Positions 1 through 64,000 of a stretch of 64,000 bases of DNA are shown here, piece after piece. Origin of the DNA: Rhizophagus irregularis (taxonomy: Eukaryota; Glomeromycota; Glomeromycetes; Glomerales; Glomeraceae); NCBI RefSeq assembly GCF_026210795.1, contig NC_089460.1, positions 1,736,001 through 1,800,000 on the forward strand, in the 5' to 3' direction. Each line of letters begins with the position of its first letter. Position 1 is the first letter of the stretch. A program made the position numbers and the translations under genes. Below the pieces are notes generated by a model. That model made no database searches. It was not told where the DNA came from and saw only the letters and a program-made list of their open reading frames with translations.

Positions 1-1692
1 AAAAGAACTACTACGATTGGATGAGGCTTACGCATCTTTTGAGATACCTAACGAAGAAATTATCGAAGAATATTATAATATTCGAAAACTTTTAGACACA
101 TATGCTCATGATATGCGTCGGGTTATTAGTCATCCGATTCATAGTCTGCAATGGTTAAAACCAGGTCGATTAGTATCAATAAAACATGCGGATATGGATT
201 TCGGATGGGGCATGGTTGTCGCTTATGGCAAAAGAAAGGCAAGTTTATATGTTTACCTATAAAAATCCTGAAATTCCATATAACAATGTATTTTATGAAA
301 TTAGGATCCAAGGAATTTAAACGTTTTAAATAAAGTAACGTCAGAGCTATCGACGTCTGAAATAAAGGATGATACAAATAAAGAAATTCAAGAACCCCAA
401 ATCTTATCACCAGAACAATATTTTGTTGATGTTTTACTCAATTGCGAGCCAAATTCTATTGTTGCAAAGTCGGCTGAAGGGAAAACCATCGGTGTTAGAC
501 CATGCAAAGAGAATGTAATGGGAGAAGTTTTGGTAAGAATACATACCTAAAAATTTACAATTCAAATTATATTATTAATTTATCATTTTAAAAATATATA
601 GGTTGCTCCCGTTGAATTATCTACAATACATTCTATTAGTTCAATCCGTATTTTTCCGCCTAAGATTCTTACGCACAATAAGATTAGAAATAATTTGTAT
701 GAACAAATTCAAAAAGTAAAGAATCATTTCCCGGAAGGTATACCGATCCTGGATCCGATAGAAGATATGCACATTCGAGATGAAGATTTTGGAAAGTTAA
801 TTAGGGTAATCTATTTTTTTGTTTCTATTTTTTATAAATTCGAAAATTTTTTGTTCTAATGATTATATTATTAGAAAATTGAAATCCTTGAGGCAAAGCT
901 TTTTGCTAACAAACTCCATAAAACACCAGAGCTTCCATTATTATATGATCAATACGCTCAGAAAGTTGCTTTAAGTAATAAAATAAAAAGTTTAAGAAAA
1001 AAGATCAATATATCTAACTCTATATTGCATCTCGATGATCTTAAATATCGAAAACGATTATTAAGACGACTTAATTATTTGACAGATGATGATGTTGTTT
1101 CGTTGAAAGGGCGTGTTGCTTGTCATATCAATGCTGGTGATGAATTAGTAATTACCGAAATGATTATGAATGGTGTCTTTAATGATATGAATGCAGAGCA
1201 AATAGCTGCTTTATTAAGCTGTTTTGTATATGAAAATGGTGATAAAAAACAACATACACTTAAAGAAGAATTATATGTGCTTTATCGTAGATTACAAGAA
1301 GTGGCACGTAATATAGTTGCTGTTTCTAGTGAGTGTAAAATAGATATGATAGAAGAAGAATACCTTGCGACATTTTGTCCTGACATGATGGAGCCTGTAT
1401 ATGCATGGTCTCAAGTAAGTACTTTGCATCAAAACGTAATAGAGATAATAGTTCTAAATGTTTTTTATATTTAATAATATAGGGAAGATCATTTTCTGAA
1501 GTCATGAAAGTTTCCGATTCCATGTTCGAAGGACATGTTATTAGAACTTTTCGTATGTTGGATGAATTGTTGCGAGGAATGATTAATGCAGCAAAAGATA
1601 TCGGTGATTTAGAACTAGAAGAAAAGTTTAAATTAGCTATTGAAAAGACTAGGCGTGGTATAGTTTTTGCGGCATCTTTATATACTACTTAA
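1..1692 (+). CDS. MTR4: Exosome RNA helicase Mtr4 (3' part, 5 exons)
   Basis: This is the C-terminal ~472 residues of the nuclear SKI2-like DExH RNA helicase Mtr4/Dob1, the TRAMP/exosome cofactor that unwinds RNA for nuclear decay and rRNA processing. The 5' end, including the helicase core, lies outside the window. Exons: <2-238, 305-532, 602-805, 875-1414, 1483-1692; all junctions are in phase 0. The first ~230 residues match the Mtr4 arch and KOW-like region (DFGWGMVV; PRNLNVLNK). The rest is the helical DSHCT domain, with the conserved ending FEGHVIRTFRMLDELL ... GIVFAASLYTT then TAA. Intron 1 (239-304) starts GCAAGT, a GC-AG intron. The other introns are GT-AG, 68-69 nt. I built the gene from protein similarity; the junctions keep one open frame throughout. 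No close downstream neighbour exists on this strand. Confidence 0.93.
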
Positions 1693-2530
1693 TTATATTT
1701 AATATTATTCAAAATTTTTTTTGAGAGCTATCATAATTTAAAGAAAATAAATAATATTCCTAAATAAAATCAATAGAATATTTATAATTATTAAATAGAT
1801 CTTTTAGATTCATTTATCAGGATTAAGCAAACAAAAACGTAGATGATGATATAACTAACTTGGGCTTAATAGTCTTAATTACCGATTGTTGGAATTATTG
1901 TAATACTATAGCCGAAATTTATGAAGTTTTTGAGAGGTTTTCAGGAAAAAAATTCTTTAATGCCATATTAAAGAATATTTTATAATTTATGATGTTAAAT
2001 TCATTTCCCTAGCCGGAATTACATGTAGTATTTATAATCACGTGGTTCAGATTCAAAATGGTATATAATCAATACTATTATTAAAAGTCGTTACTATAAT
2101 AGCTCTGATTTTATTGAAAAAAGAAGTGTAAAATACCCAATTGCATTTAATAAATGTAATTTTTTTATATAGCCAATATGGTATATAAGCAAAGTTATTT
2201 TGTAAGATTAACAATATTAATAAATAATCATTAAATTTGAAAATTTTATCCAAATTAAAACCCACCTAATTTTACTTATCTATTTTAATATAAGATTAAT
2301 TGAGAAATTATTAAACTAGAATATTTCTTAATTTTTATAAACTGCTTGGATCTTTATCAGTTTTATTAATTTCATTTTATTCTTTATCTACTTTTTCTTA
2401 CATATCTCCCTCCTTTTTATTAGTCTAATTAATTAGGTTTAAATCATTTCAGTTTTTTTAAATAAAGAATGGAAAGTTCAGATTAAGATTCTAAACTTAC
2501 AGATTCTAGCATATAGATGAACTGGATTCA
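1693..2530. other. AT-rich intergenic DNA
   Basis: 3' flank of MTR4. No convincing coding exon or RNA gene was seen. A 70-codon minus-strand frame near 2053-2265 is low complexity and resembles nothing known to me. Confidence 0.6.
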
Positions 2531-2538
2531 ATTTAAGG

Positions 2539-3394
2539 CAGTGTTCGGAAATGACCTGGTCATTTGACCATTTTTCAGATTAGGAGTCATTTGGTCAAAT
2601 GACACCCCATCATTTGGCATTTGGCATTTGAATTATTCGCGAAATGACAAATGCCAAATGATTGGGTATCATTTGACTGTCATTTGCGTCCTTTGTCATT
2701 TGGTCATTTGTCATTAAAATATTTAAAGATTATTGGACAATTTATAATCACGTGATGTACAAAAAAGGAAGGAAATAATCACAAACAGAATCAATTTCAC
2801 CAAATTATTTATTTTTTACTGTAATCTGAAAATAATAAATAACACAACCATAACAGATAATTATTAAAGTGATAATATCTGATATGTTATTTATTATATA
2901 TAATTTTATTATATAATTATATGCATAAATAAATATTATGGCCATCTTATGATTAAATATAGACAACAATTATATATAAAAATGGTGAAAAATGAGATCC
3001 ACTACATGTGTTACAATTAAATATTTTATTGCAAAATTAATTAACTTTTATCTGTGTGAATAAAATGATCATTAGTGAAATAATTATAAGTAAAATAATC
3101 CTGTCTATAATAATATTATTAACAAATAATAACCTGTAAAAATAATAACAAAATCACGTGATTAAAAAATCTTTACTACTATTGAAACTTTTTTGATTAT
3201 ATATATTAAACCAATTTTGTTTTAATATTTTTGTTTTCTTAATTAAAATAAACAAAATAATTAATAAAAATTCTCAGAATATTTAATATTTTTCAAATGA
3301 CTTAAATGACAGGTCATTTGAGTTGCAAATGACAAATGACAAATGACTTGTCATTTGAGTCATTTGTTCATTTCAAGTCATTTGCCAAACACTG
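2539..3394. mobile_element. hAT-type non-autonomous element, 856 bp, with 8-bp TSD
   Basis: The left end reads CAGTGTTCGGAAATGAC. The right end, reverse complemented, reads CAGTGTTTGGCAAATGAC. The element is bounded by perfect 8-bp direct repeats ATTTAAGG (2531-2538 and 3395-3402), the target-site duplication expected of hAT transposons. Both subterminal regions (2555-2715 and 3290-3385) hold many copies of CAAATGAC/GTCATTTG, as in transposase-binding subterminal repeats. The interior is AT-rich with no coding frame, so it is a MITE-like, non-autonomous element. The intact TSD and ends suggest fairly recent insertion. Confidence 0.88.
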
Positions 3395-3402
3395 ATTTAA
3401 GG

Positions 3403-4140
3403 ACTAAAAAAACTAGGATTTAAGTTAAAACTTAATTTCAATAGTTAATTTTAAATAAAAAGAGTATTTGTTAATGATTATTACTAAATTATACAGTAAT
3501 TTATAAATTTATTAATCAATAATTAAAAGAAATTATAAAATTCTTACAAAAGTTACATTATTTTACAAATAAAAAAAATGTTTTAAAGTAATAAAGTAAA
3601 ATGTAAAATATGAAAATTTTGATAATATAATTATATTTTATATAAAAGTTTTGTTTTTTATTACACCTGTGTTATGTCATACTCCTATAATATATTACAT
3701 ATAAAAGTCAAAAATAACATTTTAAATCCTTTTTGATATATTAAGAAAACTTGTAGAATGGTTAAAAATACATATAGTATAACTGTATAAGGTTTTTTAT
3801 AATATATAGTAAATATATACCAGGATTTTTAAAAAAATGGAAAATCTCAATGAAGTCATGTAATAAAAATGATCAATATAATTAATATATAAAAATTACT
3901 AAAAAAGGGAAATGCAACATATCGCAAGTGTAAAAAAAAATATATTTCTTTATATAATATAATATGATGTAATTTACCAATTAAATTAAATCATTTGAAT
4001 TAAGTTTCAAAAATTAAATTAGATTTTACAAAAATTAAATTCTTTTTTTATTATATGCTATGTATTTTTTTTTATTACCTGCAGTACATTTAATTCTTTA
4101 TTAAAATAAGTAAAATAAAAATATATAAAGTAATTAATAT
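3403..4140. other. AT-rich intergenic DNA
   Basis: Extremely AT-rich with homopolymer runs. I see no gene, RNA or repeat structure that I can support. Confidence 0.6.
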
Positions 4141-4142
4141 TA

Positions 4143-4225
4143 CAGTCAACTCTCTTTATAGTCACACATTTGGGACAGTCCATATTTGGTGATTATAAAG
4201 AGATGTGACTATATAAAAAATTTCT
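4143..4225. repeat. Terminal fragment of a CAGTCAACTCT-ended TIR element
   Basis: Begins TA-CAGTCAACTCTCTTTATAG and holds an internal inverted copy (TATAAAGAGATGTGACTATA). The same end sequence closes the complete element at 55815-56104. TA at the edge and a CAGT start suit Tc1/mariner-like elements. No matching right end of the same family was found nearby, so this looks like a truncated copy. Confidence 0.55.
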
Positions 4226-4305
4226 TATATTAGTATATCATAATTCCGGCCAAAAATTAACATAATTTTGGCCAAAATTATACTTAAAACTTTATTGTAT
4301 CGTAA

Positions 4306-4875
4306 CTCAGCCAATATTAATCGTAGAGAGATGATCTTACCACCATTCGATTCATCTCGATGAGACGGTTCTAATGGTATAAAATACATCGAAATCCAAT
4401 TACTAGATTAATTTCCATTTCTGAAGTTAAAAAAATATTAATGGTTTTTGTGTAATAACTCTGCCAATATTGATCCTAGAGAGACGATCTTACTACCATT
4501 CGATTCATCTTGATGCGATGAATCTAATGGTATAAAATACATCGAAATCCAATCACTAGATCAATTTCAGAAATTAAAAAATATTAAATGGTTTTTAAGT
4601 AGTAACTCCGTCAATATTGATTATAGAAAGATGAGCTTACCACCATTCGATTTGTCTTGATGAGGGGATTCCAACGAGCTATTAATCATCTTTTTATAAT
4701 CACTAGGTACCAAGAAATTCAGCAAAATGTTAAATGGTGCAGTAAACGTAAATTAAGAAATATAATAATGCTAATGCTTAACATTTTGTTGAATAACTCA
4801 TCAGCCAGTGATCATGAAAGGATAAAACTACTACCATTCGATTTGTTTCAGTGAGACGATTCTAACAAGCTATGG
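4306..4875. repeat. Four diverged tandem copies of a ~145-190 bp unit
   Basis: Units start near 4306, 4456, 4600 and 4791. Each begins with a version of GTAACTCNGCCAATATTGAT, then a block with ACCATTCGATTCATCTCGAT, then a segment ending near GAAATCCAAT. The first three copies are most alike; the last is truncated where the next element begins at 4877. A shorter relative of the ACCATTCGA ... TCCAATGG block occurs at 9410-9455. A 65-codon frame over copies 3-4 is not supported as a gene. Confidence 0.7.
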
Positions 4876-4876
4876 T

Positions 4877-6472
4877 ACTAAGGTTGCTTGCCGAAACTAG
4901 GGAGTTTCGGCATGCCAAAACTGCCAAAACTGCCAAAACTAGGTTTCGGCAAGCAACTGAAAATGCCGAAATGCTGAAACTGCTGAAACTGCTGAAACTG
5001 TTTTGGCATTTCGGCGCAGTATATCATATGATATACATATAGTTTCGGCATTTCTTAATTCAGTTAAGCTCTGATCAGTTTTTTAACTGATCATTGATAA
5101 TCTAAAACGGTTTTTTAAACCGTTATCGTTATTTTTTTTTAAAAAAAAACTTTTTTAACGTTAAAAAGATAATTTAACATTAAATTTTATGATCGCCCGC
5201 CCACCCTTTATTTTAACGTTAGTATATTTTACTAACGTTAATTTTTTTTAATTTTTTTCTTGAATTGTATTAAAGAAACGTACAAACGTTTCTATTTTCT
5301 TGTTTTTTAGGATACCGGACTCCTAGGAACTTGAAAGAACCTGGACTTTGGTAAGTATATGGGGTACTGCTGTTTAATTGTGTTAAAGAAACGTACTAAC
5401 GTTTCTTTTTTCTGTTTTTTTAGGTTACCGGACTCTTAGAAATTTGGAAGAACCGGTCTTTGGTAAGTATATGGGGTACTGTGTTTAATTGTGTTAAAGA
5501 AATGTACTAACGTTTCTTTTTTCTGTTTTTTTAGGTTACCGGACTCCCAGAAACTTGGAAAAACCAATCTTCGGTAAGTATATGGGGTACTGTGTTTAAT
5601 TGTATTAAAGAAACGTACTAACGTTTCTTTTTTCTGTTTTTTTAGGTTACCGGACTCCTAGGAACTTGGAAGAACCGGTCTTTGGTAAGTATATGGGGTA
5701 CTGTGTTTAATTGTGTTAAAGAAACGTACTAACGTTTCTTTTTTCTGTTTTTTTTAGTTTACCGGACTCCTAAGAAGCTTGGAAGAACGGATCTTTGGTA
5801 AGTATATGGGGGAGTCTATGTTTAATTGTGTTAAAGAAACGTATTAATATTTCTTTTTTCTGTTTTTTTAGGATACCGGACTCCCAGGAACTTGGAAGAA
5901 CCGGTCTTTGGTAAGTATATGGGATACTGTGTTTAATTGTGCAGTTAAACGTACTAACGTTTCTTTTTTCTGTTTTTTTAAAAGCACGATTCTATAAGAA
6001 CTTCAAGAACCCGAACTTGGGATACTTGGTATGTAAGACTTAAGGAAGGGGAAGGAATCTTTTTTTTAATATATTGAAGAAACATTATAATGTTCCTTCT
6101 ATTTTTTTTGTTTTTTTTTACCGTACTTTTTTATATGGAAAGTTTTATTTAATTGCTTCGAAGAAATGAGTGTGTTTCTTATAGTATACCATTGTTTATA
6201 AAAATTGGTTTATTACAATAAAATAAATAATATAATAAAATATTTAATTACGTATATATATATTGGAATTAAATTAATGAAAAAAAATTATTATAGAATG
6301 CCGAAATTATGCCGAAACTATATCAAGATGTTAGTATTAGCTATGCCGAAACTATGCCAAAACTTGCAAATAGTTTCGGCAGTTTTGGCATTTCAGCAGG
6401 TTTCGGCATTTCGGCGTTTCGGCAGTTTCGGCACTAATAAAAGAGTTTCGGCTTTTGGCAGGCAACCTTAGT
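4877..6472. mobile_element. 1.6-kb TIR element carrying the microexon/intron array
   Basis: The left end ACTAAGGTTGCTTGCCGAAA and the reverse complement of the right end (ACTAAGGTTGCCTGCC) form terminal inverted repeats. Next to each terminus lies a dense cluster of TGCCGAAAC/GTTTCGGCA motifs (4897-5060 and 6298-6462), as in transposons with subterminal transposase-binding repeats. I could not find a clear target-site duplication, so the superfamily is unknown. The middle holds the tandem array at 5311-6028. The 88-codon frame at 6205-6471 runs into the right TIR and is not treated as a gene. It interrupts diverged repeat DNA on the left and a zinc-knuckle relic on the right. Confidence 0.75.
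5311..6028 (+). repeat. Tandem array of seven microexon/intron units (~112 bp each)
   Basis: Seven exon-like blocks at 5311-5350, 5424-5462, 5535-5573, 5646-5684, 5758-5797, 5872-5910 and 5985-6028 (40, 39, 39, 39, 40, 39, 44 nt) alternate with 72-75 nt intron-like spacers. Six spacers begin GTAAGTAT. The acceptors read polypyrimidine-TAG (the last AAG). Five of the six internal spacers hold a perfect TACTAAC branch-point sequence and one holds TATTAAT. Spacer length equals that of real introns in this window. The 39-nt blocks keep phase and are open in two frames, for example encoding GYRTPRNLEEPVF per unit if spliced. Blocks 1, 5 and 7 break the 39-nt rule, and a TAA or TAG blocks some joins, so a functional protein is unproven. 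More decayed unit-like pieces flank the array (about 5225-5310 and 6060-6190). Confidence 0.85.
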
Positions 6473-6519
6473 CATACGTCAGATATTTGTTATACATCAA
6501 GATATATATCATATATCAA

Positions 6520-6908
6520 GAAATATGCCAAAAGTCAGTGGTTGTGGCAAACGGCACATGTGACGTATTGCCGTGACGTATGCTGTAAGATAGTTTCCCT
6601 CAAGAAAAGATATGTCTGCAACCTAGTTACTAAAATACGAGGTGTCCCTCGAAAGAAAAGATTGAATTGAAGCTATGGAATTATCAAAAAAACGGGTCCC
6701 GATGCAAGAAACCCTGAATGATCTAAATTATCAAGTGGCAAAGAGTCAACACAAGTGTCTGTTATGCGGAAAATCTGATCATTACCAGAAAAAGTGTCCA
6801 AATGCTAGGGATATGAAATATAGAGGTATTATACTATACTTCCATAGTTTTATACCAGAGTGCACTCTTTATTTGATTTTTTATTGTACTAATAACTACT
6901 TTAATTAA
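6520..6908 (+). pseudogene. Zinc-knuckle transposase-like relic
   Basis: Two adjoining frames (to 6670, then from 6675) give ...TKIRGVPRKKRLN and, after a one-base shift, ELSKKRVPMQETLNDL...HKCLLCGKSDHYQKKC. The second holds a CX2CX4HX4C zinc knuckle (C-LL-C-GKSD-H-YQKK-C). Basic RGxPRKKR followed by a zinc knuckle resembles the C-terminal end of MULE/FAR1-type transposases; that link is an inference from layout, not a proven homology. The frame change between the two parts and the lack of any upstream catalytic domain indicate a broken remnant. It lies directly next to the right TIR of the 4877-6472 element. Confidence 0.5.
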
Positions 6909-7071
6909 TATGAGAGCAGCGTAGATTTTTATGTATTGTAACTCTATATTAGAAAATTATAATCAGAGAGGAGAACGACAGATATTTTTGATGTAATTCT
7001 TAATGTAATTCAAATACTAATAAAAACATTATTTGTTATAAACGAGATTTATTAATGTAAATTATATAACT

Positions 7072-8003
7072 CATATGGGCTGATCTGCGGAATTGACCTT
7101 AAAAATCGTATAATCATCCATTAATTAATAATTTATAATTTAAAAACTATCACAAAAATGATTGGATGGGTGATACTATCACGTGCATAAAGAATCGTAT
7201 TATAAATGTACGTGAAATTTCAAAAAAATTTTATGTATTTTACCATTCTATTATTAAATCATGCAAAATTATGCTCAACTAAAAGCTCTATTTGAGTGTA
7301 ATTTAATGATAATATTTTTACAAAAAACGGATTTAAATTAGCTAAATTATTTATTTTTGTAGTATAATATTTATTTTCCCAAAAAAAATTATATCTTTGT
7401 AACTTATGTTTAAAATTAGGTGAAATTATAACAAAATAAGGGTTTAACTAAGGTGGTTCTAACAATACTAAAATAGAAATATTTATTAACAAAGGGTTAG
7501 AAAAGTCACAAAAAGTTTCCCCACTCTCTCTCTGATTTTTGAATAATAAAATTTGCCTAATTTTGAAATAAATAAAAATTTTTTGTTATTACTTAAATTC
7601 TTTAATAAAATATGATATAAACAAACAAGAAATAAAATTACAACAAGTTTTATCTAAAGTCCCAAACTTTTATAACTTCTTACAACTCTACTGAACGCCA
7701 AGAACTTTTAGAAAACAAAAAAAATAGTTACCAACCATATTTAATATGCAAATAACGTGAAATTATCACCTATACCAAAAACCCATTGGAATCTTGAAAA
7801 CCCATTAGAATTCGCATTGTTTATTTGTATCTATGGAAAATATTTTTATTTTAAAGTACAAAAAAAAATTTTTTTTTAATCGGTTGGCATAAAGATGATC
7901 ATGTAACACAATTGAAATAGGGAGTTGCAGAATAAATATCTCGTTTTTTTAATAAATTTTATAAATCCTTAATTTTAGCCGATTCTGTAGATCGGCCCAT
8001 ATG
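7072..8003. mobile_element. TIR element, 932 bp, non-coding
   Basis: Left terminus CATATGGGCTGATCTGCGGA and the reverse complement of the right terminus (CATATGGGCCGATCTACAGA) match over ~22 bp with three differences. No coding frame lies between. I could not find a target-site duplication, so the exact ends and the superfamily are unsure. Confidence 0.65.
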
Positions 8004-8164
8004 TAATAATACATATGTTATTTATTATATTAAAAAATAAATTAATTTTTTTTTGAAACGTAAAATTCGATGTCACATGACCAGGTGATTTTCACCTGGG
8101 ATGAACGTTAAAATTATCCTTAAAAAAATATTTTTTTCTAAAAGTTTCAATTCTTTCATCTGAT

Positions 8165-8297
8165 CAAAACTTATAGGCTATAGTGAAGATTTTAAGAAAT
8201 TTGATTGGTTAATTCATTATAAGCAAGAGGAAATTTATTATAGTTGTCTGAAAAATTCACTATATCAAGGGTTCACTATCATATTAAGGTTTGACTG
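8165..8297. repeat. End fragment of a CAGTCAAAC-ended TIR element
   Basis: The reverse complement of the right edge reads TA-CAGTCAAACCTTAATATGA, followed by AT-rich ATAGTGAA motifs. It shares the CAGTCAA start with 4143 and 55815, but the inner bases differ, so it is probably a separate family with a similar transposase. It could in principle be the partner of 4143, giving a 4.2-kb composite, but I judge that unlikely. Confidence 0.4.
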
Positions 8298-8778
8298 TAT
8301 ATTCAATATTTAATAACCAAAAGTTGAAACTTACAAAATAAAAGAAAAAAAAATTAAAAAAAATAATATTATTTAAAAAAAGTTTTAAAGTTTTTACTTC
8401 AAAATATTCAATATCTAAGAACTGAAAGAAACTTACAAAATAGAAGAAAAATACAATTAAAATAATTTTTTTAAAAAAAGTATAAATATTTGTATTTATG
8501 AATCTTTAGGTTTTTCTGTTCTTTAAAAGTTTACCTGAAACCTAAAAAATAAAAAAAAAAAATAGTTAGAACTTTATTATAATTATATTTAAACTGTAAA
8601 AGCCATTTAAATCTTTAGAACTTATAACTAAACTAATTCTTATAAAAGGATAATATTATCTATTATTGGATATACTTATAAATTAGCAGTATAAAAAATT
8701 GGTATAATATGAAATGGTATTAGATAATATACTTCAAATTTTATTGTTATACTGCTTACTTAATTTCATGTAAATATA

Positions 8779-9727
8779 CAGTTCTCGGCGAAAAGAATGG
8801 CAGTACAAATATCATTTGTTATTTTGGATATGAGATCAGAATTTTCCTATTTAAATTAAAACTTGTAATGTCCAATGGGATTTTTAAAATACTATTTTAA
8901 AAAGCAATAAAAAAGATGGAAATTTTATTATTGTTTATATGCTTATTTTACCCTCTAAAAAACAAAGAAGTTATAAATTTAATAGAAATCAAAGAATAAT
9001 AATTTGCTATAAATTTTTTTAAAATGCACAAAATTTTACATAATAATAAATTCCATTTTTTTTTAAAAAAAAACTACTTACTTTTAACTGCCAAATATTA
9101 CAATTGCATTTTGTTATATTACATTACCATAGAAAAATACTACTGATAATTTTTACATTAAAATTGAATTTGGTATAAAAGTTTGAAATAAAAAGTTTAA
9201 ACTTCATTTTCTCATCAACCAAAGCTTGTATTGAAACAAAATTACAATTATTAGATTCCTTGCAATTACGAAATTTAAATAATGCACTTTTATTATATTA
9301 TTGAGCTTTTATATTGCTTTTGAAAAATGATTATCTTTATACAACATAAAAATTCATCATACTCATTATTATACTTGAACTAGCATATTACACAGATGCC
9401 ACACAGGAATTTTAAGACTACCATTCGAACCACATAGTCAAGAGGAATCCAATGGTGGTAATTTTGTCTCAATCTGACCTTTAGATGGCGAGAAAATTAA
9501 GAAAATATTAAAATATCATAATAAAAGAATACTAGTTAAGAGTGCGAATAGTACATAATACTGAATTGAAGCATTTATTGACACGGAAGATGATCATATC
9601 AAATAAATAATGAAATATATGTATTTTCTGTTTCTCTTTCAGAAAATAAAAAAAAATTTCACATTTTACTATAAATTATATTTGTGATATCAAAAAAACT
9701 GACTGCTATTCTTTTCGCCAAGGTCTA
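8779..9727. mobile_element. Tc1/mariner-like non-autonomous element, 949 bp
   Basis: The left terminus CAGTTCTCGGCGAAAAGAAT and the reverse complement of the right one (TAGACCTTGGCGAAAAGAAT) share the core GGCGAAAAGAATRGCAGT. Both sides abut the dinucleotide TA (8777-8778, 9728-9729), the duplication made by Tc1/mariner transposases. No transposase frame is present. A copy of the ACCATTCGA motif seen at 4306-4875 lies inside (9410-9455). Confidence 0.7.
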
Positions 9728-9729
9728 TA

Positions 9730-11425
9730 CTAGATTCAAATAATTTACTTCTTATTTAACCAAATAAACCAATTTATAAAGCTCAAAAAAAGTTAGTAAT
9801 ACCAAACTGTTTAAAAAAAATCATAATTATTTTCAGAAAATCTAAAGAAAAAACTGAGAAAAATGGAAAATATACAAAGCTTTCTTTATTTTTATTTTTT
9901 AAATATTAACTAATAATAAGAAAAAAGTTTGCTTTTCAAGTGGCCATTTACTTCAATTAATATTTTGTAAAAGAATCTTTACAATACTTTTAAAAATATA
10001 GAAATCCAATAGGAAAACTTTACAAATACAAGTATTTAAAGTCAGCTGCCTAGTATATAACTGTTACAACTTTCAGAAATATGGTAAGAGCTTAAATTTC
10101 ATAAAAGTAAAAATATCTTTGATGAGAATTACTTTCAATATGTAACTTCAAAACTGGAAGTTTTTAATTCAAATAAGTTTTAAAGGAATTCTCTTAAAGT
10201 CTTAATATCAAAAGCAATTTATAAACATTATAAGTTAAAAAAAAACCAAGTTTTTCTTTTACTGGAAAATGGTCAGGCAATTGGTAGGTGAGAAATATAG
10301 TCAATCCATCCAAAGACTCAGTTCTAAAGTCCTGGGTCTGATACCCTATTCTTAAAGCCTTTGACCTAAAAATTCTATTGCCAGTCTTATTTTTATATAT
10401 CATCATTCATTTAAAGCACAATTTGAACTACTTTTGAAAGAACTAGTTGATCTAATTCCCATAAAATAATCAGATTCTTTTTCTTCTTAAAAATAAAGTA
10501 TAAATTATAATAATATCTTTTAAAACTTGATTTATATTTTAAATAAATGCAAATTCAATACTATATATATAAAATTTTCCAATTTTTAAAGTAAATAACC
10601 AAATTTTAAAAAAGATTACTGCAATAATTATTGATTATATAAAACTTTATACGGTCAAATTATTTGATTTCATATAGAATAGTTTTTATCTAACTAAATC
10701 AACTAAAATTATAGTAAGTATACCAATTTCGTTTTAGGTTTGCTTTATCTAATATTTACTATTACCTTTTTTATAAGCTAGAAAAATCTTACGTAATATA
10801 AAATCAAGCACTTTTATTAGTAAACTTAATATTCTATATACAATTAAATATTATTTGTCAAAATCTCCTCATGAAACTAATATTAGGTAATATATATCAT
10901 TTCCCTAATAAATTATATAGTAGGGATTATCTCTAACCTTCTTTCTTTACTCCAATTATTTTACATTGCAACTTTTTCAAGGTTCTTAATCCATTCCTTT
11001 ATATTGTCCTTTGATTTCTGTTATTTCATAGAAATTTATATAACAATATCTAATAACTTTTCCTCGAACAAAGTTTTAAAATATTCATTGCAAAACATGT
11101 GTATTTGAATTTTTGCTTTGGTAAATCTATCTGTACATCGAGCAGTTAAAATCCACGCTCTATACTTTTCATATAATGAGAACTATAGAACTTCAAAACA
11201 ATCGGGCGCACTCGCGCTTCTAAGAGTTACTTTCTAAAGTAACCCAATTTAACGTATTTCTGCCTACTGAACTAATAGATACGTACATTGTGCATTATGA
11301 TGTCCATATTTCATCATCCTAATCATACATCATGTGATCTAACTCTATTAATTGATTTAAATTTTATCCCCGGCACTGTTCTTGGGAAATATAATTACTT
11401 TCCCCATTTTTCATAATACTAAATT
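9730..11425. other. Intergenic DNA upstream of the J-domain gene
   Basis: AT-rich, no gene supported. A patch at 10258-10375 is clearly less AT-rich than its flanks and shows weak tRNA-like A- and B-box similarity (see findings). A 70-codon minus-strand frame over it (10194-10406) is unrecognised. The last ~250 bp before the ATG at 11426 should hold the promoter of the J-domain gene. Confidence 0.5.
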
Positions 11426-12224
11426 ATGGAAACATTTCCAGACTATTACGCAATTCTCAACGTTTCCGAAACTGCCACAGCTGAGTATGTTATGCTAGTT
11501 AACTCTTTAATTTAAAAGAGAATTCTTATTCTAATAAAACTTATTATTATAGTGAAATTCGAGAAGCTTATAAGCGTAAAGCTCTTGAAACTCACCCAGA
11601 CAGATATGCTTCAGGCTCGAAAGATTCAGAGATAAATCCAAGACTTTCTCAAGAGGAAGCAAAAATACATTTTCAAAAGGTGGCTGATGCTTATTTCGTT
11701 CTCAGCGATAAGGAAAGGAGGGCACAATATGGTTCGTATAAGCGTACTTTTTTATTTATTTATTCATTATTTCAAAATTTATGATAAAAGCTATTATTAA
11801 AAGATAATACGAGAGCGACTCGAAAGAAACGGCAAGGAAATTCATGGCAAACATCACAGGCTAATCCAGATCAAGTTTTTGGCGATGTATTTGAAGACTT
11901 ATTGAGATCAGAAGTAGATAATCCATCATGGTTCTATGCACCTGTTGGTGCTGTTACTGGCGCATGTCTTGGATTTATTTGTGGTAATGTGCCTGGTTTG
12001 ATAATAGGTGCTTATGCGGGGAATAAATTAGGCGCTATTAGAGATGCGAAAGGTATGTTTCATTAAAAACATGTCTGTACATACAATAATGAAATGGATG
12101 AACAATTTTAATAAATTTTGTAGGTATGTCTGTTTACGATGCGTATTCAAGACTTAATGGTAATCGTAAAGCAGCAATCCTGGCCGCACTTGCTTCTAAA
12201 CTGATTACTGCTGGACGAATTTAA
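11426..12224 (+). CDS. J-domain (DnaJ/Hsp40) protein with C-terminal glycine zipper
   Basis: Exons 11426-11484, 11553-11731, 11804-12052 and 12124-12224 encode ~195 residues. The N-terminal J domain (residues ~5-80) starts DYYAILNVSETA, has the diagnostic HPD tripeptide (ETHPDRYA), and ends VLSDKERRAQYD; it would stimulate the ATPase of an Hsp70 partner. Residues ~115-160 form a glycine-zipper stretch (PVGAVTGACLGFICGN, then LIIGAYAGNKLG) that may enter or bind a membrane. The tail is alanine-rich. The start is the ATG giving METFPDYYAIL, right at the family's usual start. Introns are GT-AG (donors GTATGT, GTTCGT, GTATGT) with phases 2, 1, 1 that rejoin a single frame. There is no Gly/Phe or zinc-finger region, so this is a type III (class C) J protein. 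The specific orthologue is not identified. Confidence 0.85.
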
Positions 12225-12957
12225 AATAAATGATGCTTACGTCAATCGTAATCGTAACCCTTTATCAATTAGTCAAATTGAATTTGACACCCTTTTTAAC
12301 TCTAATTAATTAAACTAGTATATTATTAATAATATTATTGGATTAAATACTAATCCTTTTCACTATAAACACTCAAAAAAAGTTTTTAATTTTATGTTCT
12401 TAATTTTTTGGGGGGGTTTTTTTTATTTCCAAAAATTAATAAATATTGATTATGCAATTAATAATTGTTCTATGTACAAATGCACAACTAAGTATGCTTG
12501 GATGATTAATGTTACACACAAAATTTGGTTGTCGCAAAAATTAAGGTAAATTAAACTAATGCCAAATCTTTGTTAAAAAAAATAATTTTTTTCTTTTTTT
12601 TTTGGTAGTCAGAGTGTGACGTTGTCACCAACTTGACATTCCATGCGAATTAGATAATATCTATTTTCTACGAAAATAACATTTAAATTGAATCAAAATA
12701 CAATACAATAAAATAAAATATGAAAACGAATACCATTTTATCAACATCTGAAAAGTTCATATATTAAACAATATCCCATTCCAACAGAGAAAAAAAAATA
12801 TTATAAAAAATGATAATAGTGATAATAGTTAAATTTGGAAAAAAAGTACAAATATGGTAATAAAAATCCCTCCTTTGCAGCAACAAAATAACCACAATGT
12901 CGACAAGAAGGCACCTACAAAAAAGAGTTCAAGATACCTCCAAAAGCTCGAACGAGA
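12225..12957. other. Intergenic DNA between convergent genes
   Basis: 3' ends of the J-domain gene (+) and the RRM gene (-) face each other here. AT-rich, with poly(T)/poly(G) patches near 12405-12425. No gene seen. Confidence 0.6.
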
Positions 12958-15308
12958 TCAAGAGAAGTTTATGACAATGTTGGATCCATGGAGAAGGCTC
13001 CTTTAATAATTGAAATTTTTTTAGTATTAATGCTGAATTCAAGAATCAATAAATTACGACAGAATAATAATCATTATTTATTATACCTGTTATGCATTCT
13101 TCTGAACATCTTCGCTCCTTCGGGAGTTTCGAATTCTACTTCTGCGGTTTGGGCCGAACGATCGAACGTAATTGCCTAAAATAATAGAAAGATTTTGTCA
13201 ATTTCTTGAATCATCAAGTCTAATTTTTCATATAAACTGATTAACCAACCGAAAATCCAATAGGAACTTTATTAGCCAATTCCTGGATATCGCGCCTAGT
13301 CACATTCTTAACAACATTTCTAATCGTCAATTTGTTACCTCCAGATGAAGGTGCACTATCAGTTTTAGTGGTAGATTTAGATGTTGGTGTAGATGCAGCG
13401 TCAGCTTTCGCTGGTGCATTTCTAGCAGTGTTTTTTGGTGTAGGTTTTTGCACGGGTTTAGGTGTTTGTTTTACCGAAGTAGAACTAGTAGCATTACTAG
13501 ATGCTGGGGCAATTTTATTTTTTGTAGCTGCCGAAGATGTCTTGTTGGTATTTGCTGTAGAAATTCCTTGTTTGGAATTAGAAGCTTTGACAGCAGGACT
13601 AGTGGAATTCTTTGTCGCAGGTGAAGCAACAGCTTTACTTTTTTCAACATTTTTTTGTAAAGCTGATACTGATTTTGCGTCTGGAACAGGAGATTTACCG
13701 TTTGTAACTGAAATCTTTTTACTATCAGGTTCTTTTTGTTCAAATCCGTCATTTGGAACCTTGCGTTTTGGAGAAGGTTGCATAGGCCTTTGAGATTGGT
13801 TATTATTTTGCTGATTTGCTGGTCTTCGTGGTGAAATTGAATTATGATTAAAGCCTGGACTACCACCTCTTCCCCCATACGAATTATTGTTACCACGTCC
13901 ACTACCCATAGGTGTTATAGAAGGATGATATGGATGCATATCCATTTGTCCTTGATATGGCATCATGTTCATTGGAGGTCCACCGGACCCTATAGGATAC
14001 TGGCTCATAGGATTCCCAAATAATGTGTGTGGTCGTAATCTGGCGAAATTTGGATTAACATGTATATTCGGCCCAATCATTCCTATGAAACAACAAATAT
14101 AAAACTCAAAATTAAATTAAATTTACTGAAAAAAAAAATAATAATAAAAATAAATCGCATTCATCTTGTATTTTAAAAAATAAAATTAAGATTTCACATT
14201 GCTTACCGTGTGGTATAGGTAACATGTGTGGATTGTTTAAAGGCATTTGTCCCATTTGCATACTAAAAAATTAATTAAGTAAATAATTAATTAAATATTA
14301 TGTTAAACTTCAACCGAATGAAATATAAATTAAATGATTACCCAGGCATTCCTTCTAATCCTGGGCCGAATCCTGGACGAAAAGACGACATGCCACTATT
14401 TAAAAATGTATTGTTATTATTAATTGGACGCCAATCGTTATTTCTTCGACCACCTCGCCCTCTATAATTTTGTAAATTTTGTTGTTGTTGAAGATTATTC
14501 TGTTGCTGTTGACGCTGAGTCTGTGTTCGTTGCGTTTGAGCTTGTCGCTGTGTTTGTACTTGTTGCTGTGATTGCGATAATTTTTGTTTCTGTGATTGTT
14601 GTACTTGTCTATCGGCAGACGTTGAAGCGTTGAAAATTTCGCCATCTTCTTTTTCAGGAGATTTTGAAGTCCTTTTGACAGATTTATTGCTAGAAATATT
14701 ATTAATTTTAATATCGTCTGATTGTGATGATATTAACCTTTTTGGAGTGTTTTCTTTTGGATTAATATTTGTATTGTCTGTATCAAAATTATTTGGAGTC
14801 TCAGATTTCTCATCGAACTTTTCCTCCTTTTCCGACTCATTTGGTGGGTCTAACCCTAATTCTTTCCAAAATTCATCATCTTCTATAGGCACATCATCGA
14901 CATTTCCACTATAATCATTAAGATCCAAATCAAAATCATCGAACTTAAGTTCGTCTTGATCTTTTTGTTGTGATAAGGTTGAATTATTATCCACATCTAT
15001 ATTTTCAGATAACTGGTTATCAGTTAATTCGGAATCTTCGTTTTTCCCTTCTGTGCTGAATTTCTCTATTATTCGAATATTTAAAAAAAAACTTGTTCGG
15101 TCAGCCATCATCTTTTAAAATAATTCCTACAAGGTACATAAAACTCACCTTCAGTTAATTGTTCGGTGGTTGCATAGTTCATATCAGATTCAAGACTAAA
15201 CAGACTGTCTCCTTCCGCTAAGTTAGAGTTAGTAGCTTGAGGATCTTCAGAAAGACTGAAGTCGACGTTGCCATCAAAGTCCAAAATAATCTCGTCTACA
15301 TCATTCAT
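12958..15308 (-). CDS. RRM-domain protein with acidic N-terminus and low-complexity linker
   Basis: Minus-strand exons 15308-15149, 15065-14342, 14262-14207, 14082-13250, 13175-13087 and 13000-12958 total 1905 nt, 634 residues; all phases agree. The N-terminus is acidic (MNDVDEIILDFDGNVDFSLS). A Gln-rich stretch (residues ~200-235) and an RGRGGRR patch follow. A Met/Pro/Gly-rich segment and a Ser/Ala/Thr/Lys-rich linker come next. The last ~80 residues look like a single RRM (KLTIRNVVKNVTRRDIQEL ... AEVEFETPEGA ... LHGSNIVINF). That layout suggests a nuclear RNA-binding or mRNP protein; the exact family is not recognised. The predicted donor inside the first long frame (15148, GTGAGT) removes an in-frame MMADRTS segment that otherwise looks like a start. 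It is divergent from TFB1. Confidence 0.8.
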
Positions 15309-16203
15309 TTTTTTTTAGTTCTCTTAGGTAAACCTTTGGTAGAACTTTTAGCACTTTATGCAAATGTTTAGCATAAATAAATATATTTATAATTGCAACT
15401 AACTGTACTTGACCGTTTCTGGTCAACTACGAAAAACTATAAGGAAAGGAAAGTGGGCAATTCAAGTGCAACGGTCATCGGATATATATAACCCTTTGTG
15501 ACTTACCGCAGTAAGCAGTAACTGATAACTTTTTTATTAGTCACTCTATCATACGATTCAGATTTTCAGAAATGTTACGCTAACTACCATATTCAATGAA
15601 TTTTATATATGAAATCTTTTTGACGGAGTTCTTAAAACGGGTTAGTAATGAATCGAATTGTTTAAACAATCATTGTAAAATTTTATTTTATTGATCAAAT
15701 TCTCAAGAAATTTACAGAATCAGTTATTATAATAATTTCTATTAGAAAAATTTATTTAAAAATTTCTTTACATCTTGACACTAAAAATTAAAATTAAAAT
15801 GTGATATTATTTTTAATAAATAACCTGTAAATTCATTCAGGAAAAAGCTGGCCGGCGCAGCATAAAATCGGGAAAAACTATAGGTTTCGAAATTTCCTGA
15901 ATTTTAGCTTCAATGACCTTTTTATATTTTTTTTCGACCAATATACTTTATTCGATAAAAATGGATGATTGTAATTTGATTGGTGTCACACCGTCACACG
16001 TATAGGATTTTTTTTTTTTATATTGTGTCACGCATTACATCACAAACATAATCTGCTGATTTGTTGAGACGATTACCTTTGTTACAAAATATACTAAAAA
16101 ACTTTTGGTACTGTGGACAAATTTTTTTTTTTCTCAATTTCTATTTTCGAATTTATAGTAAATAAATCAACACTGTTTAAATAGTGTTTATGAATCCTAT
16201 AAT
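15309..16203. promoter_or_regulatory. Divergent intergenic region, RRM gene / TFB1
   Basis: 895 bp separate the two start codons, so both promoters must lie here. A TATATATAACCC stretch lies near 15483, on the RRM-gene side. A GC-rich patch (GGCCGGCGCAGC, about 15850) stands out from the AT-rich background. The sequence near 15985-16050 has repeated TCACAC/GTCAC motifs. No specific regulator can be named. Confidence 0.45.
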
Positions 16204-19028
16204 ATGGAAAAAGAAATAATTTTAGAAACTGCAGCAAGTTATCAAGATAGAGACGGTATACTGATTCTAACTCCAAAGAGACTACAGTGGAGTGTTCAAG
16301 GAGAAAAGTCACCGACGATCGATATTGCAACATTAGAAATAAAAAGTAACTTCATGACTTTAGGAAGGATCTATTGAGATTCAAATATTATTAGATTATT
16401 ACTAAAATTTTATTTCAAACATTTAATATCAGATTTGTTCGTTGGAAAGCCAAATGTAGCCGACGCAAAATTTAAAATTAAATGTACTGACTATAATAAT
16501 CAAGAAATAACACATACGATTGTCTTAAAATCCCCGTCAGCATGGCAAGATCTTGAAATAATAAAAGCCAAAGTTAGAAATAAAGGGCCAGGGCGATCCG
16601 CTGCACCGTCTCCCGCCCCACAGCAGTCTGCTGGAACTTCACCAGTACATTATAAATCTGCAGCTCCCTCGCCAGCATCTGGCGGTTCTTCACCTGCTGT
16701 ATGGAATAATAATAATAAGAATGGTACCCCAACAAATGGTAGAAATAGTACGACACCGTTGAGAAAAGTTACTCCGAGGGAAATCAATTTACGTATGAAC
16801 TTGCTATTGAGAGACAAGAAGCTAGCAGATCAACACAGAATGCTTGTCGTTGAGCAGAAATGTATTACGGAAGAGGAATTCTGGGAATTGAGAAAAGTAT
16901 GGTGTTTCCATACATTTTCATGATTTTTCTGATCATATTTTTGTGGGCCATTTGTTTTTTTTTTGTTGGCGAAAATTTTTTTAAAGTGATAAACTAAAAA
17001 GGTGGATGATGGCATAGAATCTATTACGTGATCAAGATACGCGAACGAGCCAGCAGAAGGGTCGTTCTTCGACTATGCCTAACCTACGCCCTGTTACCGA
17101 AGAAGGTGGGGAGGCCAAGATAAATATCACTCCGCAATTGATCAATGAGATATTTGAAGAATATCCAAGGGTTAAAATTGCTTATGAAAAAAATGTTCCT
17201 ACTAAGGTATATTGTGCTTATAAATTTCAACTTAGTTATTCAATTTTCTTCAATAAAAAACGTCCAATTTATTATTAATTTATTTTTAGATAAGTGAAGA
17301 GGTCTTTTGGAAACGTTATGTTCATTCTAAGTTTAACGATCGAAACAGAGGTACATCAAATGTAAACAATGACGATATATTTGAGAAGTGTTGGGCTGAA
17401 ACGGAAGATGGTGAGTAGTTTTTATCTTTTTGATTCCAATTATTTATAATATTTATTTAAGACAAATTCTAATTAATCGCACATATTTATTTATTATTAG
17501 ATTTAAATCAAGAAAGGGAACATGGGCGAAAGAGATTAAAAATAAGTAATCTTAGAGACTTGAGTGCAACAAAAGAAGACCACATGGAGGTAATTGATTT
17601 TAATTAAATATATATTTATAACTAACTTTCTGAGAAAGTTCTGGGTAAAGTCCTAGTGTGTAATACATCATTTATGAGTTTGTAAGTTTAAATTGTTCTT
17701 CATTTACTTTATCGTTCAGATTGACTTTGCTCCAGATGTCACTATGAGAGCGGGTCAGGGAAAAATTCTTTCTTTATTGCGGAGAAATAATCGACATGGT
17801 GAACGAATATTAGAGACTTCTTGGTTTGTATTTGATTATCGTAATTTTAATTATTTACTAGTAATACTTATTGATTATATTAATACTGTTTTTAATTCAG
17901 TGAAAAATCTCGTAATTATAAAGAAGCGATGGCTCAGCAACAAAAGGTTTAAAAATAATCAAGAAGTTTTAAGTTTTAATAATTTATTTTCTAACTATTT
18001 ATTATTTAGGAGATTTATAAAGATGATATTGTAATGGACGAATTAATTGAAGAGGAATCACCCAATACGTACAAGTTAGATATTACAGATCAGCGTGAAT
18101 ATTTTGCTAGTCAAGCAACTGAAATTGACAATGACGTTGAAATGGTTGATGCTGATCAGGTTAGTCAAACAATTTAATATCTGGGTATTTTACCATAATT
18201 AACTTTGTAATATCAAAACATTTATTAGAGTTCTATTAAGCATCAAAATTCTATTGAAATATTAAATAAATTCCGAGATAATTTTAGAAATTGGAAACCT
18301 AACTTGACTACGAAGGTATATACTTTTTAACCTTAAATATGTTATCCTTTTCGTTAACTAATACATTATGCACATGTTTTTTTTGGTAAGTCGCTGTTTC
18401 CAAGAAAAGTAGATACACCTATCCCTAATTTAGTAACACAAAAGTGTAATGAAATGATTGAAGACAAACAAAATCGTATGAGAGAATCAAAACCTAAAAT
18501 TGGTAAGCGTGGTTTCTTTTCTTTTCTTTTTTTTAATTATATAGCATTGCAAAACATTCAACTTATTTAATTATTATCCCTACAGAATATCTACCACAAA
18601 AAATTGAAAAGGAAGTCAATGTAATCCAATTGATGGGAAATGAGTTTTTGCGTCATTTTTGGGCGTCCGTTGATTTAACCGTTAAAGAAAAAGTAGAAAA
18701 AAATAAGCGGATGATAGAGCAATTAAAATCAATCCTAACAAAAATTGATCAGATTTCTGAGTTGAAACCATCAGAAGAAGATATTAAGCAAGGACTCAAC
18801 CTTCCGAATGGGTCATCTAATAATAATACAATTCAAAAAGATCAAGAACCAAAATCAGTTGTCATCAACGGTAAACGAGTAAAAATCGGTTCAAAAGGTG
18901 GTAATAGTTTTGAGCAAGTTAATGGAAGCCGCCCGGATTCCAATGGATCTCCTAGGATAGACTCAGAATGGAAAGATGCACTAATACAAGCTCAACAGGC
19001 ACGTTTAAACATGTTGAATTCTGCATGA
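16204..19028 (+). CDS. TFB1: TFIIH core subunit p62/Tfb1
   Basis: Eleven exons: 16204-16345, 16433-16896, 17018-17206, 17290-17410, 17501-17589, 17720-17823, 17901-17946, 18010-18159, 18229-18315, 18391-18502 and 18586-19028 (1947 nt, 648 residues, close to yeast Tfb1 at 642). The N-terminus (MEKEIILETAASYQDRDGIL) is the PH/PTB domain that binds activators and XPC-type repair factors. Two BSD domains follow: residues ~165-215 (EEFWELRKNLLRDQD) and ~235-285 (ISEEVFWKRYVHSKF). The rest is helical, with DFAPDVTMRAGQG and FLRHFWASVDLTVKEKV. The protein is a scaffold of the TFIIH core in RNA polymerase II transcription and nucleotide excision repair. All introns are GT-AG; the frame is continuous. 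The C-terminus may extend into the frame at 19083 (next entry), because the TGA at 19026 follows a possible GC donor. Confidence 0.92.
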
Positions 19029-19082
19029 TAACTATATAATTATTATTATTAATATTATATACATATTACTCTTTAATAATAG

Positions 19083-19769
19083 ATGCTAAATCCTTTGTGC
19101 AATTCCATCGAAAAAGCCTTGTCTCATAATCAAGGGGTAAATATTTCAAGACCAAATAGTCGTCAAGGACCATCAGCTGTAAGTCAAAGCTTTCAGAAGT
19201 CAGCTCGAACTTCTAGTCCGGGACATCACAAAACCGGTATTCGTGATTCAAAAACACCGGATCTTTACAAAGCTCCTCGTGATACAAAATCAATCGGTTC
19301 GGATATTCAAAGACCTGTCCCTCGGGATATTCGGGATATCAAGCAACCTCAACATCATCATGGCAGAACCGTCAATCGTGAAACAAAGCAAGTTATTAAT
19401 CCAAAAACTCAAAAAAGTAGTAACCACGATATGCAACAAAGTTTAAGTTCAGAGGTCCAGAAATCCTCCAACCGACAATTCAAACAAGGTTCAAATATGA
19501 AACAAGACATTAGCCGTGTTAACCCCAAAGTATCTGTTCGTAACGGTATTACACAAGCTCAGTCGGATACTAATCGAGAAAGTCGCACGACTATTAAAAT
19601 TCAAAAAAGAAACATACAACAAAACACTAGTCGTGATGATTCTCAATCAAATGGTCGGGACACACTAAAAAGCTCTAATATCAATCCCGCTCGAGTTTCC
19701 AGTGGCTCCTCAGAAATTTCTTCCCAAGTCTCATCAGCAAATAGAATCAAAGTGAAGCGAAAACGATAA
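19083..19769 (+). CDS. Ser/Gln/Asn-rich basic frame; possible TFB1 last exon
   Basis: A 228-codon open frame begins MLNPLCNSIEKALSHNQG and continues as a low-complexity Ser/Gln/Asn/Arg chain ending IKVKRKR. It starts right after TTTAATAATAG, a good 3' splice site, 54 nt past the TFB1 stop. If the preceding exon ended at 19022 with a GC donor (GCATGA), phase would be preserved and the proteins would join as LNMLNS-MLNPLCNS. The amphipathic MLNPLCNSIEKAL segment resembles the helical C-termini of p62 proteins. Alternatives: a separate small gene whose ATG is at 19083, or an untranslated tail that happens to be open. A 228-codon frame is long for this AT-rich DNA and its codon use is gene-like, so I believe it is coding. 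Joining is an inference. Confidence 0.55.
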   Translation: MLNPLCNSIEKALSHNQGVNISRPNSRQGPSAVSQSFQKSARTSSPGHHKTGIRDSKTPDLYKAPRDTKSIGSDIQRPVPRDIRDIKQPQHHHGRTVNRETKQVINPKTQKSSNHDMQQSLSSEVQKSSNRQFKQGSNMKQDISRVNPKVSVRNGITQAQSDTNRESRTTIKIQKRNIQQNTSRDDSQSNGRDTLKSSNINPARVSSGSSEISSQVSSANRIKVKRKR

Positions 19770-20432
19770 AAGGACAAAATTATTGTAACATCGTATATTT
19801 GCAAGCAGTTTATTTTCGCACATTTTTTTATTTTAATATTGTTTTTTTTTTGGGTTTTTTTTTTAATTAAAAAAAAAAAAAAAAAAATTTTTCTGTATAT
19901 ACATTTACTTTTTTTTTATTGAAAGCTATCATTATAAATATATATTAAAAAAAAAAAAAGAAAGAAAGAAGAGATTAACAAGTATAATTATTATTCATAT
20001 GCCCTGCAACTTAATGTAGGCGCAAAAAGCGAAATAAAATTGTCAGTCAGACAATCACTCGCTTACTTGCAGAAGAATTAATATCTTGAACCAATATTCT
20101 TATTAAATTAAATAATAATTGAACATTTTGAGTAATTTATAAAATTTAAAAATTTATAAACTAATATTCTAGACAAAAAATAAAATAAAAAATTAATAAA
20201 ATTCGACAATATTTATTTGTATTCATGACAATTTAAATGTGGAGATAATATCTGATTAATAATTTGCAAGAATCTATTATTAATATTATTTTAAAATGGT
20301 TTAGTAATAATAACACTGATTAGATTTATACTATCAATTTAGTGAAATTTTTGGCATAGACATGACCGACCTTATTAAATGAACTTAAAAGTGTTATGCT
20401 CTCTAAGTGCACATACTACGTACATCTTCCAT
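19770..20432. other. 3' flank with long poly(A)/poly(T) tracts
   Basis: Long homopolymer runs (19840-19955) follow the TFB1 region. No gene seen before the satellite. Confidence 0.6.
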
Positions 20433-21192
20433 AAGTGTTACTGTATATGAATGCGTGATTGACAATTGTATCAAATTGTATCGAGCACTTAGATTTAAAA
20501 GTTTAAAAGTGTAAATGCTAGCATAAATGCGTGATTTTGACAATTGTATAGAATTGTATCAAGCACTTAGAGATTTAAAAGTTTAAAAGTGTAAATACTG
20601 ACGCAAATGCGTGATTTTGGCAATTGTATCGGGCACTTGGAGATTTAAAAGTGTAAATGCTGACATAAATGCGTGATTTTGACAATTGTATCGGGCACTT
20701 GGAAATTTAACAGTGTAAATGCTGACATAAATGCGTGATTTTAACAATTGTATCGGGCACTTGGAGATTTAACAGTGTAAATGCTGACATAAATGCGTGA
20801 TTTTGACAATTGTATCGGGCACTTGGAGATTTAAAAGTGTAAATGCTGACATAAATGCGTGATCTTGACAATTGTATCGGGCACTTGGAAATTTAACGGT
20901 GTAAATGCTGACATAAATGCGTGATTTTGACAATTGTATCGGGCACTTGGAGATTTAAAAGTGTAAATGCTGACATAATGCGTGATTTTGACAATTGTAT
21001 CGGGCACTTGGAAATTTAAAAGTGTAAATGTTGACATAAATGCGTGATTTTGACAATTGTATCGGGCACTTGGAAATTTAACAGTGTAAATGCTGACATA
21101 AATGCGTGATTTTGACAATTGTATCGGGCACTTGGAGATTTAAAAGTGTAAATGTTGACATAAATGCGTGATTTTGACAATTGTATCGGGCA
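20433..21192. repeat. 62-bp satellite, about 12 copies
   Basis: The motif ATGCGTGATTTTGACAATTG recurs at 20451, 20527, 20607, 20669, 20731, 20793, 20855, 20917, 20978, 21040, 21102 and 21164. After the first three degenerate spacings the period is 62 bp almost without exception (one 61). The unit continues TATCGGGCACTTGGAGATTT and AAAAGTGTAAATGCTGACAT. The left edge is degenerate and the right edge sharp, as in an array that grows from one side. The 95-codon minus-strand frame inside is a by-product of periodicity. Confidence 0.92.
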
Positions 21193-24100
21193 CCATGTAT
21201 TTTTATAAATAAATGCTATTAACTTTGGTAAATAAATGTAATTTTCATAATTCCACTTATGTTAAATCCAATTTATTTCACACTTTTGATTTTATAATTC
21301 CAATTCATAATTCCAATTACTGTAGACCTTTTATTTATAGAAAATTCAATCTTATATTTTACATCTTTTGATTTATAAATTCAACTATTCTAATTAGATA
21401 TAGCTAATTCAACCTTTTATTTTACATATTTTATATCTTTTGATTTTATAATTCCAATTCACCTTTTATTATTAGACCTTTAACTTTAATTCGACCTTTT
21501 TTATTTTGCATCATGTTTTAATTCCAATTCACTTAATTCACTCACTTGATTCATCAATATTTTTATAATTCAATATTTCAAATTCACTTATTTACATATT
21601 ATGAAATTCCTTACAATAAAAAAAGAATAATTCTATAATTAAATTTGAAACATTTTAATAATATAATTAAATTATTTCAAAGAATTACTTGTTACGATAA
21701 AATCACGTCACGCGTTTAACCTTGGTGAAACGCGTATATCCGTAAATCCGTATATTACAATGTACACATAACATATATATGTATATAATATAAAAAAAAA
21801 ACAATATTATAAAATAATAAGAACAATATTTAATATATAATATTTTTTTTTATAAAAGTTTAATTCATTCTTTTTTTAAAATTCATTATCGGTCCTTGAC
21901 CGATAATATTTAATGAATAAATCTAAAAGTTAATAGGTTCAAAAAGTTTAAACTTTAAAAAAACTTTTTTTCTTTTAAGGAAATCATACTCCTTTAAAAG
22001 TTCATAATTAAAAATTATTTTAAATTTGGTTAATTGATACCTTTTTAATATTATTGATTACTTTTTTTTTCTTTTTTTTTTTCCTTTGTATTAAATATTT
22101 AACAAAGAAAAAATATATATATATATATAATCTATTTAACATCTTAACTATCGGGGTTAATAATCCGAAAAATCATTTGTTTTACATGTAAGAAGAAATA
22201 ATTCTCATTTTAGATAAACTTTAAATTTTATCACATTTATCACAATTTTTAAACAAGAGTCATTTTAAAAGAAAAAACCCCGAGTCATAGAAGAAATGAT
22301 TTTAAAAAGCGAGGTTGATCTGAAAATACCTGAAACAAAGGGGTATTGAGTGGCTATTGGCTTTGATTGGCTTGTAGTGGCAAATTAAACTAATAAGGAT
22401 AAAAAGTGGCTGAGATAGAAAATTCGAAACATGGAAAAGTATTATGATACACCAAAAAAGGGTGTGGCTGATGAGAACACGCCATTTATCTTAATTTTTC
22501 TTAATAAGCGAGAATAAAATGAAATTAATAAGATGAAACCAGAAAAAAAAAAAAAGATTTAAAGTTTTAAGTAATAAGCGAAAAAAGATTATCATTTTAT
22601 CATTTTTTTATTTTTTAAAAGAAAAAAAAAAGTATCATAAAAAGTTTAGCTTATAAACGAACGATAAAGAAAAAAAAAAAAGTGTTTTTTTTTTTTCTGC
22701 AGGGCTATAAAAGTAATGTAAAACTGTTTCAACAAAATTAATTTAGTAATTAATTATCGATAAAATTTGTAAAAATAGGAATGAGATGACCTTTAATATT
22801 GTATTATTAACGGCTATTAACGGCTATTATTAAATAAGAAATGCATTCCAAAGATTTTTAATCAAGCGTAATATGGTATGTATTCCTAAAAAAGTTTTAA
22901 TTAAATAATTAAAAAGAGATTCTAAAGAGGGAAAATTTTGACAGCTGAGCACAAAGGAAAAGGAGTAACAAGAAAATCACTTCCTCATGTTCATTCATTT
23001 CATTCAAAAAAAAAAAATATACTTGCATTTTTTTGGAAAGTGATGCAAAATGAAAGAATATTTAACGGAAGAAAGTTAAGTAATGATTGGTAAAAGTATA
23101 CATGATATCAATGAATTATATCCAAAAATTAAAATATTGTTTAGATAAAAGAAGACAATAAAAAAGGTAGATTACAATAAACCCAATTTTTACGAATAAA
23201 AAACCGTGTAACTGATCGTCGTAAAATATTCACCATGATCATCATAATTATAAAGATCCTCCAAAAAAAAAAAACATGAATACAGACATTTTTTTTTTTT
23301 AAAAAAAAAATAAAATAAAAATAAAGGGGATAATTGACAAAGAAGAAACTAATAACATGAAAAATTTCATGCAGTGCCGAATTTCCTAAAAAGTCAGAAA
23401 TAAACCTTAAATAATGTTTTATGTAAATTATGTTATTTAAACTTATTAAAACGGGAGTAATTGCAAAAAATAGCATATGGTAGAAATACATAATACATAC
23501 AATACATACATACTTTATACAAACTTTATACATACTTTATATTACTTAATGATTACCAAGACAATTTCTAATCTTTAGTATTACTTTACACAACAAGTAT
23601 TGGACGATAGGGGTGGTATAAATATTGGGCGCGTTTTTTGCCACATTATTTTTCAATAGTTAAAAAAATATTGTGCGTGTACGTTATGTAGTATAATAAC
23701 ATAATAACATGATAGTACATACTTATTTATTTACACAAAAGATTAAAAACTTTTTTCATTAAATTCATGAGAAATTTTAAGGACGTAAAACAAGCGAAAG
23801 TAAATAATGGCGCAAAGTAATAATTTTTGCTTGGAGCACGAAAACGGTTTGGCGCTTTAATAAAGTCATAAAAGGAGATAAGGAGACTAAACTTCGGTAA
23901 TGTCCTTGTGATTTTTATCCCTGATGATTTTTTTAAAATTCGAGAATGGGATAAAAAATAAAAAATCGCGTTGTTATCATGTAAATTCATGTAAATTCAT
24001 GTAAATTCATGTAAATTAATGTAACAAACGAAAAAAAAAACGAGACCCTTTTTTGTTTTTTTTTAAAGAATATTGATAAACAGGGATAATTTCTAATTAA

Positions 24101-26036
24101 GAATTAGGATGCGTAAAATAACTGAATTGTTGATATGTTGATATTTTGATATGTTGATATGTTATTGTTATGTGAATTCTTTGCATTGAATAATAATAAT
24201 AAATAAGCAATGCAATTTATCCTTTTTTTTTGTTAAAAAAAAAAACAAAAAACTTTTAACAACTTAATATAATTCGGAAAAACCTTTTTCAGTAGAAACA
24301 TAATTTTCTTTTTAACAAATAACGGATTTAAATTAATTAATCTTTTGTTTTTCAGAATAAAAACAGATCGAATTTAAAAAGTAAAATTTTCCGATATTTA
24401 ATAATATTAATATTTTTAGAAATCGAATGATTGTTAATATGGCTTTTTTTTTTCTCATACACAACAAAACACAACATGAAACGAAAAAGCCTTTTATCTT
24501 TAATTTTATTTCCAAAGAATAAACAAGATACATTCTTATTATCATGCACAAAAAGTACAAAAATCCCTCAAAAGTTTTAAATACTTAAAAATTACTTCTT
24601 ATCTTTACTATTCAATATACTATTTTTGGTATTTGTTTTTTTAAAATAAACATTTCAATAAAAATATTCCCGATTTTTGCTTCAATTTTCAAAAAAAAAA
24701 AAAAAACTCTTTTAAAAAAAAAAGTTATTCTAATTTACTAAATTTGGATTGTAATATAAAATATTTATTTACATTAAAACAAGTTTTAATATTTCAAATG
24801 ATGCATACACCGCATATCAATTGCATTTAAATTTATTAACATTGTGCTTTTATTGGAAATATTTGAAATACCATTTGGTATTACAAAATAGATCATAAAT
24901 TCATTGGATGTTCTTAAAAATAGCAAACACTTTGGAATTTGTCCAAATTTAGTTAATTTTAATTCATCTTTTTTGTTTTGATGTTTCAATTGGGTATTTT
25001 TGGCTTCCGTTTTTTTTATTTCCTGAAAAATAAAAAATAAAAATGAAAAAGAAAAAAAAATTTATTTATGATAAAGTTGCATCAAAAATGAATTATTTGT
25101 AAACATATTAGGATGGATCTATATAATAACTGACAACGATCAAAATTATCAAATCATTGAACTCGGATTAAAAAAAATTGGTTCGTCGTTGTCATCGTTT
25201 TTATCGTCGTTATCGTCTTTCAAGTCATTTTTTAATCTTGATCAAATGTATTTTTTACACTTTAAAAAATAAAAAAAAATTACACTACACGCAAAATAAA
25301 TAAATTGAATGAAATGATGATTTTTTTTTTGTTTTTTATTTATTAATAATAATAATAATAATTTTTTTTAATATATATATATAATATTTACACAAATTAA
25401 AAAAAGAAGAAAAAGGAAAAAGAATAGAATTGAAGAAAGAAAATAATAATAAAAAAAAAACCGCTAATAATAATAATAATAATAATAATAAAAGAAAAAA
25501 ACTCTTAAAATTATAGAAACTATATATGAAAAAAAAGTTCTTATAAAAAAAAAGGAAATAAAATAAAAGGGGAAAAAAAATAAAAAATAAAAAATAAATA
25601 AGTAACCTTCGTAATCATCTATGTTTAAGGTGTATTTCGTTCCTTCTTGCATATATAATAATACAACAAAAAAAAAATCACTTTTTTTTATTTTTTTTTT
25701 TATTTTAAACAAAAAAAATGTATGATGAAAAAAATGTATATGTATAGAGTGAAAAAAAAAATCTTTACAAATTTAAATTTTTTTTTTTTCTTTTTATAAA
25801 AAAAAAAATCATAGATACAAAGTATATATATAATAAATACAAAAAAAGTTTCCTTGAGGGAAAAAAAGTGCGTGTTTATGGTTTTTGATTATGGTTGTGA
25901 ATGAAAAAAAAAAATGTCCTTATTGTAATAATACTAACAGAAATGATAAATAGTAATGTTATTATTCAAAAGTTTTAAAAATGTTTTTTTGTTTTTTTTT
26001 TTAAAAAAAAAAATAAATAAATTATAAATCTACTAA
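21193..26036. other. AT-rich gene-free stretch, satellite to transcription-factor 3' end
   Basis: No gene supported. It holds degenerate AATTCCAATTCAC-type repeats (21240-21600), a short 10-bp tandem (CATGTAAATT, ~23978-24021), a GATATGTT repeat (~24130-24165), and very many poly(A)/poly(T) runs, increasing toward 26 kb. A 67-codon minus-strand frame at 24786-24989 (LKLTKFGQIPKCLLFLRTSN) has less biased composition than the others, but I cannot assign it. Confidence 0.55.
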
Positions 26037-27077
26037 TTAATTACTATTTAAATTCCAAGAAGTCATTGGTTCGTCAGTGGGAGAAGTTGTTGTTGGAGGC
26101 AAAAAATTCATCGGATTCATCGTGTTCATCGTATTCATTGTGTAGTTACTATCCATATAATAAGGATTGTATGAATCATAAAAGGAGAATTCTGAAGCGG
26201 CACTGGTTGTTACAATTGGTGCTGGGTGTTGTGAGACGTTATTTGATGAATTATTATAACATTTTGATTCAGGATGAACTTGTTGTCCATTAGTTGGTGG
26301 TGTGGTAGGTCCCCCACTTGTTGTATCATCGTTATATTCAAAGCCACCTGAGTCGGAACCCCCTTCGTCATCCCCTGATTGTAAATTAAGAGATGTATTC
26401 ATATCACTATATTGTGGAATCATCATTGAATCGACTGATAAAATGTTTTCACCCGCTTGATAAGGTTGGGCCAAGTAATTTTCTTCAATTTTCTTAAACA
26501 TATCAGAAGAGGGAAAAGCTGGTAAAAGTTGAGCGTCCGAGTTTGCACAATCAACGAAACGTTGCAAACTTTTCATTATTTCTGCAATACATTTTCCGTC
26601 ACCAAGACGTTTTAAAAGTTCAAAAGTAATTGGTAAAACTGGCCTTATGCATCTACTTTGTTTTAAAGCGTCTCTTAAACCTTCAAATAATGGTTCGTAG
26701 GATACAAAATGTTCTTTTGATTCATAAAGGAGACAAAGTATTTCCTTTTCAATATCTTTTGTTTGTAACTGTTCAGCTACATCACTTGTTATCGCGATTA
26801 ATTGCTCTTCGACTGCATTAAGTCTTAACTTTAAGGATTCTACTTGCTTGTTCTTACGGGGAGAATTGTCATATTTGCAGTGTTGGGGATCGCAGTTGCT
26901 ACAGGGTTTACCAGTTTCGGCATCACCATCACATTTTATCTTCCCTTGTCGACAACGTTGGCATGCCCTTTTATTAATAGGACCACGAGTTCGCTTCGCT
27001 AATACGTTTGCGCTGTTGTTGTTATTATTTGATGATTGATTTACGTATCGAGGTTGACCTGGTCTTGTTGCAGTCAT
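26037..27077 (-). CDS. Zn2Cys6 binuclear-cluster transcription factor
   Basis: A single 346-residue exon. Residues 39-67 form a fungal Zn2Cys6 DNA-binding cluster with six cysteines at 39, 42, 49, 59, 62 and 67 (CX2CX6CX9CX2CX4C; CQRCRQGKIKC). A basic stretch before it (LAKRTRGPINKR) and a short linker plus predicted coiled coil after it (KNKQVESLKLRLNAVEEQL) fit a dimeric Gal4-class regulator. The middle is helical (ESKEHFVSYEPLFEGLRDAL). The C-terminus is rich in Ser, Asn, Gly, Pro and Met, including a NTMNTMNPMN repeat, and may activate transcription. It lacks the large fungal-specific (middle homology) domain, so it is shorter than most of the family. The start at 27077 is the first Met in frame. 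The 5' side is a 22-kb gene-free region. Target genes unknown. Confidence 0.88.
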   Translation of the reverse strand: MTATRPGQPRYVNQSSNNNNNSANVLAKRTRGPINKRACQRCRQGKIKCDGDAETGKPCSNCDPQHCKYDNSPRKNKQVESLKLRLNAVEEQLIAITSDVAEQLQTKDIEKEILCLLYESKEHFVSYEPLFEGLRDALKQSRCIRPVLPITFELLKRLGDGKCIAEIMKSLQRFVDCANSDAQLLPAFPSSDMFKKIEENYLAQPYQAGENILSVDSMMIPQYSDMNTSLNLQSGDDEGGSDSGGFEYNDDTTSGGPTTPPTNGQQVHPESKCYNNSSNNVSQHPAPIVTTSAASEFSFYDSYNPYYMDSNYTMNTMNTMNPMNFLPPTTTSPTDEPMTSWNLNSN

Positions 27078-29375
27078 TGTTAATAAGTTTTTATTTAACA
27101 GACGTTTTGAATTCTAATGTTTAAAATGTTTAAATGAAGACGACAGTTTTCTTTGTAAATAAAAACGAAAAAAAATAAAGCTTGATTGAAAAGTTTTTTT
27201 TTTTTTTTTTTGTTGAAAAAAAAATAAATAAATTTAAATTTATCTAACAAAAAAAATTTTTTTTTAAAAAAAAAGTTTTTTTTTTTCTTTTGAATTTGTT
27301 TGTTTTTGAGTGTTTATATAGAAAAAAAAAGGATAAATTTTTAATATTTTAATTTTTTTTTTCACAACGAGAAGAGAAGAGAAATTTGGTATCTAAAAAT
27401 GGGGGATTCTATCTTTTTTATATTAATTTTTAAAATAACACATATATATTATCTGCCGTAGTATTGTATGTTTAAAATATTTATATTTGTTATTTTAAAA
27501 ATCCACTTTACCTCATTTACATCAATATAAAAAAAATTTTTTTTTTTTAATAAGGATAAAATTAAAACCTATTATCACAATCACAAATTTTTGTTTTAAA
27601 ATTTTTTATCACTTATCACATATCACTGTATCGCAACTACCTGGTCACAAAATTTTTCAAATTTTGATATTTTTGGAAATATGAATTAAAAAAAAAATCG
27701 AATGTTGAAAGAAGAGAAAACGAAAATTTTTAAAATATATTAGAATATAAAATAACTAATTTTTTTTTACTTGACTTTTTTTTACTTTAATCTTGTCAAC
27801 TTTCATTCTTTGTTAAAAAAAAAATATATAATAATAATAATAATAATAAAATTTTTTTTTTTTTTTTTTTTATTTTGTACACATTTTCATTTTCATTAGT
27901 AATCATTAAAAAAAAAAATTCTAAAGAATTCTGTTTCATTCTTTTCTTACGAATTCCCTTACGAAATTTTTTTTTTATTTTATGCCAAAGGGAACAAACG
28001 AAATGAACATATTCCAGCCTAATCTTTAGAAAGTCAGATTTTCTAAATAAATCTAATTAAATAATCTATCTTTCTCCAGTTTTTTTTTTCGTACATAAAA
28101 AAAATTTGGTACAAATCATTAAAAATCCAATCAAATTTTACTTGAATCAAAATTTTTTTTTTTCTTTGCCATTTTCTATTTATAGAAACATAACACATTA
28201 ATTTTTTTTCCATGAAATTTAAGTTTTAATACTTTAAAAAGTCAATAATGAAAAGATTTTTTTTTTTTTTACATTTAGAACGTTTTCTACATCTATTTTT
28301 TTTTTCTATTTATTTTTCTTTTTGTTTTTTTTACAACTTTTATTAATTTATTTAGAATATCGAAAAAAGAATTCTTCATTACAAATCTCAATTATTATAT
28401 ATATCAGTCCAAAAGATTAAAAATTTTTGTGGCTTAAACTTTTTTAAAAACCAGAATCGGTTAGAAGGTCGATCTATTGAGAATGGTTTAGCATGGTACG
28501 AATAAAATTATTGCAGGAGTGGCGAAATGGCTGGGATGATCATAAATATATTAATTATATATATATATATATTTGAATAGGTGAAAATATGATAAATATA
28601 CGTGATTAAATAATAATTGTCACCCTTAAACATATATTATTGTTACGCAAATCCTGAAACAAAATGAGAATTTAGGAAATCCCGTTTTCTTTTTTTTTAT
28701 TTTAAAAAAAAAATAAAAATAAAAAATAAAATAAAATAAAATAAAAAGGAATTAATAATATAATACCAAGAGAAATATTTTGATATTGTTTACAGCTAGG
28801 AAATAAGTTTTTTTTTTTTTTGCAATAAAAACAATTATTTAATCGAAAATTTCAAGGCACGGTAAAGTACATTATTTGTTCAATGGATATATATGATAAT
28901 GTACATATTAATCTATTAATCAATAAATAATAATTCAATGTTTCAATATTTTAAATGTTTCCCCGAAATTGAAAGTGAAAATTTCATATTACCATAGGAT
29001 AATCTACGATCTCGTGAATACAAATCCCAGGTATATTTTGAATTGGATACATGGGATTACAACCAACCCATACAAACCCGAAGGAAATCTTAATTTATCT
29101 CTTGGTAACACCAACTAACCAATAATGTAAATTAAGGATTTTAAAGTAGTATTGTTCATTATGTAACTTGTATTAAAAAATAAAAATAATAATAATAATG
29201 TGTGACTCATAATTATAATTATATTATCATTTTCAATACGTTTTAAATATTTTTTTTTTTAAAAAAAAAAACGTGGGATTCTGTGTAAATCTGCGTAATT
29301 TTATACCCAAATTATCCAAATTAGAACAATTTCCAGTTCTAGATTCTTTGACGATAAAGTTCTTGGCAGATCACA

Positions 29376-29628
29376 GGTGGGGTTATGTGGGTTATGTGGG
29401 TTACTGTTGGTTGGTTATAAATGTTAATTAATATGTGGCTATGTGAAATTATGTAGATTATGTTGATTAATGTGGTGGATAAATGGATTATGTTATTATG
29501 TATATTATGTATATTGAGTTGCGTGAGTTACGTTAGGTTACGTGAATTACGTTGGGTTACTTTTACGTTTGGTTACTTTTGTTACGTTGGGTTACGTTGG
29601 GTTACGTTGGGTTACGTGGGCTATGTTG
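29376..29628 (+). repeat. G-rich GGGTTAYGT repeats with G-quadruplex motif
   Basis: Two clusters of GGGTTA with short spacers: 29378-29404 (GGGGTTATGTGGGTTATGTG) and 29589-29620, where four GGG runs are separated by 7, 7 and 6 nt (TTACGTT, TTACGTT, TTACGT). The second fits the canonical G3+N1-7 quadruplex rule. Between them are looser GTTACG repeats. The surrounding DNA is extremely AT-rich. Confidence 0.75.
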
Positions 29629-30374
29629 AAGTAAATCGATTATTTCTTCCGTTGATGATGATGATGACATTTTTTTGATATTTTGGGTAATATAATGGAA
29701 CATTATGCATTAGTTTTTTGGTCATGTGTATTTTCACCCGACAACTTTTTTTTTAAAAAAATTATTTGAAATTTATCCCATGACCCAAAGAAAATTATTT
29801 GGCCCATGACCAATTCATGATCATACCCTTTCTTATCTTTGATCATTGTTAAAATTGCTTATCATGATCCTAACCATACATCCGAAAAATTTTCATTATT
29901 TACCATATTTAATAATAAATGTAATAAATGTAATAATAATAAATGTATACGAAAAAAATATGTCTTTTTAAAAAATACATATTATCTTTTTTTGTGATAT
30001 CAAAATATGTGATTTATGAATTATCAAAAAAAAAAAATATATATCCATCCATTCGTTTAGATCTTTATTAAATCTTTATAACAAAGAATAACTTTTTTTG
30101 AAAGTTCAGTTTTAACTTGATTTAGTAAAAAAAAAAAAAAAATTTTTTTATACTTTTTTTTGAGCATTAAAAACGTTCATGCAATCCTTTTTTGCCAAAG
30201 GAAAATATATTATCAATATATTTTCTTTTTTTTATTTATTTATTTATTTATTTATTATTATTATTATTATTATTTTTTTTTCTTTTTATTTCCTCTTTCA
30301 ACAACTTTCAACATTTTCAACATTTTCGGCATTTTTTTTTAAAAAAGCATCTTTTGGTTAGATTAATTACTTTA

Positions 30375-30655
30375 TATTCAAATAACTTATTATATTAATA
30401 CTTTAATACTTTATACGAATAATATATTATTACGAATAAATTTATTATTATATGAATACTTAAATACTTTATTATAAATACTTTATTATATGAATACTTG
30501 AATACTTTATTATACGAAATACTTTTATATTTTATTATACGAATACTTTTATACTTTATTCAAAAATATTTTATTTTATTCAAAATATTTCTTTATTAAA
30601 AATACTTCTTTATTCAAATACTTTATTCAATAGTACTTTATTCAAATATCTTTTT
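30375..30655. repeat. Degenerate AATACTTTATTATA minisatellite
   Basis: Imperfect repeats of about 15-20 bp around the core GAATACTTTATTATA, drifting to ATTCAAATACTTT at the right end. No coding content. Confidence 0.65.
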
Positions 30656-33600
30656 TTCGTTCAAATCCGTTTTCGTAAAACGCACGACTTTTTTTTACAA
30701 AAACAGGTCTCGGTCCCTTCCCCCTCTAATATTTACCTCGATACCTTTCTCACCTATTTTCTCACCCCCAAAAAAAAAACTTCCAAAGTAAATTACGCCA
30801 TTTAATTACAAAAATGAAAAAAAAAAATAGTCTACAAAGTCGAAATTTTCCTTTTTTGATTACAATTAAAATATAATTTTTTTTTACATATCATTTACAT
30901 ATGATAATATAATATTATTAAATAATATTAATAATGATAATAATATCTAATATTATTATTATTATTATTATAATAATGTGTTTATAATATATATATATAT
31001 ATGTATCTATTAGCCTATTTGCCTCTCACTTTATTATTATTACCAAAAATAAAATTAAGGTTTTGTTATTTCCAAAAGAACTAAAACTGTTCCCCAGTCA
31101 TATTAAAAAAAAAAAACTGTGAAACTTTATTTTATTAATGTTATCATCAAATAAATAAATAAATGGGTTTTTTAAAAAAAAAAAACCAATGAACCCGAAA
31201 CCCGTAAGTTTAATAATGTGTGATTATCATTAATGATTTATTATTGTTTGAATGAAAAAAAAAAAAAAAAAAAAAAAAAAAATTAAAAATAAAATAAAAA
31301 ATAAAAAATAAAATAAAAAATAAAAAATAAAACAAAGCGGTTAATATAACACAGAATACATCATAAAAAGTGTAATTTTTTGAAACATATTTTTTTTTTT
31401 TGAGGGAAAAAAAATTTTTATATGAAAATAATATTACGCACTTCAATAAAAGGTTTTTTTTTTTCGGGACGGGAAATTTTATTTACAAAAAGTAAGTTAT
31501 GATATAATGTTGTGATTACGAACAACATATGATGATATCATTTATCTTTTTATTCATTAAAGGTCAGATGAGCAGAGAATCAAGGGATTCTGGACCTTTG
31601 ATAAGCCACAACTTCGCATTAGATAGCCATAGATGGCCGTAGATAGTCTTATTCCAATTAGGTCAATTTATGTGTTACTTTATAACATCATTAAACTGCG
31701 TGTGTAATGCTGATTTACTTATGACATAAAAAAAAAAAGAAAAATTTGGGGGAATATTTCTTACTTGGCTGATGAAACTCAAAATACGCCTCACGAATAA
31801 TCAACAAATCGATTAGTTTTTATTGACCACAGCAAATGAGGAAACTGATACAAAAAAATAAGAAGATGAGTTGCATAATATAAATTATAAAATTCAAATG
31901 ATTTTTTTACAAACAAAAAATTCCCCCTTACATGATGTATTCCTAAAATGGTAATTAAACAATGAATTAATTGCTGCGTACGTTCATTTCATATATTGAA
32001 TGAAATTAAACAAACATAAATAGCGTAGTAAAAAGTGATAATATATGTATAATGTATGTATGTATGTATGCTACGGGAAAATAAAAAAATAATATATTGT
32101 AAATATTTTTTTTTTAAAAAAAAAATCCTTTTTATTTCCTGAAAAAGTGAGATTAACAACTTTCAATTAATTAAATTCTAATTAAATTCAAAAAATCAAA
32201 AAAATCGATATATAAAAAAAAAATCGATATTTGAATATTGACAACCTTATTATATAATACGGTTGGACCACTTATGAAAATGTTTGCATTAATTCGCATA
32301 ATCTATTAAACATTAAACTTTCTAAATATGTCTAAATATGTTTAATTTTTCCTTCATCCTTTCATCACAAAGGAAGAGATTCAATTTTTAATCACATTCA
32401 CATTATATTTTTTTTTTGTGTAATAAATATCAGATGAGAATATTTTCCCGAAGGTACAGTAACTCATTATTTTTCCCGTATTTGATAACTGATAAGATAG
32501 GAAATTATTGTATTAATATGATTTGTTCAAGTTCACGAGAAAAAAAAAAAACTGATCATATGAGAAAGAATGATAATTATTGTTGTTGTTGTGGTTGTTT
32601 TCTTTCCGTTGTTGAATTGATAGGATGTTAATTCATGCAATATTCTGTGTAAATATTTGTTATATTGACTAATCCAAAAATGTTTAATTTTTCGTAAAAA
32701 AATTTGATTTTATTCAATTATTATGTATTGTGTAATAAATCACGATGGCTGCACGGAATGTATGGAAGAGAATAATGGGATAATATATCATCATGTCAAA
32801 TAATTGATAATACTGATAAGATAATGACAAGATAGGAAATATTTTGAATATTTGGTCATGTTCACCTACACTAAAGTTCACGAGACGTTATAAGAAAGAT
32901 ATGAAAGAAAACTGATCATATGAGAATGAAGCATCTCTTACGAAAAATTTTCGAACTTTTTAATAATTTTTGGTAATTCATTACAAAGAAAAAATTATCT
33001 TAGAGGTCATTAGGTTGTCAAATGATCAAAAAAAAATATTTTAAATTAGTTTTTTTTTTTCTTTAAGGTTTTTTTTTGTAAACATTAAACTTGTCGATAT
33101 AAAACGATTAATTGGTTTAAAGAGAGAGAGGGTTTCAATGAAATTATAAATTTGGATTAAATCGACAAGTCATGTGGGACAATATTAATACAAGATGATC
33201 ATGTGGGATGGAAAATTCATTCAAGAATAGTTATGTAGAAGAAATCATGTGCGTTCTAGGGATTTCATTATTATTGTGCATTATTAAAATATTTGAACAG
33301 AACATTTTTTTATTGAAACACTTTATCACTTTTATTAAACATTTTAGGGTTGAATGGGGCATAAATGCGAGAATTTTAATGTGATTAATGAGAAATAAAT
33401 GAGAAATTATAACGATATAATCATAATATTTTTTTTTTTAGAATTAAAAATTCAAAAATATACACAAATATATACATTATGCATTTAATACTTTAAAAAA
33501 ACTGACAAAGGTCTTTGTCATTTTTTATGTAACAAATTTATATAATTTATATAATAATATTAAAATAAAATATATATATTTTAAAATATTTTAAAATATT

Positions 33601-35640
33601 TTTGTTATTTTTGTTTTGTTTTTTTAAAAAAAAATTTGGTTACAGTAATAATATCCGTAAAAATGAGAAGATAAGAAAAATAATATATGTAAAAAGTATA
33701 TATGTATAAGTATGCACACACAAACCACACAAACATATTTATTTTTTTTCAGCCATCAAAAAAAATAACTTAATTCGAAAATTGCACAAAGCATTTTTTT
33801 TCCCTCAATTTATAAATAAATTAAATAAATTATTTTTTTTAATATTAAAATGGTGATGATTATAAGTAAATCTTTTAAATAATTCTAAAATAATCCTAAA
33901 ATAATCCTAATAATCCTAATAATCTTAATGGGTATTATGACGATCCCAAGTCCCAACGAATAAAATTTCTTCCAACCAATTAAAAATTGACAAAATGAAA
34001 TAAACTAGGAACGAGTTCATAAATCATAATAATAGGATTGAATGTAGTAATACATTATTGTAGTAAAAAATTGTTGTAAAATCCCCAACTTTGGATTTAA
34101 GTTGCGGATGTTATTTAGATGTGTTACTTTTGTTACTTTGTATACTTGCTATACTTTTTTCCAAATTTGGTTTGGTCCTAATTTTTTATTGTGAATATAA
34201 AAGGACAAGTATTGTGATGGCTTTTTAAAGGGGGGGGATGATGCATGAAACCATCAAAAAAAAACACGTTTTTTTATTTCAGCCATAAAAGTAAGAAATA
34301 TAAAAGGAAACCTTTGAAAGCTGGGTTGTGAGTTGAATAAGAAAAAGGGTATAGTCCCATATTACAATTACATTATACAACATTGTTGTATTCCAATGGC
34401 GATTTTTGATTTTTTTGTCGTAATAAAAACAAGTTTTTCTGTAAGTTCTGTAAATCTACATACATTATACATCATGCATATATTAATTTCCTTTTCACTT
34501 TCATCCTCTTTTTTTGGGACACATGAACAATATTTTATTTTTTTTTATTTTTGATTTTTTTTGAACAAATATGATATTGTAATCATGAGATTCTTATAAA
34601 TTGATTTGATAATAAAAAATTTCGTGTGAAAAAATTTAATTTTCCTTAAAAAAAAAAATAAAAAAAATAGATATTCAAATAAGAAATCTAGAATGCTTAT
34701 TATCTTACATGAAAGTTTATATTCTTGTTTTTGTTTTCGCAAATAACCGAAATAAAATTTATATTTTGTTTATAATTTAACAAAATACTTTATCTTTTTT
34801 AACGGTTCCTTGTAAAGAATAAAAAAATAAAAAAATAAAATAAAAATAAAATAAAAAAATAAAAAAGACGTACACAAAAAAAAATTAAAAATAAAGTGAT
34901 CACAAAAAAATGTGAGTAAACGAAGATGCAAGCCACAATTTGACATCATTTTTATCACAATATTTTATTTATCACATTTATATTATGAATATCCCAATTT
35001 TTTTTTTTATAAAAAGAATCTAAAAAAGGATTTGAATAAAAAAATTTATTCGACATGAAATTTTTTCGTAACACATGAAATAAATACAAAAATTTTCTTA
35101 TCTAATACAAAAAAAATATTAAAAATAAATATATATTTTTTAATATGTTGATATGTTGTATCAATTTGTTGTGGCGTTTTTTTTTTTCTTTTATGTAATT
35201 TTTTTTTTAACTGCGCATATTATTCCATCATTATACTTTTATGTTGTGTACATTTTTATTATGTATAATGACTAAGTTAAAAATTTTTTTTTTTCCACCA
35301 ATTTTTCACTTGGCATTCAATTGGCGTAGCTATTAAGGTTTTTTTTTGCTCATTAACCGCAGTTTATCATCTAAACATTGTTTATGCATATTATGATGAA
35401 ATTAGTACAACTTTTTATTTTACTGCGTGTGATAAATAATAATAATTTTAAATTAATAATAATAAAAAAAAAAAATTTTTTTAAATTTCTCTTTTTCTCA
35501 GTACCTTCTCAAGAAATTCTCAATCAAGAAAAATCTTCAATGTTTATTTTTTTGTCAATCTTGGCAATAATAATAAACCCTTGGCAAATCATAATAATGA
35601 ATTAAATCTTCACGTAAAAAATGTATCGTAATTGTAATTT

Positions 35641-36019
35641 GCCAAGATTTTCTTGAGTACAAGGAAAAGAAGGAATTTAATAAATGTATTATAATTTATT
35701 CTCGCCAAGATTTTCTTAAATGCAAGAACAAGAAGGAATTTAATAAATGTATTATAATTTATTCTCGCCAAGATTTTCTTGAATGCAAGAACAAGAAGGA
35801 ATTTAATAAATGTATTGTAATTTATTCTCGTTACCAAGATTTTCTTAAATGCAAGAACAAGAAGGAATTTAATAAATGTATCGTAAATTTTATTCTCGTT
35901 AACCCTACCAAGATTTTCTTAGGTGCAAGAACAAGAAGGAATTTAATAAATGTATCGTAATTTATTCTCGTTAACCTTGCCAAGATTTTCTTAGGTACAA
36001 GAATAGAAGGAATTTAATT
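35641..36019. repeat. Six-copy minisatellite, unit growing from 63 to ~72 bp
   Basis: GCCAAGATTTTCTT recurs at 35641, 35704, 35767, ~35833, ~35908 and ~35980. The unit continues GCAAGAACAAGAAGGAATTT then AATAAATGTATYGTAATTTA. Later copies carry an extra GTTAACCCTACC-type insertion, so the period expands left to right. The 75-codon minus frame over it is a repeat artefact. Confidence 0.85.
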
Positions 36020-36551
36020 AAAATATAACCTTTAATATAACCTTTAATATTTTTATAGACTTTTTTTGTAAACTTTTTTATAAACTTTTTTAATTTCTTT
36101 CCTTCTCTTCCAAATCCCCCCTCAAAAAAATAAAATAAAAAATAAATTTATAAAATCGGTATGTTCAATAGAAAAAAATGTCAATCATACAAAATAATAC
36201 AAATAATAGCATTCATTTTTAATCCTTTATCCATTGTTTTAAATTTTGTTTATTCTTATTTTCTTACCGAACGTGTATATATAAAGTAAGTGGCTTTAAA
36301 ATTAAAAGCCACAATATTCACAATATATCATTCAAATATTGTTAACTTTTTAATATGCATTATTGAAATCGACAAATATAACGCACGTACAATATGTACC
36401 TTCGATCTCTATGTGAGAATATTTATTAAGTAATAGATAATATTTATGTTATTGATTTGTTAGTGATGCCCCTTTTTAGTTTTACTCAAAACAAAAACAT
36501 TTCATTTTCTTAGATGGCGTGCAAAAAAAAAAAACCTGTTTTACCAATCAC

Positions 36552-36702
36552 AAGTCGACAGTTGGACATTTGGAAAGTAAACCAGTTGTAAAGTAAGACA
36601 GTTGAAAAGTAAAACAGTTGAAAAGTAAGACAGTTGAAAAATAAGACAGTTGAAAAGTAAGAGTCGTTGAACAGTTGGATAGTTGAACAGTTGAAGTTGG
36701 AC
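36552..36702. repeat. 15-bp minisatellite AAGTAAGACAGTTGA
   Basis: About nine copies of a 15-bp unit (AAGTAARACAGTTGA), degrading at both ends into CAGTTGGA/AACAGTTG variants. Confidence 0.8.
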
Positions 36703-37469
36703 AAAATTATTAAAAAAAAATTTTTTTTTTTGATCATCATACCACATCTTTAAAAAAAGTTTCTACCTTCTTAATAAAAGCATTCTTAAAAAGCATGCTT
36801 TCAATATACAGCCAATATATTCTTTTAATATGCTTCCAACTTTCTAAAACACTTTCTTATAAATTTCTTATAATGACCTCTTTATTCTCCTAAAGAATGA
36901 TTTCTTTTGTTTCGCTAATTTGGTTTGAAGAAAAAAAAAAAAAAAAAAAAAAATTTTTTTTTTAATCCCTTTAAATAAATAAATAAATAAATAAATTTCT
37001 TTTTCTTTGTTATGACTTTCTATAGTAAAATAATCAATGAGGCGAATCATTCATTTCATTGATTGATCAATGAGAAAACTCCGGTAAGACTCCGAGCAGA
37101 TCATTTATTTATTCATTTGTGATCATGTGCATTTCTGTATTTCCATTTCAATAGTAATAAGTGTGAAAAATTATTGATTGATTGATTGACAATAATGGTA
37201 TTATAAAAACAACGCGTTATTTAATAGTAATAGTAATAACCGAAAATTTTTTTTTTTATATAAAAAATTACGTTATATTAGTTTTATTTTTACTCCCTAA
37301 AATAGGTTACGCCTTCCTAAGAAAATAATAATTAGTGGAATTCCTTTTTGTGTGATCTTGAATGTTTGAATGAATATCCAAAAACATTAACAAATAAAGT
37401 AATGTAACAAAGTAATCCAAATTCATTCGAATTGAAGAAGTTCTTTTAATATAAATAAATGACATTTAT

Positions 37470-37660
37470 TATAATATAATAATAAATGCGAATATGCGGA
37501 ATATGCGATAATATAATAAATACGTTATAATAAATGCGTTATAATAAATGCGTTATAATAATGCGTTATATTATATGTTATAAATGAAATAATATAATAA
37601 ATAATAAATGCAATGAATGCGTTATATTATATGTTATAAATGAAAATGAAAAAAAGCGTT
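37470..37660. repeat. AATGCGTTATAATA minisatellite
   Basis: Short repeats of AATAAATGCGTTAT followed by a duplicated ATGCGTTATATTATATGTTA block (near 37561 and 37617). Confidence 0.65.
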
Positions 37661-40325
37661 GAATTAAATAAATGAAATAATAAATATATCACAAATATGC
37701 AAATATATTATACTATACACAGTAAGTTTTTTTTTGTACAGAACCAATCGTTAGCATTTATTCACAATTATTCCTTATCGAGTAAACTAGTAAAATAAAG
37801 ATATAAATTATCTTATTATCAATTGAACATAAAAACTGTTATAATAATTAAATCATTTATTTAATCTTACACGAAAGTATGAATCATGAGATATCTTCAA
37901 TCTTTTTCCCTTTTTTAATAATAATTAAACTTTAAAAAAAAAAAAAATGAGATGAAATGAGATGAAAATGAAAATGAGAAAAAACATAGCCACATAAAAT
38001 AATAACATAATCAAACCACTCATGGGCCCTTTTTTTTTCTTTGTTTAAATTAATCCAATCCATTGTACCATAAGTTATGTAAACAAGTTCGTTTTAAGTA
38101 AATTTTTTTTATCCGGTTATTTACCCTTTTATAAACTCTTTACATCAATATTGTTTGAACTCTTTTACATTAATTTGTTGAAAATAAATATTAATAAATA
38201 AATATTAATGCAATGTAATGTGGTGTACCTTCTTATATCCGAAATTTTTTTTAAATTGTTAATCGCGTATTATTATTGGAAAATTCGTCCTAGTTTTGGT
38301 GTGTATTATCTTTTCTCGTTTCATTTTTTTTTTATACATTAATCAATTACTTCATTTATTTTCTCCTTATCCAAATGGTTTCTAATGGTAAAATGGTTAC
38401 CTTGCTCCTAAATCTCCTAAATCAAATATGGTATCAACCAACACCAATCAAAATACAATCATAATCATTATTATAATATTTTTGTGATATTAATAATAAT
38501 ATATTAATCATGATATATATGCATTGTATTGTATTCATTATATATATGCACATATCATATAAAATGTAAAGGATCGATCATTTTAAATTGATTTAGGTGA
38601 TTATTACAAAATCGTTTTAAAAAAAAATAATATATATAATATAAAACGCGTTTAATAATTAATTGTGTGGCGTGGTCAATGTGGTTAATCAATTCAACAT
38701 TTAACCGCATTTACTACGCCATAAATAATACGCCATAAATTAGCAGCCACAATTTATAACTTTCATTGCCCTTTTTAGCAGGAATTATAAGAATTTAAGA
38801 ATTATGTAAAGTAAGCTGTTTATATAAGTTTGTGGTACAACGTGATGTTGAATTTGATGGACGTTACAAATTATTACGTAACGATTAACAACGAAACAAA
38901 ACATATTTTACAAATTTAAAGAAGAAAAAATAATTTTTTTTCCTTGTTTTTTTTCAACTCCAGGTCGGCTTAGCGTTTCGAAAACCAAACTTGGTACCGT
39001 GATAAAAAAATTATTTGTGATATGATATAAATTTTATATCCCAAACGAAAAAAAAAAATAATAAAAAAAAAATATATCTATTTTTCACATATAGTAACGC
39101 ATTTGATATTGTTTTTTTTTATTGTTTGTTTACTAAAAAAATTTTCATAAAGGAATTAACATTATTAGGAATAATATTATTTTTTACTAAATTTTAAGAA
39201 ACAAGTTTAATTCCAGATTTTTATTTAATAGGTAAGATCTGACACTCTAAATCTAAAAATAAACATAATTCTTTATCGTACTTTACTAAAAATAAACAAA
39301 GTAAAGTTTTTTTTTGGATGGTATCATATTATGAATTTACTTTTAAAAAAAAATTTTATATGTTTATATGTTTATTATATTATTATATTATATTATTATT
39401 ATATTATTATGTTTTTTTATATTATAGATATTTTTTTTTTTGTAGGTTACATTTTAATTTGAAACAATAATAAGATCGATTGATAATCAATTATTAAAAT
39501 ATAGTTTATGACTATTTAAGGTTAAAGAAATTATTTTATTTTTAGGATGGGCAAACTTTTTTTACATGAAAAAAAAAATATTTTATAAACAAAAAAAAAA
39601 ATGAATTTCACAAATTTGGTAAAAAAAATACACAAAAATAAAAATAGATTTTTTAATTTTTTAATATATTAACCAATTAAAATTAATAAAGTTACATATA
39701 AATAATAAAAAAAAGTAATGATCTTCTATTTGTTTTGTTTTTTTTTTTTTAAAACTTCATATAAGAAGAATAAACAATATCCCTTTATAAAACTTTAATT
39801 TAACAGCCGATATAATGAACAATAGTTTACATCAATTTTTAATTTAAAAAAAGTTTTTAACGTCGGCAATTTACGATCAAGCACAAACAATCATTTTTCA
39901 CTCCGTCAACAATCATCTGAAACATATTTACTAACGTGATGTAATACTATACCGAGTTAAAAAGACGTAAGAAATAGTAATCAAATAAATGACGTAAAAA
40001 TATAAAATTTCTAATCAATTTTCGGATGGGAAAGAAATTATTAATCAAAGTATACATGACATAACATAACCTAGTCGGATAAATTTAGATTTCAAATTCA
40101 AAATTTGTTTTTTTTTTTTAAAAGTTTCAAAGTTAAATTAAGTAAATAAAGTTGCATAAATTCTAGATTATGAAACTTAATAATATTTGTTATGTATTTA
40201 ATAATGGCAGCTATATAATGACGACTATAATTAGTAAACCTGTATTAGGAATATCATAATGACGAAATTATGAAAGACGAGGAAGGTTTTACGAAAAGAA
40301 GCTTTTAAGAAAAGAAGGTTAAATA

Positions 40326-40775
40326 AGTTAATTTACGTTAATTTACGAAAAGGTTAATTTACGTTAATTTACGGAAAGGTTAATTTACGTTAATTTACGG
40401 AAAAGTTAAGTTACGAAAAGGTTAATTTACGTTAATTTACGGAAAAGTTAATATACGTTAAATTACGAAAAGGTTAATATACGTTAAATTACGAAAGGTT
40501 AATTTACGTTAATTTACGAAAAGGTTAATTTACGTTAATTTACGGAAAAGTTAATTTACGTTAATTTACGAAAGAAGGGTAATTTACGTTAATTTACGAA
40601 AAGGTTAATTTACGTTAAATTACGAAAAGGTTAATTTACGTTAATTTACGGAAAAGTTAAGTTACGTTGATTTACGAAAAGGTTAATTTACGTTAAATTA
40701 CGAAAGAAGGATAAGTTACGTTAAATTACGAAAAGAAGGTTAAGTTACGTAAAGGTTAATTTACAAAATTACGAA
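40326..40775. repeat. 24-26 bp minisatellite, about 17 copies
   Basis: The unit is GTTAATTTACGTTAATTTAC followed by GRAAAAG, itself a doubled TTAATTTACG decamer. Variants have GTTAAATTACG or an extra AAGAAGG. Copies run head-to-tail for ~450 bp. Confidence 0.88.
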
Positions 40776-40944
40776 ACTAATAAAATTTTATTACGAGACT
40801 TACGAGACTTACGAGACTACATTAAACTTTATTATATAATTTTATTACGAAACTATATATCATATATCTTGATCTAGTCATTCTTTTATAATATTTTAAT
40901 AAACATCTTTACAATAAAATACATTTTATTGCATTATTGTATTA

Positions 40945-41140
40945 TTGCATAACCATCTTTGCAACAAAATACATTATTACATAAACGCCTTTGCAACAAA
41001 ATACATACATTAAACGCCTTTGCAACAAAATACATTAAACGCCTTTGCAACAAAATACATTAAACGCCTTTGCAACAAAATACATTAAACGCCTTTGCAA
41101 CAAAATACTTTATTTCATAAACATCTTTGCAGTAAAATAC
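40945..41140. repeat. 25-bp minisatellite ATTAAACGCCTTTGCAACAA
   Basis: Five near-identical units (core 40981-41110) of CGCCTTTGCAACAAAATACA plus TTAAA, with degenerate copies at each edge (CATCTTTGCARYAAAATAC). It begins ~170 bp after the preceding minisatellite. Confidence 0.85.
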
Positions 41141-44100
41141 ATTTTATTGCATTGCATTATTGCGTATAACAAATACACAAACCAACACAAACACACTACT
41201 AATCCCCTTCCCAAAGTTTTAAATGTGATAAAATATAACTTATCTTCGATCTCATTTAGATGGTGACATAAATAATACGAACCTGAGTTGAGTGAATTCA
41301 TTATTTACAAATAATAATATAAGACAAAGACATTCAAGTATAAAGAAAAATAGGAAACAAAACATTTATTCGTTAATCATAGTTAATCATTTCCTGCATG
41401 ATGGTTACAATCGACGGGAAGTAAATATAAGTAAATATTAAAAGTAAATAGTAAATAGTGGTAATTAAAATTAAAATTTTTTTGTTTTAGGAGAAAAAAA
41501 ATTGTTTCAAGTAAATAAATGTTTCTTCTTCTTCTTCATTTACTTCGTCTTCTTACTGCTTCCTTTTTTTCCTTTGTCTTGATTAATAATGATTTAATTG
41601 GTTTCCATTAAAATATTTGGTTTGCTATTTGCTATGCATAAAATTCATCCGTAACGTTTTATCGTTTCATAATAATAATTCAAAACTTTAATTAAACACA
41701 AAAAAAAAAACTTTTTTTTTTTGAAAAATGTTCTCGAACATATGGTCGTGCAAAACTGCAAATCAAAATTATGTAATGTAACATGAAGAAAATTCTGGAA
41801 TTTGTGCTTCTTTGTTCCACGAATGTATATTAATTTCCAAATTCGTTAATTCGGCCGGAGAACTGAACAAAGAAAAAAAAATAAAATAAAAATATATTTA
41901 AAAATATTTAATTTTAACAATTAACACACACATCTAATATTTATCAACCCTTGTTTCTGTTTCAAAAAAAAAAAAAATATTCATAAATTTCATTTATTTA
42001 TTTCCCAATTATTTTGATTATCACAAAAGTCACAATCTGTTTTATCCCTTTCACACCTTTTTCACATTTTTTTTTTTTTTAAATCAACTATGTGAAATTT
42101 CATTTTCATCCCCGTTCTTTGACACATCAGGGTTAGTAAATTTAATAAAGTTAACCAATATAAGATAAGTAACTAAGTAACTTTCGGTTCAACTTAATTA
42201 CCGAAATTTATTGTATAAATAATTAATTAATTAAACTGATAGACGGTTGCTCTTAATTTATTTATACCGACTTAACCAATAAAGGATAATTAATATTCGG
42301 TAAAATCAAATACCGAAATTAAGCCGACAATTACCCGATAATCACTTAATTTATCATCCTTATTCCTTATATGACGCCGAAAGTTCATATATTAAACTAT
42401 TTTAAGTCGATCATTCATATAAGCAATATAGGGAAATGAGTGATTAAAAATAGATTTAAACTATTTAACAATGGATTTACGGCAAAGAAGTAATGCACAC
42501 GCGAGTTTCATCGATTTAATGCTTATTTATAGTATATATGTAAAAAAAAAAAAAATTTAAGTTTTTATTTTCCTATTAAGAAAATAAAAATATGCAAAAA
42601 ATTTTATTGTTTTAGTTAAAACAAAGAATCATAAAGAATTTTAAAAAGAATCATGAGTCAAAAAGTTAGAGAATGATAAAAATAGAATAAAATATTTTTT
42701 ATATGCATATTTTTTTTTTTTTTTTCCATTATCTCAATTATTTCGATTAATAAGTAAAAAAACATGATTTACGGTATAAAATCAGTATAAGGTATGTATC
42801 TTCAAAATATAACAAAGTACAAAAGTACAATATGCGAATCAAAAAAATAAAAAAGTAAAATAAATATCTTTATCAATTTTAGAAAATTCTAGGACAATTT
42901 TTTTCTATGAGGAAATGCACATCATTATGTAACACAATGCGGTTAATCATTTCGCAGTTATTCTATCAACATTTCTTTATAGAATGAAAACCACTTTGTA
43001 TTCACGTGAACTTGGAATTTTTTTTTTCCCTCGATTTGATTGTTATATTTCCTAATCAATGACAATTAATTTCTTTTCTCCTTTGTTATTTTTTTTTTTA
43101 AGGTTTTTATTTATTTATTTATTTTTGCATATCACAAGGTTTCCGATTCCTGAAATAGAGAATGACACATTTTATATATTCAGTATGTACAATCAATCGG
43201 GTATTACGGGACTTATATATATTACAATATATTAAAGGTATTTATAAATTACAATGTTAATATTAGATTTACAATGTTAATCTTGGAGGTATTTATAATA
43301 TTAAAGAATATCAAAAAAGTATTTACGCCCTCTAATCACAACTTTCTTTTAGATAATATGAACGAAAATATGTTTATCAAAATTATTTATGACAAAAAAA
43401 CTATTATAAACCTTATTATAAATCTATTATTATAAAACGTTAATCAATTAACCAAGATAATATATTGAATAACATGATCAACCCTTTCAAAGGATCGGAT
43501 TCGGGAGTATAATGAATAAAATATGAAGGAGTATTTTTTTTCATAAAAGATGCGCATGTATTACGAAAGTTGATTGCATCATTGTTCTTGTTACTGCGCC
43601 AACGGTAATTCGGTAAAATCAAATCTTTAATTAATTAATTAAGATTAACTAAAAATTTTAACGGTATAAAATGAGGATAAAACGGGTATAAACGGTATTT
43701 TAATATTTATAACAATTTAGATATAATACTACATTTTACTACATTTATTACATTTATTACATCAATTATTGTTCGAGTTGAAGTACGGAGATTCCTTAAT
43801 TAAAAGTGCAAAATATTACCCCTTGTTTCTCGCTTCTAATTTGAAACAATAAATACGCGGGAGTTTAAAAAATTTTCTTTGTATGAACACAATAAAGTTT
43901 TCTTTTCGTTGAAATTCTTTAATTGATAAAGTATAATACATAATAGGATAAGAGTTGAAAAAAAAAATCTTAAAACTGTATCACTCATACATAATGTACG
44001 TATTGTACGTATCACTATACTCGGTTACTATAAATAAATTTTTATTATAAGAGATATGTATCTTGTTATTCTTGTCACGTAAATGGAAAGTCTTTTTTTG

Positions 44101-46724
44101 ATTTTAAAGTTCATTGTGAAATATTTTATATTCGAAGATAATTAATTATAATATTTTAATTAATTATATACTTTAATTTACTTTATAATTTTAATATATA
44201 CTTTAATTTAAGGAATCTTTCAAATATCACTTATAAGCCACATAGTTTTATTGGTAAAAAAAAAAACAAGAGTTTCGAGTTCTTTCGATCCTTAAGTGAT
44301 TATGTGATACAATTTATTTAATTATTTAATTTATTATTAGTAAAAAAATAAAAAAAAATAAAAAAAAAGGTAAAAAATAAAGATAAAAAAGTTTTACTTT
44401 TTTAAAATATTTATATTTATATATATATATATACAAATATATATATTTTCTCTTAAAAAAGCTGTTTCCCAACTAGAAATAAAAAATTTGTTTTTTGATA
44501 CGATTTTGCATCATACAACGCGAATCCTTTGATTTGATTTGATTTTTTTTTTGTATAACCAAATGTTATCTAACATTTTAAAAAATTTATTTTTAGATAA
44601 AGATTACAACTTTAATTTCTTTAAAAGTAGAAAATCAAAGATCTAAAATTAGGTTATCTTTTATTATTGGCTGATTTAAATTTAAAATTAGAATTGATCC
44701 TAACTTTATTTAGTTTGGTTTGATCGATCATTATCAAAAAAGGAATTTTTTTTATAAATAACTTTTACAAATTTTGGTAAATTAAATAGATTGGCGCAAT
44801 CGGCAAATTCAAAAACTTAATCGATTATTACCATTAATTGCATTTTATTACCTAAACAAATATTATAATAAAAAATATTTTGGAAAAAATGTTATCGTCA
44901 CCCGCGAAATTGTACTATAATGGATATTGAGAAACGTTAATCTAACCTAATCTGATTTATTTGTTTTTACTTTAAAATAATCCACTCCTTAAAAAATAAA
45001 ATAATATAAAATAAAAAAAAATATATACAAAGAAACCAAATTTAATATTTCATTTGAAATTTCTTTTTTTAAAAAAATCGAATCAAATAAAATTAAAGTA
45101 AAGAAATTTAAACATAGTAGAAAAATATGGAAATCATGGTAAAATGTTCGTGTATTACTATTTTAAAAATATGGGGAAACTCACGATTCAATTTTTGGTA
45201 ATCTGTAAAATAAAAATCTTGATTTTAATGTGATATCACTTATATTCTGGCGTAATCTTTGTTATTATCAGGAGCCAAATTACTATATAAATTATCATTA
45301 ACTTAATACGAGAAATTTTTCCTGTTTCATGTCATTGCGCTGAACTTTTTTAGGTAATACTAATGTCATGAATCCTAAGTATCCTAATCCTAAACAATAA
45401 TATTAAGATATGAAACGTGGTAAAAAAGAAAGATTTCGATTAATTAAATAAAGAAAAAAAAATGAGATGAAAAAATGAAACTTTTCAACATACAAACATA
45501 CTGTACAAACAGATTATAAAAGGAAATCGGAGATTTTGTTTCAAACAAAAACAAAAAATAAAATTTTTTAAACTGTATAAACTGTATGATTAATGTGATA
45601 CTTTATTCTGGTAGTTAACTTCGTGATATAATTACCTAAATGGTCTAAATGGTAAATAAAAAAAATTATGCAGCGAAGGGGGGAATAAAAAAAAAAATTC
45701 TTATTGTTTCATATCCCTGCGTTGTAACTTATGATTTTAATATTGTTTCATTTTCTCTCTCTATCTGCTAGTATACACACTACTATACTATACACAATTT
45801 TTAAATTTTACTCCCCTGTCCTTTGTTATCTTATATTGTGTTTAATTATTGTTTATATTGAATCTCATTATTATTCTAAAAACATTTGTTTCTTTTATTT
45901 CTTGTTTGTTTTTCTCAATGAAATTTTTATATTTTCGTAAAATAATTTTAATGTATTTAAAAGTACAAAAAAATTATACAAAAAAGAATATATACATATA
46001 TTATGTAATGAATTTGGTCATCGGATAGATGCAGTTTGCCAAGCAGTCATTTTGTTTTTCATAAATATTAAATATTAATATTATGTGATAAAGTGACAAT
46101 AACCGGCTTTTATTTACGATATATTATTTTCATTTATTTATTTATTTTTTTTAAAAAAACAATATTTAATGTTGGAAAAAAAAAACATTTGGTAAATATT
46201 TTGAAAATTATATTAAAGACAAAGAAATACAAAGAAACAAAGGAAATTTTTTTTAGTTTCTATATCGGTCAAATTATATATTAATTTGGAAAATGTAATA
46301 ATTATGAAAAAATGAAATATGATAATATTAACGGATAAGAATAAATCAATCAAACGCGAGATTTTGTGAACAATCGTGATTCGTGACACAGTCAAAAACC
46401 CGAAATTCTTGATGATGGTAGTTACAACTTACAAACTTACAACGTGTTAGTACATTATTGACTACACTAGAAAATAATCCTAAACTATAAAGTAATAAGT
46501 ACTAAACTAATCCTCCAATAGGACCGACCGCCTTGCCATTAACAAAATGATGTGTCATACATATTTGTATCAATTTTACGAACTTTATAGTTTAAATGTC
46601 ATATGATCGCGGAATTTAATGAACTTACCGAGTTATTAATTGAGTTTTAATACGTAAATTTGGAATTACTACAATATATCAACTTAGCATACACAGACCA
46701 AAGATATTTTGACCAAATTACCAC

Positions 46725-47118
46725 CTAAATTCTACCAGAATTAAGAATTTTAAGCCGTATATTAATTAGGATACTCCCTGTACGGTAAATAACTAATACG
46801 TAAATTTGGTATAACTAGTAGTTGTATTGCACAAGATACACTATACACTACTTACAGTACTTGATCAAGACCATGCCATTTTATGATATTTTGGCTAAAA
46901 ATTAACCTAAATTCTAATAAATTCTACCAGAATTAAGAATTTTAGGCCGTATATTAATTAGGATACTCCCTGTACGGTAAATAACTAATACGTAAATTTG
47001 GTATAACTAGTAGTTGTATTGCACAAGATACACCATGACATTTTATGATATTTTGGCTAAAATTAACCTAAATTCTAATAAATTCTACCAGAATTAAGAA
47101 TTTTAGGCCGTATATTAT
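46725..47118. repeat. Tandem triplication of a ~160-190 bp segment
   Basis: TCTACCAGAATTAAGAATTT begins copies at 46731, 46923 and 47084. Copies 1 and 2 continue nearly identically through GGATACTCCCTGTACGGTAA and GTTGTATTGCACAAGATACA. Copy 2 is 31 bp shorter than copy 1, and copy 3 is cut short. The low divergence suggests recent duplication. Confidence 0.85.
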
Positions 47119-47898
47119 ATCGGATCTCTAAAGTCTATAACTTAGGATACTCGATACTCTCATCAGAGAATACGTCTTTTCCCGTACAGTATATAAACGA
47201 ATAATTCGTATTATCTATTTTATCAACATTAACAAAAGCTAAAAAAAAAAAATCGTCAAAAAATAACTCCAAATTTTTCCAACAGTCACATGACTTTTAC
47301 ACGTTTTTTTTTCGAAATAACGCGTAATAAGTTACAGACTTACAGTATCATGTTAATTTTATAGAAAAATGTAAAGGTGAACTGGTCTTAACGAAGAATG
47401 GGTTATAACTTATAAGATAATATGGTCAAATAATTAAAGCTTAGAATTAATTAAGACAATTTTGTGATTAGTACCACTTTTTTGTCGTACGATTTTTGTG
47501 AAAACTTTGTTCGACTTTAAATAGATGACACACAGATCTCTTTAAGGAATTAAGGTATTCGGCAGCTTATAATATGAATATTAGCCTGTATATTATTTTT
47601 TTTAATGTCGTGCAAATTATAAATCGTTCTAACGAAGTTTAAAAAATAATTTTATTATTTATTTTCAAATAGGTTGAAGCATATTTTCTTAAAAATATTA
47701 ACAATTATTTTGGTATTTTAATATATGGGATCCAGATACGTGAATTAATGGATTCTTTTAAAAAATACACCAAAAAAATAAGTATCTTTTTAAAATAATA
47801 AAAACTTTATTATCCAAATTTATTTACTTTTCAGGTCACTCTAAGGTAATTTCAAAATTGTTAAATGATCTAAGATGAAAATGCTTTTTGAACAAGCC

Positions 47899-48030
47899 CA
47901 GTGATGTGCTCTTGGCACTATTGGAAGCACCTTTAGAAAGATTGGAAGCATAATTTTCTAATAAAACCATTTAGATTGAAAACTTCCAACCAAATTTTTA
48001 TATTATTGGAAGTACAAAAGCACATCACTG
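47899..48030. mobile_element. hAT-like MITE, 132 bp
   Basis: Termini CAGTGATGTGCT and AGCACATCACTG are perfect 12-bp inverted repeats, followed by matching ATTGGAAG..AC segments inside. The flanks AACAAGCC (47891-47898) and GACAAGCT (48031-48038) agree at 6 of 8 positions, as expected of a decayed 8-bp hAT duplication. No coding capacity. Confidence 0.75.
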
Positions 48031-49032
48031 GACAAGCTGAAAGTGCTGCTTCCCCTGAAATGTCAGTCGCAATTCTTTATTGTAACCATCAATATGCAAT
48101 CTAATGTAATCCATTCAAGAATTCTAGCCTACGCGATGGAAATTTTTAGCAAATCCTCCAATAAATATTCCTATCAATAGAATGATAGAATGTTTAGTAA
48201 AATCAGTTTGCGGTCTTTAAATTTCTGTTTGTGATTCCTTCGACAAAACCAAAGATTAATGTGATTAGTAGTGGGTCGAAAAAAACTAGTAGTAAGAATT
48301 AATTCATAATTTTTTAGAAAATTCTTGTAAATAGTTAGCAGAAAATTGATTCCTAGTTATTAGTAATTTCAGTTATGCTAATTTTTTTTGGTTTAAAAAA
48401 CGTTATGATACCCATTCGGTTCGTTTGAAATTTGTCTTAAAAATACTATAAATAACATGTGAAAAACCTGGATGAGACTGGTTAAACTAGTTGATCTTGG
48501 ATGAGAAAAATCCATTAATATATAAATTTACTATCTTACTCATTCATAGAATATTTTAAGTAGACCTTGGTAAACTCGAGATCGGTACCCTATATTTCAC
48601 AAAATCAGTAAAATAACTCCCCTCTAATATTGAATTCAATACTAATTCATTCTCATTCAGCCTTTCATAATGGCAATTTTATATTAAAATTTTGAACAAA
48701 AAAAAAAAAAGAAAGAAAAAAGGTGATAATGAGCGTTTAAATAACAAAAATATTAATTAATAAATTAAATAATTTTTATTATCTAACCTTAAATTTGTTG
48801 TTACAAAGAATTTTAGCAATGCTCTTACTATATTCTTATATAAAAGGCATTGATTGTTATTATTATTAAAAAAAAAGAAAAAAAAAACTATGCGATATTG
48901 TTTGATTTTTTATGTTAATTAAGAATTGTAATTTAAAAGATTTTAACAGTTAAATAGTTTTTTAAATTATATTTACATAACAAGAAATTATATCTTGTGA
49001 AATTTTTAAAAAGTTATGCATATGGGGGATTC

Positions 49033-51002
49033 TTAAAATGAGGGTGGAATATTTTTGGCAGTTTCGACATAGTCTTTTAACTTATTAATACCATCATTTC
49101 CATACCAAAACATCATCCATTGAGTTCCGGGAATTCTATGATTACCATCGGATCTTTCAAAATACCTATGAAAAAACGAATAATTATAATGATTAATTAA
49201 AAATTCGGAAGTTTTTAAACCAAAATTTATACATCAAAATTTATACATCACAAAAAATTTATATATTACGTACCATTTGTTTACGCCATTATTGCACCGT
49301 GATCGCCACATCAAATTCGGATATCTTATTTGCAATTGTTTCCATAATATGTCCGCAATACCTATTCCTTGATTGTTAGGCGATACGGCAAATTTATCTA
49401 AGTAAGGTACATCACCTTCCATAGATACTATTGCAGCACCTTGGTAATCCCCTGTTACTATTACTAAATCTAACCTCTTCTTCATTCTATCAATAAAACC
49501 TTTAGTATCCAACTTTTTCCCGAATGAAGCCTCAATAAGAGAATTTAAAGAAGGTATGTCGATGGTTGAAAGTGAATTATGATAAGTGACCGGCATACCA
49601 TATCGGATTACTGTTGTAGCTGTTGATGGCGTTGTAGGTGCCATAAGTGGTAAAGATGATGAAAATAATGGTTTATCGGTGATTAGATTATTTATTAGTC
49701 CTCTAGGGGAATATGCTGGAGCCATAATTGCTGATGTAGTAGAAGGCAAGCCTTCCAAACAAGTTTTTATCATTTCAAAATTTTCAAGACCCGTTGGGTG
49801 GGTGAATTTCCATTGTGGATTCTCCTTATAACTTCTCTTAATATCCTCATATTCTTGTTGGATATTTATAAAAACATGAGATCCTTTCCTTTCTTCAGAT
49901 GGAACACCGCCTTCCGAATTGATAACAATGATTTTCATGGGCTCAAGGTATGAAGTTTTCAAATCTAAACATGCGTTTGATAAAGATCTTGAAAGAGCTA
50001 TCATCCCTGAATTTGGATGAATCGTTCTTTGCGTAGAAAATTCATCTAGAGCTACGGGAAGGATGATAGGAATGTGACCCAGTTTTAAGGAAGAATTTAA
50101 CCATGATAATGATACATCGATTGATGATGAAATCTGTTTGATATTATCAATTTTCTCAGATTCATTATGAGCAAGATTGAAAATACCGCTATATACAGGA
50201 GTGGCCCTTCCACCTGCATTCTCTAATGCTTCACAAACATTAGCACTGTCTTCCCTCATCCATGTTGTTAATTCACTGAATCGGGAATGACCGAGCTTCA
50301 ACAATTCACTCCATTCATCATTATCCAAAACAACAATCGGCATCAATCCTAAATTTTGTAAGCGAACCAATGTATTACTGATAGATTTTAAATCTAAAGA
50401 GGTAAAAGGACCTTGAACTTTAATCAAAGCAATATGTTCACATTTAGTTTCAAATAAAGAATCAACAAATTCTTTTTCTTTTGGTAAATGTTGTGGTTTT
50501 TCTAGTTGAACTTCCTTTAAATCATTTTCGGGAATAGCTGATTTCTTAATTTCTACGGAAGTAGAAGTAGATGGAACAGGGGGTTTTCTATGAGGTAATG
50601 TGAATCGTTTAATATATGACATTGCCTCCCTTTGACTAGGAGTCGTATTTAAAACTTCTAATATAAGGGACTTTGAAAAAAAAAAAGATTAATTTGAATT
50701 CAATACAAAGTTATTTACGAGCAAGCCTTTAAGAGAATATTAAGAACACATACTCTGAATTTGACATTGTTTTTAAAAATTGGAGTTTCCGTTTTTTGCT
50801 GCTCAACTAATGTCTATTCAATATAAAATAATATCATGAATTAATTTTTTATTTCCAAAGATAATAAATATTCATATCATTTTGATAACTTTACCTCTAA
50901 TACTGCTTTGGAAGCATGATATTTCCGTTTATAATGATAGTATGAAGAAGTTTTTGGTATAAACTTATTATTAAGAATTAAATTCTGCGGTAATCTTATC
51001 AT
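49033..51002 (-). CDS. ARG2: N-acetylglutamate synthase, mitochondrial (Arg2)
   Basis: Exons 51002-50895, 50813-50754, 50670-49274 and 49165-49033 encode 565 residues (yeast Arg2 has 574). The enzyme acetylates glutamate with acetyl-CoA in the first step of arginine/ornithine synthesis. The N-terminal ~35 residues (MIRLPQNLILNNKFIPKTSS) are basic and hydroxylated without acids, as in a mitochondrial presequence. SLILEVLNTTPSQREA opens the conserved part. Residues ~90-370 form the amino-acid-kinase-like domain (IALIKVQGPF, PIVVLDNDEW). The C-terminal GNAT domain has the acetyl-CoA loop (NNQGIGIADILWKQL), WRSRCNNGVNKWYFERSDG, and TQWMMFWYG. The short last exon is needed for the catalytic domain; reading through the donor gives a false VIYKF tail. 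Introns are 80-108 nt, GT-AG. It is divergent from TAD2. Confidence 0.93.
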
Positions 51003-51631
51003 TTTTTATTTATATAATATGTAATGATTGATGAAAATGAAAATTCGAAAAAAGTAAAAGTAGTCTTTGATGGCAAAATACTAATTTATGTTTTAATTAT
51101 AATATATTCAATGTCACATGATTCAATAGTATTTATGTCATGATCATCATCTTTTGCCACATTACATTTTTATGGTATATAAAGAAGCGCGGGAATATTA
51201 TTGAGCATGTGTATCTAATCTTGATTGATTTGATTGAAGGGTATTGCGAATAAAATGATTCAATTATGATTATCAGGACGTAATCATAACGATTATCTAT
51301 GATCATTTTAATCATTTTAATCAAAATGATCAAAAAATTAATATAAATTTAATATAATTATGGGAAGATAAAGCACCGACCATTTTTAATAGATGCATCT
51401 AAACTCTTTTTGAAATTAATTAATAACATTATGTACACAATAATGTACAAACAAAGTAAATTATTGTCAATAATATTTGTAGGAGTAATAACTGGTCATT
51501 AATAATGCTCGTCATTCGCTCATTATCCATGTTATTTTCAATAGTATTTATAAAATTAGGTCAAGATCTACTTTATGCATCATAATTTATAATCCGTTTT
51601 TTCTCTATCTCTCAAATTTCGGAATTCTTCT
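51003..51631. promoter_or_regulatory. Divergent promoter region ARG2 / TAD2
   Basis: 629 bp between the two start codons. I searched for a Gcn4-type TGACTCA site, expected for arginine genes, and did not see one. Several ATGATCAT/TCATTTTAATCA near-palindromes occur at 51135-51330. No strong TATA element can be fixed. Confidence 0.45.
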
Positions 51632-52602
<971 letters not shown>

Positions 52603-53835
52603 TTATAGCTCGATAATAATAATAATAATTTCTTATTTTCAGTTACCAGATCACACAAGAATTATTTTTGTGATACAAAGTTCCATGAATACTTATTTCA
52701 ATTATTCATGCATCTTCTGTTTATTACAATTAATAAAATTAGTTAACTAAATGCCCCCTTTGTATTGATAATACATAATTCGTATAGGAGATGTTTTGTC
52801 AAAAAAAGTCTCGCCTTAATGATTACAAAAAAAAAGAATGAGAATGAAAGTTCCATACACCATACTAGATAAGTAATTTGTACACTTGGATTGCTGAAAT
52901 ATTATATGCTCGAAATAAATCCCCTAAACGAAAATATGATGTGTACTTAGTTGCATTTTATATAAATTCGTATTCAATTACGGAATGATCGATTAAAGGA
53001 TTGATAGAAAATTTGAGATCACCCCTTTCCGAAAACTCTAAAATTTTAAGAAATACCTCTCGTGCCACTCATGTTTCATAATAACAACATTGTGCTTAAT
53101 ACGTGATTACAGTGCAAAGATCTTTTCTTTTGAAAATTTTATATAATCAAAGCAAACTATATGTGACCTATATATAAATTATTCAGAATCTTATATAACT
53201 TTTAAAATTTATATTAATAGTTTCAGATTAAAATATCAATATGATGTCCACTTTGTAAACTCCAAAATATATCATATATAGGTGTAATATAATCTGGATA
53301 TTCCAATAGAAAATTGTCCCATTTAATGAATCTGCTGCTATATATCTCCTGTTAGTTCTAAATAAAGCAAGTTCTAGCCTAATTAACATCAGTTTTATAT
53401 CCATCAGAATGTAATATTTGTTTAATATCATAAAACTATCTTAAATGTATTATTATATAAATTGATTAATATTGTAATACCATTTGAAAAGTAGAAACAG
53501 ATGTAATAATATCTTCAAAATGTTCTTTTTTCAATAATTCACAAATTACATTATATCAAATAATATATATTCCACCCATATTTTCATCTTTTTTATGTAA
53601 TATATCATTATATTTTACAAGATAATCCAAATATTATTTAATGAAATTTGACAAGTTACTTTTCAATAAAAAAATATATTATAAAAAGACTATTATTTTC
53701 TTTTATTTTTTTTACATAAAAATTATTTATATTAATTTATAAAAAAATTTATTTCTTACCTAAATGATTTTTATCTTTCTGCATGTAGATTATTTTGCTA
53801 ATTATTTTTAAAAAAATAATTTTTGAAATTAATAA
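52603..53835. other. Intergenic DNA downstream of TAD2
   Basis: No gene supported. Base composition near 52800-53420 is less extreme than further right, and a 67-codon minus-strand frame (53228-53431) may be a relic of something coding. I cannot name it. Confidence 0.5.
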
Positions 53836-53990
53836 TGGTGTAGTTAGCTAAAAAAAAAAGAGCTGAATTCCTGATTGCTAATTATTTGAACCAGTTTAAT
53901 TACAGAAATCCCCTGAAATTTTACATGATTTATACCTGAATCAGATTTAAATAACATTGCAGCTAATTATTTTTTGGCTAACTATAACCA
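53836..53990. mobile_element. MITE-like inverted-repeat element, ~155 bp
   Basis: Left end TGGTGTAGTTAGCTAAAAAA matches the reverse complement of the right end (TGGTTATAGTTAGCCAAAAA) with small indels. Internal GCTAATTATT motifs occur on both arms. AATAATGG is shared beyond the ends, so the duplication and the exact edges are uncertain. Confidence 0.6.
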
Positions 53991-54165
53991 TTATTTGAAA
54001 TTATAATTTATAATTTTACCTACTCTATAAATTTACTTAGAAAATTTTAAAGTTTACATGAGGTGTTTAAACACAGGTCATGTGAAATATAATGACATCA
54101 ATGTCACACACTTGTCACACCCTTTTACTTTTCTATGTAATATATGTATTTAAGTATTTTTGAAT

Positions 54166-54354
54166 GCTTTGCAAGTTTACTTAAGACATCAAAAGGGGTT
54201 TTAAATGCCATTTTTGACTTATATATGAAAAACTGTTTTTGCTGATCATTTTCTAAATTTTTTTAAAAGCGATTGGCAAAATCAATTATTCATAAAGGTA
54301 AAGTCAAAACTGACATTCAAAAGCCTTTACGTTCTTAAGTAAACTTGTGAAAGC
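54166..54354. mobile_element. MITE-like inverted-repeat element, ~189 bp
   Basis: The left arm GCTTTGCAAGTTTACTTAAG and the reverse complement of the right arm (GCTTTCACAAGTTTACTTAA) match, and the similarity continues through AAAAGG...TTTAAATG-type sequence. No TSD confirmed. Confidence 0.55.
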
Positions 54355-54435
54355 AGGAAAAAATCCATTTATCTATTAATTTTAAAGTTTATACTTTTAG
54401 TCAAAATGGCAATAATCACATGACCTGGGTTCAAA

Positions 54436-54732
54436 AGGACCCCGGATATCTCCAAAACAGGTCATAAGTCACACTTTCGGCAGATTGGCCCTTTTTATTT
54501 TTAGGCCAAAAAATCGTTTTTTGTAAATATCTCGGCATCCAGTGGTCCAATTTTGATGAACTTTCTTTTAAATTGTAGAGCTAAATGAGGGCTACAAAAT
54601 AAAAAAAAGTTCATTAAAATTGAATTACTGGATGCTGAGATATTTACAAAAAACGATTTTTTGAGTTTCAGCAAAAAGGGTGTTTTTGGCCAAAAGTCCA
54701 TTATGACCTTTATATTAGATATCCGGGGTCCT
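54436..54732. mobile_element. Foldback TIR element, 297 bp, with 8-bp TSD
   Basis: The ends AGGACCCCGGATATCT and AGATATCCGGGGTCCT are perfect 16-bp inverted repeats. The perfect 8-bp direct repeats GGTTCAAA (54428-54435, 54733-54740) flank it. Inverted similarity continues through most of the element (GGTCATAA arms; CGGCATCCAGTGGTCCAATT facing AATTGAATTACTGGATGCTG), so a single strand could fold into one long hairpin. The 103-codon minus frame over it is a palindrome by-product. An 8-bp TSD suits hAT or P superfamilies. A diverged relative lies at about 60845-61112. Confidence 0.85.
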
Positions 54733-54740
54733 GGTTCAAA

Positions 54741-55812
54741 TATCTCGTATTCAAATAGAAATTGCCATTTACTTAATATCTTAAGAAAAGTTATAAATAC
54801 TATTTTTAACATATTTGATAATTTATAACTTGGAAATGAGAAATATTAAATCTTAATTAGAGTGAAAAATAAATTTATTTTTAATATATTAATTTATTAA
54901 AAGCAAATAACTGAAAAATATTTAACAATTTTTAAATTATTTATTTTCTAAAAAAAGTAAAATAATTGAATTTTTAATAGAAAAAAATAAAAAATATCTG
55001 ACTTTTAAATCAAATATATATATATATATATTAATAAAATAATTATAGAAAAAAAAAAGTTTTTTGTTAAAAATAAAATTCAATATTTTATTAATTTTAT
55101 TATATTAAATATTCATTAAAGCAAATAACTGAAAATAACAATTTTTAAATTACATTTTTTTAAAAAATATAATGATTGAATTTTTAATAAAAAAAAAATA
55201 AGAAATATTTATTTAACTTTAATAAATTAAAAAAATATATATATTATATATTAATGAAAAAAAAAGTTCTAAAATTCAATAATTTATTTATTATAAAATG
55301 AAAAAATATTTTAAATATTATTAATAATTCAAATTAATTAACATCTGAAAGAAAAATATATTATTAATATTGCTTGAATATTAAATTATATCAATTTGTA
55401 AGTTTTCTTTATAATAATTTATATATATTTTACAAAATTTTACTTAATAAATAAATTTTACATATATAAAATACTGATTTGATCTTTAAAATTAAATTAC
55501 TTAGTAAATATTAATCTAATTGCTATAAAATTATTGTTATTTGATTCCTCTTAATGAGATTATTTCAATAAATTTAAGATCATTAAAATCTGATTACTAG
55601 AATCTGTAATAATAAAATAAAGTTAAAATATTTAATATTACACAAATTTTACATATATAAAATGTTAATTTGATCTTTAAAATTGGATTGCTCAATCCAA
55701 TTGTTATGAAATTACTTTCATTTAATAAGGTAAATTCAATAAATTAAAGAATATTAAAATCTGATTATTAAATTTTAAAATAATTATATTTTAATAAATA
55801 TCTCTTTATAAT
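54741..55812. other. Very AT-rich stretch
   Basis: Mostly A/T with degenerate internal duplications (for example AAGCAAATAACTGAAAAT near 54900 and 55119, and TTTACATATATAAAATAC near 55455 and 55650). No gene. Confidence 0.55.
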
Positions 55813-55814
55813 TA

Positions 55815-56104
55815 TAGTCAACTCTCTATAAATACATCCCCCTTGGGATCAGGTATAAGAGTGCATTTAAAAAGGATAAGTATTTATAGAATACATATAA
55901 ATCTATATGATATTAATCTAAAATTAAGGTAATACAAAATCTTATAAGTAAACTATATAAAATTTTTTTATAAAGGATGCATTTACAGAATACATATATA
56001 TAAAAATCATGCATTTAGCATTAAAATCCAAGTTGAAACTAAATAAAAGGTGCATTTATAGAGGATGTGCATTTATAGAGGGTGCATTTATAAAGAGTTG
56101 ACTG
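55815..56104. mobile_element. TA-flanked MITE, 290 bp (CAGTCAACTCT family)
   Basis: The left end TAGTCAACTCTCTATAAATA and the reverse complement of the right end (CAGTCAACTCTTTATAAATG) are inverted repeats; TA flanks both ends. Inside, GTGCATTTA(TA)GAGG motifs repeat near both ends. TA duplication and CAGT-type ends suit Tc1/mariner. The same ends appear at 4143 and 56573. Confidence 0.75.
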
Positions 56105-56572
56105 TATATATAATTACATATATATATAATTTTTAAGTAATTTGTAAATATAAATTATAGACTTTATATATAAAATTTGAGACATTCAACTAAATGATTA
56201 TATAGATAATATAATTATAATAAAAATAACTATAAAAAAAATTAACTGTATTTTATTTAATTATATTTTGTAAAAATTGCAATAGATTCAGTAATATTTT
56301 TACAGTTATAATATTTATAGCATTTCTTTAAAATAATAGTAATACTAAAATGTAAATTTTTAGAATATTTGAAATATTTGTAATTTTTTTAATCTTTTGT
56401 AAAATTTTAAAATAAACTATTATATTGTTATTCTGTTAATAAGTTAATTATAAATAATTATGTGAAATAATATTAAATATTTAGTTAAAAAAAATAGGTT
56501 TTTATAAAATTTTATATATAACAAAAAATATATAAAAATAATCTCTTAGTATAAAATTAACTACAGTCAACC

Positions 56573-56770
56573 CCTTTATTTATAAATATTTCCTATATAA
56601 ACACTTCTCTTCTTAAAGCACACATTTTTTAGTTCCAATTTTTTATATATAAAATACTTCTTTTATAATCACTTTATTAATTATAAGTATAATCTCATCA
56701 ATAATTAGTCCTATATTATAATAAATATATATAAAATTCTTCCTGCATAAGCACATAAATCATGATTTAA
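56573..56770. repeat. One-ended copy of a CAGTCAAC-type element
   Basis: Starts TA-CAGTCAACCCCTTTATTTA and continues with ATAAACACTTCT and ATAATCACTTT motifs resembling the subterminal part of the previous family. No matching right end was found before 57.3 kb. Confidence 0.4.
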
Positions 56771-57084
56771 TAAAATAACTAATAAAATATGTGTTATATA
56801 CATAGTTTGCATTTTAAATTATACATAACTAGTAATTCCCTATTTTCATATAAATACGTAATTCGTAATTCTGGTAACTAATTACCAGATTTTTTAAAAA
56901 ATACATAAATACGTAATTATTTATACTATATATAAATATTATTAGCTAATTATGATTTATGAATCATATACTTTTTTATATAAGTTATATGTATTTTTAT
57001 ATATAAAAATACTAAAACTATCAATTTTGACATTTTTTATGTATTTTTATATATTAGGGAATTTTTAGGATGCAGATCTATAAA

Positions 57085-57240
57085 GAATTACAAAATTTGC
57101 AATTCTTTGCATTTTTTTTGCATTTTTTTATGCATTTTTATGAAGTTCTGCAAATTTTGCAATTTCACAGATAATTGAATATTTTTTCATAAAAATCTGC
57201 AAAATTTTGCAATTTTACAGATTTCTGCAGATTTGTTAAG
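57085..57240. repeat. TGCAAAATTTGCAATTT repeat cluster
   Basis: Several direct and inverted copies of CTGCAAATTTTGCAATTT and TTTTTGCATTTTTTATGCA. Possibly the core of a decayed element. Confidence 0.5.
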
Positions 57241-57326
57241 TAGTAATTTATAAGAATAATCAAAAGTTAAACTGTTACATTTTTAGTAGCTTATTTTTTT
57301 TTTTAGCTTTTATTAAATCTTTTTAA

Positions 57327-57700
57327 GGGTAGAGTGTATCACGTGATACTTCATATAGATCGACTTGTCAAATTCCTTATTACATAGTAGCACTATTTTC
57401 TGTACAATATAAACTTTTGTAATACTTAACATAAATGGATAAAATTTATATCGTTAGAAAGCCACAATTTTGAACTTTTATTTTTTTAATTAAAAAAACT
57501 TCTTTTATAAAAAAAATCTTTAAAAAACACCTAATGAAGTTGCGACTAGGCATATATGTTTTTGTGACTAGGCAATCTTGAATTTTATTGGTTGTTAGTA
57601 TCAGTTGTATATTTAAAATGTAAACAAATGATCGGCAAACCTATAGTAAAATAATTTGCCACCCGCTACATATAAAAAATGATCGACATATACTCTACCC
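57327..57700. mobile_element. TTAA-flanked MITE, 374 bp
   Basis: The ends GGGTAGAGTGTAT and ATATACTCTACCC are inverted repeats with one mismatch, and both abut TTAA (57323-57326, 57701-57704). GATCGAC (57359) and GATCGACA (57680) recur near the ends in direct orientation. TTAA is the target of piggyBac and Kolobok transposases; the GGG start fits Kolobok somewhat better. No coding capacity. Confidence 0.75.
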
Positions 57701-57915
57701 TTAAATTTAAACTTTTTTTTAAGTTTTAAATTTTACTTTTTTTTCCTTTGAAATTATTCAAATTTATTTTTTTTTTGAAATTATTCAATTTTTACTACTT
57801 TTTTCTGTGAACTTATTCAATTTTATTACTTTACTTTAACAGTTATTTTTTCTTTAAAGTTATTTAAACTTGCTTATCATATAAATTGAAATGACAAGAT
57901 TTGATAGTATATGAA

Positions 57916-59240
57916 ACTATTTAAAAAATATTTTTAATATTCTTTATTCTTCATTTTTATAGGTTTCAGTACTTCACAGTTTTTTAAAACTTTAAAATGG
58001 TAAGTTTTGCAATATCTTAAAACTTTAAATTTTTTTTATTTTTTATAAATGAATATTTCTAACTAAAGCTCCGCATAAGCCAGCTTGAGCTGAATCAGGA
58101 TATGGCTCGGGTTCAATTCAAAAAATTATACAAAGCCAATCTGAGTTAAGCCACAAATTTTTATGGTTTAGTTTGATACAAGCTAAACTATGATAATACT
58201 TAGCTTAAATCAAATAAATCAAGCTGAATTATAAAAATTTTGGCTCAAACTAAATTAGGTTTGAGCTAATTTATTTATTTATCATTTCAAAAAAAAAGTT
58301 GGTTTACTTTAAATAAAATAAGATTTTTTAAACTAAATCATAAAAAAAAACTAATCTTATCTCGATTTATTGAAAAGTACTTGTTAAATTAAGCTTTTTA
58401 TTTACTTTTTTGTATTTATAAAATAGTATTTAAAGTGTAAATTTTAATATTGAAAAAATAGTCAAAATTCTAATTAGTTTAATTTTACATGACATAATTA
58501 AAAGTTGATTAAAAAAAATCTAAAAATTTTTATTTTTATTTTATTAAAAATCATACATAAAAAGTTTCAAGAAGAGAATTTGGCATTTATTTAAAGAAAT
58601 ATTAAAAATGTTTCTTTATTCTCTATTTTTATAGGAAATGGTCTTGAAGACCTTAGATAAGTTGTAATTTAAGGGTGTTACTTAGAATGATTACCTTGAG
58701 AAACATTTTTAATGTTTCTTTATCTTTATTTTGTAGAAAATGGCCTAGATCTTAAATAAGTTGTAATTAAAAGATGCTATTTAGAACTTATTTAAAGAAA
58801 TATTTTTAACATTTCTTTATTCTTTATTTTTGTAAAAAACGGTCTTAAAAACCTTGGGTAAGTTGTAATTAGAAGGTGCTATTTGGAATTTATTTAAAGA
58901 AATATTTTTAACATCTCTTTATTCTTTATTTTTGTAAGAAATAGCTTTAAAGATCTTGGGTAAGTTGTAATTAAAAAGTGCTATTTGAAATTTATTTAAA
59001 AAAATGTTTTTAACGTTTCTTTATTCTTTATTTTTGTAGAAAATATCCTTGAAGACCTTAAATAATTATTAGTAATTGGAAGTACTATTCAGAATTAATT
59101 TAAAGAAATGATTATATACCATCTTTTTATTCTTTATTTTTGTAAAAAATATCCTTAAAGACCTTGGGTAATTGCTAATTGAAAGGTGTTATTCAAAATT
59201 AAAAAAATGGCTTTAACGTTTCTTTATTTATTTTTAAGTG
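57916..59240 (+). repeat. Second, decayed array of intron/exon-like units
   Basis: A first unit is intact: polypyrimidine-ATAG, a 37-nt block (57963-57999), then GTAAGT at 58000. From 58590 to 59240 six further units of ~95-110 bp follow. Each has TTTAAAGAAAT, TTTTTAAC, TTTCTTTATTCTTTATTTTT, then GTAG or a mutated version, an exon-like block around GGTCTTGAAGACCTTGG, and GTAAGTTGTAATT or a mutated version. Units 3 and 4 keep the donor (58858, 58960). Acceptors at 58634, 58736, 58938 and 59039 keep AG; others have lost it. The architecture, including AAAGAAAT/ATTTCTTT arms around a TTTAAC branch-like motif, mirrors the array at 5311-6028, but this copy is decayed. A palindromic repeat (AGCTTGAGCT motifs, 58065-58270) separates unit 1 from the rest. 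Confidence 0.65.
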
Positions 59241-59597
59241 AACTGTAAATGTATTTTATAACTTTAAATAATAATTTATAACCAATTGATTTTTTAATTT
59301 TTATATCATTGTAATTAAATTAACTAATATAAATACCTATATTTATAAAAATTTTACTTTTTTTTATAAAAATGGCTGTTTGAAAATTCCACTGCAAAAG
59401 TAGCAAAAGTAGTTAATTATCTATTATTAGATGTTAAACTAATTTGATAACTTACCAAGTTGTAATTATTTATAAATAGTTATTATTCAGATGTTAAAAA
59501 AAAAAAAAGAAATTTTGATAATTTAACATTTGGTAATCCAATTTAATTCATTTATTTTATATTTTCATTATCCAACAAAAAATATTTTATATACTAT

Positions 59598-61680
59598 TTG
59601 AATTCTGAAATAATGGATAATCCTTTTTCACTTTATCCTGTTCTCACTCCTACTATTAATCTTGAAGAGAAAACTAATTCTTTCTCAACCAGTAAAAGAT
59701 CCCTTATTTATCAATATTTCACTTATAAAACTTCAAGATACTATTACAATCATTGTCCTAAAAATTATTTAGACGAATCAACTTTTACACTTTGGTGTCA
59801 TATAAGTAATAAACACTGAAAAATTCTTGCTGAATCTCAAAATCAAGAGAGAAATATCAGTAAAATGAATAAGTTTGTAATTTCTGACCAAAAAGAAAAT
59901 GTAAATTTAATAATAATAATAATATTATTATTATTATTAACCAATTAACATATGTATCTTTTTTTAGTTAACCAAAAAGGATTTTGAAAAAAAGTAATTC
60001 GTTGGATAGTAAATAATGATCAGTTATTTAATGTGACTGAAAATAAAGAATTTTGAGACATGTTAACATTTATTCAATTGGGTATACATATTCCTTCTAC
60101 TGATACTCTTTAACGAGATGCAAATAATAACTTTAATACTGCAAAGTATACATTTAAACAAGAACTGCAGGTTAACGATTTAATATATAATAGAACTCCA
60201 AACATTATATATACAACTCAGAGATTGACTTTTCTTCAAACATACATAGTGTCTTTATCTTTATTAAATTTATTAGAAATATTTACAATTAAACAAATTA
60301 CAATAAAAGAAACAATTAAAAATAAATTAACTAAAAATAAAGTTATATAGTCTCCTAAAAAGTGATAAAAGTAAAATAAAAATCTAAACTAAAGATAATT
60401 ACTAGTACACTAACACTTTCTAGATCATTTCCCATGTGGTCATGTTATATTTCAAGTACAGTAAATGCAACTATATTAATTAAACAATGAAAAGTGCATC
60501 CATTATTAAAATCGATATCCAATACTGTTAAAAAAGCAGTTATCTGATAGTACCATTAAACGACTCAGAAAATCCAAATAATGATTAAACTAATTTAATC
60601 CTTGAATGATCAAGTTCTTAATCCAATTTATGTTAGCATTACGTAACTGCACAGTGTGGGTTAGAGGTAATAAAGTAGAGACAAGCGAGTACGAAAACTT
60701 AAGCAAATTTGAAGGCTTTAGATAAGTCTTGAGATTAGTTGAGATATTGACAGAACGTTCACAGCGGCTTTTTTCAAAAGTACAGATGTCCCAAACATGT
60801 CTGCGCATTTTGTGGATAAAATTATTATAAATTGCAGATATGACTTTGCATATGAAGGAGTGAGAGGTTAACTTTTTGCAAATTGACCCTAAATTTCAAA
60901 AAAAAAATCAGGTTCATTTTGGCATCCAGTGGTCCAATTTATGTGAATTTTTTTGTTTTGTAGCTCTTATCGAGTTCTACAAAATAAAAAAAAATACGCA
61001 TGATTCAGATCACTGGATGCTGAGATAATCACAAAAAACTTAAAATAAAAAAGAGCAAATTGGGTTTTTTTGGCAAAAAGTCAGTTATGACCTATATAAG
61101 AGATGTCTGAGGGTCCTTATATAATCATATTTAATATACCAATAATATTTATTAAATCAATCTAAATAAAATAAAGGAAGCATCTGATCGCTTATCTTTC
61201 ACAGTAAACACTTGGACTAGTAAGAATCAAATCCCTTTTCTTGGGATAAACGTTCACTGGATAAATAAAAAATGGGAATTAAAATGTACTATATTGGATT
61301 TTTGTATTTTATCAGGATCCCATATCAGAGTTAACTTGGCAGAAAAATTTTTAAATACCCTTCAAGATTTTGGAGTAATAACGAAGGTAATTTTCTAATT
61401 GTTTATTTATAATTTATATTTTTTTTATCTTGTTATTAACTAATAATTGTTTATGATATATATATATAGATATTGGCAATTAGATGGACAATGCTTCCAA
61501 TATGGATGTAATGTTAGAAAAAATTTTGCAGACTTTAAAATTACAAAATATAATTTTTCATCCAGAAAATCAACGCGTTCGATATTAGCCGTGAAAAAGT
61601 TAATAGATTGTCTTTATGTGGCTCATATATCATATGAAAATGAAGATTTTTTTTGAAGCTATTGAAGACAATAATGACAA
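59598..61680 (+). pseudogene. Broken hAT transposase with nested insertions
   Basis: Fragments in order: 59598-59819 (KRSLIYQYFTYKTSRYYYNH...TLWCHISNKH, BED-finger-like, then TGA); 59978-60180 (RWIVNNDQLFNVTENKEF, stop, DMLTFIQLGIHIPSTDTL, stop, RDANNNFNTAKYTFKQELQ); 61165-61386 (FTVNTWTSKNQIPFLGINVH, WELKCTILDFCILSGSH); 61470-61590 (MDNASNMDVMLEKILQTLKL). These match the N-terminal finger and the start of the RNase-H-like catalytic domain of hAT transposases, as described for that superfamily. In-frame stops and frameshifts (at least five) mark it as dead, and the 3' part with the dimerisation domain is missing. About 1 kb of unrelated sequence (60180-61160), including a foldback element, separates two parts. 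Confidence 0.75.
60845..61112. mobile_element. Diverged foldback element related to 54436-54732
   Basis: It shares GGCATCCAGTGGTCCAATTT, the CACTGGATGCTGAGATAAT arm, GGCAAAAAGTCAGTTATGAC and the GGGTCC right edge with the element at 54436. The left edge is degraded. It lies inside the sequence that splits the hAT transposase relic. Confidence 0.7.
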
Positions 61681-62027
61681 ATTGAAAGATGCTATATATA
61701 AGGTAATAAATATTATTGCAAAATAATTATCTATACAATTAAAATTTGAATTATTAATAATTGATTTATTAAATTTAAAGCTTCGTAAGATTGTAGTAAA
61801 AATTAGAGCATCTTCCAAGCGGCATGGCCTATACTTTAGTGACATCATTTTGCTGCGCATTTCATGTGACTGACAATATAAATGAACATTAATCTTAGTA
61901 AACTCTGTCTTCCACGATACTAATAAATCTCCTGGGGAAAAAAATAATTTAGATTGATTTAGATTGCAAGCCCCTGTTAAGTCCGTAATCTCAAAAATAT
62001 GTATCTTGATCCGTCACATGTATTAAT

Positions 62028-62190
62028 CTTGACAACTGCATGTACGTTGTTGATCACATATATTTTACAATACACCATGAATAGGATTAACAACGTGCAT
62101 ACAGGTGGTCAAGTTTCACGTACGTGATGGGTTAAGAAGATTGCATCACCAGATCAAAGTAACACAGCGCTAAATATAAGGAGAAAACAT
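62028..62190 (+). promoter_or_regulatory. Palindrome-rich promoter-like region
   Basis: A ~30-bp imperfect inverted repeat (CTTGACAACTGCATGTACGT facing ACGTGCATACAGGTGGTCAA; 62028-62113) is followed by the perfect 12-bp palindrome TCACGTACGTGA (62116-62127). A TATA-like AAATATAAGGA (~62172) and a pyrimidine-rich leader (TCTTTCATCATCTATC) follow. The layout suggests the former promoter and transcription start of the Uma2-like gene. Confidence 0.5.
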
Positions 62191-62429
62191 TGATCTTCTT
62201 TCATCATCTATCTTACACTTTTCTCACAAAATCCCTTCTTCAAATTGTCAATTCCTCCAAGTTCTCCCTGGAAATCAGCAGGTAGAAGATTTTGAAACAA
62301 AATTGACAACATATTCCACAATTATCCCAAGCTATTAAAATCATTCCCAAGAGAAGATTCGTAAGTTTACCTCACACAGGTTTCTTTAAGTTCTACCTAA
62401 TGTTGCCTCATATAATTACAGTTTGCCCC

Positions 62430-63545
62430 TACAGAGTGGATCGAGAATTTCATTGAAAAATTACAACATTTTTCTTAAATGAAACGAAAAAGTTGGATAT
62501 AAATTTTCTTGGGAGAAGGGAATGTGTATATTGTTGAAATGGCCAGTACAAAACATGAAGCTATCATATGTTGGCTGATATCTTTAGAATCCCAAATAAT
62601 GGCGTGAGGTGTAGATCAATAAAAGTTCTTGAACAATCCTGTAAGGGATCCTTTCGTAAACTCTGTCTTTGGCTTGTAATAACAATTCACATTTTTCCTA
62701 TAGACCATTTTAATCTGATCAACTCCAGAGAAAAAAGGGCACAGGACATTGCAGTTTGTCCGAGTACTAGAATTATTGCAAGACCTAACATTTCGCATCC
62801 TGGACCTCCTCCGAGTGATTTAGATGTATGTATATATTTATTTTTGAGTCACTTTCCAACATTAATATATTAATATATTTGCGTAGGGCTTTTCCTATGC
62901 AAGAATTATTGTGGAAGTGGCCAACACTCAGGATATTAATGCATGGAATACAAAATGTGAAATGTGGATGTGCGAGCGATACATACAATTTTGTTTTTGG
63001 TATAAAACTTGATCGAATTAGAAATAATGGAAATCGATCAATGTTAGTATGTCTAGTTATCTATTTATTTTTTCTGTAGTTTCATTCTAAGAATAATTTT
63101 ATTTTTTTTAAAAAAAAAAATATTAGGCAAGATTATGGACGCGTATGAACCCAATTTTAGCAGGATTTGTAGCATTAACTGATCCTACTTTACCGGGAGT
63201 ATCTGTCAAATTTGTAAGTAAAATGATCTCTGTTAGTATTTTCTTATCAAATGTCAGATGCTTTAAAGTGTAACTTTGTAATATAATAGTGGGACTTTGG
63301 CACTTTGCAGTACAGTGGTGATAATCCTACTGGTTGCATACGAGCGGGACTTCCTAATTACCAAACCACTATTCTGGTTTTAGCTGTTTTTTGGAATCCC
63401 CTGATAGTTGTAAATGCTGGTTTAAAACTGCAAATACCGCTGGTATATAGCAGCACTTCCTCCTATAATTACCATTCCTAACTTTATCATTAATTTATTC
63501 GAAATTCAACAAGAAGTTCTAGAGACACATGGGCTGGAGATTAAA
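62430..63545 (+). pseudogene. Uma2/PD-(D/E)XK-like endonuclease-domain gene, frameshifted
   Basis: Fragments in order: EWIENFIEKLQ and FLNETKKLDINFLG (62443-62515, different frames); GEGNVYIVEMASTKHEAIIC (62515-62610, then a stop); REKRAQDIAVCPSTRIIARP...PPPSDLD (to 62825); intron 62826-62886; GFSYARIIVEVANTQDINAW...MCERYIQF; after a one-base shift VFGIKLDRIRNNGNRSML (to 63046); intron; exon 63127-63213; intron; exon from 63290 (WDFGTLQYSGDNPTGC). Near the end another shift links to YIAALPPIITIPNFIINLFE. DIAVCP and IIVEVAN resemble the PD and ExK strands of Uma2-type restriction-endonuclease-like domains, a group often annotated in Rhizophagus. Family is an inference from motif layout. At least four frame breaks make it a pseudogene. 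Confidence 0.6.
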
Positions 63546-63549
63546 ATTT

Positions 63550-63812
63550 GGTATAGTAAAAATTCAATATAAAAAATCTGTACCTGAATTTTTTCTTCAT
63601 TATAGTAAGTTATTCACTATATAAAAATTCTAAAAATTCAAGGGTGAACTGTATATAGAAATTTGTTATAAAAAGGTTACTTACATCTGTGAATTTACAA
63701 GTTTTCTTTATTTAATGTTATACTGCATTTTATTAGTAAAATTCGGTGTACAAAGATTTGAAATTCGTTATATTAAAATTCGCTATAGAAAGGCCTAACT
63801 GTTGTATATAAT
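63550..63812. repeat. Overlapping AT-rich TIR-element fragments
   Basis: TATAGTAAAAATTCAATATA, TTCAAGGGTGAACTGTATAT and TTCGCTATAGAAAGGCCTAA resemble ends of the family seen at 8165-8297 (TTCACTATATCAAGGGTTCA). Probably two overlapping degraded copies inserted at the 3' end of the Uma2-like gene. Confidence 0.45.
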
Positions 63813-63823
63813 ATGTGAAAGGA

Positions 63824-64000
63824 TGGAATCTGTGATTGACTTACTTGCCAGACTTGTGGCTAAGATTATTACTGGACTTGAGCCTAAGAAGGTTTTTAGG
63901 ATTAGAATTGAGGAGTTAGGACAGATACTATTGCTGAAAATGCCAGAAGTGATGATGCAATTGCCAAAGTAGTAAAACTATTTATATATAAATACTGTAT
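63824..64000 (+). pseudogene. Fragment of a coiled-coil/charged repeat-family protein
   Basis: Reads MESVIDLLARLVAKIITGLE PKKVFRIRIEEL, then after a two-base shift RTDTIAENARSDDAIAKVVK to the window edge. The charged, heptad-like composition suggests a coiled coil. It may be a broken member of a multicopy family, or the C-terminal part of another gene that continues beyond the window. Confidence 0.35.

What the first reader, a model, noticed from the sequence alone, without database searches (positions are those of the whole stretch)
5311..6028. Tandem array of seven microexon/intron units inside a transposon-like element
Each ~112-bp unit has a strong 5' splice site (GTAAGTAT), a TACTAAC branch point, a polypyrimidine tract, a TAG acceptor and a 39-40 nt exon-like block. 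Spacer length (72-75 nt) matches true introns here. The conserved parts are exactly the splice signals and the block sequence. If spliced it yields a chain of 13-residue repeats (GYRTPRNLEEPVF); if not, it is a splice-site array. It could be an introner-like element, a way for the host element to remove its own sequence from transcripts, or a spliceosome decoy. I know of no described fungal element like it.
Basis: partly seen in the sequence, partly recalled or inferred. Interest (0 to 1): 0.78.

Follow-up and report, generated by a model that had tools for sequence, protein, structure and literature searches.

The report
Transposon-borne arrays of tiny hairpin introns
In a root-symbiotic fungus, several different jumping-gene families carry chains of tiny exon-like pieces separated by short introns whose key splicing signal sits on an RNA hairpin; the pieces do not look protein-coding, so what they are for is an open and testable question.

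Summary
Window 5311-6029 is a tandem array of six good microexon/intron-like units plus a decayed one, inside a 1.6-kb TIR element (4879-6470). I examined 11 copies in this genome (Rhizophagus irregularis DAOM197198, judged by assembly size and N50). It is not an isolated minisatellite. The same intron design (donor, a hairpin with the branch-point TAAC at its loop, T-run, TAG) recurs with unrelated exon sequences in a 3.5-kb CACTA-like element (17 copies with an exact 5' end), beside a DDE_1 transposase, and in a decayed second array of this window. A strict motif has 292 genome hits against 0 for the reversed motif; a loose one has 2155 against 472. One stem pair co-varies: A-T 292, G-C 232, broken or wobble 11 and 27. 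Exon lengths ignore reading frame (41 exons: 13/11/17 by remainder of 3) and open runs do not exceed chance, so the repeat-protein reading is unlikely; one test leans weakly the other way. Best reading: a transposon-borne, non-coding, intron-dense module kept for splicing at the RNA level. No RNA data were available, so splicing itself is inferred and function is a hypothesis.

The parts
4879..6470 (+). TIR element (TAAGGTTGC...GCAACCTTA, 1592 bp), hAT-like by 8-bp target duplications of sister copies
   Evidence: of 9 copies with both ends found, 5 have identical 8-bp flanks, 3 near-identical or shifted, the window copy none. No transposase seen in it.
5311..5350 (+). microexon 1 (40 nt)
   Evidence: TTTTAG before, GTAAGTAT after
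5424..5462 (+). microexon 2 (39 nt)
5535..5573 (+). microexon 3 (39 nt)
5646..5684 (+). microexon 4 (39 nt)
5758..5797 (+). microexon 5 (40 nt)
5872..5910 (+). microexon 6 (39 nt)
5351..5423 (+). intron-like spacer 1, hairpin 5385-5408
5463..5534 (+). intron-like spacer 2, hairpin 5496-5519
5574..5645 (+). intron-like spacer 3, hairpin 5607-5630
5685..5757 (+). intron-like spacer 4, hairpin 5718-5741
5798..5871 (+). intron-like spacer 5, hairpin 5833-5856, branch point TATTAAT
5911..6029 (+). decayed last unit: donor kept, 5' hairpin arm damaged, acceptor TAAAAG, terminal block
   Evidence: nine of the ten other copies keep an AG in line there and L014 is scrambled (by eye)
58578..59200 (+). 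second, decayed array of the same design (period about 102)
   Evidence: of 6 acceptor sites 3 still read TAG; relatives lie in a DDE_1 transposase element

Best explanation
The array is a non-protein-coding, intron-dense module carried by DNA transposons of R. irregularis. Each unit is a microexon of about 20-65 nt followed by a short U2-type intron in which the branch-point sequence is displayed at the loop of a 7-12-bp hairpin; in the CACTA-like element the donor is often on a second hairpin. Shown: anatomy, genome-wide recurrence with unrelated exons, stem covariation, lack of a kept reading frame, presence in elements of at least three structural types. Inferred: that it is transcribed from the array strand and spliced into a chain of microexons, and that the source lineages kept the splice signals because splicing helps the element. 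My preferred mechanism (speculative): dense co-transcriptional splicing hinders nuclear small-RNA silencing of the element's transcript or stabilises it, as introns impede nuclear RNAi in C. elegans (PMC5554785, abstract).
For: Strict hairpin-intron motif: 292 genome hits against 0 reversed; loose motif 2155 against 472. Stem pair counts A-T 292, G-C 232, G.U 27, A.C 11, reversed controls 0 in each of the four searches, odds ratio 228 (copies are not independent). Six of 6 scattered hits lie in arrays by eye, 4 of 6 by the automatic chain finder. The CACTA-like element: 17 of 17 exact 5' ends lie beside array exon hits. Array and DDE_1 transposase (E 1.7e-27) share one repeated element in L035, L043, L032 and L045. 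Group A: donors 0 of 48 variable non-CpG columns, stems 1 of 71, exons 46 of 202. CACTA-like introns fold better than shuffles (z -4.9, -5.7 for the two tried). Exon lengths by remainder of 3: 13/11/17 of 41.
Against: No RNA evidence. Donors are not significantly more conserved than the element's flanks (P 0.24) and group B donors not more than its exons or introns (P 0.14, 0.16). Acceptors and branch points are only averagely conserved. The window's own introns fold only modestly better than shuffles (z -1.35 to -1.59). The hAT-like family has at least 107 TIR places, of which I tied 11 of 55 checked to an array hit; one fetched member, L057, has none, so the array is not essential there. In the DDE_1 element the array faces the transposase from the other strand, so it cannot boost that mRNA directly.
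Confidence: 0.5

Rival explanations
1. Pack-TYPE-like capture: a host gene or gene family with many short exons was captured by several transposons and has decayed; the arrays are carried passively.
For: Homologous GTTACCGGACTCC exons sit in both the hAT-like and the CACTA-like element at 74-78% identity, and only part of the hAT-like family carries an array. Exon concatenation of L019 has fewer stops in its best frame than shuffles (3 against a mean of 8.1, P 0.0125).
Against: No intact parent gene seen; the joined exons find no contiguous source. Splice design and stem pairing persist while frame does not. Seventeen near-identical CACTA-like copies would be expected to carry an open chain if the cargo were a recent gene; the longest open chain was 6-8 exons in 9 copies.
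Confidence: 0.2
2. DNA-level repeats: palindromes are transposase-binding or recombination-prone motifs in an AT-rich genome; the splice look is incidental.
For: Elements are rich in other palindromes; G-C and A-T pairs would also arise from DNA-level palindromes; G.U (27) exceeds A.C (11) only modestly (P 0.014).
Against: The motif is strand-specific: TAAC at the loop is followed by a T-run and TAG, 292 against 0 for the reversed motif, and donors recur after unrelated exons.
Confidence: 0.13
3. Spliceosome decoy: a nuclear RNA with repeated strong branch points titrates SF1 or other early factors, as proposed for vertebrate Gomafu/MIAT.
For: Five TACTAAC in the window array, all in unit register; Gomafu has seven UACUAAC repeats that bind SF1 and slow splicing in vitro (PMC3116199, passages).
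Against: Complete donors, acceptors and intron spacing are not needed for a branch-point sponge; Gomafu's repeats lie in an exon.
Confidence: 0.1
4. Protein-coding microexon gene: the chain encodes a repeat protein such as GYRTPRNLEEPVF.
For: Window exons 2-6 are open in two frames; window chain of 4 open exons, shuffle P 0.09; L019 best-frame stop count P 0.0125.
Against: Exon 1 (40 nt in the 9 of 11 copies where the script caught it) shuts every frame by exon 2. Homologous exons in the CACTA-like element are 32, 23, 33, 40 nt. L031 32-nt exons carry TAG and allow at most 2 in a row. Lengths 13/11/17 by remainder of 3. No Pfam match for the longest CACTA-like chain.
Confidence: 0.07

Closest known systems
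Introners and fungal introner-like elements (incl. symmetric stwintrons of Hypoxylaceae)
   Same: Multiplied, related, structured spliceosomal introns in a fungus; links between DNA transposons and introns (PMC9860276, PMC8469720, passages seen).
   Different: Those sit singly in protein-coding genes and their inverted repeats span the intron ends; here introns are tandem, inside transposons, with a short hairpin at the branch point, and no coding exon was seen.
Pack-TYPE transposons
   Same: Non-autonomous DNA transposons carrying exon/intron-like cargo shared between superfamilies (PMC8903248, abstract in listing).
   Different: No host gene source found; cargo is tandem, non-coding and shares one intron design across unrelated exons.
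Micro-exon genes of Schistosoma
   Same: Most of the gene made of very short exons (PMC10526429, abstract in listing).
   Different: MEGs encode secreted proteins and have long introns; here frame is not kept and introns are about 70-95 nt.
Gomafu/MIAT lncRNA
   Same: Tandem UACUAAC branch-point sequences in non-coding RNA (PMC3116199, passages).
   Different: Gomafu repeats are exonic and lack donors and acceptors in register.
SP7-like effectors of R. irregularis
   Same: Same organism, tandem repeats, paralogues over many chromosomes (PMC11333574, passages).
   Different: A conserved intron precedes the first repeat; the passages seen do not describe one exon per repeat.

Membership tests
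hAT superfamily (host element) | 8-bp target-site duplication and TIRs | tested here: met
   5 of 9 copies with both ends have identical 8-bp flanks, 3 near; the window copy itself has none
hAT superfamily (host element) | hAT transposase in autonomous relative | not tested
   no autonomous partner was fetched
CACTA superfamily (group B element) | TIR beginning CACT and 3-bp duplication | tested here: met
   CACTGGTC...GACCAGTG; identical 3-bp flanks in 7 of 10 copies
CACTA superfamily (group B element) | CACTA transposase | not tested
   not searched
DDE_1 (Tigger/pogo-like) element near array-2 relatives | DDE_1 transposase domain | tested here: met
   PF03184 E 1.7e-27 above cut-off; TIRs not found by a simple search
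Introner-like elements | near-identical introns in many protein-coding genes | tested here: not met
   small sample: 6 of 6 hits in arrays; in the window such hairpins with ACGT arms occur only in the two arrays
Introner-like elements | spliced in vivo | not testable with these tools
   no RNA data
Pack-TYPE transposon | cargo matches a host gene | tested here: inconclusive
   joined exons found no contiguous source among scored candidates; no annotation or relative genomes held
Micro-exon (MEG-like) coding gene | microexons keep reading frame | tested here: not met
   41 exons 13/11/17 by remainder of 3; open runs not beyond shuffles in 10 of 10 chains at P<0.05; but, P 0.0125
SP7-like effectors | signal peptide plus coding repeats behind one conserved intron | not tested
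   no coding chain to test

The most novel reading that the evidence does not exclude
R. irregularis DNA transposons of several superfamilies share a non-coding, self-contained splicing module: on the order of 1,500-2,000 short introns with a hairpin-displayed branch point, in tandem arrays, whose dense splicing protects or shapes the element's RNA (anti-silencing) or competes for host splicing factors. It would be a transposon strategy acting through the spliceosome.
Probability: 0.3. Interest if true: 0.9.

Novelty: categorically new. Interest (0 to 1): 0.7.

Why it matters
If spliced, these arrays are a large natural set of structured introns with compensatory stem changes, in a fungus in which about two-thirds of the transposable elements are unclassified (PMC11075540, passages). 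They would let one ask directly whether a branch-point hairpin helps or hinders splicing, why unrelated transposons converge on or exchange such a module, and whether intron density is a way to evade RNA silencing. They also matter for annotation: tiny exons of this kind are easily missed or turned into false gene models. The rating 'categorically new' is for the anatomy; it is provisional until RNA is examined.

Tried and rejected
Coding reading: exon-chain search in 9 CACTA-like copies, shuffles, Pfam: not supported, with two weak results in favour told above.

Known structured RNA: Rfam on 4800-6600 gave nothing above gathering scores; 7 weak matches up to E 1.

Processed copies as proof of splicing: none seen.

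Ordinary introns as control: only 3 candidates came out of a frame-based scan of the window, too few to use, none with a stem. The survey listed 13 stem-plus-T-run-plus-AG sites, 6 in the two arrays; the other 7 have A/T-dominated stems without ACGT arms. One frame-restoring intron in the DDE_1 transposase shows no such hairpin by eye.

SP7 effectors, symmetric stwintrons, introners, MEGs, Pack-TYPE, Gomafu: compared and not adopted.

Idea that the opposite strand is an array of poly(A) signals: AATAAA occurs opposite some Tigger-side units but not in the hAT-like ones; dropped after reading sequences only.

One search used a wrongly oriented reference (a neighbouring repeat, not the CACTA-like end) and is not used. 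In some searches the class windows are approximate: the fifth unit's branch-point window is two bases off and stem windows one base off.

Full report
What is there. The window array is real and far beyond chance: TRF period 111, score 1123. It has six microexons of 39-40 nt, each preceded by TTTTAG and followed by GTAAGTAT, with introns of 72-74 nt. It lies inside a TIR element of 1592 bp (4879-6470). The genome search with the array returned 54 matches (40 of 165 candidates scored, so a lower bound). Aligning the fetched loci separates two groups. Group A, 11 copies with the window, is the same TIR element, 8-bp duplications intact in 5 of 9 copies with both ends found. Group B is a different element of about 3.5 kb (3.1-3.9 kb in the 10 copies examined) with TIR CACTGGTC...GACCAGTG and 3-bp duplications in 7 of 10; 17 places carry its exact 5' end, 20 with up to three mismatches.

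Which genome. 32 contigs and 146.7 Mb; contig C13 is 5,085,394 bases, exactly the scaffold N50 given for the DAOM197198 assembly of 32 scaffolds and 146.77 Mb (PMC10234402, passages). This identification is an inference.

The unit design. In group B I marked 16 microexons of 23-65 nt with mostly unrelated sequences in L019; the introns between them are 76-107 nt apart from one of 146 nt where the annotated donor has decayed to AT. The donor of that exon reads ATATAC in the five copies printed. In both groups the intron has a palindrome such as AAAGAAACGT-ACTA-ACGTTTCTTT with the branch-point TAAC at the loop, then a T-run and TAG. RNA folding gives the expected hairpin for the five introns tried; the two CACTA-like introns, in which a second hairpin covers the start of the intron, fold much better than shuffles (z -4.9, -5.7), the three window introns only modestly (z -1.35 to -1.59).

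A genome-wide class. The strict motif GAAACGT-loop-TAACGTTTC-spacer-TTTTAG has 292 hits and its reversed control none. Changing one stem pair to G-C on both sides gives 232 hits, changing only the 5' side (G.U) 27, only the 3' side (A.C) 11, each with reversed controls of 0. Odds ratio 228. Copies within families are not independent, so this is not a P-value, but the G-C and A-T forms come from different arrays and different contigs. Of the places listed, 99 and 77 from then on contigs C1-C10 fall into 99 loci at a 4-kb joining distance, 37 of them with two or more hits. A looser motif has 2155 hits against 472 for its reversal, which suggests on the order of 1,500-2,000 such introns; the control is imperfect because reversal removes the CpGs. 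Six scattered strict hits were fetched: by eye all 6 lie in arrays with new exon sequences; the automatic finder chained three or more units in 4 of the 6.

Other carriers. Relatives of the window's second array (48 matches) include L035, L043, L032 and L045, which share homology through the array and a transposase on the opposite strand. Pfam names it DDE_1, E 1.7e-27; calling it Tigger/pogo-like rests on the domain and on recall, and no TIR was found. Array and transposase converge tail to tail. The transposase's own intron restores its frame and has no such hairpin (by eye). A further TIR-bearing hAT-like place (C6) carries yet another array, while a member fetched at C2 carries none and instead an array-free nested element with an 8-bp duplication (by eye).

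Coding or not. Against coding: exon lengths 13/11/17 by remainder of 3 among 41 exons in 10 chains, with open runs no longer than shuffles at P<0.05 in any chain; homologous exons of 39 nt in group A are 32, 23, 33 and 40 nt in group B; copies carry 37-, 38- and 42-nt exons; the L031 32-nt exon contains TAG and stops every chain of three. For coding: window exons 2-6 are open in two frames, the window chain has P 0.09, and the L019 exons joined have 3 stops in the best frame against a mean of 8.1 (P 0.0125). I read this as non-coding now, with a coding ancestry not excluded.

Conservation. Among 8 full group A copies, outside CpG: donors 0 of 48 columns variable, stems 1 of 71, branch point 5 of 35, acceptor 3 of 18, rest of intron 39 of 229, exons 46 of 202, element flanks 8 of 182 and 10 of 219. 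Donors and stems are thus quieter than the rest of the array (P 4e-4 and 2e-4 against the rest of the intron) but donors do not differ from the flanks (P 0.24). CpG sites vary most (25 of 33 in exons). In group B donors are 0 of 96, exons 14 of 532, introns 27 of 1060: no significant difference. The window's second array has lost 3 of 6 TAGs, as expected of a dead copy.

How it most likely works. Shown: design, recurrence, covariation, association with elements of several kinds. Inferred: transcription from the array strand and stepwise splicing to a chain of microexons. Hypothesis: dense splicing helps the element's RNA, for instance because spliceosomes on nascent RNA hinder nuclear RNAi, as shown for C. 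elegans (PMC5554785, abstract), or because introns raise mRNA levels in another fungus (PMC3744415, abstract in the listing). A splicing-factor sponge like Gomafu (PMC3116199, passages) is the main alternative function. Passive capture is the main alternative origin.

What is known. Nine literature searches in an open-access library listed no paper that I recognised as describing such arrays; I judged by titles, abstracts and passages. Two papers on transposable elements of this fungus contain no word beginning with 'intron' or 'splic' in their main text (PMC8647823, PMC11075540). The introner survey does not mention Rhizophagus or Glomeromycotina in its main text (PMC9860276). Subscription papers and preprints were not searched.

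Verdict. A real and unexpected class of sequence, well beyond the single array reported; mechanism open. Anatomy is firm, in-vivo splicing likely but unproven, function speculative.

Noticed in passing
window 58578-59200: Second array of the same intron design, decayed (3 of 6 acceptors still TAG); relatives sit in a DDE_1 transposase element.
   Followed up: partly
group A exons, e.g. window 5758-5797 and sister copies: Small insertions, deletions and scrambles cluster at the CTCCTAGGAAC core of the microexons in several copies, as if breaks or template switches recur there.
   Followed up: no
group A and B copies: Most substitutions between copies are at CpG sites, as expected of methylated, decaying transposons.
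   Followed up: partly
L057 838-1081: A small nested hAT-like TIR element with a matching 8-bp flank (GCCTGGGT) and no array, inside a larger member of the same TIR family.
   Followed up: no
L021 6489-7094 (minus) and 8171-8824 (plus), oriented coordinates: Two further arrays with other exon sequences lie beside a CACTA-like copy.
   Followed up: partly
window 20582-21193: A 62-bp tandem repeat, 9.9 copies at 95% match, unrelated to the array.
   Followed up: no
G000 C11:5177802-5178399: A separate dispersed repeat with 51 matches, found through a wrongly oriented query.
   Followed up: no
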